From Mycolicibacterium phocaicum (lineage in GTDB: Bacteria > Actinomycetota > Actinomycetes > Mycobacteriales > Mycobacteriaceae), in NCBI RefSeq assembly GCF_010731115.1, contig NZ_AP022616.1, forward strand, positions 2,790,001-2,854,000: a stretch of 64,000 nucleotides of DNA, in the 5' to 3' direction. Shown one piece after another: positions 1 to 64,000 of this stretch. The first letter of the stretch is position 1. Every line of letters starts with the position of its first letter. A model generated the notes under the pieces. The model had not been told where the DNA came from and searched no databases. It worked only from the letters and a program-made list of their open reading frames with translations. Made by a program: the position numbers and the translations under genes.

Positions 1-45
1 ATGCTGGACGCGGTGTCCCGACAAGAGTACGCGAACGCGCGATGA
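1..45 (+). CDS. 3' end of an unidentified upstream gene (partial)
   Basis: Frame 1 is open from the first base and ends at TGA 43-45 (last residues SRQEYANAR). The stop overlaps the ATG of the next small gene in an ATGA arrangement. The same overlap recurs between the next two small genes, so this is probably the tail of a coupled polycistron entering from the left. There is too little protein to suggest a function. Confidence 0.4.
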   Translation: MLDAVSRQEYANAR

Positions 46-248
46 CAGAGGATCGTCTTGTGCCCTCGACTGATCCGTCTCACGCCTGCCCAGAATGCGG
101 GGTTGTGCCGAGTCGGTTCATCGACGGCGATCACGAGGAAGGGTGCAGTCGTCAGCCAATCTGCCCGGAATGTGGCTGTGACCCAACGACGATGTTCCAT
201 GGCATCAACGGCTGCACCCTGGCAAGCGGCCGGGCAGCGCAGTCATGA
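42..248 (+). CDS. Small CPxCG zinc-ribbon-like protein, mobile-element cargo
   Basis: 68 aa. The sequence shows two CPECG motifs (around residues 16-20 and 41-45) plus further cysteines near residues 35 and 58, a layout expected to bind zinc. The ATG overlaps the preceding stop (ATGA), and its own TGA overlaps the ATG of the next gene in the same way, which argues that both are translated. It lies about 0.8 kb from an integrase remnant and a tRNA, so it is probably a leftover phage or integrative-element gene. No specific function can be assigned. Confidence 0.5.
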   Translation: MTEDRLVPSTDPSHACPECGVVPSRFIDGDHEEGCSRQPICPECGCDPTTMFHGINGCTLASGRAAQS

Positions 249-463
249 CTGCGTCAGGCCGCACACCGCTTCCCTATGGCGCCACCACCTGGAACCACAA
301 TGGCCGCAAGTTCGTCCAGGTCCCCGGCGACATGTACGTCTACGAGTACGACGAGAACGGTGCACTCGCACGCGTGCTTGTCGAGGACCTGCCTACGCCG
401 ACCGGCCCCAACTTCGCGCTGGAGCGCCTGGCCCAAGAGGTACGGGACGCCAATCCCGGGTGA
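245..463 (+). CDS. Small hypothetical protein, mobile-element cargo
   Basis: 72 aa, acidic, without membrane segments or a recognised domain. The motif NGRKFVQVPGDMYVYEYDENG looks like a short beta-rich fold. It is coupled by a 4-bp overlap to the CPxCG protein upstream. The gene belongs to the decayed integrated element at the left end of the window. Function unknown. Confidence 0.5.
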   Translation: MTASGRTPLPYGATTWNHNGRKFVQVPGDMYVYEYDENGALARVLVEDLPTPTGPNFALERLAQEVRDANPG

Positions 464-513
464 AACCGGGGACGTCCCGCACCATCAGCGTAACCCCAGG
501 CCTAAACCGACGG

Positions 514-690
514 CTAACCCTTAGCTGCTGAGACTGGCTTGCCCCACGAGGCCGCTTCCGGGTGACCACACCAGCACTGCCACCACCGCGACGTCGGCAC
601 GCCGGCTTCCTGCGACTGCCTGTGAACGTGCCGGCACCGGCCCTCGTGGCCTGGGTGCCCGCAATACTCGCACTGCGCCGAGCCCATCAT
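514..690 (-). CDS. Small Cys/His-rich protein (possible zinc finger)
   Basis: 58 aa from ATG 690, preceded by a purine-rich site (GAGGGGG) about 8 nt upstream. The protein carries CEYCGHPGHEGRC near its N-terminus and WQCWCGHPE later, a C-x2-C / H-x2-H / C-x-C pattern seen in short actinobacterial and mycobacteriophage proteins. It is on the opposite strand to the neighbouring small genes. The call rests only on the Cys/His pattern and the ribosome-binding site, so it may be spurious. Confidence 0.35.
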   Translation of the reverse strand: MMGSAQCEYCGHPGHEGRCRHVHRQSQEAGVPTSRWWQCWCGHPEAASWGKPVSAAKG

Positions 691-849
691 TGAAAGCCCC
701 CTCTGCGTTGGGCTACTTCCAGTGTCGCAGACGAGCCATTTAGTGCCCAGCTGCCATGAGGTGCCGCTTTGCTCCGACATCGACGTCCATGCAGAACAGC
801 ACGTGCCTCCTGAGCTCGATGCAATTCCCGGACTGTGACGGCCTCGAGT

Positions 850-1072
850 CCGCGCGGATGACAGCGCACGCTCTGCGGCATACCGCTGCGTCGCTGGCGA
901 TCAGCGCTGGAGCGAACGTGAAGGTAGTTCAGCGGATGCTGGGACATCATCGGCCGCAATGACTCTGGACATCTATGCCGACCTTTTCGACGAGGATTTG
1001 ACTGCGGTTGCCGACAAGTTAGATGAGATTGTGGGCAAAATGTCGGCACGTGGCCCCGAGAGCACTGCGTGA
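850..1072 (+). pseudogene. Truncated, frameshifted tyrosine recombinase (phage integrase) C-terminus
   Basis: One frame reads HALRHTAASLAISAGANVKVVQRMLGH, the HxLRH and LGH boxes of a tyrosine integrase. It then hits a stop at about 960. A neighbouring frame continues with AAMTLDIYADLFDEDL, the box that carries the nucleophilic Tyr, and ends at TGA 1070-1072. The break is consistent with a 1-2 base indel at about 948. Nothing upstream of about 850 resembles the N-terminal or first catalytic-Arg regions, so the gene is both truncated and frameshifted. It lies just beyond the 3' end of the tRNA-Leu gene, a typical integration site. Confidence 0.75.
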
Positions 1073-1120
1073 GGCCAGCCAACATCACTCCTACCAGCGA
1101 CAAAGCTGACAACAACCTGG

Positions 1121-1194
1121 TGCCCCCAGTCGGACTCGAACCGACACTTGGCGGATTTTAAGTCCGCTGCCTCTGCCAATTGGGCTATGGGGGC
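1121..1194 (-). tRNA. tRNA-Leu (anticodon UAA)
   Basis: A 74-nt cloverleaf on the minus strand: 7-bp acceptor GCCCCCA/TGGGGGC, a D-arm, anticodon stem GCGGA/TCCGC with loop CTTAAAA (anticodon TAA), a 5-nt variable region CAAGT, a T-arm with loop TTCGAGT and discriminator A. The anticodon reads UUA (Leu). The short variable region is unusual, because bacterial tRNA-Leu normally has a long variable arm. The 3' end faces the integrase remnant, consistent with use as an attachment site. Confidence 0.85.
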
Positions 1195-1272
1195 TTGGTG
1201 ATCAAGCGGGTATCAACCTATGACGTGCGCACCCGGCCGCCGAACTCGCCCCCGACTGCAGGCCCGAAGAAC

Positions 1273-2112
1273 CTAGAACGCCGCCCGCGCGCCGGCACTC
1301 ACCACACCGAGGACTTCGGACGCCTGCAGGGGCGGGCTGAGGAAGAATCCCTGCAGCACATCGCACCCGAAATCCCGTAACTGCGAGGCTGATTCGGCGC
1401 TCTCGATACCTTCGGCGACAATCCCGAAACCGAGCCGGTGCGCGAGGTCGATGATGGTGCGCACCACCAACGAGGCACGCTCGTCAGCCGTGACCCGCGC
1501 GATGAAGTCGTGGTCCAGCTTGATCTCGTCGACCGGCAGATCGGACAGGTAGGTGAGTGCGGAGTATCCCGTGCCGAAATCGTCGAGCGCGACGCTGATG
1601 CCGTGGTCGAGCAGGCCCGTCAGCACCGTCCGGGTGTCTTCCATGTTGTCGACGAACAGGTCTTCGGCGATCTCGACCGCGAGCGCCGAGGGCGGCAAAC
1701 CGCGGTCATCCAGCGCCTGGCACAGGTGGTCCGGCAGGTTCAAGTCGCTCAGTAGCGGCGCGAAAAGGTTAACGGCCACAGGCACTTCCGCCCCGGCGGC
1801 GTACCACCGCAGCGCATCGTCGAGCGCCATGTTGACGACCAGACCCGTCGCCTGTTCCATCAGGCCGTGCTCACGCACCAACGGCAGGAAATCGGCGGGC
1901 CGCAGTAGACCGCGGTCGAGATGGCGCCATCGCAACAACGCCTCCACCCCGACGACACCGGTCGTGTGCGCGTCGAATTTGGGCTGATAGACCAGGGATA
2001 GTTCGTCTCGGTCGATCGCCTGGCGAAGGTCCATGAGAAGTTCAGAGATGGCTTGCTCACCCCCGCCCCGCATCGAAGCACGCGACCGGCTCAGGACCGT
2101 CGCTTGAAACAA
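1273..2112 (-). CDS. EAL-domain protein (predicted cyclic-di-GMP phosphodiesterase)
   Basis: 279 aa from a TTG at 2112. An in-frame stop lies shortly upstream; internal ATGs at residues 14 and 27 are alternatives. One EAL domain fills residues ~25-270: EALLRW (signature), VNLF, AVEIAED, LDDFGTGYSALTYL, DEIKLDHDFI, VAEGIES and LQGFFLS are all present, so metal- and substrate-binding residues appear intact and hydrolysis of c-di-GMP to pGpG is expected. No GGDEF, PAS or membrane part is visible, so it is a stand-alone cytosolic EAL protein, similar in layout to M. tuberculosis Rv1357c. The next genes (sigma/YCII) are co-directional but 116 bp away, so it is probably transcribed separately. Confidence 0.85.
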   Translation of the reverse strand: MFQATVLSRSRASMRGGGEQAISELLMDLRQAIDRDELSLVYQPKFDAHTTGVVGVEALLRWRHLDRGLLRPADFLPLVREHGLMEQATGLVVNMALDDALRWYAAGAEVPVAVNLFAPLLSDLNLPDHLCQALDDRGLPPSALAVEIAEDLFVDNMEDTRTVLTGLLDHGISVALDDFGTGYSALTYLSDLPVDEIKLDHDFIARVTADERASLVVRTIIDLAHRLGFGIVAEGIESAESASQLRDFGCDVLQGFFLSPPLQASEVLGVVSAGARAAF

Positions 2113-2228
2113 TCCTGACCCAACGTCTCAAGATGGTCAATCACGACACTGGGCCGAGCGGTCTGCGACACCCGACCCCATCGGCGCTGACAAGTGCTTT
2201 GCTCCGGTTGATCGCAGCAAGTCCTGGA

Positions 2229-3467
2229 TCATTCAGCCCGGCGGAGCAGCAGCGCGCGCTCGGCGTCATTGGTGCTGAGTTCGGCGGCGCGCGTGAACGC
2301 CGCCGACGCCTCGGCCGCCCGATCCAAACGCTCCAGCAGGTCGCCGCGCACCGCATGCGGCAGCGGCGACCGCGGCAGCGGATCCGGCCCGAGCGCGTCG
2401 AGCACCGCCAGTCCCGCTTCCGCCCCGTAGGCGCGGCCGTGCGCCACCGCGCGGTTCACCTCGATGACGGGTCCCGGCGCGGCGAGTGCCAGCACGTCGT
2501 ACAGGTCCGCGATCCGCTGCCAATCGGTGTCTTCGGCCCGGATGGCGCGCGCATGACACGCCGCGATGGCGGCCTGCAAGAAGTAGGTGCCGACGGGCGC
2601 GCCCGCCTCCGCGAGCTTCTCGGCGCGGGTCAGCATCTGGAGCCCACGGCGGCGCAGCAGGTGGTCCCACCGGGCCCGGTCCTGATCATCGAGCAGTACC
2701 GGCGCGCCGTCACGGTCCACACGGGCGGGAATCCGCGACGCTTGGAGTTCGACAAGTGCTTGCAGCCCAAGCGAATCCGGGATGTCCGGCACCATCGCGG
2801 CCACCATGCGGGCCAGCCGGATCGCTTCGAAACAGAGGTCCGGGCGCGTCCAATCAGCGCCGGTGGTCGCCACATATCCCTCGTTGAAGGTGAGGTAGAT
2901 GGCGGCCAGCACATCGTCGAGGCGTGCCACGCGCTCGGCCCCCACCGGCAGCTCCATGTCGGCGCCGACGAGGGTCTTCTTCGCCCGGCTGATCCGTTGT
3001 GCCATCGTCGATTCCGGCACCAGGAAGGCACGGGCGATCTCGGCGGTACTCAGCCCTGACACCAACCTCAGCGTCAACGCCGCCCGCGACGCCGGGGCCA
3101 GCTGCGGGTGGCACGTCAGGAACATCAGTCGGAGCACGTCGTCCTCGATGAAGTCGACCTGCCCGGCGAAATCGGGCATGTCGACCTCCTCCAGGCGGTG
3201 TCCGATCTCCTCGGTCTTGCGGCGCAGCGTCTCGGCGCGACGGATGTGGTCGATCGCGCGGCGCTTCGCCGCCGTCATCAGCCACGCGGCGGGATTGGCC
3301 GGAATTCCGCGCTCGGGCCACTCCTCCAGCGCCGCAACGAGCGCGTCCTGCGCGACGTCCTCCGCGAGTTCGATATCGCGGGTCATGCGGGCCAGCGCCG
3401 CCACGAGGCGCGCCGATTCGGCACGCCAGGCGGCGGTCACTGCCTCGGTTGTGGTTACCGGGGACAA
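2229..3467 (-). CDS. ECF sigma factor, ECF42-like (sigma-70 plus C-terminal TPR-like domain)
   Basis: About 412 aa. Region 2 (~15-90) includes DIELAEDVAQDALVAALEEW and AAKRRAIDHIRR; region 4 (~125-185) includes LRLVSGLSTAEIARAF and STMAQRISRAKKTL. A long helical C-terminal extension (~190-412) looks like the TPR/DUF6596 part of this group. Upstream sits a gene for a DGPF/YCII protein, the standard partner of ECF42 sigma factors, and there is no membrane anti-sigma gene. The start is uncertain: TTG 3467 (chosen; AGGA 9 nt upstream, 13-bp overlap with the YCII gene) or GTG 3440. A start at 3527 would overlap the YCII gene far too deeply. In studied ECF42 systems the C-terminal domain is needed for activity; the signal is unknown here. 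Confidence 0.85.
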   Translation of the reverse strand: MSPVTTTEAVTAAWRAESARLVAALARMTRDIELAEDVAQDALVAALEEWPERGIPANPAAWLMTAAKRRAIDHIRRAETLRRKTEEIGHRLEEVDMPDFAGQVDFIEDDVLRLMFLTCHPQLAPASRAALTLRLVSGLSTAEIARAFLVPESTMAQRISRAKKTLVGADMELPVGAERVARLDDVLAAIYLTFNEGYVATTGADWTRPDLCFEAIRLARMVAAMVPDIPDSLGLQALVELQASRIPARVDRDGAPVLLDDQDRARWDHLLRRRGLQMLTRAEKLAEAGAPVGTYFLQAAIAACHARAIRAEDTDWQRIADLYDVLALAAPGPVIEVNRAVAHGRAYGAEAGLAVLDALGPDPLPRSPLPHAVRGDLLERLDRAAEASAAFTRAAELSTNDAERALLLRRAE

Positions 3468-3838
3468 GCACCCGGTTCCTGGTCGGGTGCGCCCTCGATC
3501 AGATGCATCTCGACCCGGCCTTCCCACTCGGGCCAGTGCTCCCGGTGCAGTTCGGTGAAGGACCGGGCACCCTCGACAGCCTCGGCGTGGTTGCGGTACT
3601 CGAGCATCGCGAACCCACCGATGATCTCCTTGCCCTCGGTGAAAGGCCCGTCGGTCGTGCTCATCTGGCCGGAGCGGACCTGGTAACCGATGCGGTTCTC
3701 ACCGTGGCCCAGACCGCCGCCGTCGAGGTAGATGCCGTCCGCGGCGTTCTTGCCGACGTAGACCTCCATCGCGTCCATCAGTGCCTGCGGCGGCGGACCC
3801 TGGTCGGGATCCATGATGACCAAACCCATGTAGCGCAT
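3455..3838 (-). CDS. YCII-related DGPF-domain protein, partner of the ECF42-like sigma factor
   Basis: 127 aa. YCII-type alpha/beta fold (MRYMGLVIMDPDQG start) with the diagnostic motif TDGPFTEGKEIIGGFAMLE at about residues 62-80 and a C-terminal EMHLIEGAPDQ. It is translated just before, and overlaps, the downstream sigma gene, so it belongs to the same transcript. DGPF proteins of this group are the usual ECF42 target and neighbour; their biochemical role is not established. Full length, with no signal peptide. Confidence 0.88.
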   Translation of the reverse strand: MRYMGLVIMDPDQGPPPQALMDAMEVYVGKNAADGIYLDGGGLGHGENRIGYQVRSGQMSTTDGPFTEGKEIIGGFAMLEYRNHAEAVEGARSFTELHREHWPEWEGRVEMHLIEGAPDQEPGACPR

Positions 3839-3941
3839 TGCCTGACCTTTCGTCGTTGTGCCAATCCTTCACACATACGTCGAACGGGTGGGGCGGATTT
3901 CGACATGGCTCGAGAAAAAGATCTCGGCGACGGGGCCTCGG

Positions 3942-4958
3942 TCAGGCCACGGGGACGACGGCCTGGCGCGCCGGCTCGCTGCGGTAGCGCGACGCCGGGC
4001 CGTCGATCCGGAAGATCCGCCACAACACCTTGGCAACGGGGTTCATCAGGCCGGTGTCCTCGGCGAGCATGCGCACATCACCGTAGAACTCGCGCAGCAT
4101 CGTCCTGGATTCGGGCGCCCGCCAGAAGATCTCTTTCTTCACCGACTTGGGGATGTCGAACTGACGCCAGAAGACGCGCGGCGGCTTGGCGATGAGCGAG
4201 GCTGCCACACGGAAGCCCAGCGGGTAGAACAGCGACAGCACGAAGCGGTTGAACGGCCGCATCTCCGGGATGCGCCGGCGCAGGAACTCGTGGGCGAACG
4301 AGATGTGTCGCGCTTCCTCGGCGACATGGATCGCCATCACGCGCTCCATGATCGGATGGATCGAACTGCCTTCGCGCAGAATGGATTTCTGCATGTGGTC
4401 GATGGGCTCCTCGCCGCACAGCACCATCATGAAGAAGAATGCCGGCGTCGGGCTGGCGAACAGCGGGAAGGCCCAGTTGAGCCATTTGATCCAGCGCGGC
4501 AGACCCGGGACGTCCACACCGACGTGGTTCACCATCTCCTGGAACATCAGGGTGTGGTTGCCCTCTTCGATCGCCTCGTGCAGGCAATACCGGTACTCGG
4601 GGCTGCCGTTGGGCACCCAGAACGTGTAGCTGAGGAGCCCGCGGATCAGCATGCTCTCGAACTGCTGGCCGGCCTTGGCCACGTTCGCCTGGCGCCACAT
4701 GCCGATCGCGATCTGCTTCTCCAGCGGCTGCGCCTGGTACCACGCACTCATACCGATCGGGTCACTCTTGGCCAGCACCCAGCGCGGGTCGTTCTCCGTC
4801 ACCCGGAATTCGGGCGAATCCCACGAAACATCCAGGTAGGGGTTGAAGTTCCGGCGCACAGAGCCCGCCGAGAGCGTCTCCAGATTCGCGCAGTAGTCGA
4901 CGTCGTCGCGTACGTCCATACCGGCGCGCCACCGGCGGATCGTCTTCGTAGCTGCCAT
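3942..4958 (-). CDS. AurF-family diiron oxygenase
   Basis: 338 aa from ATG 4958, which has GGGAGG about 8 nt upstream; a longer reading frame to 5030 lacks support. The protein has the E...ExxH pattern of AurF/ferritin-like N-oxygenases: HEAIEEGNHTLMFQEMVNH in the middle and AIHVAEEARHISFAHEFL further on. These would supply Glu and His ligands for two irons. The family includes the p-aminobenzoate N-oxygenase AurF, but the substrate here cannot be inferred. A perfect dyad at 5002-5018 lies 44-60 bp upstream, suggesting local regulation. The gene is followed after 100 bp by the YCII gene, which probably has its own promoter. Confidence 0.8.
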   Translation of the reverse strand: MAATKTIRRWRAGMDVRDDVDYCANLETLSAGSVRRNFNPYLDVSWDSPEFRVTENDPRWVLAKSDPIGMSAWYQAQPLEKQIAIGMWRQANVAKAGQQFESMLIRGLLSYTFWVPNGSPEYRYCLHEAIEEGNHTLMFQEMVNHVGVDVPGLPRWIKWLNWAFPLFASPTPAFFFMMVLCGEEPIDHMQKSILREGSSIHPIMERVMAIHVAEEARHISFAHEFLRRRIPEMRPFNRFVLSLFYPLGFRVAASLIAKPPRVFWRQFDIPKSVKKEIFWRAPESRTMLREFYGDVRMLAEDTGLMNPVAKVLWRIFRIDGPASRYRSEPARQAVVPVA

Positions 4959-5001
4959 GACATCAACCTCCCACGCGGGCACCGTTGCCCACCCAGTTAT
5001 A

Positions 5002-5018
5002 TGGGACCTCCGGTCCCA
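5002..5018. promoter_or_regulatory. Palindrome TGGGACC-TCC-GGTCCCA, candidate operator
   Basis: A perfect 7-bp inverted repeat around a 3-bp centre, extended by further symmetric bases (4999-5000 with 5020-5021). It lies between the AurF-like gene start (4958) and the end of the gene at 5027. GGGAC...GTCCC resembles the half-sites of the mycobacterial DosR box, but the half-sites are one base further apart than in that box, so a TetR-like operator is equally possible. Confidence 0.5.
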
Positions 5019-5026
5019 CATGATTG

Positions 5027-5404
5027 TCAAGGGTCGAGGATGCCGAGATGCTGTCGGACCGTGCCGGTCTGGACGACGTGCCAGCCCAGGCGCGTCAAAC
5101 CGACGTCGAAGCTGGAGTGGCTCGACGGGACCAGGACCCGCAGCAGCAGGCCCGAGCGTTCGAGCAACTGCATGGCCTCCGCGACGGCGCGCAGGTCGGG
5201 GTTCTGGAACACATCACCGCGGGTGGAGACGCCCGCGGAGAACATGCCACGGGGAGCGCGGGCGCCGGTCCGGAGCCATGACACGACGTCCGCCATCGCC
5301 GCCCGCTCGCTGTCGAACGACGACTGCCCGAACATCGGCAGTATCGCCGCGGCCAGGTCCGCAACGGGCGCGGCGATCCACCACGGCTGATCGCTGCTCG
5401 TCAT
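5027..5404 (-). CDS. Hypothetical protein, 125 aa
   Basis: A soluble 125-aa protein (MTSSDQPWWIAAPVADLAAA start). It is rich in Leu/Arg with alternating helical stretches and a C-terminal half (LLERSGLLLRVLVPSSHSSF) that could be a winged-helix or small alpha/beta fold. There is no signal peptide or metal motif. Its codon usage matches its neighbours and it fills the space between the CoA-transferase and the palindrome, so it is likely real. Function unknown. Confidence 0.6.
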   Translation of the reverse strand: MTSSDQPWWIAAPVADLAAAILPMFGQSSFDSERAAMADVVSWLRTGARAPRGMFSAGVSTRGDVFQNPDLRAVAEAMQLLERSGLLLRVLVPSSHSSFDVGLTRLGWHVVQTGTVRQHLGILDP

Positions 5405-5428
5405 GGCGGCAGTGAATCACGAATTGCG

Positions 5429-6748
5429 CTAGCCGACCGGCGAACGCCCTTTCGCGGCGCGTAGGGCCGCCGCCAGCAGGGCGTCCCGGAACTGCGGGTG
5501 CGCGATTGCCGCCAGCGCCTCACCGCGCTCGCGGACGGTCCTGCCCTCCAGTTCCGCGGCCCCGTATTCGGTGACGATGACGTCGACCTGCTGCCGCGGC
5601 GTGGTGATCACCGCGCCGGGCCCGAACCACGGCACGATCCGCGACCGCAACTCGCCGTCCTTGACGAAAGTCGACGGCAGACAGATGAGCGAACGGTCCG
5701 ACAACTCCAGCCCGGCGCCGGCCACGAAGTCCTCGGCGCCGCCGATCCCGCTGAACTGTCCCCCGTCGATGGTGTCGGCGATGACCTGTCCTTGAATGTC
5801 CACTGCGAGTGCACCATTGATGGAGACCATGTCCGTGTTCGCGGCGATCACCTCCGGCGAGTTGACGATGTCGACGGGCAGGAACGCGACATCACGGTTG
5901 CCGTCGAGCCACGTATAGAGCTCCTGCGACCCGAACGCGAACGTCGTGACGCTGACGCCGTCGTACTGCCCCTTACCGGTGTTCGTGATCTTGCCCGCGC
6001 GATGCAGATGCATGCAGCCGTCGGTGAACATCTCGGTGTGCAGGCCGTACCCGCTGCCGTCGCCCTCGGCCAGCAAGGTGGCAATCTGGTTGGGAATTGC
6101 GCCGATTCCGGTCTGCAGCGTCGCGCCCGAACCGATGAAGCCGACGGCGTGCCGAGCGATCGACCGCTCGACCTCGGTCGGTGGCACGTCACCGCCGGGC
6201 AGGGCCAGCGGCGCATCGGTCGAGCGCACGAGGATGTCGATCTCGTCGACGTGCAGTGCGTGACGGCGCGAGCCGTATCCGAAAGTCCTTGGGTAGGAGT
6301 CGGATACCTCGACCATGAGGAGTCGCTGCGGGTCTGCCCCGGCCCGGCGCAATTCGGTGACCGTCCCGCCGGCATGCAGCGACAGCGAACACCACCCGTC
6401 GGCATCAGGCGGGGTGGCGACGGTCGTCATCACCCGCGGCGCCTGACGCTCCAACAGTGGCGCGAACCGGCGGAAGTCCGCGGCGGCGAACTCGATGTCG
6501 GCGCCCATGTCCCGCAACGCCCGTTCGACCGGCCCGAAGAAACCGGAGACGTAGTGCACGCCCGGGCGCGAAAACAGTTCGGTACCAACAGCCAACAGCG
6601 CCCCGAACACCCGCAGATTCGACCAGTCCTGGCGCGCGCCGAGCGCCCTCAGTATCGCCGGCGGCTGGCCGGGGCCGAGGGTGATGCCCAGCGTGTCGAC
6701 AGCCCCCAACCGGGCAGCGGCCTGCTCGGCGCTGAGTTCGGTCGGCAT
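5429..6748 (-). CDS. Acetyl-CoA hydrolase/transferase family (CoA-transferase)
   Basis: 439 aa. Family I CoA-transferase of the acetyl-CoA hydrolase / 4-hydroxybutyrate CoA-transferase type. The N-terminal half has LGITLGPGQPPAILRAL. The C-terminal half contains IGAIPNQIATLL followed by YGLHTEMFTDGCMHL, where the Glu of HTEMF is expected to be the catalytic residue forming the glutamyl-CoA thioester. The C-terminal VTEYGAAELEGRTVRER is also typical. It lies 7 bp downstream of an acyl-CoA synthetase gene in the same direction, so the two form an operon for activating or exchanging CoA on a carboxylic acid. The acid itself is unknown. Confidence 0.85.
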   Translation of the reverse strand: MPTELSAEQAAARLGAVDTLGITLGPGQPPAILRALGARQDWSNLRVFGALLAVGTELFSRPGVHYVSGFFGPVERALRDMGADIEFAAADFRRFAPLLERQAPRVMTTVATPPDADGWCSLSLHAGGTVTELRRAGADPQRLLMVEVSDSYPRTFGYGSRRHALHVDEIDILVRSTDAPLALPGGDVPPTEVERSIARHAVGFIGSGATLQTGIGAIPNQIATLLAEGDGSGYGLHTEMFTDGCMHLHRAGKITNTGKGQYDGVSVTTFAFGSQELYTWLDGNRDVAFLPVDIVNSPEVIAANTDMVSINGALAVDIQGQVIADTIDGGQFSGIGGAEDFVAGAGLELSDRSLICLPSTFVKDGELRSRIVPWFGPGAVITTPRQQVDVIVTEYGAAELEGRTVRERGEALAAIAHPQFRDALLAAALRAAKGRSPVG

Positions 6749-6755
6749 CGCCGCC

Positions 6756-8405
6756 CTAGACGTCCATCTCGATCAGCACGCGGCGCAGCAGCTTGCCGGT
6801 GGTGTTGCGCGGCAGCTCTTCGATGAACACGACGTCGCGCGGCACCTTGTGCCGGGCCAGGTTGTTCTTGACGAACGCCCTGATCTCATCGGCATCCTGG
6901 GTCGCGCCCGGCTGCGAAACAATGAAGGCGCGCAGGCGCTTTCCCCATTCCACGTCATCGACGCCGACGACAGCCGCGTCATAGACGTCGTCCCGCTCGG
7001 CAAGCAGTTCTTCGATCTCCTGCGGGAACACGTTCTCGCCACCGGAGACGATCATGTCGTCGTCACGGCCGTCGACGAACAACAGTCCGTGATCGTCGAA
7101 ATGCCCCATGTCGCCACTGGACATGTAGCCGTCGATGATCTGCTTGTTCCGGCCGTCGGTGTAGCCGCTGAACGGTGCGCCGTTGCGGACGAAGATGCGA
7201 CCGCGCCGGTTCTTCCCGGTGATGCGCTGGTCGTTCTCGTCGTACAGCACCACCTCGCACGTCACCGGCGCCCGTCCGGCGGTGCCCGGGGCCAGTCGCA
7301 GTTCGGCCGGCGTGGCGACGCTGGCGATGGCGCATTCAGTTGAGCCGTAAAGGTTGTGGAGCACGTCGCCGAACGTGTCCTGGACCCGGTTGGACAGTTC
7401 CGGGCTCAACGCCGACCCGGCGATCAGGATGGTCTTCAGCGACGAGGTGTCGTACTTGCCGATGACCTCGGGCCCCAGTTCGACGATCCGGTGCAGCATC
7501 GTCGGCACCGCGACGAGCATGTCGGCCTTATGTTCGGCGATGAGCTGCAGGGTCCGCTCGGCGTTGAACCGCCGGGCGGTCACCACCTTGTTGCCCAACG
7601 CCGCGCCGACGGTGTAGGTGGCCCACCCGGTGCTGTGGAAGATCGGCGAGACGATGACCATTGTGCCCTTGCGCGGGAACGGGATTCGATCAATGATCTG
7701 CGCCGACGCCAACGGCGACACCGAGCTGCGCGGCGCGCCCTTCGGCAGCCCTGTCGTCCCGCTGGTGAGGATCACCGAGCCACCCGCCTTGCTCGGCGGG
7801 GGCAGCGGATCGGTGGAGTTGGCCGCGACGATCGCGTCGAGGGTTTGTGCCCCGGCGGGGATTTCGGTGCCCTCGTCCACCCACGTCAACACCCGCGGCA
7901 TGTCCGCGGGCAGGGCGTCGAGCAGCCCGAGGAACTCGCTGTCGTGCAGCACCACCTTGACGCCTTCGCGCTCACACACCTGGGCGAACTGCGGCTTGGC
8001 GAACCCGGTGTTCATCAGCACCAGCCGGGCTCCGAGCTTGCCGCACGCCGCCATGGCCAGGATCAGTCCCCGATGGTCCCGGCACAGCAGCCCGACCACG
8101 GAGCCTTCTGTCACGCCCAGCCCCTGCAGGCCGCGGGCCAGCGCCCAGGACTGATCGTTCACCTGCCGGTACGTCAGCGTGCCGCGTTCATCCACCACTG
8201 CCGGCAGCCCCGCATACTTGCGTCCGCCCTGGATGGCCATGGTCGCCTGTGGGCCGAAGATCGGCGCATTCTTCGCGGTCTCGATCATGGCCCCGGGATT
8301 GGCGAGATCCAGGAATCCCGTCTCGAACAGTCTCCGTACCGCGGTCGCGGATTCCGCTATGCGGCCCAACTTCTGCTGCACTCCACCGACGACGTCCAAC
8401 ACCAC
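6756..8405 (-). CDS. Acyl-CoA synthetase (FadD-type AMP-dependent ligase)
   Basis: 549 aa. ANL-superfamily enzyme that adenylates a carboxylic acid and transfers it to CoA. The P-loop ILTSGTTGLPKGAPR is at about residues 213-227, the YGSTEC core motif near 352, YMSSGDMGHFDDHGLL with the conserved Asp near 430, the hinge DGRDDDMIVSGGENVFPQE, and the catalytic Lys in TTGKLLRRVL at the C-terminus. No membrane segment. It starts the operon with the CoA-transferase. Substrate chain length cannot be read from the sequence, and which M. tuberculosis FadD is orthologous is not clear. Confidence 0.9.
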   Translation of the reverse strand: MVLDVVGGVQQKLGRIAESATAVRRLFETGFLDLANPGAMIETAKNAPIFGPQATMAIQGGRKYAGLPAVVDERGTLTYRQVNDQSWALARGLQGLGVTEGSVVGLLCRDHRGLILAMAACGKLGARLVLMNTGFAKPQFAQVCEREGVKVVLHDSEFLGLLDALPADMPRVLTWVDEGTEIPAGAQTLDAIVAANSTDPLPPPSKAGGSVILTSGTTGLPKGAPRSSVSPLASAQIIDRIPFPRKGTMVIVSPIFHSTGWATYTVGAALGNKVVTARRFNAERTLQLIAEHKADMLVAVPTMLHRIVELGPEVIGKYDTSSLKTILIAGSALSPELSNRVQDTFGDVLHNLYGSTECAIASVATPAELRLAPGTAGRAPVTCEVVLYDENDQRITGKNRRGRIFVRNGAPFSGYTDGRNKQIIDGYMSSGDMGHFDDHGLLFVDGRDDDMIVSGGENVFPQEIEELLAERDDVYDAAVVGVDDVEWGKRLRAFIVSQPGATQDADEIRAFVKNNLARHKVPRDVVFIEELPRNTTGKLLRRVLIEMDV

Positions 8406-8734
8406 ATGCCTCCCGAGGTTTGAGGGGTGATCGGCCCCACACGCATGGCACGTTAGCCGGTTGCGCGCTCACGCGACATCACCTGCTTACGACTCCTGCC
8501 GGCCGCGCCGCCCGTAAATGCCCCGGCACCGCCCCATTGTGTTGTGCAAAACATCACATGACCAGGCGTTTGTCGCGCCGCGCGCACCCTGGGCCAGCCG
8601 CTCGGTGCGGAATTCCGTAAAGGAAGCCGGGCGGGCCGTAAAGAAGGCGTCAAGATCGCCGGATGTCGCCTCCCGCGGGCCGATGCTGACGAGGTCGCCG
8701 AGGGCCGGCGACCCGTTTACGTGTGGGAGAACCC
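8406..8734. promoter_or_regulatory. Divergent fadD/kdp intergenic region with repeated CCGTAAA motifs
   Basis: 329 bp between the acyl-CoA synthetase (minus) and the kdp operon (plus), with no convincing gene. CCGTAAAG occurs at 8615-8622 and again at 8636-8643, exactly 21 bp apart (two helical turns, same strand). A related CCGTAAAT is at 8512-8519. Direct repeats at helical spacing suit an OmpR-family regulator such as KdpE, encoded at the end of this operon. That assignment is inference. No riboswitch-like structure was recognised. Confidence 0.45.
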
Positions 8735-8818
8735 ATGTCTGTAGTGGTGTTCGTGGTGCTGACGGTGGCGATCTTCGCGCTGCTCGGCGTAATCCAGAAG
8801 GCGGTCGAGCGCCTGTGA
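8735..8818 (+). CDS. 27-aa membrane microprotein upstream of kdpF
   Basis: ATG 8735 with GGGAGA about 8 nt upstream encodes a 27-residue peptide, [17 protein letters not shown] followed by [10 protein letters not shown]. It is a single transmembrane helix with an amphipathic, positively charged tail. Its TGA overlaps the GTG start of kdpF (GTGA), so the two are translationally coupled. Its size and single-span topology resemble KdpF, the small stabilising subunit of the KdpFABC K+ pump, so a role as a second small subunit or regulator is an inference. I know of no established function for it. Confidence 0.65.
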
Positions 8819-8904
8819 ACCTCGCCAATGCCGTCGGCCTGGTGCTGTGTCTGGTGATCGCGCTGTTCCTGGTCGCCGCACTGCTCTTCCCGGAGCGGTT
8901 CTAG
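8815..8904 (+). CDS. kdpF: KdpF, small subunit of the K+-transporting ATPase
   Basis: 29 aa from GTG 8815: a single membrane helix ending in the family signature LLFPERF. KdpF sits at the KdpA/KdpB interface and stabilises the KdpFABC complex. Start and stop both overlap neighbours: GTGA with the microprotein before it and TAGTG with kdpA after it. This gives strict translational coupling of the operon. Confidence 0.9.
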
Positions 8905-10574
8905 TGAGCCCCACCGCCGCAGGAATAGCGTTCCTGCTCTCCCTCATCGTCGCGCTGGCCGCCGTGCACGTGCCCTTGGGCGACTACATGTTCCGCGTGT
9001 ACACGTCCGAAAAGCACTCGCGCGCCGAACGTCTCATCTACAAGGCGATAGGCGCCGACCCAGAGGCCGAGCAGAACTGGGGCGCCTACGCCCGCAGTGC
9101 GCTCGCCTTCTCGGCCGTCTCCCTGCTGTTCCTCTTCTTCTTCCAGCTCATCCAGGGCATGCTGCCGCTGCACCTGAACAATCCGGCGACCCCGATGACG
9201 GCCGATCTGGCATGGAACACCGCCGTCAGCTTCGTCACCAACACCAACTGGCAGGCCTACTCCGGTGAGACGACGCAGGGCCACCTGGTGCAGATGGCCG
9301 GTCTGTCGGTGCAGAACTTCGTGTCGGCCGCCGTCGGCATGGCCGTTGCCGTCGCCCTGGTGCGCGGGTTCGCCCGCCGGCATGCCACCGAACTGGGCAA
9401 CTTCTGGGTCGACCTGGTGCGCGGCACCGTCCGAATCCTGTTGCCGCTGGCCGTCATTGCCGCGCTGATCCTCATCGCCGGCGGCGCCATCCAGAACTTC
9501 CACCTGCACGACCAGATCGCCGACACCCTGGCCGGCGCGCAGCAGACCATCACGGGCGGTCCGGTGGCCAGCCAGGAAGTGATCAAGGAGCTGGGCACCA
9601 ACGGTGGCGGTTTCTTCAACGCCAACTCGGCGCACCCGTTCGAGAACCCGACCGCCTGGACCAACTGGGTGGAAATCTTTCTCCTGCTGGTGATCTCGTT
9701 CTCCCTGCCGCGCACGTTCGGTCGCATGGTGGACAGCCGCAAGCAGGGTTACGCGATCGTCGCCGTGATGGCGGTACTGGCCGTCATCAGCTGCAGCCTC
9801 ATGCTGGTGTTCCAGAACCAGCACCACGGCACCGTCCCCGCTGCCATCGGAGCGTCGATGGAAGGCGTGGAACAGCGCTTCGGCGTGGCCAATTCGGCAG
9901 TGTTCGCCACCGCCACCACCCTGACCTCCACCGGTGCGGTGAACTCGTTCCACGACTCGTACACGTCCCTCGGCGGCATGATGACGATGTTCAACATGCA
10001 GCTCGGCGAGGTCGCGCCCGGCGGTACCGGGTCGGGCCTGTACGGCATGCTGATCCTCGCGGTCATCACGGTGTTTGTCGCCGGACTGATGGTCGGACGC
10101 ACCCCCGAATACCTGGGGAAGAAGATCACCCCGCGCGAGATCAAGCTGGCCGCAAGCTATTTCCTGGTCACGCCGTTGATCGTGTTGACCGGCACCGCTT
10201 TTGCCATGGCGCTACCCGGCGAGCGTGCGGCGATGCTGAACTCGGGCCCGCACGGATTGTCCGAAGTGCTGTACGCCTTCACCTCCGCGGCCAACAACAA
10301 CGGCTCCGCGTTCGCGGGACTGTCGGTCAATACGGTCTGGTACAACACGGCTTTGGGCCTGGCGATGCTGCTCGGCCGCTTCCTGCCGATGATCCTCGTG
10401 CTCGCTCTCGCCGGCTCGCTGGCCAAGCAGGGCAGCACACCCCCGTCCATCGGCACGCTGCCGACGCACCGTCCGCAGTTCGTCGGCATGGTCGCCGGCG
10501 TGACGCTGATTCTCGTCGCCCTGACCTTCCTGCCGGCGCTGGCGCTCGGCCCCCTTGCTGAAGGAATTCACTGA
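8904..10574 (+). CDS. kdpA: KdpA, K+-binding/translocating subunit of KdpFABC
   Basis: 556 aa from GTG 8904, which shares a base with the kdpF stop; the usual family length is about 557. A polytopic membrane protein of the superfamily of K+ transporters, forming the channel-like part of the pump. Selectivity-filter-like segments are visible, for example [13 protein letters not shown] (~110-125), [21 protein letters not shown] (~230-250) and [15 protein letters not shown] (~465-480). It ends in the ATGA overlap with kdpB. Expected to act at low external K+ under KdpDE control. Confidence 0.97.
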
Positions 10575-12676
10575 TGTCCGATACCGCTGTCAAGGGCGGC
10601 CTGCTCGACCCGAAGATGCTGTGGAAGTCCATGCCAGACGCGCTGCGCAAGCTGGACCCCCGCACCCTGTGGCGCAACCCGGTGATGTTCATCGTCGAGG
10701 TCGGCGCGGTCTGGTCCACGGTCCTGGCCGTCCTGAACTCCAGCTGGTTCGCCTGGCTGATCGTGTTCTGGCTGTGGCTGACAGTCGTTTTCGCCAACCT
10801 CGCCGAAGCGGTCGCCGAGGGACGTGGCAAGGCACAGGCGGCCAGCCTGCGAAAGACCAAGTCCGACACCATGGCCCGCAAGTTGGTCGGGTGGGCGCCG
10901 GGCAATGCCGGTACCGAAGAGGAGATCGCCGCGCCCCTGCTGCAGCAGGGCGACATCGTCGTCGTCGAGGCCGGGCAGGTCATCCCCGGTGACGGCGACG
11001 TCGTGGAAGGCATTGCCTCCGTCGATGAATCGGCGATCACCGGCGAATCGGCGCCCGTCATCCGGGAATCCGGCGGCGACCGGTCAGCTGTCACGGGCGG
11101 CACGACGGTGCTGTCCGACCGGATCGTCGTACAGATCACCCAGAAACCGGGCGAGAGCTTCGTCGACCGCATGATCGCGCTGGTCGAGGGTGCCAACCGG
11201 CAGAAGACCCCCAATGAGATCGCGCTCAACATCCTGCTGGCCGCGCTGACGATCATCTTCGTGTTCGCCGTCGCGACGCTGCAGCCGCTGGCCATCTACT
11301 CCAAGGCCAACAACCCGGGCGTGCCCGACACCGAGGCGCTCGACGGCTTCGGCGTCACCGGCATCGTGATGGTCTCGCTGCTGGTCTGCTTGATTCCCAC
11401 CACGATCGGCGCACTGCTGTCGGCCATCGGCATCGCCGGCATGGACCGGCTGGTGCAGCGCAACGTGCTTGCCATGTCGGGTCGTGCCGTCGAAGCCGCC
11501 GGTGACGTCAACACGCTGCTGCTCGACAAGACCGGCACCATCACGCTCGGCAACCGGCAGGCCGCGGGTTTCCTCCCGGTGCCCGGCGTCACCGCCGAGC
11601 AACTGGCCGACGCGGCACAGCTGTCCAGCCTCGCCGACGAGACCCCTGAAGGCCGGTCGATCGTGGTGTACGCCAAGCAGGCTCACGGCCTGCGGGCCCG
11701 CACGCCCGGCGAACTGACCGACGCCACGTGGGTCGAGTTCACCGCGCTGACCCGCATGTCGGGTGTCGACCTGCACGACGGCCAGAAGCTGCGCAAGGGC
11801 GCGGCCAACTCCGTCGCGGAGTGGATTCGTGGTCAGGGCGGCACCGTGCCCATTGAATTGGGCGACATCGTCGACGGCATCTCCGCGGCGGGTGGTACCC
11901 CGCTGGTGGTGGGCCGGGTCGCCGGTGGGCAGGCTGAGGTGCTGGGCGTCATCCACCTCAAGGACGTCGTCAAGCAGGGCATGCGGGAGCGCTTCGACGA
12001 GATGCGCAAGATGGGCATCCGCACCGTCATGATCACCGGCGACAACCCGTTGACCGCCAAGGCGATTGCCGACGAGGCCGGCGTCGACGACTTCCTCGCC
12101 GAGGCGACGCCCGAGGACAAGCTGGCGCTGATCAAGAAGGAGCAGGCCGGCGGCAAGCTCGTCGCGATGACCGGTGACGGCACCAACGACGCCCCCGCGC
12201 TCGCGCAGGCCGACGTCGGCGTCGCGATGAACACCGGCACCTCGGCGGCCAAAGAGGCCGGCAACATGGTCGACCTCGACTCCGACCCGACCAAGCTCAT
12301 CGAGATCGTCGAGATCGGCAAGCAGCTGCTGATCACCCGCGGCGCCCTGACCACGTTCTCCATCGCCAACGACATCGCGAAGTACTTCGCGATCATCCCG
12401 GCAATGTTCGTGGCGCTGTTCCCCGGCCTGGATCTGCTGAACATCATGCGGCTGCACAGCCCGCAGTCGGCGATCCTGTCGGCGGTGATCTTCAACGCCC
12501 TGGTCATCATCGCGCTGATCCCGCTGTCGCTGCGCGGTGTCCGGTACACCCCCAGCAGTGCGTCAAAGCTCTTGAGCCGCAACCTGTACGTCTATGGCCT
12601 GGGCGGCATCGTCGCCCCGTTCATCGGCATCAAACTCATCGACCTGCTCATCCAGTTCATCCCGGGGATGTCTTAA
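10574..12676 (+). CDS. kdpB: KdpB, P-type ATPase catalytic subunit
   Basis: 700 aa. The class IA P-type ATPase that powers K+ import. Visible motifs: actuator ITGESAPV (~155-162), phosphorylation site [11 protein letters not shown] (~315-325, Asp phosphorylated), nucleotide-binding region with KGAANSV, hinge [22 protein letters not shown], and [21 protein letters not shown]. Length and motif order are standard, so the enzyme looks fully active. It overlaps kdpA by 4 bp and is 2 bp from kdpC. Confidence 0.97.
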
Positions 12677-12678
12677 TC

Positions 12679-13566
12679 ATGAACATCGGCAACCTGATTC
12701 GCGTACACAGTGCCGCCCTGCGCGCACTGCTGGTCCTGACCGTCATCACCGGTCTGGCCTACCCGGTGCTGGTCTGGGCCATCGCCCAGCTGCCCGGGCT
12801 CAAGGACAAGGCCGACGGCTCGCTCGTCACGGCGGGCGGCAAGGTCGTCGGCAGCTCGCTGATCGGCCAGCTGTTCACCGATGCCAAAGGCAATGCGCTG
12901 CCGCAGTATTTCCAGAGCCGGCCGTCGGGCGCCGGCACCGGGTACGACCCGATGGCCAGCGGTGCGAGCAACCTCGGCCCCGAGAACATCGTCGACGCCG
13001 CCGGTAAGCCGAGCCTGCTGACCCAGGTGTGCACCCGCAGCTACGCCGTCGCCGAGGCCGAAGGTCTCGACCGCGCTGCCGGTGCCCGTCCGTTCTGCAC
13101 CGCAGACGGCGTGGGTGCGGTGCTGTCGGTGATCGGCCCGCGGGACGCCACCGGCAACGTCAGCCACCCCACCAAGGTGGTCAGCGTCAATCAGCCGTGC
13201 GCCACCACCAAGGTGCCGTTCCTCGCGACGTACGAGGGTGTGCGCGTCGAATGCGCAACGGACGGCGCCGATTACACGGCCGGCCAGATCGTCGCGATCC
13301 GCGGCGCCGCGCCAGCCGACCCGCAGGTGCCGGCCGACGCCGTCACCGCCAGCGGCAGCGGCCTGGACCCCGACATCTCGACCGACTACGCAGACCTCCA
13401 GGTGGACCGGGTTGCGAAGGCGCGACACCTGTCCGCCGACCAGGTCCGGGCGCTGGTGCGCGACAACACCAGCGGCCGCGCCCTGGGCTTCATGGGTGAG
13501 TCGCGCGTCAACGTCCTGCAGCTGAATCTCGCGTTGGACCAGAAGTACCCAGCCCGTATTGGATGA
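12679..13566 (+). CDS. kdpC: KdpC subunit with a large cysteine-containing insertion
   Basis: 295 aa against roughly 190 for typical KdpC. Residues ~15-35 are the single membrane anchor (LLVLTVITGLAYPVLVW). Residues ~47-103 (SLIGQLFTD, FQSRPSGAGTGYDPMASGASNLGPEN) and ~221-295 (TASGSGLDPDIS, VAKARHLSADQV, VNVLQLNLALD) are normal KdpC. Between them lies an extra block of about 90 residues that carries all four cysteines (C118, C140, C174, C192). It would lie outside the membrane and could form disulfides. KdpC is needed for assembly and activity of the pump; the role of the insertion is unknown. The stop overlaps the kdpD start. Confidence 0.93.
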   Translation: MNIGNLIRVHSAALRALLVLTVITGLAYPVLVWAIAQLPGLKDKADGSLVTAGGKVVGSSLIGQLFTDAKGNALPQYFQSRPSGAGTGYDPMASGASNLGPENIVDAAGKPSLLTQVCTRSYAVAEAEGLDRAAGARPFCTADGVGAVLSVIGPRDATGNVSHPTKVVSVNQPCATTKVPFLATYEGVRVECATDGADYTAGQIVAIRGAAPADPQVPADAVTASGSGLDPDISTDYADLQVDRVAKARHLSADQVRALVRDNTSGRALGFMGESRVNVLQLNLALDQKYPARIG

Positions 13567-16094
13567 TGGGAGACATGGGAACGCCGGACAAGCGGGGCGA
13601 GCTACGCATCTACCTGGGTGCGGCCCCCGGCGTGGGCAAGACCTTCTCGATGCTCGGGGAGGCGCACCGCCGCCTCGAGCGCGGCACCGACGTCGTCGCC
13701 GCGGTGGTCGAGACGCACGGCCGCAAGAAGACGGCTCAGGCACTGGAAGGCATCGAACGGATCCCGCCGCGGTTCATCGACTACCGCGGCGGGACGTTCG
13801 CCGAACTGGATGTCCCCGCGGTGCTGGCCCGCCGCCCCGAGGTGGTGCTGGTCGACGAACTGGCGCACAGCAATACGCCCGGCAGCAAGAACGCCAAACG
13901 CTGGCAGGACGTCGAAGAACTGCTCGATGCCGGCATCACCGTCATCTCCACCGTCAACGTCCAGCATCTGGAGAGCCTCAACGACGTCGTCGCCCAGATC
14001 ACGGGCATCGAGCAACAGGAGACGGTGCCGGACTCGGTGGTGCGCAGTGCCGCCCAGATCGAACTTGTCGACATCACGCCGGAAGCGTTGCGCCGCAGAC
14101 TGTCCCACGGCAACGTGTACGCACCGGAACGCGTCGATGCAGCGCTGTCCAACTACTTCCGGCAGGGCAACCTCACCGCCCTGCGGGAACTGGCACTGCT
14201 GTGGCTGGCCGACCAGGTCGACGCGGCGCTCGCGAAATACCGCGCCGAGCACAATATTTCGGAGACCTGGGAAGCCCGCGAACGCGTTGTCGTGGCGGTC
14301 ACCGGCGGCCCCGAATCGGAGACCCTGGTACGACGGGCGTCGCGCATCGCCTCCAAATCCAGCGCCGAACTGATGGTGGTACACGTCGTCCGCGGCGACG
14401 GCCTGACGGGCGTCTCCGCGCCGCAGATGGGCAAGGTGCGTGAGCTCACCGCCAGCCTCGGCGCCACGCTGCACACCGTCGTCGGCGGCAGCGACGGTGA
14501 CGTGCCCAGTGCCCTATTGGATTTCGCACGCGAGATGAACGCCACCCAGCTGGTCCTGGGCACCTCGCGACGGTCACGGTGGGCCCGGCTCTTCGATGAG
14601 GGCATCGGCGCCAAGACCGTCCAGAACTCCGGCAAGATCGACGTGCACATGGTCACCCATGAGCAGTCCCAGCCCGGCTGGTCGTGGTCGACGGCAACCC
14701 GCGGGCAGCGCCACCTGACGTCGTGGCTGGCCGCCGTCGTCGTGCCCGCCATCATCACCGCCATCGCCTCGCTGCTGGACCCGTTCCTGCACGTCGGCGG
14801 CGAAAGCGCGGTGTTCTTCATTGGCGTGCTTGTCGTCGCGCTGCTCGGCGGTGTCGCCCCGGCCGCGTTGTCGGCGGTGCTGTCCGGGCTGCTGCTCAAC
14901 TACTTCTTCGTCGCGCCGCGCTACAGCTTCACCATCGCCGACCCCGACAGCGCCCTGACCATCGTCGTGCTGCTGGCCGTCGCGGTCGCCGTCGCCGCGC
15001 TGGTCGACGGCGCCGCCAAACGGTCGAGGGAGGCCCGGCACGCCTCCCAGGAAGCCGAGCTGCTGGCCCTTTTCGCCGGCAGCGTGCTGCGCGGCGCCGA
15101 CCTCACCACGCTGCTCGAACGCGTCCGCGAGACGTACGCGCAACGGGCCGTCAGCCTGCTGCACGAGGACGACGGGATCATCGCCTGCGTCGGCAAAGAC
15201 CCCTGTGTGACAGTCGATTCCGCCGACACCGCCATCGAGGTCAGCGACGACGAATACTGGCTGCTGATGGCCGGCCGCAAGACCGAGGCCCGGGATCGCC
15301 GGGTGCTCGGCGCCGTCGCCCGGCAGGCGGCAGGGCTGGTGCGCCAGCGCGCCCTGGCCGAGGAAGCCGGCCGTGCCGAAGCCCTGGCGAAGGCCGACGA
15401 GCTACGCCGCTCCCTGCTGAGCGCCGTCAGCCACGACCTGCGCACCCCGCTGGCCGCGGCCAAGGCCGCGGTGTCGAGCCTGCGCAGCGAGGATGTCGGA
15501 TTCTCGCCCGAGGACACCGCCGAACTGCTGGCCACCGTCGAGGAATCGGTGGATCAGCTGACCGCGCTGGTGGGCAACCTGCTCGACTCGTCGCGGCTGG
15601 CCGCCGGCGTGGTGAAGCCGGAACTGCGGCGGGTGTACATGGAAGAGGTCGTGCAGCGGGCGCTGCTCGGAATCAGCCGCGGCGCAACCGGTTACGCGAA
15701 CCGTGGCCTCGACCGGGTCAAGGTCGAAGTGGGCGACGCCGTCGCGCTGGCCGATGCCGGCCTGCTGGAGCGGGTGCTGGTCAACCTCATCGACAACGCG
15801 CTGCGCTACTCCGCGGGCAGCGTGGTGCGGGTGAATGCGGGCCAGGTCGGCGAGCGGGTGCTGGTCACCATCGTCGACGAGGGGCCGGGCATCCCCCGCG
15901 GCGCCGAGGAACAACTGTTCGCGCCGTTCCAGCGCCTCGGCGACCACGACAACAGCACCGGTGTGGGACTTGGTCTTTCGGTGGCGCGCGGTTTTGTCGA
16001 AGCAATGGGTGGCACCATCTCAGCCACCGACACCCCCGGTGGCGGGCTGACCGTCGTGGTGGACCTGGCGGCCGCGGGAAAGGATCGGGTGTGA
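13563..16094 (+). CDS. kdpD: KdpD, K+-sensing histidine kinase
   Basis: 843 aa. Order of domains: N-terminal KdpD/USP-like sensor with Walker-A GAAPGVGKT (~20-28) and VLVDELAHSNTPGSKN (~95-110); universal stress domain (~245-365); four clustered membrane helices (~385-490, DUF4118); GAF-like region; HisKA with phospho-acceptor SHDLRTPLAAAKAAV (~620); and HATPase_c with NLIDNALRYS, DEGPGIP and GVGLGLSVARG. It phosphorylates KdpE and, in studied bacteria, integrates K+, turgor and c-di-AMP signals. ATG 13563 overlaps the kdpC stop (ATGA). Confidence 0.95.
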   Translation: MMGDMGTPDKRGELRIYLGAAPGVGKTFSMLGEAHRRLERGTDVVAAVVETHGRKKTAQALEGIERIPPRFIDYRGGTFAELDVPAVLARRPEVVLVDELAHSNTPGSKNAKRWQDVEELLDAGITVISTVNVQHLESLNDVVAQITGIEQQETVPDSVVRSAAQIELVDITPEALRRRLSHGNVYAPERVDAALSNYFRQGNLTALRELALLWLADQVDAALAKYRAEHNISETWEARERVVVAVTGGPESETLVRRASRIASKSSAELMVVHVVRGDGLTGVSAPQMGKVRELTASLGATLHTVVGGSDGDVPSALLDFAREMNATQLVLGTSRRSRWARLFDEGIGAKTVQNSGKIDVHMVTHEQSQPGWSWSTATRGQRHLTSWLAAVVVPAIITAIASLLDPFLHVGGESAVFFIGVLVVALLGGVAPAALSAVLSGLLLNYFFVAPRYSFTIADPDSALTIVVLLAVAVAVAALVDGAAKRSREARHASQEAELLALFAGSVLRGADLTTLLERVRETYAQRAVSLLHEDDGIIACVGKDPCVTVDSADTAIEVSDDEYWLLMAGRKTEARDRRVLGAVARQAAGLVRQRALAEEAGRAEALAKADELRRSLLSAVSHDLRTPLAAAKAAVSSLRSEDVGFSPEDTAELLATVEESVDQLTALVGNLLDSSRLAAGVVKPELRRVYMEEVVQRALLGISRGATGYANRGLDRVKVEVGDAVALADAGLLERVLVNLIDNALRYSAGSVVRVNAGQVGERVLVTIVDEGPGIPRGAEEQLFAPFQRLGDHDNSTGVGLGLSVARGFVEAMGGTISATDTPGGGLTVVVDLAAAGKDRV

Positions 16095-16771
16095 CACGGG
16101 TTCTGGTCATCGACGACGAACCACAGATTCTGCGTGCCCTGCGCATCAACCTGTCGGTGCGCGGCTACGACGTCACCGTCGCCGCCACCGGCGCCGAAGC
16201 GCTGAAGGCGGCCGCCGAACACAAGCCCGACGTGGTGATCCTGGACCTCGGCCTGCCCGACATGTCCGGCATCGACGTGCTGGCCGGGCTGCGCGGCTGG
16301 CTCACGGCACCCGTCATCGTGCTCTCGGCACGCACCGATTCGATGGACAAGGTCGAGGCCCTCGACGCCGGCGCCGACGACTACGTCACCAAGCCGTTCG
16401 GCATGGACGAGTTCCTGGCCCGGCTCCGGGCGGCAGTGCGACGAGGCGCGGCCGCGTCCGAAACCGACGAACCCGTCGTCGAGACATCGTCGTTCACCGT
16501 CGATCTGGCGGCCAAACGCGTGACACGCAGCGGTGTCGAGGTGCATCTGACGCCCACCGAGTGGGGCATGTTGGAGATGCTGGTGCGCAACCGCGGGAAG
16601 CTGGTCGGCCGCGAGGAGTTGCTCAAGGAAGTGTGGGGCCCGGCCTACGCCAAGGAGACCCACTATCTGCGGGTGTACCTGGCGCAGCTGCGCCGCAAGC
16701 TCGAGGTCGACCCGTCACACCCCAAGCACCTGCTGACCGAGGCCGGGATGGGCTACCGCTTCCAGGAGTAG
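16091..16771 (+). CDS. kdpE: KdpE, OmpR-family response regulator
   Basis: 226 aa from GTG 16091, overlapping the kdpD stop (GTGA). The receiver domain (~1-115) has VIDDEPQ acidic residues, phospho-acceptor Asp in VVILDLGLPD and conserved Lys in DDYVTKPF. The winged-helix DNA-binding domain (~130-226) ends GMGYRF. It activates kdp transcription when phosphorylated by KdpD; the CCGTAAAG direct repeats at 8615 and 8636 are candidate sites. The convergent methyltransferase gene ends 2 bp after this stop. Confidence 0.96.
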   Translation: MTRVLVIDDEPQILRALRINLSVRGYDVTVAATGAEALKAAAEHKPDVVILDLGLPDMSGIDVLAGLRGWLTAPVIVLSARTDSMDKVEALDAGADDYVTKPFGMDEFLARLRAAVRRGAAASETDEPVVETSSFTVDLAAKRVTRSGVEVHLTPTEWGMLEMLVRNRGKLVGREELLKEVWGPAYAKETHYLRVYLAQLRRKLEVDPSHPKHLLTEAGMGYRFQE

Positions 16772-16773
16772 GG

Positions 16774-17601
16774 TCAGCGCTTCACCGCTTGCAGCGTATA
16801 GGTCATCGGCACCCGGTCACGCCCGCTGGCGAGGACGTACTCCTCCGCGAAATCGGGGCTGGGAATCATCGCTTCGCCCAACGGATTCCACGGCACCTCG
16901 CGATGTTCTTCCAACGCGGTGACCGTGAGTCCGGCCTCGGTGAGGGCGGTGAAGATCTCGCCGAGGCCGTGGTTGAAGTTGACCGACTCCGGCGCGGTGA
17001 TGACACCCGAGCCCGCGTAGCTCTCGTGGTCGGTGAAAACCGTTCCGGCCGTTTCGAAATAGGGGTACTCCAGAACCAGCAGGCCGTCAGGCCTGGGGTC
17101 ACACATGGCCCAGAGCACCGGGTGGCCTTCACGCATGAAGAGCCGGCCTCCCGGCCTCAGTAGCTCGGCGACGACGGCCGCCCACTGCCGAATGTCGGGC
17201 AACCAGCACAGGGCACCGACGCCGGTATAGACGACGTCGCAGCATGCCGCGCCCAGAGCCGCAACGGCACCATCGACGTCGGACTCGACGAAGCGCACGT
17301 CCGTGTTGGCCCGACGACTCAAGGCGCGGCCGGCGTCGAGTGCGGCCGGCGAGAAGTCCAGGCCGGTTACCGACCGGGCGCCGAGCCTGTCCAGCGATAC
17401 CGTGTCGGTACCGATATGGCATTGCAGGTGCACCACGTCGCGACCGTCCAGCCGTCCGAGCCGCGGCAGGTCATAACGGACCACGGCCGAAAGATATTCA
17501 GGGTCGTCGAAAGCCGCCAGATCGTAGCCATCGGGCGCCGTGTGCAGCGGTACCCGCGCCTCCCAGTTCGCCAGGTTCATGCTGCGCCAGTCGTCGATCA
17601 C
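16774..17601 (-). CDS. Class I SAM-dependent methyltransferase
   Basis: 275 aa from GTG 17601, with AGGATGAGG upstream; ATG 17580 (MNLANWEARVPLH) is an alternative. The Rossmann core shows VVHLQCHIGTDTVSLDRLGA (SAM-binding loop, with GTD in place of the classic GxG), VTGLDFSPAALDAGR, DVRFVESDVD and LRPGGRLFMREGHPVLW. A C-terminal cap domain follows. This is the UbiE/Methyltransf_11-25 type. The acceptor is unknown; no neighbour on the same strand suggests one. Confidence 0.85.
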   Translation of the reverse strand: MIDDWRSMNLANWEARVPLHTAPDGYDLAAFDDPEYLSAVVRYDLPRLGRLDGRDVVHLQCHIGTDTVSLDRLGARSVTGLDFSPAALDAGRALSRRANTDVRFVESDVDGAVAALGAACCDVVYTGVGALCWLPDIRQWAAVVAELLRPGGRLFMREGHPVLWAMCDPRPDGLLVLEYPYFETAGTVFTDHESYAGSGVITAPESVNFNHGLGEIFTALTEAGLTVTALEEHREVPWNPLGEAMIPSPDFAEEYVLASGRDRVPMTYTLQAVKR

Positions 17602-17855
17602 GGCCTCATCCTCACAATTCGGCGCACACAGTTCGACTGATTTTTTTCCGTCCCCAGACCGACCAGACACGCTCCCCGTGACGCACACGCGACGCCCTGA
17701 TTTGCGCGACCCGATGCCAACGCATCGGAGCCCGCAGTTCATCCCTCATGCTTAGTTACGCTACGTATGCGGTACGTCACACGATCACGTGGAATCGCAG
17801 CTCCCCTGTTCGGCTTATACCAGGCAACTGGAACTTCAAGGACGGGGAAAACAAC

Positions 17856-18611
17856 ATGAGCGCCATTCGTAACGCGGCCGGCAAGGTGGCATTGACCGCC
17901 GTGGCCGCCTTCACGATCATCACCGGCGCCATCGCCGGCCCGGTCGCCACCGCCAACGCCGCTGACGACTCCTGTGCGAACGTCGAGGTCGTCTTCGCCC
18001 GCGGCACCTTCGAAGCCCCCGGCGTCGGAGCCACCGGCCAGGCCTTCGTCGACGCACTGAACGCCCGGATGCCCGGCCGCAACATCGACGCCTACGGCGT
18101 GAACTACCCCGCCTCCCTGGACTTCGGTGCCGCCGCCGACGGCGTCGCCGACGCCACCAACCGCATCGAGTCCATCGCCGCCTCGTGCCCCGCCACCAAG
18201 ATCGTCATCGGCGGCTACTCGCAGGGCGCGGCCGTCGCCGGCTACAGCACCATGAGCAGTGTGCCCGCCGGGTTCGTTCTGCCCGCCGGCATCAGCGGCC
18301 CGATGCCCGCGTCGGTCGCCTCGCACGTCGCCGCCGTCGTCCTGTTCGGCACCCCGAGCCCGTTCGTGCTGAGCGTCGCCGACCGCAGCGCGCCCGCCAT
18401 CAACATCGGTGGCGCCTACGCCGGCAAGACCATCCAGCTGTGCGCCCCCGGCGACCCGATCTGCGGTGGCGGCATGGACCGCTCCGCGCACAGCGCCTAC
18501 AAGTTCAACGGCATGGCCAACCAGGCCGCGGACTTCGTCGCCCGTCAGCTGGGTGCACCTGCCGCTCCGGTTGCCCCGATGATCCAGACGTCGGACGACA
18601 CAGCCAACTGA
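17856..18611 (+). CDS. Secreted cutinase-family esterase
   Basis: 251 aa from ATG 17856, preceded by GGGGAA. A Sec signal peptide spans ~1-35, with cleavage likely after VATANA. The mature protein is a cutinase-like alpha/beta hydrolase: nucleophile motif GGYSQGAAVAGY, FGTPSPF, the Cys pair and catalytic Asp in CAPGDPICGGG, and catalytic His in RSAHSAY. It resembles mycobacterial Culp proteins (for example Rv1984c or Cut family), which are exported lipid esterases or phospholipases. It stands alone between a divergent methyltransferase and a terminator-like hairpin. Confidence 0.92.
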   Translation: MSAIRNAAGKVALTAVAAFTIITGAIAGPVATANAADDSCANVEVVFARGTFEAPGVGATGQAFVDALNARMPGRNIDAYGVNYPASLDFGAAADGVADATNRIESIAASCPATKIVIGGYSQGAAVAGYSTMSSVPAGFVLPAGISGPMPASVASHVAAVVLFGTPSPFVLSVADRSAPAINIGGAYAGKTIQLCAPGDPICGGGMDRSAHSAYKFNGMANQAADFVARQLGAPAAPVAPMIQTSDDTAN

Positions 18612-18622
18612 ATCACCCCCAG

Positions 18623-18672
18623 CCGACGGCCGGACGCCAGTCTCACGAGGACTGACTCCGGCCGTCGGTCTG
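18623..18672 (+). terminator. Stem-loop after the cutinase gene
   Basis: The 12-base arm CCGACGGCCGGA (18623-18634) pairs with TCCGGCCGTCGG (18657-18668), with an inner CAGTC/GACTG hairpin. It begins 12 bp after the cutinase stop and is followed by a T-containing tail (TCTGTG). The strong GC stem and position support transcription termination, although there is no long U-tract. Confidence 0.7.
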
Positions 18673-18858
18673 TGCTGACGAGGTCCCGGCTCCTACGCCG
18701 AACGTGGCGCTTGCCGTTCAATTTTCCCGCGCGTCACCGCGCCGGCCGTCACATTCGCCGTAGCGCCGGTCTCTCCCGCGACCTTCACTCCGTCCCGCGA
18801 TCGAACTATGGTGAAGTAGTCATATCTCGATAAGCCGAGACAACAGGGGTGATCAGTA

Positions 18859-18957
18859 ATGAAGGTTTCCACCAAGAACGTGTCGACCTGTGGCTGTCAG
18901 TGCAACGCCTGCCGCGACGGACACCACTGCCACAACCGCCCTAACTGCAAGGTCTAG
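18859..18957 (+). CDS. 32-aa Cys/His-rich peptide (metallothionein-like)
   Basis: ATG 18859, preceded by AGGGGTGATC, encodes 32 residues: MKVSTKNVSTCGCQCNACRD followed by GHHCHNRPNCKV. Six cysteines (C11, C13, C15, C18, C24, C30) in a CxCxCx2C cluster plus three histidines strongly suggest tight binding of soft metals (Cu+, Zn2+). It is not recognisably MymT, the known 53-aa mycobacterial copper metallothionein. The gene is monocistronic: about 250 bp of leader region precede it and a strong terminator follows 58 bp after the stop. There is no signal peptide, so it is cytosolic. Confidence 0.6.
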   Translation: MKVSTKNVSTCGCQCNACRDGHHCHNRPNCKV

Positions 18958-19014
18958 CCAGAAATCTCGACCGTCGACGCGACCAAGCTGCGTCGCGTCA
19001 CCGCGGGTGTCATC

Positions 19015-19050
19015 AGGCCCTCCGCGCGTAGCAATGCGCGGAGGGCCTTT
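19015..19050 (+). terminator. Rho-independent terminator after the 32-aa peptide gene
   Basis: AGGCCCTCCGCGC (19015-19027) pairs with GCGCGGAGGGCCT (19036-19048) around the 8-base loop GTAGCAAT, followed by TTCT. It is a textbook hairpin. It also lies 26 bp beyond the stop of the convergent quinone-reductase gene, so it may act on both strands. Confidence 0.88.
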
Positions 19051-19075
19051 CTCTGCACACCAGGTGTCCTAAGTG

Positions 19076-20125
19076 TCAGTCGACAACCACTACCATCTTC
19101 CCGCCGGCCTCCCCTGCTTCCATGACTCGGTGTGCCTCCCGAATCTGGTCGAACGAAAAGACGTGTGACGGCGCGGCGTCGAGGCGACCGTCGCGTACCT
19201 TCGCGGCAATCTCCTGAAGCGGTACGTCCGACAATGGAAATCCCTCGGTACCGAACACGAAGCTGCCGAAGAAAGTCAGATTGACACCGCTGGACATCTG
19301 CAGCAGGGGGTTGAAGTCCGCGATCGGATCGAGTCCCCCAAGCCAGCCGGCCAAACACGCGGTGCCGCCGCGACGCAACATCGTCAACGAGTCCAAGATG
19401 GTGCTGTTTCCCACGAGGTCGAGTACAGCGTCAACGTGCTTGGCTTCGGCGATATGAGCAGCGAGGTCACGAACTTCCAGCTCGGCACGGTCGACACCGA
19501 GGCCCTCAAGCAAACCGAAACGTTCGCGATTGCGTGTGGTGGCGATGACTTGCGCGCCCGCGTCTACCGCCAACTTGACCGCCGCTTGACCGAATGATGA
19601 AGTCGCTCCGCGGATTACGAGTGTCTGGCCGGCGACAATGTTCAGATTGCGGAACAGGCAGGTCCACGCCGTGGCATAGGTTTCCGGCAGCGCCGCCAGT
19701 AGGTGCCAGGGCAGATCCGTTTCGATGAGGGCGACGTTCTCCGCACGAACGCGCGTGTACTCCGCGTAGCTACCGTTGATGGTTCGACCCAACCCGCCCA
19801 TCAACGCCGCGACCTTCGCGCCCACCGGGAATTCCCCGCCCGGGCAGGCATCCACGATGCCGACACATTCGATTCCACTGACTTCGGCCGCCTCGGCCCA
19901 TTCACCGCGACGCATGTGCATCTCGGCGTGGTTGATCCCGAATCCCTTGACCCTGATGACGACTTCACCAGGTTTTGGCAGAGGCTTGGGGATTTCTGTG
20001 TTGATCAGGACGTCCAAGCCACCGAACCGATCGAGCACAATCGCCCGCATGGTCGGCCCGCCCGCCGGTTCGCGTACCACAGCGGGCACGGTGGGAATGG
20101 CCGGTGAGGTTGTTGTGGTCTGCAT
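19076..20125 (-). CDS. MDR-family NADPH:quinone oxidoreductase-like protein
   Basis: 349 aa. Medium-chain dehydrogenase without the structural-zinc cysteines: GroES-like N-terminal domain (~25-150, EVVIRVKGFGINHAEMHMRRG) and nucleotide-binding domain (~165-300, LVIRGATSSFGQAAVKLAV). This places it in the quinone-reductase/zinc-less branch that reduces quinones or enones with NADPH. It is the last gene of a minus-strand set (hydrolase, HAD, this gene; 33-bp gap before it), which suggests joint degradation of a small, possibly halogenated or unsaturated, organic compound. Confidence 0.87.
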   Translation of the reverse strand: MQTTTTSPAIPTVPAVVREPAGGPTMRAIVLDRFGGLDVLINTEIPKPLPKPGEVVIRVKGFGINHAEMHMRRGEWAEAAEVSGIECVGIVDACPGGEFPVGAKVAALMGGLGRTINGSYAEYTRVRAENVALIETDLPWHLLAALPETYATAWTCLFRNLNIVAGQTLVIRGATSSFGQAAVKLAVDAGAQVIATTRNRERFGLLEGLGVDRAELEVRDLAAHIAEAKHVDAVLDLVGNSTILDSLTMLRRGGTACLAGWLGGLDPIADFNPLLQMSSGVNLTFFGSFVFGTEGFPLSDVPLQEIAAKVRDGRLDAAPSHVFSFDQIREAHRVMEAGEAGGKMVVVVD

Positions 20126-20158
20126 TTCATCGTCTCCTCTGAATAGGCCAGGCAGTCG

Positions 20159-20866
20159 CTACTTTTCGAATGCGTCGGTCAGTTGCTGCGCCAGATCGAT
20201 GAGGTCTCGCGCGACGAAGTCCGGTTGGTGAACACCCTCGGCACGCAGCGGCGCGTTGCCTGCACGGGCGACGAACGCGCCGCGAAACCCGCCGGCCTGC
20301 GCACCGATGGTGTCCCAGGCGTGCGCGGCGACCATCAGGCACGCGGCCGGCGGCACTACGAGCTCTTGTGCGGTGTGTTGGTAGAGCAGCGTGGCGGGCT
20401 TGAATGCCCGCAATGTATCGACGCTGAGCTGGCGCTCGAAATAGCCTGCCAGGCCGGCGTTTTCCAACGGGGTAGGGTGCCCCGGACGGGACGGGGAGTT
20501 CGTCAGAGCAACCAACCGATACCCGTCGTTCCGCAGTTGCGAAAGCCCTTGTGCGACATCAGGATGTGCGGGCATGGTCGCCATCCGGCCGCTCAGAGCC
20601 GCAACATCGTCAGCGCTCAACTGGACGCCGTGGATCTCGCCGAGCATCTGCAACGTGGCCTTTCCGAGGGAGAAGAAGTCGAGGTAACAGTCCGACATGG
20701 TCACAGTCATCGAGTACGTGACGAGCAGGCCGAACCACTCCCTGAGAACGTCGCGATCACCGAAGAACTCGGCGAAATAGGGCGCCAAGGCCTCGATGTC
20801 GATGAGCGTTTCGTTGACGTCGAAGACGAGCACCTCGGGTCGCTCCAGGACACGCGTGCCGCTCAT
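20159..20866 (-). CDS. HAD-superfamily hydrolase, haloacid dehalogenase type II-like
   Basis: 235 aa. HAD motif I is VFDVNETLID, where the first Asp is the nucleophile. Motif II is ALTNSPS, a Lys lies in LRAFKPA, and motif III is MVAAHAWDTIGAQAGG, close to the SAHxWD of L-2-haloacid dehalogenases. The DVNETL variant is common in actinobacterial members whose substrates are unknown. It overlaps the alpha/beta hydrolase gene by 4 bp, so the pair is co-translated. Dehalogenation is possible but unproven. Confidence 0.85.
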   Translation of the reverse strand: MSGTRVLERPEVLVFDVNETLIDIEALAPYFAEFFGDRDVLREWFGLLVTYSMTVTMSDCYLDFFSLGKATLQMLGEIHGVQLSADDVAALSGRMATMPAHPDVAQGLSQLRNDGYRLVALTNSPSRPGHPTPLENAGLAGYFERQLSVDTLRAFKPATLLYQHTAQELVVPPAACLMVAAHAWDTIGAQAGGFRGAFVARAGNAPLRAEGVHQPDFVARDLIDLAQQLTDAFEK

Positions 20867-21735
20867 TTCGCCGCGACCCGATGGAGGAAGTCCTTGACCA
20901 GACCGGCGACTTCGTCTGCCGCGGTTTCCAGCAGGAAATGACCACCGTCGAGCAGGTGGATTTCGGCGTCACGGGCATCTCGCCGAAAGGCCAGGGCACC
21001 CTCTGGCGCGAAGATCGGGTCATGCCGGCCCCACACGGCCAACACCGGGACGCCACTGGTGCGCAAGTACTCGTGCAAGCTGGGGTACATCGGCGGATTG
21101 GTGACGTAGTCGCGGAACAGGGTGAGCTGAATTTCGTCGTTGCCGGGCCGAGACAGCAGGGCGCTGTCCAGGGTCCAGGTATCGGGGCTCACCCGAGTTT
21201 CATCGGGGGCACCCGTGAGGTATTGCCATTTGACCGATTCGAGTTCCAGTGCGGTACGGATGGCCGCCTCCGTCTGCGGGGTCTGCTCGCGCTGGTAGTT
21301 CCAGACGGTCTCCCAGAAGCTTTCGATGAATCCTTCGTCGTAGCCGTTGCCGTTCTGGGTGACGATCGCGGTGATGGCGTCGGGACGACGCAACGCGAGC
21401 CGCCAGCCGATCGGTGCGCCATAGTCCTGGACGTAGATCGCGTAGCGGGCCAGACCGAGCCGATCCAACAGTCCTTGCGTGAGGTCGGCGAGGGCGTCGA
21501 AGGTGTACTCGAATTCTGACGCCGTTGGCATATCGGAGTATCCGAAGCCCAGATGATCAGGGGCGATGACGTGGAAGTCGTCGGCCAGGCGCCCGATGAG
21601 GTCGCGGAACATGTACGAGCTGGTGGGAAACCCGTGCAGTAGCACGATCGCGGGCGCATCGTGGCGCCCGGCCTCTCGGTAGAACAGTCGACGCCCTTCG
21701 ACGACGGCGTGGAGGTGTCGTACCGGAACCGTCAT
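20863..21735 (-). CDS. Alpha/beta hydrolase, haloalkane dehalogenase / epoxide hydrolase-like
   Basis: 290 aa from ATG 21735, with AAGGAG 6 nt upstream; the TTG at 21741 lies inside the spacer and is unlikely. Oxyanion motif LLHGFPTSSYMFRDL (~34-48). Nucleophile elbow YVQDYGAPIGW, where Asp rather than Ser is the nucleophile as in haloalkane/haloacetate dehalogenases and epoxide hydrolases. WGRHDPIF carries an acid and DGGHFLLE the catalytic His. It is the first gene of a three-gene operon whose promoter overlaps a nested palindrome (21783-21818). Confidence 0.88.
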   Translation of the reverse strand: MTVPVRHLHAVVEGRRLFYREAGRHDAPAIVLLHGFPTSSYMFRDLIGRLADDFHVIAPDHLGFGYSDMPTASEFEYTFDALADLTQGLLDRLGLARYAIYVQDYGAPIGWRLALRRPDAITAIVTQNGNGYDEGFIESFWETVWNYQREQTPQTEAAIRTALELESVKWQYLTGAPDETRVSPDTWTLDSALLSRPGNDEIQLTLFRDYVTNPPMYPSLHEYLRTSGVPVLAVWGRHDPIFAPEGALAFRRDARDAEIHLLDGGHFLLETAADEVAGLVKDFLHRVAAK

Positions 21736-21762
21736 GACCAACTCCTTGAGGTGAGGTGACTG

Positions 21763-21818
21763 GTTACAAGCTAAGCAGCAACAATCTAACCTGTCAATAC
21801 GTATTAAACGGTTAGATT
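21763..21818. promoter_or_regulatory. Divergent promoter with nested palindromic operator
   Basis: AATCTAACC (21783-21791) and GGTTAGATT (21810-21818) form a perfect dyad. Exactly at its centre lies a second perfect palindrome, AATACGTATT (21796-21805). On the minus strand, TTGACA, an 18-bp spacer and TAGCTT give a good promoter for the hydrolase operon, with the operator covering its -35 side. On the plus strand, TAGATT (21813-21818) sits 6 bp before ATG 21825, the geometry of a mycobacterial leaderless promoter. The symmetry suits a TetR-type repressor. Confidence 0.75.
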
Positions 21819-21824
21819 ATTCTG

Positions 21825-22055
21825 ATGACCTCTGGCCCCACGCCAAGTTTCTTTAACGAATCTTCAGGCGGCGCGGCCGATTCCGGCGATTTCCACAGCC
21901 ATACTTGGTGGTGTCAGGCTGACGACTTACCCACGGTCGGCAGCGTGCCCAAGCCACAACCACACCGCCGGCACACCAATGCAATTGCCGCAGCCAGCCG
22001 CATCACAAATGCGAAACCCCACCAGGGGTCTCGATGCTGCCCAAATGTGCAGTGA
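21825..22055 (+). CDS. Possible leaderless 76-aa ORF downstream of the operator
   Basis: A 76-aa frame beginning at an ATG that coincides with the predicted +1 of a leaderless promoter. The product (MTSGPTPSFFNESSGG start, rich in His, Asn and Pro) shows no helix-turn-helix or any other domain. This is the place where a divergent TetR gene would be expected. It may be a decayed remnant, a real small protein, or chance. The rest of 22056-22113 holds nothing recognisable. Confidence 0.25.
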   Translation: MTSGPTPSFFNESSGGAADSGDFHSHTWWCQADDLPTVGSVPKPQPHRRHTNAIAAASRITNAKPHQGSRCCPNVQ

Positions 22056-22113
22056 ACAACTCAGCTGGTGGGTCGACGGTTCGCGATCCCCGATCACATG
22101 AAAGGCACAATTC

Positions 22114-22620
22114 ATGACTGCCAGCTCGCCGGCCCCACCTCGACTCGACCAGCACGCCCGGCGCGTCAAGCGGCTCGGTCACGTCGTCAGCCGTTATGGG
22201 CTGGTGCTCGTGCTCGCCTGGATCGGATTCGGCAAGTACGTCAAGATGGAATCCAGGGTGCTCATCGAACATAGCCCGCTCATAAGCTGGATTTACGACT
22301 ACCTGAGTGCCACTGCAGTAGCGCGCAGCCTCGGAACATTGGAAATCATTGCCGCAGTACTGATCGCTGTTCGCCCATGGTGGCCCCGCGCGTCGGCAGC
22401 AGGCAGCGCACTCGCGGTAGTTCTGTTCGTCGGCACCATCAGTTTCCTGTTCACGACCCCGACTGTGGTGGCAACGCACGCTCTCGGATTGCCTGTCCTT
22501 TCGGGGATGCCGGGCCAGTTCTTGCTGAAGGACCTCGTCCTCATCGGTGTGTCGATCTGGACATTGGGCGATTCGCTCGGCGCACCGTCATTGTCAGCGG
22601 CCGACCGAAACGCCGGTTGA
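22114..22620 (+). CDS. DUF417 (YkgB/RclC-like) inner-membrane protein
   Basis: 168 aa with four predicted membrane helices: YGLVLVLAWIGFGKY, a second around SLGTLEIIAAVLIAV, SALAVVLFVGTISFLF, and LKDLVLIGVSIWTLGD. The order of conserved pieces (WIGxxKFxxxE, SPLxSW, TPxxxxxGxPxLSGxGQFLLKD) is that of the DUF417 family, whose E. coli member RclC belongs to the reactive-chlorine-resistance operon. AAAGG lies upstream of the ATG. There is no rclA or rclR neighbour, so the physiological role here is inferred only from family. Confidence 0.85.
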   Translation: MTASSPAPPRLDQHARRVKRLGHVVSRYGLVLVLAWIGFGKYVKMESRVLIEHSPLISWIYDYLSATAVARSLGTLEIIAAVLIAVRPWWPRASAAGSALAVVLFVGTISFLFTTPTVVATHALGLPVLSGMPGQFLLKDLVLIGVSIWTLGDSLGAPSLSAADRNAG

Positions 22621-22676
22621 TGACTTGAATCGATCGCCGATATTGCGTCTACAACCGCGGTCTCGGCGCGCAGAGG

Positions 22677-23636
22677 TCAGACCGACAGCGCGATGCCGTC
22701 CAGGATGTCGTGCTCGCTGACCACCAAGTCCGTGATGCCCGCCCGCTGACCGAATTCGCGGGCCAATTCCTCGACGACAATCGCGCCGCCGCCGATCACC
22801 GGCACCCGGCCCGGATGCATGGGGCCGAGTTCGGCGCGTTGCGCCCGCGGCATCGCGATCAGCTCATCGCACACCTTCACGACATCGGGAATTCCGATGC
22901 GGGACAAGTGAATCACCTGGGAGTCGTACTCCGGTAGCCCCAGTGCCAGCGCGGCCACCGTGGTGAAAGTGCCGGCCACGCCGACCCACGTCCGGGCACC
23001 TTCGATGGGCACGACAGCCAACGCCTCGGACAGTTTCTCGCGCACCACGGCACGCGCGGCCGCGACCTCGTCGGCGGTGGGTGGGTCGGTCTGCAGGCAG
23101 CGCTCCGTGAGACGCACGCAGCCGATGTTGGCCGAGAAACTGGCCACCACGTCCGCGACCTCCGCACCGGACCCGCCGAGCACCACCTCGGTCGAGCCAC
23201 CACCCAGGTCGACGACCGCGAAAGGCCCTGTCGCCGGGTCCAATTCACCGACGGCACCACGGAACGACAACGCCGCTTCCTCGGTCCCGGTGATCACCTC
23301 GGCCACCGCCCCCGGCATCACGCGACCCAGCTGACGCGCGGTCATGGCGAAGAACTCGTCACGGTTGCCGGCGTCGCGAGCCGCGGAGGTCGCGACCATC
23401 CGTACCTTGGTCACGTCGTGCGCCAGCATCGTCTCGACGTAGTCGGTCAGTGCCGCTTCAGTTCGAGCAAGCGCGGCAGGCGCGAATTCGCCTGTGGCGT
23501 CGACACCTTCGCCGAGGGTGACGATCCGCATCTCGCGGTGCACGTCCTGCAACCGGCCGTCGACGACGTCCGCGATGAGCAGACGGATCGAATTCGTACC
23601 GCAATCGACCGCCGCAACGCGCGAACTCACACCCAC
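22677..23636 (-). CDS. ppx: Ppx/GppA-family exopolyphosphatase (Rv1026-like)
   Basis: 319 aa. An ASKHA-fold phosphatase: phosphate-1 loop AAVDCGTNSIRLLIADV, VATSAARDAGNRDEF, ITGTEEAALSFRGAVG, phosphate-2 loop FAVVDLGGGSTEVVLG, and C-terminal VIGGGAIVVEELA. It hydrolyses polyphosphate and/or pppGpp; for mycobacterial Ppx2 short-chain polyphosphate activity has been reported. It follows DUF501 with a 10-bp overlap inside the conserved eno-ftsB-DUF501-ppx block. Confidence 0.93.
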   Translation of the reverse strand: MGVSSRVAAVDCGTNSIRLLIADVVDGRLQDVHREMRIVTLGEGVDATGEFAPAALARTEAALTDYVETMLAHDVTKVRMVATSAARDAGNRDEFFAMTARQLGRVMPGAVAEVITGTEEAALSFRGAVGELDPATGPFAVVDLGGGSTEVVLGGSGAEVADVVASFSANIGCVRLTERCLQTDPPTADEVAAARAVVREKLSEALAVVPIEGARTWVGVAGTFTTVAALALGLPEYDSQVIHLSRIGIPDVVKVCDELIAMPRAQRAELGPMHPGRVPVIGGGAIVVEELAREFGQRAGITDLVVSEHDILDGIALSV

Positions 23637-24118
23637 ACCTTCGGATCCAGAATCCCGGCCATCGCCGGTTCGACTGCCAACAATGCCAGTGCCTCATCAC
23701 CAAAGGGGTTGAGACCCGGGCCTTTTGCCAACGAATGTGCCATCACCACGTGCAGGCACTTCACGCGGTCGGGCATACCGCCGCCGGAGAACGTCGTGCC
23801 CAGCGACTCGATGGCGTCGCGCTCGGCCAGGAACGACTCGTGCGCGCGCCGATACGCCGCCGCCAATTCTTCGGAAGCCTGCAGGCGTTCGGTCATGTCC
23901 TTCATCAGGCCCGAGGACTCCAGCCGGCTGGCCGCCGCGGTCAGCGCCGGGTGCGTCAGGTAATACAAAGTGGGAAAAGGGGTTCCGTCAGGCAGCCGCG
24001 GTGCGGTCTTGACCACACCGGGCTCGCCGTTGGGGCAGCGGTAGGCGATCTCCAGGACGCCACGCGGTTCCCGCCCTAGTTGGGCCGCAACGGCTTCGAG
24101 ATCAGCAGCGTCAACCAC
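23627..24118 (-). CDS. DUF501 protein (Rv1025-like)
   Basis: 163 aa. Starts MVDAADLEAVAAQLGREPRGV and contains the DUF501 features YRCPNGEPGVVKTAPRL (with a conserved Cys), FPTLYYLTHP and VKCLHVVMAHSLAKGPG. It overlaps ftsB by 8 bp and ppx by 10 bp, so it is co-translated with both. The family is widespread in actinobacteria and its biochemical role is unknown. The position between a divisome protein and a polyphosphatase is conserved. Confidence 0.9.
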   Translation of the reverse strand: MVDAADLEAVAAQLGREPRGVLEIAYRCPNGEPGVVKTAPRLPDGTPFPTLYYLTHPALTAAASRLESSGLMKDMTERLQASEELAAAYRRAHESFLAERDAIESLGTTFSGGGMPDRVKCLHVVMAHSLAKGPGLNPFGDEALALLAVEPAMAGILDPKVWV

Positions 24119-24806
24119 CGGGCGGCGCCTGGGGTGCGGGCAGATCGGTCGGGGGCACGTCAGGATCCGGGGTGACGCCGTCCGGGCCGGGCGGGACGAC
24201 GGCCGGAGCCGGCGTCAGTCCGTGCGGCTGATCGGCGATGGTGTGCCACAATGCGGTGTACCAGGGCTGGTTGCTCTTCGCGGTGGGCGACGGCGCGGGT
24301 GCGACGGGTGTCGTGACGGCGCCGGGAGGCAGCTGCACCTGATACGGGATATCCCCCGGCATCACGAAGCCCAACCGCTCACGGGCCTGCGCGGCGATGT
24401 ACACCGGGTCGGCCAGCTTCACCTTCTGCTGCTCCAAATTGGCTATCTGCGAACGTAATTGGGACTCGGCGGTGGCCAACTGCTGCATCTCCGTGCGCTG
24501 CGCGAAGAAGGTGCGGACCGGCCCGGCGATGGTCAGGGTCAGCACGCACACCACGACGGCGAGGATCGCCGCGCGTCGCGCCGCCGACCCCAGCCGCTGC
24601 TCGGCATGGTGCTCGACCGACTCCGCATAGGCCTGCCGGATGGGCTCGGTGACCGGAACCGGCAGGTTGTCCGGGACGCGCCGCGGCTCGGCCTTGGGCC
24701 GGTTACCGGCCTTGGCCGCCGACGTGCCGGCCCCGGCACGCCCCCGCTTCGCCTCGCCGGGTTTGGCGGGGCGAGAGGCGGGGGAACGCCGTTTGGGATC
24801 GGCCAT
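24111..24806 (-). CDS. ftsB: FtsB/DivIC-like septum formation protein (Rv1024-like)
   Basis: 231 aa. Basic Pro/Ala-rich cytoplasmic N-terminus (~1-80), one membrane helix (ILAVVVCVLTLTIAGPVRTFF, ~84-104) and a coiled coil (~108-142, MQQLATAESQLRSQIANLEQ). DPVYIAAQARERLGFVMPGD follows, the family's post-coil motif, and then a Pro-rich extracytoplasmic tail of about 60 residues. FtsB works with FtsL and FtsQ to activate septal wall synthesis. The long disordered ends are typical of mycobacterial versions. It lies 23 bp after eno. Confidence 0.9.
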   Translation of the reverse strand: MADPKRRSPASRPAKPGEAKRGRAGAGTSAAKAGNRPKAEPRRVPDNLPVPVTEPIRQAYAESVEHHAEQRLGSAARRAAILAVVVCVLTLTIAGPVRTFFAQRTEMQQLATAESQLRSQIANLEQQKVKLADPVYIAAQARERLGFVMPGDIPYQVQLPPGAVTTPVAPAPSPTAKSNQPWYTALWHTIADQPHGLTPAPAVVPPGPDGVTPDPDVPPTDLPAPQAPPGG

Positions 24807-24829
24807 GTCGAAAGATCAGACCCGCGAAA

Positions 24830-26137
<1,308 letters not shown>

Positions 26138-26218
26138 TCACGGACTCGTGCGAACGCCCATCAGCCTAAACGGTGCCAGGGTGTGAAGTGCGTCAGCTAC
26201 CGGTAGCTATTCGCAGAC

Positions 26219-26944
26219 CTATCTCTGATGCCCGTTCGCGTACGCCGTCGCCCAGTCCCGCACCGCGCGGGCGTAGTCGTCGGACAGGTTGTAGGCGTAC
26301 AGCGCGTCCATCCAGCCGTGCGGGCTGGACAGATCCTTGCCGCGGTAGCAGAGATAACCCGCCGCCGACAGCGCGGCGTCGTCGATGTTGTCGGGGCTGG
26401 CGAACCCGGTGTTGTTGGCGTCGACGCCGTACAACCGCCAGGTGTCCGGGATGAACTGCATCGGCCCCATCGCGCGGTCGACGGCGTCGTCGCTGTCCAT
26501 ACCGCCGGAGTCGGTGTCCGGAATCCGCAGGTTGTTCATGGTGCCGTCGAGTGGCACGCCGCGAATCGGGGGCGTGACGTCACCGTTCGGGGCGATGGTC
26601 GCGCCACGGTAGGTGCCGTGGTGACTTTCGACCATGCCGATGCCGGCCAGGGTCGTCCACGCGATGTGGCACTTCGGGTTCTCGACCTCGGCCACGCGCG
26701 CGGCGTACCCGTAGGCCTCCAGGGCCATGACCGGAATGCCGAGAGGTGGGGCCAGATGCTCGGCCCAGTCATGCAGCTGGTCCGCGCCCCGCCCCTTCAC
26801 GTGGGTGTTGATCGGGGGCACGGCGGGCCCGGGCGGCGGCGGTACTCCGCGCAGGTAACCGGGTTGAAATGAGCAGCTCGAGGCCATCAGGAGCGCCGTC
26901 GCGGCGACAACAGCGCTCGCCCGCAGCCATCGCGCTCGCAACAC
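26219..26944 (-). CDS. lpqU: LpqU-like lipoprotein, predicted lytic transglycosylase
   Basis: 241 aa. N-terminal signal with lipobox-like LLMASSC (Cys ~24), then a Pro-rich linker and an SLT_2/MltB-like domain (~60-241). GIGMVESHHGTYRGATIAPNGD contains the presumed catalytic Glu in MVESHHG; GPMQFIPDTWRLYGVD and YLCYRGKDL are also family features. It would cleave peptidoglycan from the outer face of the membrane. Located just upstream of eno, as in M. tuberculosis (Rv1022), and separated from it by 99 bp. Confidence 0.9.
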   Translation of the reverse strand: MLRARWLRASAVVAATALLMASSCSFQPGYLRGVPPPPGPAVPPINTHVKGRGADQLHDWAEHLAPPLGIPVMALEAYGYAARVAEVENPKCHIAWTTLAGIGMVESHHGTYRGATIAPNGDVTPPIRGVPLDGTMNNLRIPDTDSGGMDSDDAVDRAMGPMQFIPDTWRLYGVDANNTGFASPDNIDDAALSAAGYLCYRGKDLSSPHGWMDALYAYNLSDDYARAVRDWATAYANGHQR

Positions 26945-27069
26945 CGGTACTCCCCTATACCCAGAGATTTCGACGGATTCGTCGTCCCGTCATCGTCGCA
27001 TGCCGGGCTGAGTGCGCCCCGAAGCGCAAGCTTTCCGGCACGGAGGTACGACGGTCGCTCATCCGCTGA

Positions 27070-27107
27070 TAAGGTTGGCTTGCCTTCCTTTGGCAAGGCA
27101 AACCTGT
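27070..27107. promoter_or_regulatory. Candidate IdeR iron box / dyad upstream of efeU
   Basis: TTTGGCAAGGCAAACCTGT (27089-27107) matches 13 of 19 positions of the mycobacterial IdeR consensus as I recall it. TAAGGTTGGCTTGCC (27070-27084) forms the other arm of an imperfect dyad with it. The site lies 31-68 bp before the efeU ATG, where iron-dependent repression would block transcription. Given three iron-uptake genes downstream, IdeR control is likely but unproven. Confidence 0.6.
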
Positions 27108-27137
27108 GTTGCCGTTTAGTCTATCTAAGGATTGCGG

Positions 27138-28034
27138 ATGACCACCACTTTCGCGGTCTCGACATCGCTGGTCGCCGCCGGCCCCGGCGTCTCCTCACAG
27201 CTATTTGGCAGCTTGCTGATCGGGCTTCGCGAAGGCCTGGAAACTGCGATCGTCGTCACCATCCTCATCGCCTTCCTCGTGAAGTCCGACCGCCGCGACG
27301 CCCTCAAATGGGTCTGGCTCGGCGTCGCCGCCGCCATCGCGATGACCATCGGCGTGTTCCTCTCCATCCAGCTCAGCGAGAACACCATCTCCGGCCTGGC
27401 GGCCGAGGCCATCGCCGGCGTCGCCTCCCTGGTGGCGGTGATCATCGTGACGACCATGGTGCTGTGGATGCGCAAAGCCGCCGCCACCATCTCCGGCGAG
27501 CTGCGCAGCGACATGGCGCGCGCCCTGGAGACCGGCGGCATGGCCGTTGCCACGCTCGCGTTCCTGGCCGTCGGCCGCGAGGGCGTCGAAACGGCCCTGT
27601 TCATGGTCGGCTACGCCAACGCGTCCACCGCATGGCCGCTGGCCGGACTCGTGATCGGCCTGCTCATCGCCGTCGTCGTCGCGTACGGCATGTACGCCGG
27701 CGCGGTACGGATCAACCTGGCCAAGTTCTTCAAATACACCGGCGCGTTCCTCGTCGTCGTCGCCGCGGGCATCCTGTCGTACGCCGTCCACGCGCTGCAG
27801 ACCGTCGGCTGGCTGCCCGGCCTGGGCGCCAAGGCCTTCGACATGACGGGCGCCTTCAACTGGTCGTCGTGGTACGGCCAGGTGATCCAGGGCGTCTTCA
27901 ACATCAGCCCCGCCCCCTCGATCCTGCAGTTCGTCTGCTGGCTGGCCTACCTTCTGGTCGTCCTGACGCTGTTCCTGCGACCTGTCGCAGCCAAACCCGC
28001 CCCTGCTGCCACCCTCGAAAGGTCCGCTAAGTGA
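27138..28034 (+). CDS. efeU: EfeU, FTR1-family iron permease
   Basis: 298 aa from ATG 27138, with AAGGA upstream. Seven predicted membrane helices with two Fe-binding REGLE-type motifs: LLIGLREGLETAIVV (~20-34) and FLAVGREGVETALFMVG (~140-156). It forms the membrane channel of the EfeUOB ferrous/ferric iron uptake system. The stop overlaps the efeO GTG (GTGA). The RExxE glutamates are present in both copies, so transport should be intact. Confidence 0.93.
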   Translation: MTTTFAVSTSLVAAGPGVSSQLFGSLLIGLREGLETAIVVTILIAFLVKSDRRDALKWVWLGVAAAIAMTIGVFLSIQLSENTISGLAAEAIAGVASLVAVIIVTTMVLWMRKAAATISGELRSDMARALETGGMAVATLAFLAVGREGVETALFMVGYANASTAWPLAGLVIGLLIAVVVAYGMYAGAVRINLAKFFKYTGAFLVVVAAGILSYAVHALQTVGWLPGLGAKAFDMTGAFNWSSWYGQVIQGVFNISPAPSILQFVCWLAYLLVVLTLFLRPVAAKPAPAATLERSAK

Positions 28035-29191
28035 AACTCGCTGCCCTCAACGTCAAGACCGGCGTGGCCGCCTCGGCGGCCCTGCTCGCCGGCCTGACCG
28101 CGGTCTCCGCGTGCACCTCCAAGTCGGACGAGAACAAGTCCGCCTCCGGCGAGATCACCGTGACCGCCTCCGACGACGCCTGCAAGCTGTCGGCGACGTC
28201 CGCCAAGACGGGCACCAGCACCTTCGTCGTCACCAACAACGGCACCAAGGTCACCGAGTTCTACGTGTACGGCCCCGGCGACAAGGTCATGGGTGAGATC
28301 GAGAACGTCTCTCCCGGCCTGCAGCGCAAGCTGATCGTGCAGCTGCCCGAAGCCGGCACCTACAAGACCGCGTGCAAGCCCGGCATGGTCGGCGACGGCA
28401 TCCGCGGCGACTTCACCGTCACCGGCGACACCGTCAAGATCGACGACACCGGCAAGTTCAAGGACGCCGCGGACTTCTACAAGAAGTACGTCGTCGAGCA
28501 GACCACCGCCCTGGTGCCCGCCACCGAGGCGTTCGCCGCCGCCGTGAAGAAGGGTGACGTCGCCGGCGCCAAGGCGCAGTACCCGAAGGCGCGCACCTTC
28601 TACGAGCGCATCGAGCCCGTCGCCGAGTCGTTCCCGGACGATCTGGACCCCCGGATCGACCTGCGCGAAGCCGACGTCAAGCCGGGCGACAAGTGGACCG
28701 GCTTCCATGTCCTGGAGAAGCAGCTGTGGGTCACCGGGCTGCAGCCAGACGCGGGCGCCCTCGCCGACCAGCTGGTCGCCGACGTCAAGGAGCTCGAGGC
28801 CGGCGTCAAGGATCCGAAGTGGACCATCGACTCCACCAAGATCGCCGGTGGCGCGCAGGAACTGCTGGACGAGATCGCCAAGACCAAGATCACCGGCGAA
28901 GAAGACATCTTCAGCCACACCGACCTGTGGGACATCCAGGCCAACATCGAGGGCTCGCGCACCGCGGTCGGCTCGGTGGACCCCATCCTCGACGAGCGCA
29001 ACCCGCAGCTGGGCAAGGACGTCGACGCGGCCTTCGAGAATGTCCAGAAGCTGCTGGACAAGTGGCGCCAGGGCGACGGCTTCATCTCGTACGACAAGGT
29101 GACCGAGCCTGAGCGGCAAGAACTTTCGCGCGCCGTCGACGCCTTGAGCAAGGAGGTCAGCGAGGTGCAGGGTGTCGTCGCCAAGCAGTGA
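28031..29191 (+). CDS. efeO: EfeO, iron-uptake lipoprotein (cupredoxin + imelysin/M75)
   Basis: 386 aa from GTG 28031. Signal peptide with lipobox TAVSAC (Cys ~27). Cupredoxin-like domain (~38-135) and imelysin/M75 domain (~150-386). The latter contains GFHVLEKQLW, the HxxE motif thought to bind iron, and IDLREADVKPGDKW. EfeO delivers iron to EfeU from the outer side of the membrane. It overlaps both efeU and efeB, so all three are coupled. Confidence 0.93.
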   Translation: MKLAALNVKTGVAASAALLAGLTAVSACTSKSDENKSASGEITVTASDDACKLSATSAKTGTSTFVVTNNGTKVTEFYVYGPGDKVMGEIENVSPGLQRKLIVQLPEAGTYKTACKPGMVGDGIRGDFTVTGDTVKIDDTGKFKDAADFYKKYVVEQTTALVPATEAFAAAVKKGDVAGAKAQYPKARTFYERIEPVAESFPDDLDPRIDLREADVKPGDKWTGFHVLEKQLWVTGLQPDAGALADQLVADVKELEAGVKDPKWTIDSTKIAGGAQELLDEIAKTKITGEEDIFSHTDLWDIQANIEGSRTAVGSVDPILDERNPQLGKDVDAAFENVQKLLDKWRQGDGFISYDKVTEPERQELSRAVDALSKEVSEVQGVVAKQ

Positions 29192-30491
29192 GCCCCAGCC
29201 GGCGACCACTGAGCCGACCGTGACCGAGTCCGGTGGGCTCAGCCGGCGCAAGCTCTTCGGCGCGGCCGGGGTGACGGCCGCCGTCGTCGGCGCCGCCGCC
29301 ACCGGCGCGCTGGCCGGCCGCTCCTCCGCGGCCGTCGTCGACAACAGCCTGCGCAACCCGGTGCCGTTCCGCGGCACCCACCAGGCGGGCATCGTCACCG
29401 CCGCGCAGGACCGGATGCATTTCGCCACCTTCGACGTCACGACGGACAAGAAGTCCGACGTCGTGGCGATGCTGAAGAAGTGGACGGAGATGGCCGAGCG
29501 CATGACGCTCGGCGAGGAGGCCGTCGCACACGGCGCCGTCGGGCTCAATCCGTACGCCCCGCCGGCCGATACCGGTGAGGCCCTTGGGCTTTCGCCTTCC
29601 GCGCTGACCCTGACCATCGGTTTCGGCCCGACGTTCTTCCGCAAGGACGGCAAGGACCGGTTCGGCATCGATGGGCAGCGGCCCGCGCACCTGGTCGACC
29701 TGCCCAAGTTCCGCAACGAGACGCTCGACCCCAAGCGCTGCGGCGGTGACATCGTCGTGCAGGCCTGCGCCAACGACCCACAGGTCGCGGTGCACGCCAT
29801 CCGCAACCTGGCCCGCGTCGGGTTCGGCACCGTCGCCGTGCGGTACTCGCAACTCGGGTTCGGCCGCACGTCGTCGACCACCGTCACGCAGTCCACGCCA
29901 CGAAACCTGTTCGGGTTCAAGGACGGAACGAACAACCTGAAGGCCGAGGACACCTCGGCCATCGACCAGCACGTCTGGGTCGGCGCCGGCGACGGACCGG
30001 CCTGGATGACCGGCGGCGCGTATCTGATCAGCCGCCGCATCCGGATGCTCATCGAATCGTGGGACCGCACCGTGCTCGCGGAGCAAGAGCGCGTGATCGG
30101 GCGACAGAAGGGCAACGGCGCACCCAACGGCTACACCGACGAGTTCACCCCGCTCGACTTCGAGAGCAAGGGCGCCGACGGCGCGCCGCTGATCGACGTC
30201 GACTCGCACGTGCGGTTGGCCTCACCCGAGGCCAACAAGGGAGCGAAGATTCTGCGCCGCGGGTACAACTTCACCGACGGCTCAGACGGTTTCGGCCATC
30301 TGGACGCGGGCCTGTTCTTCATCGCGTTCGTCCGCAACCCGGCCGAATCGTTCATCCCGATGCAGAAGTCGTTGTCCGACAACGATGCCCTCAACGAATA
30401 CATCACGCACACCGGCAGCGGCATCTTTGCCTGCCCACCGGGTGTGCGTGACGGTTCGTCGGACTACTGGGGATCGACGCTGCTCGGCTGA
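29172..30491 (+). CDS. efeB: EfeB, Tat-exported DyP-type heme peroxidase
   Basis: 439 aa from GTG 29172, inside the last 20 bp of efeO. Twin-arginine signal SRRKLFGAAGVTAA (~22-36). The DyP fold shows the distal motif FGFKDGTNNLK (catalytic Asp, GxxDG class), RVGFGTVAVRYSQLGFGRT, HVRLASPEANKGAKILRRGYNF (distal Arg) and GLFFIAFVRNP. It is exported folded with heme and acts with EfeUO, probably oxidising Fe2+ or releasing iron from heme. Its last 28 bp overlap the convergent gene at 30464. Confidence 0.95.
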   Translation: MSSPSSEPQPATTEPTVTESGGLSRRKLFGAAGVTAAVVGAAATGALAGRSSAAVVDNSLRNPVPFRGTHQAGIVTAAQDRMHFATFDVTTDKKSDVVAMLKKWTEMAERMTLGEEAVAHGAVGLNPYAPPADTGEALGLSPSALTLTIGFGPTFFRKDGKDRFGIDGQRPAHLVDLPKFRNETLDPKRCGGDIVVQACANDPQVAVHAIRNLARVGFGTVAVRYSQLGFGRTSSTTVTQSTPRNLFGFKDGTNNLKAEDTSAIDQHVWVGAGDGPAWMTGGAYLISRRIRMLIESWDRTVLAEQERVIGRQKGNGAPNGYTDEFTPLDFESKGADGAPLIDVDSHVRLASPEANKGAKILRRGYNFTDGSDGFGHLDAGLFFIAFVRNPAESFIPMQKSLSDNDALNEYITHTGSGIFACPPGVRDGSSDYWGSTLLG

Positions 30492-30751
30492 GCATCGGGC
30501 TGCTCAGCGGTGCGGTAGCGGTTGTAGAACGCGAGCGACGCGACCGCTGCGGCGCCGCCGATGACACCCCACAGTGCGATCTGGAAGACCAGCGAGCCGA
30601 ACAGGAAGTCGTAGGTCATGGTCAGGTACAGCGACCAGGCGACGCGGTAGCCCGACCAGAAGGCCAACAGGCCGGTGCTGATCGCGATGATCAGGCTCTG
30701 CTGACGGTCGAAGCGGTTGACGTGCTGTTCGATGGCGGCGGGGAGCTTCAT
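30464..30751 (-). CDS. Small two-helix membrane protein, 95 aa
   Basis: 95 aa from ATG 30751, preceded by AAGGAATCACC; the longer reading frame to 31006 is not supported. Charged N-terminus (MKLPAAIEQHVNRFDRQQSL) and two membrane spans (~20-42 LIIAISTGLLAFWSGYRVAW, and ~50-75 FLFGSLVFQIALWGVIGGAAAVASL). It is convergent with efeB and overlaps its 3' end by 28 bp. No family recognised. Confidence 0.65.
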   Translation of the reverse strand: MKLPAAIEQHVNRFDRQQSLIIAISTGLLAFWSGYRVAWSLYLTMTYDFLFGSLVFQIALWGVIGGAAAVASLAFYNRYRTAEQPDAQPSSVDPQ

Positions 30752-30869
30752 GGTGATTCCTTCCTCAGGTTTCTCGGACGCTCGTCGGTCGGCGTCGTTG
30801 GAGCAATCACACCGGGGCCCGGCGGCTACCGATCCCAAGTTCTGGTTGGGGCGGTGGGCATCGCGAGGG

Positions 30870-30915
30870 TGCACACAGATCGCAGATCTGGCCAGATGCA
30901 TGCTCTGGCTGCACA
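30870..30915. repeat. 46-bp palindromic-ended repeat (type B), copy 1
   Basis: Begins GTGCACACAGATCGC and ends CTCTGGCTGCAC, the two ends being inverted relative to each other. A second copy of the same 46-bp length is at 59069-59114 (begins GTGCGTCCAGATCGC, ends CTCTGGCCGCAC). Both are followed by CATTCG/CGTTCG and, further on, by tandem 61-bp repeats. It lies in the 555-bp gene-free stretch 30752-31306, which otherwise holds only the type A repeats. Confidence 0.7.
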
Positions 30916-31036
30916 TTCGCGGTAGCCCGTACACACTCGGTCGGCGTGTCGTCTCTCTTGAGCTGCCGTCCGCAGCGGCCGGCGACCTCACACCGGGTTC
31001 CGACAATTACCTCTTCTACCTCTTCGCGCCCGCAGG

Positions 31037-31066
31037 GCCGGCGAGCGGCTGAAGCGCACAGTCAAT
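31037..31066. repeat. Truncated 3' half of the 61-bp repeat (type A)
   Basis: GGCGAGCGGCTGAAGCGCAC followed by AGTCAAT corresponds to the last ~27 bases of the complete unit at 31077-31137. It ends 71 bp before that unit's end, in register with the tandem period. The 5' half is not recognisable. Confidence 0.6.
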
Positions 31067-31076
31067 GTGGCCCGAC

Positions 31077-31137
31077 GTTGAGTGTGCGCGGGAGCAGACA
31101 AAGTTCGAGTGGCGAGCAGCTGGGACGCACGATCAAT
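31077..31137. repeat. 61-bp repeat (type A), copy 1
   Basis: Starts GTTGAGTGTGCGC and ends GACGCACGATCAAT, so the termini are inverted copies of each other. The core AAGTTCGAGTGGCGAGCAGC is shared with the other copies. It repeats 72 bp downstream at 31149 with an 11-bp spacer. Confidence 0.75.
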
Positions 31138-31148
31138 TGCAACCCAGT

Positions 31149-31209
31149 ATTGACTGTGCGTGGGCGCTCAGAAACTTCGAGTAGCGAGCTGCTGGAATGC
31201 ACGGTCAAC
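31149..31209. repeat. 61-bp repeat (type A), copy 2
   Basis: Starts ATTGACTGTGCGTGGGC and ends GCACGGTCAAC; the core is AAACTTCGAGTAGCGAGCTG. The length is identical to copy 1 and the period is 72 bp. The stretch 31210-31306 after it holds nothing else recognisable. Confidence 0.75.
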
Positions 31210-31306
31210 GGTTCGCTGGTGTGGTGCGGAACGTGAGCGACGCCAGCCACGCGTCGCTGGCTTCACAGGCGGTGGCGGTAGCCGACCTTATCGACGAGGC
31301 CGCGAC

Positions 31307-32254
31307 TCAGTCAGCCTGAGCCGGCCAGTGCTCCCGCCACTCGTCCTCTGACACCGCACCCAGCGGCGCCGCATCCAATTCCACCGCCACTTCGTCGCCG
31401 CGGCGGGCGGCGACGATACGGCGCTCGGCCTCGCGGACCGTGTCGATGAATTCCAGAGCGACTGTACGCAAAGCGCTTTCGGCGTCGATGTCGGCCGACA
31501 CCGTCACCGCAGTCAGCCCGGCCGGAAGCAGGTCGGCGGGCAGCCCGGCTGCGTTCGCCCGTTCAAGAAGCTTCTGCGCCAACGCCAGCGCCGGCAGCGC
31601 CGTCGGCACCTCGTCCATGCACGACGTCCGTGCCGCCTTCTCCAGCGCCTTGCGCTCTTCCCACTGGGCGATCTGGTCTTCCAGCGAAATCTCTTGTCCG
31701 GCAAGTACTGCCGGCACCCGGTTGCCCAGCTTACGAATCAGGGTGTCGGCGACGTCGTCGATGCCGAACGGGTGTAGCGGCGCGTCTTCGGCGATGCGGG
31801 CGTGAAACAGCACCTGCAGCAACACATCTCCGAGTTCCTCACGGACGTCGTCGGCGTTACCGCCGCGGACCGCGTCGAACAATTCGTAGGTCTCCTCCAA
31901 CAGGTACCGGCGCAGCGAGTCGTGCGTCTGCTCGCTCTCCCACGGGCCGTTGGTGCGCAGCTTGTCCATCATCGTGACGGCGTCGATGAGCCGCTCGCCG
32001 GGCTGCGAACCATCTGCCGCGATCAGTTTCTCGCCGGCCGCGAGCCGGGCCCGCACCTGCGGATGCTCCGGGTCGGAGGACAGCAGCACCGGTGCCGGGT
32101 TGTCGGCGTCGCCGTACGCCGGCCGGCCGGCCGGCAACGACCACGGCACCTTGACCGGTAGTTCCTCGGTGTACTGCACGTCGCCGGTGAGCAGGACCAG
32201 AGCGTCGATCGGCATCAGCGAGGGGCGGCGCGGATCGACCAGGACGACCGTCAC
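31307..32254 (-). CDS. mazG: MazG-family nucleoside triphosphate pyrophosphohydrolase (Rv1021-like)
   Basis: 315 aa. Hydrolyses (d)NTPs to NMP and PPi, cleaning oxidised or non-canonical nucleotides. The N-terminal ~90 residues are a mycobacterial extension ([20 protein letters not shown]). The MazG core (~95-200) has [16 protein letters not shown] and [16 protein letters not shown], the EExxE...ExxD metal-binding helices. [26 protein letters not shown] follows, then a C-terminal second domain. It overlaps the mfd stop by 4 bp, so the pair is an operon coupling nucleotide-pool cleaning and DNA repair. Confidence 0.92.
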
Positions 32255-35200
32255 TTGGACTGCCCCGATTCTCCCACTGCGCTACCTCCCAGGTCAGTGA
32301 TGTCGACTTCACCTGCCGCTTTCCCGTCGAGCACCAGCAGCAATCCGGCCACCGCGCGGGCCAGCTCCAGATCACGGATGCGGGGCGCGCCGACCCCGGC
32401 ACCTGCCCGCGGAATGGGAATCTGGACCGTCGACGTGGTGGCCCGGTACGTCGCGCCGGGATACATCCGCTTGAGCCGCAGCTGCCCCGAGTCCAGGAGC
32501 GTCAGCGGCGTCAGACGGATGGTCGAGTCCGAGATCGCGGACACCTCGGTGACGCCGTACTCACGGCACAACAGCCGCAGGCGCGCCACCGCGACGAGGC
32601 GCTGCGCGGGTTCGGGGAGCGGTCCGTAGCGGTCCACCAACTCCTCGACGACAGCCGCCACGGCCGCGTGATCGGACGCCGCAGCCAGCCGGCGGTAGGC
32701 CTCGAGCCGCAGCCGGTCGCTGGCGATGTAGTCCGGCGGCAGGTGGGCGTCGATCGGCAGGTCGACCCGCACCTCCTTCGGTTCCTCCACGGCCGCAATG
32801 GTTTTCCCGTCAACCGCGGCCCGGTAGGCCTCGACGGCCTCACCGACGAGCCGGACGTACAGGTCGAAGCCGACGCCCGCGACATGCCCGGACTGCTCGA
32901 CACCCAGCACATTGCCGGCGCCGCGGATCTCGAGGTCCTTCATCGCGACGGCCATACCGGCGCCCAGGTCGTTGTTCTGCGCGATGGTGGCCAGCCGGTC
33001 GTGCGCGGTCTCGGTGAGCGGAACCTCGGGCGGGTACAGGAAGTACGCGTAGCCACGTTCGCGGCTGCGGCCGACGCGGCCCCGCAGCTGGTGCAGCTGC
33101 GACAGGCCGAAGGTGTCGGCCCGCTCCACGATCAGCGTGTTGGCATTCGAAATGTCAAGGCCCGTCTCGACGATCGTAGTGCACACCAGGATGTCGTACT
33201 CGCGGTTCCAGAAGCCCTCGACGGTCTTCTCCAGCATTTCCTCGGGCATCTGCCCGTGCGCCACGACGACCCGCGCCTCGGGCACCATCTGACGCACCCG
33301 CGCGGCCGCGTTGTCGATCGACTTCACCCGGTTGTGGATGTAGAACGCCTGCCCGTCGCGCAGCAGTTCACGCCGCAGCGCCGCGGCGACCTGCTTGTCG
33401 TCGTGTGGCCCAACGTAAGTCAGCACCGGGAAGCGTTCCTCGGGCGGCGTCAGGATCGTCGACATCTCCCGGATACCCGCGAGGCTCATCTCCAGCGTGC
33501 GCGGGATCGGGGTGGCGCTCATGGTCAGCACGTCGACGTGGGTGCGCATCGACTTGATGTGCTCCTTGTGCTCGACACCGAAGCGCTGCTCCTCGTCGAC
33601 GATCACCAGGCCGAGGTCTTTCCAGGTGACGCCGGTCGCCAGCAGTCGGTGCGTGCCGATCACCACGTCGACCGAGCCGTCCTTCAAACCCTCGACTACC
33701 AAACGGGATTCGGCGGGATCGGTGAACCGGGACAGGCCCTTGACCGTCACCGGGAACCCGGCCATGCGGGCGGTGAAGGTCTGCAGGTGCTGGTCGGCCA
33801 GCAGCGTCGTCGGCACCAGCACCGCGACCTGCTTGCCGTCCTGCACGGCCTTGAACGCCGCGCGGACCGCGATCTCGGTCTTGCCGTAGCCGACGTCACC
33901 GCAGATGACGCGGTCCATGGGGACCGGCTTCTCCATGTCGGACTTGACCTCGGTGATGGCGGTCAGCTGGTCCATGGTCTCGGTGAAGCCGAACGCGTCC
34001 TCCATCTCGGCCTGCCACGGGGTGTCCGGCGCGAACGCGTGCCCCGGGGCGGACTGCCGCTTGGCGTACAGCGACACCAGCTCGCCCGCGATCTCGCGAA
34101 CGGCCTTGCGCGCCTTGGTCTTCGTGTTGGTCCAGTCGCTACCGCCGAGCCGGCTCAGCGTGGGCTCGGTGCCGCCGACATAGCGGGACAGCTGGTCCAG
34201 CGAGTCCATCGGCACGTACAGCCGGTCGGATCCACCGCCACGTTTGGCCGAGGCGTATTCGAGCACCAGGTACTCGCGCCGGGCGCCACCGACCACGCGC
34301 TCGGTCATCTCGACGAACTTGCCGATGCCGTGCTGGTCGTGCACCACCAGGTCACCGGCCGTCAAGGCGAGCGGGTCGACGACGTTACGCCGTTTGGCGG
34401 CAAGCCTTTTGCCCTCGGTAGCTCCGGCGCGGTTACCCGTCAGGTCGGTCTCGGTGATGATCACCAGGTTGACGCCGGGCAGCACCAGACCGTCGTGCAG
34501 CGGGCCCTTGAGCACGCCGACGACACCGGGCTTTGGCACCTCACCGGGCTCCAACATCGTTGCGGCGACGTCGGATTCGCCGAGCTGCTCGACAACGCGG
34601 TGCGCGGTACCGGTACCGGGGGTCACCACCGCGGCGAGCCCGCCGGTGGCGATGTGGGCCCGGAGCATCGCGAAAATCTCCTCGAGGCTCTGCTGGCTGC
34701 GGGCCGACGGCGCGGGCCGGATGTCGACCTCCGCGGCCGACTCATTGGCCAGCTGGCTCAGCGTCCACCACGGGTGGCCACCGGCGGCCGCGGCCTCACG
34801 GACCTCCACGAAGTCCCGGAAACCCGAACCACCAAGCTGCTCAACATCAATCGGCGCGTCGCCGCCCACGGCGGCCACCGACCACGAGGCCTCCAGGAAC
34901 TCGCGGCCCGTCTTGATCAGATCGGCGGCGCGGGTGCGCACCTTCTCCGGGTCGCAGATCAGCAGCGGCGCACCGGCGGGCAGCCGGTCGGTGAGCAATG
35001 CCAGTTCGCCCGGGCGCAGCACCGGAAGCAGTGCCTCCATGCCGTCGACCGGGATGCCCTCGGCGAGCTTGGCCATCATGTCGGCGATGCTGCCGGTGAC
35101 CTGGTTGTCGCTGCTGGGCAGGCCCGCCCCGATCTCGGCGGCGCGTTCGCGGACATCCGCGGTCAGCAGCAGTTCGCGGCAGGGCATCGCGATCACCGTG

Positions 35201-35904
35201 TCGACCGCGATCTCGGGGATGGACCGCTGGTCGGCCACCGAGAACATCCGCATCTCGGTGACCTCGTCGCCCCAGAACTCGACGCGCACCGGGTGCTCGG
35301 CGGTCGGCGTGAAGACGTCGAGAATGCCGCCGCGGACGGCGAATTCGCCGCGCTTGCCCACCATGTCGACGCGCGTGTAGGCCAGCTCGACCAGCCGCGC
35401 CACGGTGTCGTCGAAGTCGGCTTCACCGCCGATGGTCAACGTCACCGGCTCGGCGTCGGTGACCCCGCCGGCCAGCGGTTGCAACAGCGACCGGGCCGTG
35501 GTGACCACCACGCGCAGCGGCGGGCCGAGGCGGGCGTCGTCGGGCCGCGCCAGCCGGCGCAGCACCGTCAGCCGGGCACCCACGGTGTCCACGCCGGGCG
35601 AGAGCCGCTCGTGCGGCAGCGTCTCCCACGACGGGAACAGCGCCACGGCGTCGCCGTGGACGGCCCGCAGTTCGGCGGTGAGGTCGTCGGCCTCGCGACC
35701 GGTGGCCGTGACGACCAGCACCGGACCGGCGGCGGCCAGCGCGGCCGCGACCGGGAGCCGCGCGCTGACCGGGCCCACCAGAGCCTGCTCGGCGACACCC
35801 TCAGCGGCCTGCCGCGTCAGTTCCTGCAGGCCAGGATCGGTGAGTGCGAGTTGGACGAGCCCCGCCAACGGGGTTTGGATCGATTGCTGCCCCGGGGAGG
35901 TCAT
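32251..35904 (-). CDS. mfd: Mfd, transcription-repair coupling factor
   Basis: 1217 aa from ATG 35904, with GGAG 6-7 nt upstream; a start at 35949 is possible. It removes RNA polymerase stalled at lesions and recruits UvrA. UvrB-like N-terminal region (~1-400, [15 protein letters not shown] and [11 protein letters not shown]), RNAP-interacting domain (~490-570, [16 protein letters not shown]), and helicase core with Walker [26 protein letters not shown] box, [25 protein letters not shown] and [21 protein letters not shown]-terminal TRCF domain completes it. Length and motifs match the mycobacterial protein. Confidence 0.97.
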
Positions 35905-36011
35905 GATGACTCCGATTGTAGTTCGCAGGACTTCGTCAATATTGGGCACCGTCCCGTCAAGGGATCGTCAACGGGGCGCTCACCGGGCGATTCCGGGCGC
36001 AGGGTGGATCC

Positions 36012-37259
36012 ATGACACTGCTCGACATCCTGCCGTCCCTGCGGGGCGCCATGCGTCCGCGCATCGACACCACCATCTGGCCGCTGACCACCCAGGTCGA
36101 CGCCTTGGGACGACTCTGCGTCGGGTCGGTCGCGCTCACCGACGTGGCCGACGAGTTCGGCACGCCCGCATATGTTCTGGATGAGGCGGACTTCCGCAAG
36201 CGGGCCCAGCACTACCGCGCCACGCTGCGCGGCGTCGAGGTCGTCTACGCCGCCCAGTCCCTGCTGACCAGGACCGTTGCCGGCTGGGTGCACGAGGCCG
36301 GCCTCGGCATGGCGGTGTGTTCGACGGCCGAGCTGGCCACGGCCCTCGCCGGCGGCATGGACCCGGCGCGCATCGTCGTCCACGGCAGCGGCAAGTCGGT
36401 CGACGAGCTGGCGACCGCCGCGGGCGCCGGCGTCGGCCGCATCGTGCTGGACTGCCCCATCGAGATGGCCTACCTGGCGGGCGTCGCGCGCCGGCGGCAG
36501 GCCGTGCTGCTGCAGGTCCGGCCCGGTGTCGACGTGCTGCCGACCGTCCGCCGGGCGCTCGCCACCCCGCAACTGCCGCTGGCCGGCCTGTACTGCCACC
36601 TCGGCACGCAGATCGCCGAACCGGAGGTGTACGTCGAGGCCGTGCGCGGTCTCGTCGACACCATGACCGATGTGCGCGCCGCCCACGGCGTCGTGCTCAC
36701 CGAACTGAACATCGGCGGCGGCCACGCCATCGCCTACCGGACCGGCGAACCCGAACTCGACGTGGCGGCCCTCGCCGATTTCCTGGAAGACGCCCTCGAC
36801 GCCGCCTGCGCCGCCAACCGCTTCCCCCGGCCCCGGCTCGTCGTCGAACCCGGCCGCGCGATCAGCGGCCGGGCCGGCGTGACGCTGCACCGCGTGCAGT
36901 CGGTGTCGGCCCGCACCGACGGCCGCGCCGTCGTCACCGTCGACGGCAGCCACCCGCACTCGGCGCCGGTCGCGAATTACACTGTCACCCTTGCCAATCG
37001 GCACCCGCTCGGGCCCACGCGACCCGCCACCGTCCTCGGCCGCGACGGCACCGTCATCGCCGACGACCTCGACCTGCCCGACGACGTCCACCCCGGCGAT
37101 CTGCTCGCCACCGCGTGCACCGGCGCCTACCACCACAGCACGGCGTCGAACTTCACCATGACGACCCGGCCACCGGTCATCGCCGTGTGCGACCGCCGGG
37201 TCCGGGCGCTGATCCGCCGGGAGACCACGGCGGACCTGCTGCTGCGCGACTGCGGCTAG
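36012..37259 (+). CDS. LysA-like (alanine racemase-fold) protein lacking the PLP lysine
   Basis: 415 aa. Clear homologue of diaminopimelate/ornithine decarboxylases: TPAYVLDEADFRKRA (~51-65), SGKSVDELATAAGAGVGRIV, YCHLGTQIAEPEVYVEAVR, the PLP-phosphate loop NIGGGHAI, VVEPGRAISGRAG and TACTGAYHHSTASNFTM. The lysine that forms the Schiff base with PLP (YAxKA in LysA) is Gln82 (VVYAAQSLL, codon CAG at 36255-36257). The second-subunit CxSGD segment with its active-site Cys is also missing. It is divergent from mfd. It is probably a pseudoenzyme or an altered activity, not a decarboxylase. Confidence 0.85.
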   Translation: MTLLDILPSLRGAMRPRIDTTIWPLTTQVDALGRLCVGSVALTDVADEFGTPAYVLDEADFRKRAQHYRATLRGVEVVYAAQSLLTRTVAGWVHEAGLGMAVCSTAELATALAGGMDPARIVVHGSGKSVDELATAAGAGVGRIVLDCPIEMAYLAGVARRRQAVLLQVRPGVDVLPTVRRALATPQLPLAGLYCHLGTQIAEPEVYVEAVRGLVDTMTDVRAAHGVVLTELNIGGGHAIAYRTGEPELDVAALADFLEDALDAACAANRFPRPRLVVEPGRAISGRAGVTLHRVQSVSARTDGRAVVTVDGSHPHSAPVANYTVTLANRHPLGPTRPATVLGRDGTVIADDLDLPDDVHPGDLLATACTGAYHHSTASNFTMTTRPPVIAVCDRRVRALIRRETTADLLLRDCG

Positions 37260-37282
37260 GACCCCGTCAGCCGAACGTGAAC

Positions 37283-37918
37283 TCAGTTCTCGTGCAGCTC
37301 GGGATCCGACTCGAGATGCGTCAGGCCGTTCCACATCAGATTGACCAGGTGCGCGGCGACCACTTCCTTCTTCGGTTCGCGGGTGTCCAGCCACCACTGC
37401 GCGGACATCGACACTGAGCCCACGAGCGCCTGCGCATAGAGCGGCGCCAGCTCCGGGTCGAGCCCGCGGCGGGAGAAGTCACCGGCCAGGATCGAGCTGA
37501 CCTGGTTGACCGCGTCGTTGAGCAGCGTCGAGTAGGTGCCCGAGGTAATGGCCGCCGGCGAATCCCTGATCAGGATGCGGAAGCCGTCGGTGTGCTCCTC
37601 GACGTAGGTCAACAGCGCCAGCGCCACCCGCTCGACGCGCACCCGCGACCGGTTGTTGGTCAGTGACGACGTGATGCCGTCGAGCAGCGCGGACATCTCA
37701 CGATCGACGACGACGGCGTAGAGGCCTTCCTTACCGCCGAAATGCTCATAGACGACGGGCTTGGAGACGTTGGCGCGCTGCGCGATCTCCTCGATGGACG
37801 TGCCGTCGTAGCCGCGCTCGGCGAAAAGCGACTTGGCGATCTCGATGAGCTGCTGACGGCGTTCACTGCCGGTCATGCGCGCACGAGGGCTGCGCGCCCC
37901 GTTCTCCGCCGCTGCCAT
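37283..37918 (-). CDS. TetR-family transcriptional regulator (Rv1019-like)
   Basis: 211 aa from ATG 37918; ATG 37942 is an alternative with 8 extra residues. The helix-turn-helix is RGYDGTSIEEIAQRANVSK followed by PVVYEHFGGKEGLYAVVVDRE. The ligand domain (~75-200) contains TDGFRILIRDSPAAITSGTY and ends LMWNGLTHLESDPELHEN. The M. tuberculosis counterpart is autoregulated and sits at the same place between mfd and glmU. It ends 23 bp from the convergent LysA-like gene. Confidence 0.92.
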   Translation of the reverse strand: MAAAENGARSPRARMTGSERRQQLIEIAKSLFAERGYDGTSIEEIAQRANVSKPVVYEHFGGKEGLYAVVVDREMSALLDGITSSLTNNRSRVRVERVALALLTYVEEHTDGFRILIRDSPAAITSGTYSTLLNDAVNQVSSILAGDFSRRGLDPELAPLYAQALVGSVSMSAQWWLDTREPKKEVVAAHLVNLMWNGLTHLESDPELHEN

Positions 37919-37961
37919 GGTCGCCAGCCTATCCGCTTGCATTAGAGTCTCTGGCGAGTAA

Positions 37962-38033
37962 TCCGTCGTGGTGTAATCGGCAGCACCTCTGATTTTGGTT
38001 CAGATAGTTCAGGTTCGAGTCCTGGCGACGGAG
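37962..38033 (+). tRNA. tRNA-Gln (anticodon UUG)
   Basis: 72 nt. The acceptor stem TCCGTCG pairs with CGACGGA, the D-arm is GTGTAATCGGCAGCAC, the anticodon stem TCTGA/TCAGA has loop TTTTGGT (anticodon TTG), and the T-arm is CAGG-TTCGAGT-CCTG. Discriminator G at 38033. It lies between the TetR gene and glmU, where M. tuberculosis also has a Gln tRNA. Confidence 0.95.
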
Positions 38034-38099
38034 CGAGGCTTGCCGAGCGACTATCCGTGAAGCGCTAGCAAGCGCGACCATCGGCGTAGAAAGGGCCAT

Positions 38100-39545
38100 G
38101 TGACGACTCGAGGCGAAGCCGCTGTCATCGTCCTGGCGGCCGGGTCGGGCACCCGGATGCGCTCCGACATCCCGAAGGTCCTGCATACGCTGGCCGGCCG
38201 CAGCATGCTGGCACACGCGCTGCATGCCGTCGCCAAGGTCAACCCCACGCACCTCGTCGTGGTGGTCGGCAAGGAACGCGAGCGCGTCACCGCACATGTG
38301 CACGAGATCGCGGACGGCATCGGGCGCAGCGTCACCGTCGCCATCCAGGACGAGCAGCTCGGTACCGGGCACGCCGTCAGCTGCGGCCTGTCCGCACTGC
38401 CCGGCGACTTCGCCGGCACCGTCGTCGTCACCGCGGGTGACGTGCCGCTGCTCGACGCCGACACCCTCGCCAATCTCGTCGATACCCACGCTGCCGCGAC
38501 CGCGGCGGCCACCGTGCTGACCACGACCGTCACCAACCCGACGGGCTACGGCCGCATCCTGCGCACGCAGGACCACGAGGTGATCGGCATCGTCGAGCAG
38601 GCCGACGCCACCGAATCCCAGCGCGCCATCCGCGAGGTGAACTCCGGGGTGTACGCCTTCGACGCGGCCGCCCTGCGCTCGGCGCTGAGCCGGCTGCGCT
38701 CCGACAACGCGCAGCAGGAGCTCTACCTCACCGACGCCATCTCGATCGTGCGCGGCGATGGCCAGATCGTGCGGGCCCACCACGTCGACGACAGCGCGCA
38801 GGTCTCCGGCGTCAACGACCGTGTGCAGCTGTCCGAGGTGGCCGCCGAACTGAACCGCCGCATCATCGCGGGCCACCAGCGCGCGGGCGTCACGGTCATC
38901 GACCCGGGCACCACCTGGATCGACGTCGACGTGAGCATCGGCCGCGACACCGTCGTGAAGCCGTGTACCCAGCTGCTGGGCGCCACCGACGTCGGCGCCA
39001 ACTGCGTCATCGGCCCCGACACCACGCTGACCGATATGGAGGTCGGCGACGGCGCCGAGGTGATCCGCACCCACGGGCAGCTCGCGGTCATCGGGGCGGG
39101 CGCCGCCGTCGGCCCCTTCACGTACCTGCGGCCCGGCACCGAGCTGGGCGCCGACGGCAAGCTGGGCGCGTTCGTCGAGGTGAAGAACTCGAAGATCGGC
39201 ACCGGCACCAAGGTGCCGCACCTGACCTACGTCGGGGACGCCGACATCGGCGAGTACAGCAACATCGGCGCCTCAAGCGTCTTCGTCAACTACGACGGCG
39301 AGAACAAGAACCGCACCACCATCGGTTCGCACGTGCGCACCGGCTCGGACACGATGTTCGTCGCACCGGTGACCGTCGGCGACGGCGCCTACACCGGCGC
39401 CGGCACCGTGGTCCGCGAGGACGTCCCGCCCGGTGCGCTGGCCGTTTCGAAGGGCGAACAGCGCAATATCGAGGGCTGGGTCGAACGGAAGCGACCCGAG
39501 TCGAAGGCCGCCGAAGCCGCGAGGAAAGCACGCGGCGAGGCCTGA
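38100..39545 (+). CDS. glmU: GlmU, bifunctional UDP-GlcNAc pyrophosphorylase / GlcN-1-P acetyltransferase
   Basis: 481 aa from GTG 38100, with AAGGG upstream. The N-terminal uridyltransferase has the signature [20 protein letters not shown] (~10-29), [13 protein letters not shown] and [10 protein letters not shown]. The C-terminal left-handed beta-helix acetyltransferase (~265-481) has hexapeptide repeats, [34 protein letters not shown] and [10 protein letters not shown] with catalytic residues. It makes UDP-GlcNAc for peptidoglycan and arabinogalactan linkage. The C-terminal acidic/basic tail is typical of mycobacteria. Confidence 0.97.
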
Positions 39546-39568
39546 TCCCGACATCTGATGTTGGTAAT

Positions 39569-39600
39569 CCGGTAACCCGGCAACGGGACAGGGTTACCGG
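39569..39600. terminator. Inverted repeat between glmU and prs
   Basis: CCGGTAACCC (39569-39578) pairs with GGGTTACCGG (39591-39600) around a 12-base loop. It lies 24 bp after the glmU stop and 49 bp before prs. There is no U-tract after it, so it may be a weak terminator, an attenuator or an operator and not a classic Rho-independent terminator. Confidence 0.5.
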
Positions 39601-39648
39601 TAAGTACGATTACGACGTATCGAGCCCCCACCGCGAAAGCAGCACACA

Positions 39649-40629
39649 GTGGCCACGGACTGGACCGACAACCGCAAAAACCTGATGCTCTTCTCGGGGC
39701 GCGCGCACCCCGAACTGGCCGAACAGGTCGCCAAAGAGCTCGGCATCGAGGTCACCCCGCAGACTTCCCGCGACTTCGCGAACGGCGAGATCTTCGTCCG
39801 CTTCGACGAGTCGGTGCGTGGCTGCGACGCCTTCGTACTGCAGAGCCATCCCGCGCCGCTGAACCACTGGCTGATGGAACAGCTCATCATGATCGACGCG
39901 CTCAAGCGCGGGTCGGCCAAGCGGATCACCGCGATCCTGCCGTTCTACCCGTACGCGCGCCAGGACAAGAAGCACCGCGGCCGCGAGCCCATCTCGGCCC
40001 GCCTGGTCGCCGATCTGCTCAAGACCGCCGGTGCCGACCGCATCGTCTCGGTCGACCTGCACACCGACCAGATTCAGGGCTTCTTCGACGGCCCCGTCGA
40101 CCACATGCGCGGCCAATCGCTGTTGTGCGGCTACATCGGTGACAAGTACGGCGACTCCGACCTCGTCGTCGTCTCCCCCGACTCCGGTCGCGTGCGCGTC
40201 GCCGAGAAGTGGGCCGACTCCCTGGGCGGCGTGCCGCTGGCCTTCATCCACAAGACCCGCGACCCGCTGGTCCCCAACCAGGTCAAGGCCAACCGCGTCG
40301 TCGGTGAGGTCAAGGGCAAGACCTGCATCCTGACCGACGACATGATCGACACCGGTGGCACCATCGCCGGCGCCGTCAAACTGCTGCGCGAAGACGGTGC
40401 CAAGGACGTCATCATCGCCGCCACCCACGGCGTGCTGTCCGACCCCGCGGCCCAGCGCCTCGCCGACTGCGGCGCCCGCGAGGTCATCGTCACCAACACG
40501 CTGCCCATCACGCCGGACAAGCAGTTCCCGGCACTGACCGTGCTGTCGATCGCGCCGCTGGTGGCCGCGACCATCCGCGCGGTGTTCGAAAACGGCTCGG
40601 TCACCGGCCTTTTCGACGGTTCTGCGTAA
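39649..40629 (+). CDS. prs: Ribose-phosphate pyrophosphokinase (PRPP synthetase)
   Basis: 326 aa from GTG 39649. Makes PRPP from ribose-5-phosphate and ATP, feeding nucleotides, His, Trp and, in mycobacteria, decaprenyl-phosphoribose for arabinan. Motifs: FANGEIFVRFDESVRGCD, YPYARQDKKHRGREPISA (ATP loop), VDLHTDQIQGFF (divalent-metal site), VVSPDSGRVRVAEKWA, and PRPP loop LTDDMIDTGGTIAGA. The stop overlaps arsC (TAATG). Confidence 0.97.
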   Translation: MATDWTDNRKNLMLFSGRAHPELAEQVAKELGIEVTPQTSRDFANGEIFVRFDESVRGCDAFVLQSHPAPLNHWLMEQLIMIDALKRGSAKRITAILPFYPYARQDKKHRGREPISARLVADLLKTAGADRIVSVDLHTDQIQGFFDGPVDHMRGQSLLCGYIGDKYGDSDLVVVSPDSGRVRVAEKWADSLGGVPLAFIHKTRDPLVPNQVKANRVVGEVKGKTCILTDDMIDTGGTIAGAVKLLREDGAKDVIIAATHGVLSDPAAQRLADCGAREVIVTNTLPITPDKQFPALTVLSIAPLVAATIRAVFENGSVTGLFDGSA

Positions 40630-40967
40630 TGTCGCGGATTTACCACAACCCGAAATGCTCGACCTCCCGCAAGACGCTGGATCTGCTGCGGGAGAACGGC
40701 ATCGAACCCGAGGTCGTGCAGTACCTGAAGACGCCGCCGACCCGGGCCGAGCTCGCGGCGATGATCAAGGCCGCGGGTATCGACGTCCGGACCGCCGTGC
40801 GTAAGCGCGAAGCCCTCTACACCGAACTCAATCTGGCCGACGCCGCCGACGAGCAGCTGCTCGACGCCATGGCCGAACACCCGATCCTGATCGAGCGACC
40901 GTTCGTCGTCACCGACAAGGGCACCCGGCTGGCCCGCCCGATCGACGCGGTCCGCGAGATTCTGTGA
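40629..40967 (+). CDS. arsC: ArsC-family arsenate reductase (glutaredoxin-coupled type)
   Basis: 112 aa. The thioredoxin-fold ArsC signature IYHNPKCSTSRKTLDLLREN contains the catalytic Cys10, followed by VQYLKTPPTRAEL and a C-terminal HPILIERPFVVTDKGTRLARP with the conserved Arg residues that hold arsenate. It is translationally linked to prs on one side and lpqT on the other, away from any ars operon, so a housekeeping or Spx-like role is possible. Confidence 0.9.
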   Translation: MSRIYHNPKCSTSRKTLDLLRENGIEPEVVQYLKTPPTRAELAAMIKAAGIDVRTAVRKREALYTELNLADAADEQLLDAMAEHPILIERPFVVTDKGTRLARPIDAVREIL

Positions 40968-41623
40968 TCCCGCAGCGGGTCGTCGGTGCGTTGCTGTCCG
41001 TTGCGACCGCCCTGACCCTCGCCGCATGCGACGCGAAAACGCCTGACTACAAGTCGATCTGGTCGACGACGCCGACCACCAGCACGACGCCGGTGGACAA
41101 GGCCAGCCTGATCCCGTTCCCCGATTACCTGAACAAGCTCGGCGTGCAGAGCAAGCAGGTCGTCCCCGATCAGCTCACCGATCTCAAGGTGACACTGCCG
41201 CGGCCGCAGGGCTGGACGGGCTACAAGAACCTCAACTACTCGCCCGGCACCGTGACGATCGCCAAGAACGACACCTATCCCCTGGCGATGCTGATGGTGT
41301 TCCAGCTGTCCGGTGACTTCGACGTCAAGGACGCCCTCAAACACTCCGACGCCGACGCGCTGCTGTCCGAGAACTTCAAGAAGCTCTACAGCTCCGGCGA
41401 GGACTTCCAGGGCTACCCGTCGGCGATGATCGAGGGCAGCTACGACCTGCACAACCGCCGGATGCAGTCGTATAACCGCATCGTGATCGCGCAGCCGTCG
41501 CCGCCGCGACCGGGGATCCACTACCTGATCCAGCTGACCGTCACGACATACGCCGAACAGGCCAAGGAGCAGGCCGGCGACATCGAGGCGATCATCAAGG
41601 GCTTCTCCGTCGGACCCAAGTAG
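40964..41623 (+). CDS. lpqT: LpqT-like lipoprotein (LpqN family)
   Basis: 219 aa from GTG 40964, overlapping the arsC stop. Signal peptide with lipobox TLAAC (Cys ~22), a Thr/Pro linker, then an LpqN/LpqT domain (~50-219) with LPRPQGWTGYKNLNYSPGTV and YPSAMIEGSYDLHNRRMQSYNRI. It is anchored to the outer face of the membrane. The function of LpqT is not defined; the same gene follows prs in M. tuberculosis (Rv1016c). Confidence 0.9.
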   Translation: MIPQRVVGALLSVATALTLAACDAKTPDYKSIWSTTPTTSTTPVDKASLIPFPDYLNKLGVQSKQVVPDQLTDLKVTLPRPQGWTGYKNLNYSPGTVTIAKNDTYPLAMLMVFQLSGDFDVKDALKHSDADALLSENFKKLYSSGEDFQGYPSAMIEGSYDLHNRRMQSYNRIVIAQPSPPRPGIHYLIQLTVTTYAEQAKEQAGDIEAIIKGFSVGPK

Positions 41624-41647
41624 CGGCTCGGCACTAAGCTCGCCGTC

Positions 41648-42517
41648 ATGAGCGAATGGACCGCCGCCGACCTTCCTTCTTTCGCCGGCCGCACCGTCAT
41701 CGTCACCGGCGCCAACAGTGGCCTCGGCGAGATCACCGCCCGTGAACTGGCCCGCGTGGGCGCCAAGGTCATCCTCGCCTGCCGCAACACCGCCAAGGGT
41801 GACGCCGCGGCCGCAGGCATGACCGGCGACGTCGAGGTTCGGCCCCTGGATCTGCAGAGCCTGGCCTCGGTGCGGGAGTTCGCCGCCGGGGTCGACAAAG
41901 TCGACGTCCTGATCAACAACGCAGGCATCATGGCGGTGCCCTTCTCGGTGACCGAGGACGGCTTCGAGAGCCAGATCGGCACCAACCACCTGGGCCATTT
42001 CGCCCTGACCAATCTGCTGCTGCCCAAGATCACCGACCGCGTCGTCACGGTGTCGTCCGAGCTGCACCTGCTGGGCTACATCAGCCTCAAGGACCTGAAC
42101 TGGAAGTCGCGGCCGTACTCGGCCTGGCTGGCGTACGGCCAGTCGAAGCTGGCGAACCTGCTGTTCACCAAGGACCTGCAGCGCCGGCTGTCGGTGGCCG
42201 GCTCGCCCGTGCGGGCGCTGACCGCGCACCCGGGCTACTCGGCCACCAACCTGCAGGGCCACACCGGCAACGAGCTCGGCGACAAGTTCTGGCTCGCCGC
42301 CAACAAGATCGCCACACCCGCCGCCTTCGGCGCCCGTCAGACGCTGTTCGCGGCGTCGCAGGACCTGCCGGGCAACACCTTCGTCGGCCCGAAATTCGGC
42401 TTCCGCGGGCCGACCGGGCCCACCCAGCTGATCAAGCCCGCCGCCCGCTCGGCGCGCACCGCAACCGCGCTGTGGGACCTGTCCGCCCAGCTCACCGCCA
42501 CTGAATTTCCGCTGTAA
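41648..42517 (+). CDS. Short-chain dehydrogenase/reductase (retinol-dehydrogenase-like)
   Basis: 289 aa. Rossmann fold with TGANSGLGEITARELA (~20-35, NAD(P)-binding TGxxxGxG), LINNAGIMAVPF, VVTVSSELHLL (catalytic Ser) and YGQSKLANLLF (YxxxK). The GTNHLGHFALTNLLL segment is typical of the light-dependent protochlorophyllide/WW-oxidoreductase-like SDR group. The substrate is unknown. It is inserted between lpqT and rplY relative to the M. tuberculosis order as I recall it. Confidence 0.92.
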   Translation: MSEWTAADLPSFAGRTVIVTGANSGLGEITARELARVGAKVILACRNTAKGDAAAAGMTGDVEVRPLDLQSLASVREFAAGVDKVDVLINNAGIMAVPFSVTEDGFESQIGTNHLGHFALTNLLLPKITDRVVTVSSELHLLGYISLKDLNWKSRPYSAWLAYGQSKLANLLFTKDLQRRLSVAGSPVRALTAHPGYSATNLQGHTGNELGDKFWLAANKIATPAAFGARQTLFAASQDLPGNTFVGPKFGFRGPTGPTQLIKPAARSARTATALWDLSAQLTATEFPL

Positions 42518-42658
42518 GGGGCCAGTCCGCTACTCTTGCTGACGATCACGGCGAGGGTCGGCCCGATTTTCGGACCACCGTTATCGACGGGAATTCAGCA
42601 CAGACGTGCTCAGCCCTGGCCGTGCCACCCAGTAGATACGGCATCAGGAGCGATTCAC

Positions 42659-43327
42659 ATGGCCAAGAACGCGGCCCCCACCTCGAACAATCTGACCGCT
42701 GCGGTCCGCACCCGGACCGGCAAGGGCGCCTCGCGTCTGGCCCGTCGCGAAGGCCGCGTGCCCGTCGTCCTGTACGGCCACGGCACCGACCCCCAGCACC
42801 TCGAGATCAACGCCCACGACTTCGCCGCCGTGCTGCGTAACTCGGGTACCAACGCGGTGCTGACCCTGGACATCGCCGGCAAGGAGCAGCTCGCGCTGAC
42901 CAAGCAGGTCGTCGTTCACCCGATCAAGCGCAACATCGAGCACGCCGACCTGATCGTCGTGAAGCGTGGCGAGAAGGTCACCGTCGACGTGAACGTCATC
43001 GTCGAGGGCGACGCCGCCGCCGGCACCCTGGTCACCCAGGACGCCAACACCATCCAGATCGAGGCCGAGGCGCTGTCGATCCCCGAGTCGCTGACCGTTT
43101 CGGTCGAGGGCATCGAGGCCGGCACCCAGATCCTGGCCGGCCAGGTCGAGCTGCCCAAGGGCGTCACCCTGGTGACCGACGCCGAGACCCTCGTCATCAA
43201 CGTCGTCGCCGCGCCGACCGCTGAGGACCTGGACGCCGAGGGCGCCGGCGAGGAAGAGGCCGCTTCGGGCGAAGAGGCCGCAGCCGAGGGCGAGGCGGCC
43301 GAAGAGGCCGCTGCCGAGTCGGAGTAG
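42659..43327 (+). CDS. rplY: 50S ribosomal protein L25/Ctc (TL5 type)
   Basis: 222 aa from ATG 42659, with CAGGAG 8 nt upstream; the frame is open further 5' to 42536 but without support. The N-terminal 5S rRNA-binding L25 domain (~8-97, [27 protein letters not shown]) is followed by the TL5 beta domain (~100-185) and an acidic Glu/Ala tail ([20 protein letters not shown]). The long acidic tail is normal for mycobacteria. It is 6 bp from pth. Confidence 0.96.
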
Positions 43328-43333
43328 TCCGCT

Positions 43334-43909
43334 TTGGCCGAGCCACTGCTGGTGGTCGGCCTGGGCAATCCTGGGCCGCGCTACGAAACAACGCGGCACA
43401 ACGTTGGATTTCTGGTTGCCGACATCCTGGCCGAGCGCATCGGCTCAGGATTCAAGGTGCACAAGAAGTCCGGAGCTGAGGTCACCACGGGCCGGCTGGG
43501 AGGCCGGTCCGTGGTGCTCGCCAAGCCGCGCACCTACATGAACGAATCCGGTAGGCACGTCGGGCCTTTGGCGAAGTTCTACTCGGTCGCACCGGCTGAT
43601 GTCGTGGTGCTCCACGACGAGCTGGACATCGACTTCGGTCGTATCCGGCTCAAGTTCGGTGGCGGCGAAGGCGGCCACAATGGCCTGCGTTCGATCGCTT
43701 CTGCCTTGGGTACCAAGGACTTTCAGCGGGTCCGCATCGGCGTCGGCCGCCCGCCAGGACGGCAGGACCCAGCCGCGTTCGTGCTGGAGAATTTCAACTC
43801 GAAGGAACGGCCCGAGTTGGGCACCATCCTCGAACAAGCCGCCGACGCCACGGAGCTGCTGCTGCAGCACGGCGTCGAGGCGGCGCAGAACACCGTCCAC
43901 GCCTGGTAG
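43334..43909 (+). CDS. pth: Peptidyl-tRNA hydrolase
   Basis: 191 aa from TTG 43334 ([20 protein letters not shown] start as in other mycobacteria). Releases tRNA from aborted peptidyl-tRNA. Active-site His in TTRHNVGF, Asn in [10 protein letters not shown], and [27 protein letters not shown]. Standard length. It is followed by a strong terminator. Confidence 0.96.
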
Positions 43910-43927
43910 CCATTCTCGGCGTGAAGC

Positions 43928-43974
43928 CGCGAAAGCCCCCAAATTCCACCGAATTTGGGGGCTTTCGCGATTTT
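43928..43974 (+). terminator. Rho-independent terminator after pth
   Basis: CGCGAAAGCCCCCAAATT (43928-43945) pairs perfectly with AATTTGGGGGCTTTCGCG (43952-43969) around a 6-base loop, followed by ATTTTC. It ends the rplY-pth transcript and can also serve the convergent secreted-protein gene that ends at 43986. Confidence 0.93.
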
Positions 43975-43985
43975 CGTGCGGAAGA

Positions 43986-44249
43986 CTAACCGCAGATGTG
44001 TTGCCGGTCAACGGCATCGGTGTAGCAGTTACGCCGGCCCTGCGCGCCCACGCGCGAGCTCTGGGTGGTGTCCTGAGTACGGACGCCCGGGGTCGCCTTG
44101 ATCGCCACGCTGCCGTTGGTCTCACAGGTGGAGGTCGCGCCGGAGTCCTGACAGGTCGGGCGGGCACCTGCAACGGGCGCCATGATGCCGCTGACCGAGG
44201 CCAGGCCCACCAGCAGAGCTGCCATCGTGCGCTTGCCTTGATGAGTCAT
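43986..44249 (-). CDS. Small secreted protein, 87 aa
   Basis: 87 aa from ATG 44249, with GAGAAGGTGAC upstream. Sec signal peptide (~1-29, cleavage likely after VAGA), mature part of about 58 residues with four cysteines (C33, C42, C75, C86) that could form two disulfides. It resembles short exported mycobacterial proteins of unknown role. A promoter-like TATAGT (minus strand, at 44319-44324) and a palindrome at 44344-44361 lie upstream. Confidence 0.75.
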   Translation of the reverse strand: MTHQGKRTMAALLVGLASVSGIMAPVAGARPTCQDSGATSTCETNGSVAIKATPGVRTQDTTQSSRVGAQGRRNCYTDAVDRQHICG

Positions 44250-44343
44250 GTCACCTTCTCATTTCCGGGGAAGGCCTGCTGTCTCTCAGCCCGCCTGCTG
44301 TCCCCGCATGTTAGTTCGACTATATGTTTCGGCCATGTGACCG

Positions 44344-44361
44344 TGCCATGAACTCATGGCA
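44344..44361. promoter_or_regulatory. 18-bp palindrome upstream of the 87-aa secreted protein gene
   Basis: TGCCATGA-AC-TCATGGCA is a perfect inverted repeat with a 2-bp centre. It sits about 20 bp upstream of a minus-strand -10-like TATAGT (44319-44324), so it overlaps the -35 region, the usual place for a repressor site. Confidence 0.45.
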
Positions 44362-44496
44362 AACTCACATGTCCGCGAGCAGCCGAAATGCGATGACCTG
44401 GCGATCTCAGAAAAGCCGGTGAGCAACGTCACCGAACAGCCGAGGAACTTTCCCATGCAACGGAATTCGCGACAACCGCTGCGTGGGTGGCTCAGC

Positions 44497-44919
44497 TCAC
44501 GGGCAGGACGAGGCCAGTGTGGGCGAGTCCACGGCAAGCGGGGTGTTGTTGGCCGCTGCCCGGTTGATCGCGTCGCGGCGGGCGTCCTCGAGTGTCGGCC
44601 CGGCGCCGCCGGCGACGACACCGCTCGTGGGGGCGTGCACGTTGACGATGCACAACCGGTCGTTGGTGACCTCATCGCTCGTGCACTGGTCGGCACCGGC
44701 CCGGTTGCAGGCCGCGATCACCGCCACCGAGGCCGCGTGCACGTCAGGACCGGTCGCGGTGAAGCCGACGATGCTGCCGCCCCGGACGCCGGAACCGACC
44801 GCGGCGGCAATGTTGTTCGGCTTCCCGAGCACGCCCGCTGAACCGTCAGCGCACGCCGGTACCGCAGCGATGGCGCTCGCGCCGAGCACCGCCGCCAGGG
44901 CAGCCACCACACGCCTCAT
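44497..44919 (-). CDS. Secreted DUF4189-like protein, 140 aa
   Basis: 140 aa. Signal peptide ~1-24 (MRRVVAALAAVLGASAIAAV, cleavage after ACA). The mature part has repeated DUF4189-like features: ASVAVIAACNRAGADQCTS, DRLCIVNVHAPTSGVV and GPTLEDARRDAINRAAAN, with paired cysteines. It is probably a small periplasmic or secreted protein. Function unknown. It lies about 250 bp upstream of the 87-aa secreted protein on the same strand, with a separate promoter likely for each. Confidence 0.75.
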   Translation of the reverse strand: MRRVVAALAAVLGASAIAAVPACADGSAGVLGKPNNIAAAVGSGVRGGSIVGFTATGPDVHAASVAVIAACNRAGADQCTSDEVTNDRLCIVNVHAPTSGVVAGGAGPTLEDARRDAINRAAANNTPLAVDSPTLASSCP

Positions 44920-45017
44920 GAATACGCCGGTTCCTCTCGTCCGTAATTGGCGAGATTACCCGGGGTTCACAGCTTTCGCTCAGCGAAGCAAGCAAGGCCA
45001 CCCGCGTGAAAAACGTA

Positions 45018-45051
45018 AAAACCCCTGACTTCCAAGGAAGTCAAGGGTTTT
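45018..45051 (-). terminator. Rho-independent terminator, originally downstream of the pks16-like gene
   Basis: On the minus strand AAAACCCTTGACTTCC (45051-45036) pairs with GGAAGTCAGGGGTTTT (45033-45018), with one mismatch and a 2-base loop, then TACGTTTTTC. Removing the IS110 element places this hairpin about 15 bp after the stop codon of the ligase gene at 46562, so it was that gene's terminator before the insertion. Confidence 0.85.
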
Positions 45052-45089
45052 CACATCTTCGCGGACCTAATGGGTGGTGATCGGCGAGC

Positions 45090-45290
45090 CTAGAACGGAT
45101 AGTGATTCGTCGGGGAGACGCTGATCTCCGAGCCGCTGGTCGGTGAGCACTCCGTGCGCCTGGAACGATGGTCGATTTCTAGGGTTAGATCGTGCCCCGA
45201 CCGGTTTGGTGAGGTCATCTATAGCGCTCATGGGATGTCGTGCCGCTCGAGCACTGATCCATTAGGTCGCCGCCGGTGTCCTTCGGCTCG
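45090..45290 (+). ncRNA. Putative bridge RNA of the IS110 element
   Basis: IS110 elements encode a structured guide RNA in the left end. Here TGGGATGTC (45231-45239) is identical to the right terminus plus core base (46554-46562), fitting the left donor guide. CCATTAGG (45259-45266) is complementary to CCTAATGG at the left terminus (45066-45073), fitting the right donor guide. ACCGGTT (45200-45206) is complementary to AACCGGT immediately after the right core (46564-46570), fitting the right target guide. RNA ends are approximate. Confidence 0.6.
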
Positions 45291-45328
45291 AACGGTTTCA
45301 TCCGCAGCGAGCTGAAGGAGGCGATGAG

Positions 45329-46540
45329 ATGCTCTTCGTCGGAGACGACTGGGCAGAAGACCACCACGACCTGTACCTGATGAACGAGGCCGGTAAGAAG
45401 CTGGCGGCACAACGGTTTCCCGAAGGGCTAGCCGGTATGCGGCTGCTGCATGACTTGATCGCCACCCACGCTCAGGAGCCGGCTCAGGTGATCATCGGCA
45501 TCGAGACCGACCGCGGTCTGTGGGTCGATGCGCTGACCGGCGCCGGCTATCAGGTGTATGCGGTCAATCCGTTGGCGGTGGCCCGCTACCGGGAGCGCCA
45601 CGCGGTCTCAGGTGCCAAATCCGATGCAGCCGACGCCAAACTGTTGGCCGATCTGGTGCGTACAGATCGGCACAACCACCGACTGATTGCCGGTGACACT
45701 CCCGATGCCGAGGCGATCAAGGTGCTGGCACGGGCGCATCAGAATCTGATCTGGACCCGCAACCGGCACACCAACGCCCTGCGCTCGGCGCTACGGGAGT
45801 ACTACCCCGCGGCGTTAGCGGCCTTCGCTGATCTTGCCGATCGCGACGCGCTAGCGCTCCTGGGACGCGCGGCCGATCCACGACAGGCGGCCAGCTTGAG
45901 CCTGGCGAAGATCCGGTCGGCACTCAAAGCGGCTGGCCGCCAACGCAATATCGACACCCGAGCAATCGAGATTCAAGCCGCGCTACGGTCTGAACAGCTC
46001 GCCGCACCCGCTGCGGTCACGGCTGCGTTTGCCGCGACCACGCGGGCCACAGTGGGCATCATTGTCGAACTGAACCGTCAGATCGACGACCTCGAAACAG
46101 AACTGACCGCGCATTTTGAGACGCACCCGGACGCCGACATCTACCGCTCCCTGCCAGGACTTGGTGTCATCCTCGGCGCCCGGGTGCTCGGTGAGTTCGG
46201 GGACGACCCGAACCGCTACACCACCGCCAAGTGTCGCAAAAACTACGCCGGAACCTCGCCATTGACCATCGCATCAGGCCGCAAACGCGCAGTCCTGGCC
46301 CGCCACATCCGCAACCGACGGCTCTATGACGCAGTCGACCAATGGGCCTTCTGCGCGCTGACCCGCAGTCCCGGCGCCCGACTGTTCTACGACCAACGCC
46401 GCGCAGCCGGTGACCTCCATCACCAAGCCCTACGCGCCCTGGGCAACCGGCTCGTCGGCATCCTGCACGGCTGTCTTAACCACCGCTCCCACTACGACGA
46501 ACACAGAGCCTGGGCTCACCGCCAACCCGCCGCAGCTTGA
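45329..46540 (+). CDS. IS110-family transposase (DEDD + Ser-type)
   Basis: 403 aa from ATG 45329, with GGAGG upstream. N-terminal RuvC-like DEDD domain: FVGDDWAEDHHDLYL, IIGIETDRGLWV and SGAKSDAADAKLLADLV. A coiled region follows, then the C-terminal Transposase_20 domain with YRSLPGLGVILGARVLGEFGD and YAGTSPLTIASGRKRAVLARH, where the conserved Ser is located. The gene appears complete, so the element may be active. It runs convergent to the ligase gene whose stop codon abuts the element. Confidence 0.95.
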   Translation: MLFVGDDWAEDHHDLYLMNEAGKKLAAQRFPEGLAGMRLLHDLIATHAQEPAQVIIGIETDRGLWVDALTGAGYQVYAVNPLAVARYRERHAVSGAKSDAADAKLLADLVRTDRHNHRLIAGDTPDAEAIKVLARAHQNLIWTRNRHTNALRSALREYYPAALAAFADLADRDALALLGRAADPRQAASLSLAKIRSALKAAGRQRNIDTRAIEIQAALRSEQLAAPAAVTAAFAATTRATVGIIVELNRQIDDLETELTAHFETHPDADIYRSLPGLGVILGARVLGEFGDDPNRYTTAKCRKNYAGTSPLTIASGRKRAVLARHIRNRRLYDAVDQWAFCALTRSPGARLFYDQRRAAGDLHHQALRALGNRLVGILHGCLNHRSHYDEHRAWAHRQPAAA

Positions 46541-46561
46541 CAAGCTACGCACCTGGGATGT

Positions 46562-48199
46562 CTAACCGGTGACGAGTTCCACCGAGTTGGCGCGACGGAG
46601 CTTGCCGGACGGGGTCTTGGGGATGGTGCCGGGGCCCAGCACGACGACGTTGCGCGGCCGCACGTCGACCTCGGTCACGACCTCGTGCGCCACCTGGTGC
46701 TCGATCCGGCGCACTTCCACCGGGTCCTGCCAGGCGTTGGATTCGACTGCGACAGCGAACGTCTCGCGCGAATGACCGGCGTCGAGGCGCACCGCCACGG
46801 CGCAGCCCGGGCGCACGCCCTCGACACGGCCCGCGGCCCGCTCGATGTCGGTCGGGTAGATATTGCGGCCCGCCATGATGATGACGTCCTTCACGCGGCC
46901 ACACACCACGACGTTCTGCTCCTCGGTGATGTACCCGAGGTCACCGGTGTCGTACCAACCGTTCTCGTCCTGCGTCGGCAGGAAGCCGGCCATGGTGATG
47001 TAGCCGGGGGTCACCGATTCGCCGCGCAGCTGGATGACGCCGACACCGCGCTCGGGCAGGACGTTGCCGTCCTCGTCGACGACGCGGGCCTCGAGGTCGC
47101 GCAGCAGCGGGCCCAGCGAGGCCAGGCGACGCGTGTTGCCCTTCGAGGCGGGCACGGCACGCCGCAGCGCGGCCAACAGATCGGCGTCGACCTCGTCGAC
47201 GACCAGGCCGGCGTTGCACGGCGAGAACGACACGGCAAGGCAGGTCTCGGCCATACCGTAGGCGGGCAGGATGGCCGAGGCCTTCAGCCCGAACGGCTTA
47301 CCGGCGTCGATCAGGTCTTCGACGTCCGCGGGGTCGACGGGCTCGGCGCCGGACAGCGCGAACCGCAGGGTGGAGAGGTCGTATTCGCCCGGCTTGGCCT
47401 GGCGGCGCAGCCGCTTGGCGAACAGCGCGTAGGCGAAGTTCGGGGCCGCCGTCATGGTGCCCTTGTACTTGTCGATGAGCTTGGCCCACAGCAGGGTGTC
47501 GCGCAGGAAGTCCATCGGCGTGACCTTGACCAGCTCGGCGCCGAAGTACATCGGGATGGTGAGGAAGCCGACCATGCCCATGTCGTGGAAGCACGGCAAC
47601 CAACTGACCATGACGTCCTTGTCGACGTCGTACTCGGCGCCGATGAACATGGCCTCGGCGTTGGAGTAGATGTTGCGGTGCGTGATCTGCACGGCCTTGG
47701 GCGATCCGGTCGAACCCGAGGTCAGCTGCATCAACGCGAGGTCGTCCTCGCCGGTCTCGACGGGGTCGATGGGCTCGGCGGCGAGCAGGTCGCCGACCTT
47801 GAGGACCTGCAGGCCCTTCTCCTCCAGCACGGGGATGGCGACCAGGAACGGCTCGGAGACGACGACGGCCTTGGCCTCGATCATGCCGATGACGTTCATG
47901 GTGTCTTCGGCCCAGACGGCCAGGTCGGTACGGGGCGTCGGCTGGTGCAGCATGGTGAGGCTGCCGCCGCGCATCCAGATGCCCTGCACGGTCGGGGCGA
48001 TCTCGACCGGGAAACCGGCCAGCACACCGATCTTGTCGCCGGGGCCGATGCCCGCGGCCGCCAAGCCGCCGGCGACGCGGCGCGCCCGCTCGTGGACCTC
48101 ACCCCAGGTGTGGCGCACTGGCTCGTGCGGCTCACCGGTGACCATGCCCCGCTGCGATGTACGAGCGTTGTAGTACATCTTGTCGGTAAATCGGCTCAC
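46562..48199 (-). CDS. pks16: Pks16-like fatty-acid AMP ligase / acyl-CoA ligase (Rv1013-like)
   Basis: 545 aa. ANL-superfamily adenylating enzyme despite the name: P-loop [21 protein letters not shown] (~152-172), [16 protein letters not shown] as in fatty-acyl-AMP ligases, [22 protein letters not shown], and C-terminal Lys in KTPSGKLRR. The FAAL-like HDMG segment hints at acyl-AMP transfer to a carrier protein and not only to CoA. It is an ispE-side neighbour as in M. tuberculosis. The stop TAG overlaps the right edge of the IS110 insertion; the protein itself is unbroken. Confidence 0.9.
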
Positions 48200-48418
48200 G
48201 ACAACCTCCTGAGGTCAGGCGCCACTGCCCGTCGTTCCATAGTCCGTCCGGTGCCAGGCGCACATGTAGAGGCGCGCACGCACAATTCGGCCGCGGTTAT
48301 ATCTCGAATCGATGGCTGCACTGCCATGACTCCGGCGCTGCGCATCCGCTCACCGACACCGCCGGTGAGAGAAACCATTGCGTTCCACGCCTGGCCGCTG
48401 GCATACACCATCGATCAT

Positions 48419-48450
48419 CTTAAGAGACTCTTAAGTAGCTAACAAACTGT
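48419..48450 (-). promoter_or_regulatory. Promoter with palindromic operator upstream of the pks16-like gene
   Basis: CTTAAGAG-A-CTCTTAAG (48419-48435) is a perfect 17-bp palindrome. On the minus strand TTGTTA, a 17-bp spacer and TAAGAT give a -35/-10 pair, and the palindrome fills most of the spacer and the -10. Repressor binding would block transcription toward the ligase gene starting at 48199. The remaining sequence 48200-48418 is an untranslated leader or spacer with no gene seen. Confidence 0.6.
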
Positions 48451-48481
48451 TGGCCGAATTGAGTGCTGGGTCACACCCGGA

Positions 48482-49450
48482 TCAGCCCTGCTTGCTGGGC
48501 GCCGGCACCACCCTGGCGCCGTGCACCGGGCCGCTGGCCACACGTACCGTCCGGCACACCCCGGCGCCGGAAAGCTGGGTACCGACCTCGACGGCGCCGT
48601 CGGCGGAAGCACACAGGAACGCGCACGTCGGCCCGGAACCGGACACTATGCCCGCCAGGGCGCCCGCCTCGACGCCCGCGCGCAACGTGCGCCGCAGTCC
48701 GGTGTCCAGGCTGACGGCCGCGGCCTGCAGATCGTTGCCCAGCAGCGGCGCCAGCTCACGCGGATCACCGGAGGCCAACGCGGTCAGCAACGGCTCGGGA
48801 TCGTCCAGCGCCGGCGGGCCGCCCGCGCGGGCGTCTTCCCGCAGGTTGTCCAGCTCGGCAAAAACTTTCGGCGTGGACAGCCCGCCCTCGGCAAATGCCA
48901 GCACCCAGTGGAAGGTGCTCCGCGCCAACACCGTGGCCAGCTGCTCGCCGCGGCCGGTGCCCAGCGCGGTGCCGCCGTGCAGCGCGAACGGCACGTCGCT
49001 GCCGAGCCGCGCGGCCAGCGCATGCAGGTCCCGCCGCGGCACGCCCAGCTCCCAGAGATTGTTCATCGCGACCAGCACGGCGGCCGCGTCGGCACTACCG
49101 CCGGCCATGCCGCCGGCCACCGGAATGGACTTGTCGATCGAGATCGCGACGTCAGGCGCGCGGCCAACATGCTCGGCCATCAGTTCCGCGGCCCGCCAGG
49201 CGAGGTTGCGGTGGTCGGTCGGCAGGCCCTCGGCACCGGCGCCGAACATCTCCACCGACAGCAGGTCGGCGTTGCGGACGGTCACCTCGTCGAACAGCGA
49301 GACGGCGTGGAACACCGTGGTGAGCTCGTGATAGCCGTCATCGCGGCAGTCCCCGACACCGAGGTACAGATTCACCTTGCCCGGCACGCGGACGGTCACC
49401 GAGCCGGTGGGCACCCACTCAGAAGCAGTGTTTCCATCCGACGTAGACAC
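48482..49450 (-). CDS. ispE: 4-diphosphocytidyl-2-C-methyl-D-erythritol kinase
   Basis: 322 aa. GHMP kinase of the MEP isoprenoid pathway, phosphorylating [33 protein letters not shown] (~21-48), ATP loop [40 protein letters not shown] and the C-terminal [12 protein letters not shown]. It needs only ATP and acts in the cytosol. It is 66 bp downstream of ksgA, probably in the same transcript as tatD-rpfB-ksgA. Confidence 0.95.
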
Positions 49451-49516
49451 GCCACGACAGTAACGCCCGCGGCGAAGGCCACAACACCAAGTGCTGAAAA
49501 GGCCCGCCCGCCAGCC

Positions 49517-52523
<3,007 letters not shown>

Positions 52524-52548
52524 AGCGACACCCTAAAGTGAGACCCAA

Positions 52549-54114
52549 ATGAGTGAGCCTTTCTACATCACCACCGCCATCGCGTACCCGAACGGCGCAC
52601 CGCACATCGGGCACGCCTACGAGTACATCGCCACCGACGCGATCGCCCGGTTCAAGCGGCTCGACGGCTACGACGTCCGCTACCTGACCGGCACCGACGT
52701 GCACGGCCAGAAGATGGCCGAGGCCGCGGCGACCGAGGGCATCACCGCGGCGGAGCTGGCCAAGCGCAACTCCGACGTGTTCCAGGCGCTGCAGGAGAAG
52801 CTCAACATCTCGTTCGACCGGTTCATCCGGACCTCCGACGCCGACCACTACGAGGCGTCCAAGGAAATCTGGCGGCGCATGAACGAGGCCGGGGACATCT
52901 ACCTCGGCACGTACGCCGGCTGGTACTCGATCCGCGACGAGCGCTTCTTCGCCGAGGACGAGACCGAGGTGCGCGGCTCAGGCGATACGGCCGGCCGGTT
53001 CGCCATCGAGACGGGCACCCCCGTCACGTGGACCGAGGAGCAGACTTACTTCTTCAAGCTGTCGGCGTACACCGACCGGCTGCTGGCGCACTACGAAGCG
53101 CACCCCGAGTTCATCGGGCCGGACGTGCGGCGCAACGAGATCGTCAGCTTCGTCTCGGGCGGGCTGAAGGATCTGTCGATCTCGCGGACCACGTTCGACT
53201 GGGGCGTCCCGGTGCCCGATCACCCCGAGCACGTCATGTACGTGTGGGTGGACGCGTTGACCAATTACCTGACGGGCGTGGGTTTTCCGGACACCGCCGC
53301 CGAGGCGTTCGAGAAGTACTGGCCGGCGAACCTGCACATGATCGGCAAGGACATCATCCGGTTCCACAGCGTGTACTGGCCGGCGTTCCTGATGTCGGCC
53401 GGAATCGCCCTTCCGGAGCGAGTTTTCGCGCACGGCTTCATCAACGTCAAGGGCGAGAAGATGAGCAAGTCGGTGGGCAACGTGGTGGACCCCATCGCGC
53501 TGATCGATGCCTTCGGCCTGGATCAGGTGCGCTACTTCTTCCTGCGGGAGGTGTCCTTCGGCCAGGACGGCAGCTACAGCGAGGAAGCCATCATCGGCCG
53601 CATCAACGCCGACCTGGCCAACGAACTGGGCAACCTGGCGCAGCGCTCGCTGTCGATGGTGAACAAGAACCTCGGCGGAATCGTCCCGGAGCCAGGCGAA
53701 TTCACCGCTGCCGACCTGGAGCTGCTGAAGCAGGCCGACGCGCTCCTCGAGCAGGTGCGGGCGCACTACGACGTGCCGGCCATGCATCTGGCACTGGAGG
53801 CGATCTGGCTGATGCTGGGTGCCGCCAACCGCTATTTCTCGGCCGAGGAACCGTGGGTGCTGCGCAAGTCTCCCGCTGAGTCGGACCAGACCCGCTTCGG
53901 CACGGTGCTGTACACGACGCTGGAGGCGGTCCGGATCGCCGCGCTGCTGGTGCAGCCGGTGATGCCGGAGTCCGGGGGGAAGCTGCTCGATCTGCTCGGG
54001 CAGGACGCCTCGGCACGGGATTTCCGTGCCCTGGGCACCAGGCTGGCACCGGGCACGGTGCTACCGACACCCGAAGGCGTATTTCCCCGCTATCAAGCGG
54101 AGACCAAGGAGTAG
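52549..54114 (+). CDS. metG: Methionyl-tRNA synthetase
   Basis: 521 aa. Class Ia synthetase: HIGH motif in [20 protein letters not shown] (~12-31), KMSKS in [13 protein letters not shown] (~299-311), and [15 protein letters not shown]. The four-cysteine zinc knuckle of longer MetRS forms is absent ([11 protein letters not shown] directly continues), and there is no C-terminal tRNA-binding extension, as in the short mycobacterial enzyme. Divergent from tatD with 25 bp between starts. Confidence 0.97.
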
Positions 54115-55479
<1,365 letters not shown>

Positions 55480-55568
55480 CGCTTTAATGTGAGCCGCGTC
55501 ACACAGTGTCACGTTTTCGGCGCCGCCGGTGTCTTGAGGGCATAACCAACCCCGAAGGAGATGCAGTG

Positions 55569-56738
55569 ATGACCGGAAACCAGAAGCCCAACCGCGTCGT
55601 CGTCATCGGTGGCGGATACGCCGGCGCGCTGGCGGCCAATCACGTCCTCATGCGCGACGACGTGGCCGTCACCCTGGTGAACCCGCGGCCCAAGTTCGTC
55701 GAGCGCATCCGTCTGCACCAGCACGCGGCCGGAAACTACAACGCCACCGTCGGCTACGACACGCTGCTCGCTGACGATGTGCGCCTGGTGGTCGACACCG
55801 CGACCCGCATCGACGCCGCCGCCCGCACCGTCGAGCTGGCGTCTGGCGACACGCTCAACTACGACTACCTGATCTACGCGGTCGGCAGCACCGGGACGGT
55901 ACCGGCGTCAGTACCGGGCGCCGCCGAATTCGCCTATCCCCTGGCCGAATTCGAGCAGGCCGAGCGGCTGGCAGCGCGACTGCAGGACGTGCCGCTGTCC
56001 GCGCCGTTGGTGGTCATCGGCGCCGGCCTGACGGGCATCGAGGCGGCTTCCGAATTCGCCGAGGCCGGCCGCAACGTCGTATTGGTCGGCAATAAGCTAG
56101 CGCCGGCGATGAGCGCCCCGGCCCGCCGCTCGGTGGCCAAGGCCCTCACCAAGCTGGGCGTGACGGTGATCGAGGGCGACGTCAGCGACGTCAGCGCGCA
56201 CCGGGTGACCCTCGCCGACGGGCGCTTCATCAGCAGCGCCGTGACGGTGTGGACCGCGGGCTTCGGCACCCCGGACCTTGCGGCCGCCAGCGGACTGCGC
56301 ACCGACGAACTGGGCCGCCTGCTCACCGACGAAACCCTCACCAGCATCGACGATCCGCGCATCGTGGCCACCGGTGACGCCGCCGCGCCGTCGGGTCAGC
56401 CGCTGCGCATGAGCTGCCAGGCGTCGAGCCCCCTCACGGTGACGGCCGTGGGGACCGTGCTGAGCCGGATCGCCGGCACCGAGCCCGAGCCACTCGACCC
56501 GGTGTTCGCCGGATCGTGCGTCAGCCTCGGTCGGCACACAGCGACCATCCAGATCGCCCGGAAGGACGACTCCGCCACGAACTACTACATCGGTGGTCGG
56601 GTCGGCGCGAAGCTGAAGGAAGCCATCTGCAAGGGCACGCTGTGGGGCATCCGCCGGACCGCCCGCAAGCCCAGCGCGGTGTTCGTGATGAAGGGCGGCA
56701 AGCGCGCCGAACAGCTGGCGGAGACCGTCAGCGCATGA
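55569..56738 (+). CDS. FAD-dependent NAD(P)H dehydrogenase-like oxidoreductase
   Basis: 389 aa from ATG 55569, with GAAGGAG upstream. Pyridine nucleotide-disulfide oxidoreductase fold related to type II NADH dehydrogenases: FAD motif VVVIGGGYAGALAANHV (~10-26), LNYDYLIYAVGSTG, NAD(P) motif VVIGAGLTGIEAASEFAE and IVATGDAAAPSGQPLRMS. It overlaps the ECF sigma gene by 4 bp. ECF41-type sigma factors are typically encoded beside such oxidoreductases, which are their likely target and substrate-linked partner. Confidence 0.9.
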   Translation: MTGNQKPNRVVVIGGGYAGALAANHVLMRDDVAVTLVNPRPKFVERIRLHQHAAGNYNATVGYDTLLADDVRLVVDTATRIDAAARTVELASGDTLNYDYLIYAVGSTGTVPASVPGAAEFAYPLAEFEQAERLAARLQDVPLSAPLVVIGAGLTGIEAASEFAEAGRNVVLVGNKLAPAMSAPARRSVAKALTKLGVTVIEGDVSDVSAHRVTLADGRFISSAVTVWTAGFGTPDLAAASGLRTDELGRLLTDETLTSIDDPRIVATGDAAAPSGQPLRMSCQASSPLTVTAVGTVLSRIAGTEPEPLDPVFAGSCVSLGRHTATIQIARKDDSATNYYIGGRVGAKLKEAICKGTLWGIRRTARKPSAVFVMKGGKRAEQLAETVSA

Positions 56739-57646
56739 CCGGCTCAGCCAGTGCCGCAGGGGGTGAACACGCCGAGCGGTTCACCCACCTGCGGCCCCTC
56801 CTCTTCACCATCGCCTACGAAATCCTGGGCTCGGCAACGGAATCCGACGACGTCCTGCAGGACAGCTACCTGCGGTGGGCCGAGGTCGACCTCGACACGG
56901 TGCGGGACACCAAGTCGTACCTGGCGCAGTTGGTCACCCGGCAGGCGCTGAACACCTTGCGGGCCGGCGCGCGGCGCCGCGAAGAGTACGTCGGCCCGTG
57001 GTTGCCCGAGCCGCTGCTGCTGGACGAGCGCGACGCCTCATCGGATGTGGTTCTCGCCGAATCGGTTTCGATGGCGATGCTCGTGGTTCTCGAAACGCTG
57101 ACCCCCGACGAGCGGGCCGTGTTCGTCCTGCGTGAGGTCTTCGGCTTCGACTACGACGAAATCGCCGGCGCCGTCGGCAAATCCGCCGCCGCGGTCCGGC
57201 AGGTGGCGCACCGGGCGCGCGAACACGTGCAGGCCCGGCGCAAGCGGTTCACGCCCGACACCGCGAAGTCGGCGGAGGTGACAGCCCAGTTTCTGACGGC
57301 AGCGGCGACCGGTGACCTGGACGGCCTGATGACGCTCCTGGCTCCGAACGTCACGTGGACCGCGGACAGCGACGGCAAGGTCAGCGCCGCCCGCAGGCCG
57401 GTGTTCGGCCCGGACAAGGTCGCGCGACTGCTGCTGGGGCTCATGCGTGGTGTGTCGGAATTCCCCGAGGCGCGCGCCGACCTGGCGACGTACAACAACG
57501 CCCCGGCGCTGGTGCTGTACCTCGGCGAGAAGCTCGAGGGCGTCATCCTGATCGAGGTCGAGGACGGCAAGATCAGCCACTTCTACGCCATGCGCAACCC
57601 CGACAAGCTCGGTGGGGTGCTGGTCGAGCGGTCAATTCAGCGCTGA
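56735..57646 (+). CDS. ECF sigma factor, ECF41/SigJ-like with SnoaL-like C-terminal domain
   Basis: 303 aa from ATG 56735 (ATGA overlap with the oxidoreductase). Region 2 (~12-80): LRPLLFTIAYEILGSATESDDVLQDSYLRW. Region 4 (~115-170): LTPDERAVFVLREVFGFDYDEIA followed by RQVAHRAREHVQARR. The C-terminal SnoaL_2-like domain (~180-303) includes DGLMTLLAPNVTWTADSDGK and ends DKLGGVLVERSIQR. In ECF41 proteins this domain replaces an anti-sigma factor and tunes activity. The signal is unknown. Related to M. tuberculosis SigJ. Confidence 0.9.
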   Translation: MTGSASAAGGEHAERFTHLRPLLFTIAYEILGSATESDDVLQDSYLRWAEVDLDTVRDTKSYLAQLVTRQALNTLRAGARRREEYVGPWLPEPLLLDERDASSDVVLAESVSMAMLVVLETLTPDERAVFVLREVFGFDYDEIAGAVGKSAAAVRQVAHRAREHVQARRKRFTPDTAKSAEVTAQFLTAAATGDLDGLMTLLAPNVTWTADSDGKVSAARRPVFGPDKVARLLLGLMRGVSEFPEARADLATYNNAPALVLYLGEKLEGVILIEVEDGKISHFYAMRNPDKLGGVLVERSIQR

Positions 57647-57661
57647 ACCGAACCCGTGAAC

Positions 57662-57711
57662 TGGGGGGCGCCTCCCCTCGCGAGCTGGGGGCACCTCCCG
57701 CTTGCGGGGGA
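57662..57711. repeat. Two adjacent GC-rich hairpin (REP-like) units
   Basis: Two similar units: one reading GGGGGGCGCCTCCCCTCGCG, one reading CTGGGGGCACCTCCCGCTTG then CGGGGGA. Each combines a GGGGGxGCCTCCC palindrome with a further GC hairpin. Sequences of the second type are common between genes in mycobacterial genomes as I recall them. They lie directly after the sigma gene stop. Confidence 0.6.
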
Positions 57712-57754
57712 ACGCAAAACTGTCCATTCCCGCAGAGAGTCGACAGTTTTGCGT
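57712..57754 (+). terminator. Stem-loop between the ECF sigma gene and pabB
   Basis: ACGCAAAACTGTC (57712-57724) pairs with GACAGTTTTGCGT (57742-57754) around a 17-base loop. It separates the sigma transcript from pabB (start 57786). There is no clean U-tract, but the long perfect stem supports termination or processing. Confidence 0.6.
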
Positions 57755-57785
57755 CTGCTCGCGGTCATAGGCGAAGCTGTGGGGC

Positions 57786-59018
57786 GTGCGAGTCGAGCGG
57801 TTGGCCGACCTGGGCGACGCCCCGGGGGTCTTGAAGGCTGTCGCCGACGCCGCCGCCCGCCGCGGCCTGCCACCACCGGCCGCGCTGCTCGGTGACTGGT
57901 TCGGCGCGACGGCCGTCATCGCACCGAGCGTCGCCATCGAACCGGTGCGTGCCACCGAAGTCTTCGACGCGCCAACAGGTTCCGGCGAAGCGATCGGCGG
58001 TGGCTGGTTCGGCTACCTGTCGTACCCGGACGGCGGTAACCGGATCCCGGCGGCCGCGGGCGGCTGGTCGGACTCGGTACTGCGGCGGGACGCCGCTGGG
58101 CACTGGTGGTACGAAAGCCTTTCCGGGGCAACGCTTCCCGACTGGCTGGCCGACCTGGAACCGGCGGCGCCCGCGCCGTACGCCATCGACTGGCGTGCGC
58201 CCGACCGCGCCAGCCACCGCGCCGGCGTGCTGTCCTGCCTGGATGCGATCGCCGCGGGCGAGGTCTATCAGGCCTGCGTCTGTACCCGCTTCACCGGGCG
58301 ATTATCCGGTGCACCTATCGACTTCTTCGTCGACGCGGTGACGCGGACCGCGCCCGCCCGGGCCGCTTTCGTCGCAGGTACGTGGGGCGCCGTGGCGTCG
58401 CTGTCCCCAGAGCTCTTCCTGAGCCGCCGCGGCGGAGTCGTCACCTCCAGCCCCATCAAAGGCACTCTCCCCCTTGACCGTTCGCCGTCGGAGCTGGCGT
58501 CGTCGGTCAAGGACGTCGCCGAGAACATCATGATCGTCGACCTCGTCCGCAACGATCTGAGCCGCGTCGCGACGACCGGTTCGGTCCGGGTACCGCAACT
58601 GCTGACAGTCGAACCCGCACCGGGCGTCTGGCATCTCGTGTCGACCGTGGCCGCGCAGGTTCCGGTCGAGACCCCGATGGCCGCAGTGCTGGACGCCACC
58701 TTCCCGCCCGCCTCGGTGACCGGGACACCGAAGTGCCGCGCCCGCGAACTCCTCGCCGAGTGGGAGCCCTACGACCGCGGAATCTATTGCGGGACGGTCG
58801 GTTTGGCGTCGCCGCTGGCCGGCACCGAACTGAACGTCGCGATCCGGACTGTGGAATTCGACGCCGACGGCGCCGCGGTCCTGGGCGTGGGCGGCGGCAT
58901 CACCGCAGACTCCGACCCGGACCGCGAATGGGAGGAGTGCCTCCACAAGGCCGCCGCCATAGTTCGCGAGCAGTCCCCCGCGAGAGCGGATCGCACCCCG
59001 CACGAAAACCCTATCTAG
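57786..59018 (+). CDS. pabB: Aminodeoxychorismate synthase component I
   Basis: 410 aa from GTG 57786. Converts chorismate to 4-amino-4-deoxychorismate with PabA-derived ammonia, for folate. GGWFGYLSYPDGGNRI (~70-85), AGEVYQACVCTRFTG, LFLSRRGGVVTSSPIKGTLPL, MIVDLVRNDLSRVATTGSV, FPPASVTGTPKCRARELLAE, YCGTVGL and C-terminal VGGGITADSDPDREWEECLHK. Slightly short of other PabB proteins, with a compact N-terminus. M. tuberculosis has it at the same place (Rv1005c). Confidence 0.95.
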   Translation: MRVERLADLGDAPGVLKAVADAAARRGLPPPAALLGDWFGATAVIAPSVAIEPVRATEVFDAPTGSGEAIGGGWFGYLSYPDGGNRIPAAAGGWSDSVLRRDAAGHWWYESLSGATLPDWLADLEPAAPAPYAIDWRAPDRASHRAGVLSCLDAIAAGEVYQACVCTRFTGRLSGAPIDFFVDAVTRTAPARAAFVAGTWGAVASLSPELFLSRRGGVVTSSPIKGTLPLDRSPSELASSVKDVAENIMIVDLVRNDLSRVATTGSVRVPQLLTVEPAPGVWHLVSTVAAQVPVETPMAAVLDATFPPASVTGTPKCRARELLAEWEPYDRGIYCGTVGLASPLAGTELNVAIRTVEFDADGAAVLGVGGGITADSDPDREWEECLHKAAAIVREQSPARADRTPHENPI

Positions 59019-59068
59019 CTTGAATCAGGGCTCTCCTGATAGGCACTTCAGTCGGGTGCGTGTCGACG

Positions 59069-59114
59069 GTGCGTCCAGATCGCCGAATCCGCGGCGGAGA
59101 CGCTCTGGCCGCAC
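59069..59114. repeat. 46-bp palindromic-ended repeat (type B), copy 2
   Basis: Begins GTGCGTCCAGATCGC and ends CTCTGGCCGCAC. Same length as the copy at 30870-30915, with matching ends and CGTTCG just after. The 313-bp gene-free interval 59019-59331 contains this and the two type A units; a diverged further unit (GTTCGAGTGCGTGCAGATGC) may lie between. Confidence 0.7.
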
Positions 59115-59165
59115 GTTCGAGTGCGTGCAGATGCTGGGCACTTGACAAGCAAATCCCTTGTGGGC

Positions 59166-59226
59166 GTTGACCGTACGCTCACGCAGGCGAAGTTCAAGTA
59201 GCGAGAAGCATGGGCGCACAATCAAC
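59166..59226. repeat. 61-bp repeat (type A), copy 3
   Basis: Starts GTTGACCGTACGC and ends GCGCACAATCAAC (inverted ends); core AAGTTCAAGTAGCGAGAAGC. Same 61-bp length as the copies at 31077 and 31149. Confidence 0.75.
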
Positions 59227-59237
59227 CCGGCGCCAAC

Positions 59238-59298
59238 ATTGATTCCGCGGCTACGGCGCAAAAGACCGAGTGCGCGAGACCATGAGCGCAGGATCAAG
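59238..59298. repeat. 61-bp repeat (type A), copy 4
   Basis: Starts ATTGATTCCGCG and ends GAGCGCAGGATCAAG; more diverged core (AAAAGACCGAGTGCGCGAGA). It starts exactly 72 bp after copy 3, the same period as the pair at 31 kb. Confidence 0.65.
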
Positions 59299-59331
59299 AG
59301 GCAAGGCAGCCCGAGCTCCTGTCGATTCCCC

Positions 59332-60186
59332 CTACTCGCGGGACTTGAGGACGGCGTCGTACAGCTCGCGCCGGGACGGCGCGCCGGGGTTGTCGGCGAT
59401 CACCTGGGCGCAGGCGTCTTTGACGCGGGCGCCGTCGTCGACCAGGTCCTGAACCAGCGCGACCAGCGCGTCGATGTCCGCCACCGGCGTCGCTCCCGCC
59501 AGCACCACGGTGATCTCGCCGAGTACGCCGTCGGCGGCCCACTCGGCCAATTCCGCGAGGGTGCCCCGCCGAATCTCCTCGTGTGTCTTGGTCAGCTCAC
59601 GGCACACGACCGCGCGCCGGTCCGGCCCGAGCGCCGTCACTGCCTCGGCCAAGGTCTCGGCCAGCCGGCGCGGTGACTCGAAGAACACACACGTCCGCCG
59701 CTCGGTCGCGAACCCGGCCAGCCACGCCGCCCGGCCCTTGCGCGGCGCGAAGCCTTCGAAGCAGAACCGGTCCGACGCCAGCCCCGACACCGCCAGCGCC
59801 GTCGTCACCGCCGACGGGCCCGGCAGACACGACACCGGCAGCCCGGCCTCGGCGCAGGCGGCCACCAGTCGGTACCCGGGATCGCTGATCAGCGGCATGC
59901 CGGCGTCGCTGACCACCAGCACGGTCTCGCCCGCGGCGATCGATTCGACGAGCCCCGCGACCCGGGAGGCCTCGTTCTGGTCGAAGAAACTGACGACGCG
60001 CCCGACGGGACGGACATCCAGCGACGCAGCCAGCGCCCGCACCCGTCGGGTGTCCTCGGCGGCGATCACATCGGCGGTGCCGAGCGCCTCGATGAGGCGG
60101 GCCGAAGCGTCGCCGGGCTGGCCCAATGGAGTGGCCGCGAGCAGCAGTCGACCAGCGTCCGCGGGCGCACCAGATACTGATGTCAC
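59332..60186 (-). CDS. rsmI: RsmI, 16S rRNA (cytidine-2'-O)-methyltransferase
   Basis: 284 aa from GTG 60186; the frame stays open upstream but overlaps pmt and is not coding there. Tetrapyrrole-methylase fold: LLLAATPLGQPGDASARLIEAL (~14-35), VIAAEDTRRVRALA, VVSFFDQNEASRV, VLVVSDAGMPLISDPGYRLVAAC, CLPGPSAVTTALAVSGL and CFEGFAPRKG. Methylates C1402 of 16S rRNA in the decoding centre. It is 24 bp from the divergent pmt gene. Confidence 0.95.
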   Translation of the reverse strand: MTSVSGAPADAGRLLLAATPLGQPGDASARLIEALGTADVIAAEDTRRVRALAASLDVRPVGRVVSFFDQNEASRVAGLVESIAAGETVLVVSDAGMPLISDPGYRLVAACAEAGLPVSCLPGPSAVTTALAVSGLASDRFCFEGFAPRKGRAAWLAGFATERRTCVFFESPRRLAETLAEAVTALGPDRRAVVCRELTKTHEEIRRGTLAELAEWAADGVLGEITVVLAGATPVADIDALVALVQDLVDDGARVKDACAQVIADNPGAPSRRELYDAVLKSRE

Positions 60187-60210
60187 ACGGGACAGCCTAA
60201 GCTCGCTGAC

Positions 60211-61749
60211 GTGACCGCCCCCGCTCTCGACGCCTCCGACGCCGAGCGCGAGGTCCCCGTGATCAGTCCGGCGCCACTGACGCCTGCCGCCGATTTCGGC
60301 CCGACCGACCGGCTGCGCGGCTGGACCATGACCGCGGTGATCACCGCGCTGGCCGTCATCACCCGGTTCCTGAACCTGGGCTCCCCGACCGACGCCGGCA
60401 CCCCGATCTTCGACGAGAAGCACTACGCGCCGCAGGCCTGGCAGGTGCTGCACAACAACGGCGTCGAGGACAACCCCGGCTACGGCTTGGTGGTACACCC
60501 GCCGGTCGCCAAACAGCTGATGGCCATCGGCGAATGGATCTTCGGCTACAACGGCGTCGGCTGGCGCTTCTCCGGCGCGGTGTGCGGCGTCATCCTGGTG
60601 CTGCTGGTGGCGCGGATCGCGCGGCGCATGACGCGCTCGACGCTGCTGGGCGGTATCGCCGGGCTGCTGATCATCGCCGACGGTGTCAGCTTCGTCTCCG
60701 CCCGCACCGCGCTGCTCGACGTCTACCAGGCCGTGTTCATCGTGGCGGCGTTCGGCGCGCTCATCGTGGACCGCGACCAGGTGCGCGCTCGGATGCACGT
60801 CGCGATGACCGAAGGCCGGATCAACGAGACGGTGTGGGGCCCCCGGCTCGGCGTCCGGTGGTGGCGGTTCGGTGCCGGCGTCCTGCTGGGGCTCGCGCTG
60901 GCGGTGAAGTGGTCGGGCCTCTATTACATGGTGTTCTTCGGCCTGCTGACCGTCGCGTTCGACGTCGCGGCCCGGCGCGCGTATCGCGTACAGCGGCCCT
61001 GGCTGGGCACACTGCGCCGCGATGTCGCCCCGGGGGTGTGGGCGCTGACGTTGATCCCGGTAGGGGTGTACCTGGCGTCGTACGCGCCGTGGTTCGCGTC
61101 GGAGACCGCGATCGACCGGCACATGGAGGGCCGGAACATCGGCGACGGGCCGTTCGCGACGCTGCGCTCGCTCTGGTACTACACGCACGACGTCTACCGC
61201 TTCCACTCCGGGCTGACCAACGCCGCGGGCAATCACCACCCCTGGGAATCCAAGCCGTGGACGTGGCCGATGTCGCTGCGTCCGGTGCTGTACGCCATCG
61301 ACAACAACAATGTGCCGGGCTGCGGCGCACAGTCGTGCGTCAAGGCCGTCATGCTGGCCGGCACGCCGGCCATGTGGTTCATCGCGGTGCCGGTGCTGGC
61401 CTGGGCGGTGTGGCGGACGTTCGTCAAACGCGACTGGCGGTACGCCGCCGCGCTGACCGGCTACGCCGCGGGATACCTGCCGTGGTTCGCCGACATCGAC
61501 CGGCAGATGTACTTCTTCTACGCGACGCCCATGGCGCCGTTCCTGATCATCCTGATCACGCTGATCCTCGGCGACATCCTGTATCCGAGATCGACGGAAC
61601 CGGAACGACGAACACTAGGGCTGCTGGTCGTGTGCTTCTACGTGGCGCTGGTGATCACGAACTTCGCGTGGATGTACCCGATCCTGACCGGACTGCCGAT
61701 CTCGCCGGCCACCTGGAACCTGGAGATCGTGCTCCCGTCCTGGCGTTGA
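60211..61749 (+). CDS. pmt: Protein O-mannosyltransferase (PMT, Rv1002c-like)
   Basis: 512 aa from GTG 60211. GT39 family membrane enzyme that uses polyprenyl-phosphomannose to mannosylate exported proteins as they cross the membrane. The first loop holds the essential acidic pair FDEKHYAPQAWQVL (~68-81). About ten membrane helices follow, including ALAVITRFLNL, VCGVILVLLVARIA, VLLGLALAVKWSGLYYMVFF and FLIILITLILGDIL. The extracytoplasmic loop has HPWESKPWTWPMSLRPVLYAI, a PMT-conserved motif. Complete length. Confidence 0.95.
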   Translation: MTAPALDASDAEREVPVISPAPLTPAADFGPTDRLRGWTMTAVITALAVITRFLNLGSPTDAGTPIFDEKHYAPQAWQVLHNNGVEDNPGYGLVVHPPVAKQLMAIGEWIFGYNGVGWRFSGAVCGVILVLLVARIARRMTRSTLLGGIAGLLIIADGVSFVSARTALLDVYQAVFIVAAFGALIVDRDQVRARMHVAMTEGRINETVWGPRLGVRWWRFGAGVLLGLALAVKWSGLYYMVFFGLLTVAFDVAARRAYRVQRPWLGTLRRDVAPGVWALTLIPVGVYLASYAPWFASETAIDRHMEGRNIGDGPFATLRSLWYYTHDVYRFHSGLTNAAGNHHPWESKPWTWPMSLRPVLYAIDNNNVPGCGAQSCVKAVMLAGTPAMWFIAVPVLAWAVWRTFVKRDWRYAAALTGYAAGYLPWFADIDRQMYFFYATPMAPFLIILITLILGDILYPRSTEPERRTLGLLVVCFYVALVITNFAWMYPILTGLPISPATWNLEIVLPSWR

Positions 61750-61850
61750 CCCTGCGTCCAGGGCGCAAGAGTGCGAGTGGCGAACGCCGCCACCGCGGAG
61801 TCAACGGAAGGCTTCCGACACATCGAACGCCTGTGCGATAAGATCGCGGG

Positions 61851-62462
61851 GTGTCCTTGGCGGTTCAGGGTTCGCTGTTCGACCATGCCGAACGGCGCTG
61901 GCTCGGTGACGGCGCCTGGGTCGACGTCCGCGCCGGCTGGCTGACGGGCGCCGACACGCTTTTCGACGAGCTGCTGACCGCCATTCCCTGGCGTGCCGAG
62001 CAGCGCCAGATGTACGACAAGGTGCTCGATGTGCCGCGTCTCGTCAGCTTCCACGACCTCGCGCAGGACCGGGCGCCGCATCCCGGGCTGGCGCGGCTGC
62101 GGGTCCGGCTCAACGACGCCTACGCCCACGAGCTCGGCGAGCCGTTCACCACCGTCGGCCTGTGCCTGTACCGGGACGGCAACGACAGCGTCGCCTGGCA
62201 CGGCGACACCATCGGGCGCAGCAGCACCGAGGACACCATGGTCGCGGTGCTGAGCCTCGGAGCGACAAGGGTTTTCGCGCTGCGTCCCCGCACCACGGGC
62301 GCCGACGGCAGGCGCACCAGCGTCCGGCTGCCGCAGGGCCACGGCGACCTGCTCGTCATGGGCGGCTCCTGCCAGCGCACCTGGGAGCATGCGGTGCCCA
62401 AGACCGCCCGCCCCACAGGGCCGCGGATCAGTATCCAGTTCCGGCCGCGCAACGTGCGCTGA
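61851..62462 (+). CDS. AlkB-like 2-oxoglutarate/Fe(II) dioxygenase
   Basis: 203 aa from GTG 61851. The 2OG-Fe(II) fold with iron ligands WHGDTIG (HxD, ~120-126) and His in TWEHAVPK, and the 2OG-binding Arg in RISIQFRPRNVR. Also NSVAWH and LSLGATRVFALRP, typical of AlkB proteins that reverse alkylation damage on DNA or RNA bases. Not linked to ada or aidB genes. It ends with the stop directly adjoining the convergent lipoprotein gene (62463). Confidence 0.9.
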   Translation: MSLAVQGSLFDHAERRWLGDGAWVDVRAGWLTGADTLFDELLTAIPWRAEQRQMYDKVLDVPRLVSFHDLAQDRAPHPGLARLRVRLNDAYAHELGEPFTTVGLCLYRDGNDSVAWHGDTIGRSSTEDTMVAVLSLGATRVFALRPRTTGADGRRTSVRLPQGHGDLLVMGGSCQRTWEHAVPKTARPTGPRISIQFRPRNVR

Positions 62463-63122
62463 CTACTGGCCCCGCACCGCGGTGACCGACTTGGTCAGCA
62501 GCTCCGTCGCCTTCTGCGTGTTCACCGGCACGACTGGCTTGTCCGGCACGACGAGCGAGTTGGCCGTCACGATCACCAGGAATCTGCCGAAACCGCCGAC
62601 GTAGTTGTACAGCTGACCGGCAGCCGGCTTGCCCGCCGCCACCGTCTCGAGAATGCGGTGGGTGCCCAGCGTCTTCACCCCATCGATGGGCGGGGCGGGC
62701 ACCTCTTCGACCAGGCCCCGCACCCCGGCGCCGGAGAAGGCGACCTTCTTGCAGCCGTCGCCCGGATCAGCAGGCGCGATCGGCTCGGACGTCTCCACCG
62801 CCAGGATGACGAACCGGTTGCCCTGCCCTTCCGCGGTGACGGCGGTCATGTTGCCCTTGGCACCTGGGGAGACGGCCATGCCGGACGCGAACTTCGCGCA
62901 GTCCGGCGGCTCGAATTTCAGGCCCGGCGGCAGTGTCTGCGGGGCGAACGCGCGCGGGTCGATGCCCGTCGGCGCGACGGTCTTGACCTGGTAATCCGGC
63001 CCGAAAGTGCCCTTCAGATCAAGGATTTTGGTGATGTCGGGGTCGGCGATCACCACCTGGGAGTGGGACGTGCATGCCGCCACCAGACCGGCGGAGACCA
63101 CCGCGAGCACCGTTCTGCGCAT
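62463..63122 (-). CDS. Lipoprotein, 219 aa (possibly DUF5642-like)
   Basis: 219 aa from ATG 63122. Signal peptide with lipobox AGLVAAC (Cys ~17). The exported part carries a pair of cysteines (PPDCAKFASG and GDGCKKVAF) and ends in LTKSVTAVRGQ. It looks like mycobacterial PknH-sensor/DUF5642-type lipoproteins, but the family is tentative. It overlaps nothing and is 10 bp downstream of a second lipoprotein gene with a similar pattern, probably an ancient duplication. Confidence 0.8.
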   Translation of the reverse strand: MRRTVLAVVSAGLVAACTSHSQVVIADPDITKILDLKGTFGPDYQVKTVAPTGIDPRAFAPQTLPPGLKFEPPDCAKFASGMAVSPGAKGNMTAVTAEGQGNRFVILAVETSEPIAPADPGDGCKKVAFSGAGVRGLVEEVPAPPIDGVKTLGTHRILETVAAGKPAAGQLYNYVGGFGRFLVIVTANSLVVPDKPVVPVNTQKATELLTKSVTAVRGQ

Positions 63123-63132
63123 TGTGGCGAAT

Positions 63133-63807
63133 CTACCGGGCCAACCCGTCGGCGGCCGGGATGCCCCGCACCGACCGCACCGCCGCGTCCAACAATGTCG
63201 CCGGGAGTTCGGCGGGCAGCGGCGGCGCGACGGCACCCGGGTCGGTCACCATGGTCACCGAAACCGCCAGGGTTTCGACGTACGCGATCAGAGTCGTTGC
63301 CTGCGAATGGGTTTGCGCGCCGTTCTCGACGCTCGTGGTGATGTGCGCCGTCAGGCGCAGCGTGCGGGCGTCCGCGACCTGGGGCGCATCGGTGAGGTCG
63401 ACGGCCGCGCGCGCCCGGTCTGTGCTCAACGTCCAGCTGTGGCAGTCGCCGACGAGCTCGGGCGCCGGGGCGACGGCCGGCGCCGCGGTCGCGTACACGA
63501 TGCCACCGGGTCCCGATGCCGACCAGCCGCGAACGCCGTCAGCCGGTGCGGCCACCAGCGCTGCGCAGTCCGGCGGGTCGGCGGCCGAGCCTGCGGACAT
63601 GCCCCAGAACGTCGTCGGGGCGGCGGGCGCGGGCAACGCCCCGAACTCGTAGCCCCGCAGATCTTTGGGGAGGTGTTGGCGCATCCGGCCGATCGCGGCA
63701 GGATCGGCGGGTTTCGCGGCCAACGGGGTGGTGGGCCGCGTGGGCGGGGTCGTCGATCCGCACGCGGCGCACAGCAGAACCGCTGCCGACCACGCGAGTG
63801 CGCGCAT
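63133..63807 (-). CDS. Lipoprotein, 224 aa (paralogue-like neighbour)
   Basis: 224 aa from ATG 63807. Lipobox LLCAAC (Cys ~16), a Thr/Pro linker, then a domain with PPDCAALVAAP and VGDCHSWTLS (a likely disulfide), matching the pair of cysteines in the next gene. C-terminus ATLLDAAVRSVRGIPAADG also parallels that protein. The two genes are 10 bp apart and form an operon. Function unknown. Confidence 0.78.
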   Translation of the reverse strand: MRALAWSAAVLLCAACGSTTPPTRPTTPLAAKPADPAAIGRMRQHLPKDLRGYEFGALPAPAAPTTFWGMSAGSAADPPDCAALVAAPADGVRGWSASGPGGIVYATAAPAVAPAPELVGDCHSWTLSTDRARAAVDLTDAPQVADARTLRLTAHITTSVENGAQTHSQATTLIAYVETLAVSVTMVTDPGAVAPPLPAELPATLLDAAVRSVRGIPAADGLAR

Positions 63808-63955
63808 TTGCTGTTGATAGCACGGCGAACGCGCCGACCCCGGCCGATGCCCGGCGCCACGCCGATACGACTTTTGCGGACACGGCGTTGCACCGGAAGC
63901 TGACCCAAGCGGCTTCGTCGGCCCCGTAGTCTGCAACCGACGACAGGAGACGGAA

Positions 63956-64000
63956 ATGTTGCCGATGAGGGTTGCCGGCGTTGCGCTGGCCGTGACTGTG
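63956..64000 (+). CDS. 5' end of a gene for an exported protein (partial)
   Basis: ATG 63956 with CAGGAGACGG upstream encodes MLPMRVAGVALAVTV, a clear signal-peptide start, and continues past the window edge. It is divergent from the tandem lipoprotein genes. Identity cannot be determined from 15 residues. Confidence 0.6.
   Translation, partial: MLPMRVAGVALAVTV

Follow-up and report, generated by a model that had tools for sequence, protein, structure and literature searches.

Predicted bridge RNA guides of an IS110-family element in Mycolicibacterium phocaicum and its relatives mostly spell CTAA or CTAG, words found chiefly at gene ends and between genes

The window analyzed here, a stretch of 64,000 nucleotides of the Mycolicibacterium phocaicum genome, carries an intact insertion sequence of the IS110 family at positions 45067–46563 (plus strand; 1497 bp counting both CT cores). 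The left CT core (45067–45068) continues into the element as AATGGG, and the right CT core (46562–46563) is preceded by the right terminus TGGGATGT. The recombinase gene (45329–46540, plus strand) follows a non-coding stretch of 262 bp, and its stop codon lies 21 bp from the right core, which means that the element lacks the long downstream non-coding region that is a trait of the IS1111 group. The right core coincides with the end of an open reading frame on the minus strand (46562–48199) encoding a fadD-like acyl-CoA/AMP ligase (PF00501, NF005850), which is the target locus of this copy. A scan of positions 44900–46700 for sigma-70-type promoters found none, with 0.3 expected.

The recombinase (403 amino acids) is of the DEDD/serine type. 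It matches PF01548 (DEDD_Tnp_IS110; 120.4 bits, cut-off 29), PF02371 (Transposase_20; 38.8 bits, cut-off 21.3), and the NCBIfam model NF033542, "IS110 family RNA-guided transposase" (180.1 bits, cut-off 140). The model of the TIGR-Tas endonuclease, NF052498, scored 21.3 bits and thus remained below its cut-off of 100, and a search of the PDB by sequence gave no match at an E-value of 0.01. The candidate catalytic residues D7, E59, D99, D102, and S316-G317 are at least 97% conserved among 93 proteins; they were equated with D11, E60, D102, D105, and S241 of IS621 on the basis of motif and spacing rather than structure. Rfam places the actinobacterial small RNA Ms_AS-4 (105.9 bits) on the minus strand at 46150–46231, opposite the recombinase gene, where it is possibly an antisense regulator of the transposase.

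The ends of the element were set with the help of its relatives. Among 77 distinct sequences of at least 66% identity, 71 could be bounded and 6 could not; the bounded ones start with CTAATGG and end in a right terminus resembling TGGGATGTCT, a complete conservation that is partly due to construction, because these end motifs themselves served to find the ends. The window copy alone does not distinguish a CT core from a CTAA core, since CTAA stands at both of its ends (45067–45070 and 46562–46565). In the relatives, the base to the left of CT and the bases to its right vary from site to site, which identifies the core as CT. The base-exact boundaries proposed in an initial annotation of this DNA are therefore correct with a CT core, but they could not be derived from the window copy without relatives. 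The genome harbors a single copy. Six further places in it (L002–L007) are weak matches belonging to a different IS110-family element (best protein identity 47%). Across the genus, 75 of 396 genomes, including that of M. phocaicum, contain a match at an E-value of 1e-80 or better. The copy in one other genome (G206) encodes a recombinase with 99.5% amino acid identity and occupies another insertion site, at which the right target again starts with AACC after the core.

The left end of the element contains four guide segments, all on the plus strand. The left target guide (LTG; 45154–45161), GTGCGC plus the core CT, and the right target guide (RTG; 45183–45188), GGTTAG, which pairs with CTAACC, lie on the 5' and the 3' side of one target-binding internal loop. 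The left donor guide (LDG; 45231–45239), TGGGATGTC, equals the right terminus plus the C of the core (46554–46562) exactly, and the right donor guide (RDG; 45259–45265), CCATTAG, is complementary to the left-end CTAATGG. The adjacent base, 45266, is of the handshake type and pairs with C45066, the target base to the left of the core.

The target guides were assigned by covariation with the flanks. The 5' ends of 47 distinct sequences were aligned, and the 71 sites were reduced to 58, with 41 distinct RNAs, by requiring flanks of 8 bases or more on either side and removing duplicates; L139–L142, four copies of one element with a seemingly shared right flank, were excluded. A scan of every column against every flank position revealed two clean diagonals, one linking right target positions +1 to +4 with 45186 to 45183 and one linking left target positions −1 to −6 with 45159 to 45154. 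The RTG pairs with its own flank at 3.71 of 4 positions, compared to 1.88 with swapped flanks, and the LTG at 4.43 of 6 compared to 2.14 (58 sites each); neither value was reached in any of 5000 permutations. The result was the same (0 of 5000 permutations) when each distinct guide pair was represented by a single site (n = 38). Pairing of the RTG is complete in 45 sites, with 3 of 4 positions paired in 9 sites and 2 in 4 sites. The LTG pairs at all six positions in 12 sites, at five in 17, at four in 18, and at three or fewer in 11; the poorest fits are L022 (RTG 2 of 4, LTG 1 of 6) and L124 (LTG 1 of 6). Base 45266 pairs with left target position −1 in all 58 sites and changes together with it (0 of 5000 permutations), the partner being C in 50 sites (35 RNAs), A in 6 (4 RNAs), and G in 2 (2 RNAs). 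The donor guide columns are conserved among the 47 distinct 5' ends (mean 0.93 for 45231–45239 and 0.98 for 45259–45266), and so are the element ends that they match. In the window copy, the right target CTAACC is fully paired by GGTTAG, and the left target GCGGAC forms three Watson–Crick pairs, two wobbles, and one mismatch with GTGCGC. The identical guides of the G206 copy meet the left target ACGCGC with four Watson–Crick pairs and two wobbles (wobbles counted by hand in both copies). With guides that covary with the flanks and donor guides that match the ends, the element belongs to the IS110 group of the bridge RNA type.

Much of the initial annotation is borne out by these results. It had described an IS110 element with a left-end bridge RNA, guides in the order LTG-RTG-LDG-RDG that make the target readable, and a CT core, all of which is supported. 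The strings that it quoted occur where it had placed them, including CGTGCGCCT at 45153, and its left donor and left target guides stand as given. Its right donor guide, CCATTAGG (45259–45266), is indeed the reverse complement of 45066–45073, but it is one base too long, as it consists of the RDG and the handshake base G45266, which pairs with the flanking base C45066.

The structured core of the predicted bridge RNA spans 45130–45289 (plus strand) in a consensus fold of 37 of 39 candidate sequences; the near-duplicates L135 and L037 were left out, and the consensus folding did not use 8 of the 47 distinct 5' ends. The fold comprises 40 pairs, 13 of them with changes on both sides, and 98.2% of the cells are paired; on each of five measures, none of 500 shuffles reached the observed value. 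The target-binding stem is formed by a 5' arm (45135–45150) and a 3' arm (45192–45206), with 14 pairs in helix 2, of which 7 changed on both sides, and the donor-binding stem-loop (45213–45281) by helices 4 to 7. Two internal loops are present, as the initial annotation had anticipated. In one of them the LTG lies opposite the RTG; the donor segments are located in the second hairpin, where LDG positions 45233–45236 are predicted to pair with an AUCC that overlaps the first two bases of the RDG. When the window sequence is folded alone, the target loop is partly closed (5 of 8 LTG and 3 of 6 RTG bases paired), and the open loop is visible only in the alignment fold. The initial annotation had named guide segments buried in stems as evidence against its reading; the single fold would count against the finding in this respect because the LTG and RTG are partly paired, whereas the alignment fold does not. 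Folding stability is not unusual for 45100–45300 (z −0.09) and reaches a z of −2.11 for 45069–45328. At gathering thresholds, Rfam returned no bridge RNA family; its matches were Ms_AS-4 and two tRNAs.

The window copy occupies the stop codon of the fadD-like gene, a TAG (46562–46564) composed of the core CT and the first base of the right target. Judged by eye, the gene is one codon longer here, as 18 of 27 compared sequences have CTA (a TAG stop) 3 bases further to the right, where the window has ACC. A terminator-like hairpin on the minus strand (45022–45038; consensus match only, with 1 found and 1.2 expected in shuffles) would be near the end of fadD in the empty site; the element now puts 1.5 kb between the two, and transcripts of fadD may extend across the insertion sequence in antisense orientation. 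The neighboring gene is present in 26 of 41 genomes searched, including that of M. phocaicum (best other 89% identical). Conservation does not extend past the stop, so that none of the 41 genomes yielded a base-exact empty site.

For 65 sites, the position relative to genes was determined from gene calls made by a simple codon model whose training set was this same DNA; L176–L179, whose right flank looks shared, were kept and classed as intergenic. Fifteen sites are exactly on a stop codon, 1 is within 3 bases of one, 41 are intergenic, and 8 are inside genes. The background, 328,268 bases of the same DNA, includes the window and with it the insertion site there, as well as the sequences flanking these loci. 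In it, 83% of random positions are inside genes, compared to 33% of the CTAA/CTAG words, 16% of which are on stops. Where AA or AG follows the core, sites are on stops more often than the background words (15 of 44 vs. 80 of 513, p = 0.003) and inside genes less often (4 of 44 vs. 167 of 513, p = 0.0004), with p-values that treat the sites as independent, while several belong to one element. At 12 of the 15 stop sites a gene of a Pfam family ends; L155, L159, and L070 have none. The 15 sites involve 16 genes, 8 per strand, among them those for FadD, an alpha/beta hydrolase, COX1, a bacterial DNA topoisomerase, DoxX, and a sigma factor. Topoisomerase and COX1 genes of this kind are essential in mycobacteria.

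The guides themselves are biased: CTAA or CTAG is specified by 28 of the 41 distinct guide pairs, although only 1.7% of CTs are followed by AA or AG. Four guides have 2, 6, 3, and 6 perfect sites, compared to 240, 142, 320, and 68 when their words are reversed. The word of nine bases that the window guide specifies occurs at six places in its own genome, five exactly on stops (two of them with Pfam support), one intergenic, and none inside a gene; the occupied site lacks the word because of its left target mismatches. CTAATGG stands at the expected distance in 27 of 40 distant relatives (55–64% identity), and a GGGRTNTCT right end is present in 34. The base after CT is G in 14, T in 9, A in 8, and C in 3 of these, so an A after the core is not mechanically required. 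Ten distant relatives share a right flank starting CT-GCCGC, a common target (L091, L094, L101, L103–L105, L107, L112, L113, and L115; hosts include Nocardioides, Ornithinimicrobium, and Micromonospora). At L136, L137, L138, and L037, four copies of a single relative in G278, the right flank contains the small palindrome AGCGAC-N3-GTCGCT, a REP-like repeat target.

Taken as a whole, the locus is very probably explained by an IS110 element with a left-end bridge RNA whose guides, in this group, mostly spell CTAA or CTAG, so that landing is mostly harmless. The element would encode the recombinase, and its left end would yield the bridge RNA. The LTG and RTG in the 5' internal loop would pair with both genomic target strands around the CT core, the LDG and RDG in the 3' loop with the ends of the element in a presumed circular form, and base 45266 would contact the target in the manner of a handshake. 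The element would then be inserted by recombination at CT. A gene on the minus strand would keep its TAG, made up of the core CT and the target A, as at fadD, and for a gene on the plus strand the left end CTAATGG would supply a TAA in the same register; translation would presumably end at these retained or supplied stops. Landing is expected to be mostly harmless because two thirds of the CTAA/CTAG words in these genomes are on stops or intergenic, and most insertions appear to spare genes because the words spelled by the guides occur mainly between genes or at their ends. This harmlessness would explain why such guides prevail.

The target scheme of the initial annotation in its exact form, with ACCGGTT (45200–45206) as the right target guide, is almost certainly wrong. 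The string is the reverse complement of 46564–46570 and thus an exact 7-base complement to the right flank of the window copy. As RTG it is misassigned by about 18 bases. When the flanks of the other copies are compared with it, as the annotation itself had proposed, pairing with the own flank is barely above that with swapped flanks (2.86 vs. 2.72 of 7, reached by 92 of 5000 permutations; 2.79 vs. 2.68 with the window copy removed, reached by 242 of 5000). Its columns are conserved (mean 0.86) among elements with differing flanks, and in the fold of the window sequence as well as in that of the alignment it is paired within the basal stem, which displays compensatory changes. Covariation therefore refutes the scheme, and the fit to the right flank is coincidental. 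It is also unlikely that the element has decayed or become immobile and that its bridge RNA is a fossil. The single copy in the genome and the imperfect pairing at the left target would suit a relic, but the 403-amino-acid frame is intact, the catalytic residues are conserved, the ends and donor guides are perfect, and the nearly identical recombinase in G206 is encoded by a copy with identical target guides at another location. The intact frame, the conserved residues, and the fitting guides argue for a functional element.

A more serious alternative, which we consider possible but not the better bet, attributes the preference for stops and intergenic regions to survivorship alone, with arbitrary guides and the loss of harmful insertions. 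It is favored by the 11 unoccupied perfect sites of three other guides, of which 6 are inside genes, 1 is on a stop, and 4 are intergenic, and by the rarity of occupied CTAA/CTAG sites inside genes relative to the background (4/44 vs. 167/513). It does not account for the bias of the guides themselves (28/41 against 1.7% of CTs), which may reflect inheritance within the clade, nor for the words, which are inside genes in only 33% of cases to begin with, compared to 83% of random positions. One-mismatch words of the window guide that keep CTA, sought in 30 loci of 310 places, were found three times, twice inside genes and once on a stop. Because 6 of the 11 perfect and 2 of these 3 one-mismatch sites are inside genes, purifying selection appears to clear genes as well. 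For the window element, much is owed to the guide itself; selection must contribute more in the case of the other guides, and guide choice and selection are separated only partly.

It is about an even question whether this mycobacterial and related bridge RNA lineage has settled on stop-codon words, with a left-end stop in register, so that even essential genes remain intact. If this were true, it would amount to RNA-programmed landing at gene ends, and it suggests how a programmable mobile element can evolve guides that spare its host. At the sequence level, the natural insertions alone confirm the bridge RNA rules, including the one-base handshake, in an actinobacterial clade. For annotation, targets become predictable: with four guide words tried, a genome search gave only 2 to 6 perfect matches per word.

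The element is of a known type with an unusual target logic. A search of the literature by titles and the beginnings of abstracts yielded no report of stop-codon targeting by IS110 or other insertion sequences, and the main texts of PMC11208160, PMC11187229, and PMC8141618 do not use the term "stop codon". IS900 of Mycobacterium avium subsp. paratuberculosis, for which a target-site motif has been sought, also belongs to the IS110 family of mycobacteria but is a different element (PMC8141618). As in ISEc21, the upstream non-coding region would be the source of an RNA matching the target, and in both the order of the target matches is reversed relative to IS1111, as is typical of IS110 (PMC11187229). 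For ISEc21, a more abundant RNA of 70–100 nt with target matches is reported (PMC11187229); for the present element, the structured core of the RNA is predicted from the consensus fold. The closest parallels are with IS621, which shares the left-end bridge RNA, the target loop preceding the donor loop, the CT core, the pairing of LTG and LDG with the bottom strand and of RTG and RDG with the top strand, and the DEDD and serine residues (PMC11208160; PMC11208158). Base 45266, next to the core complement of the RDG, resembles the base of the handshake guide contact reported for IS621 (PMC11208158). The element differs from IS621 in host clade and sequence, and its group targets stop codons and intergenic CTAA/CTAG words, unlike IS621, whose described targets are REP elements (PMC11208160).
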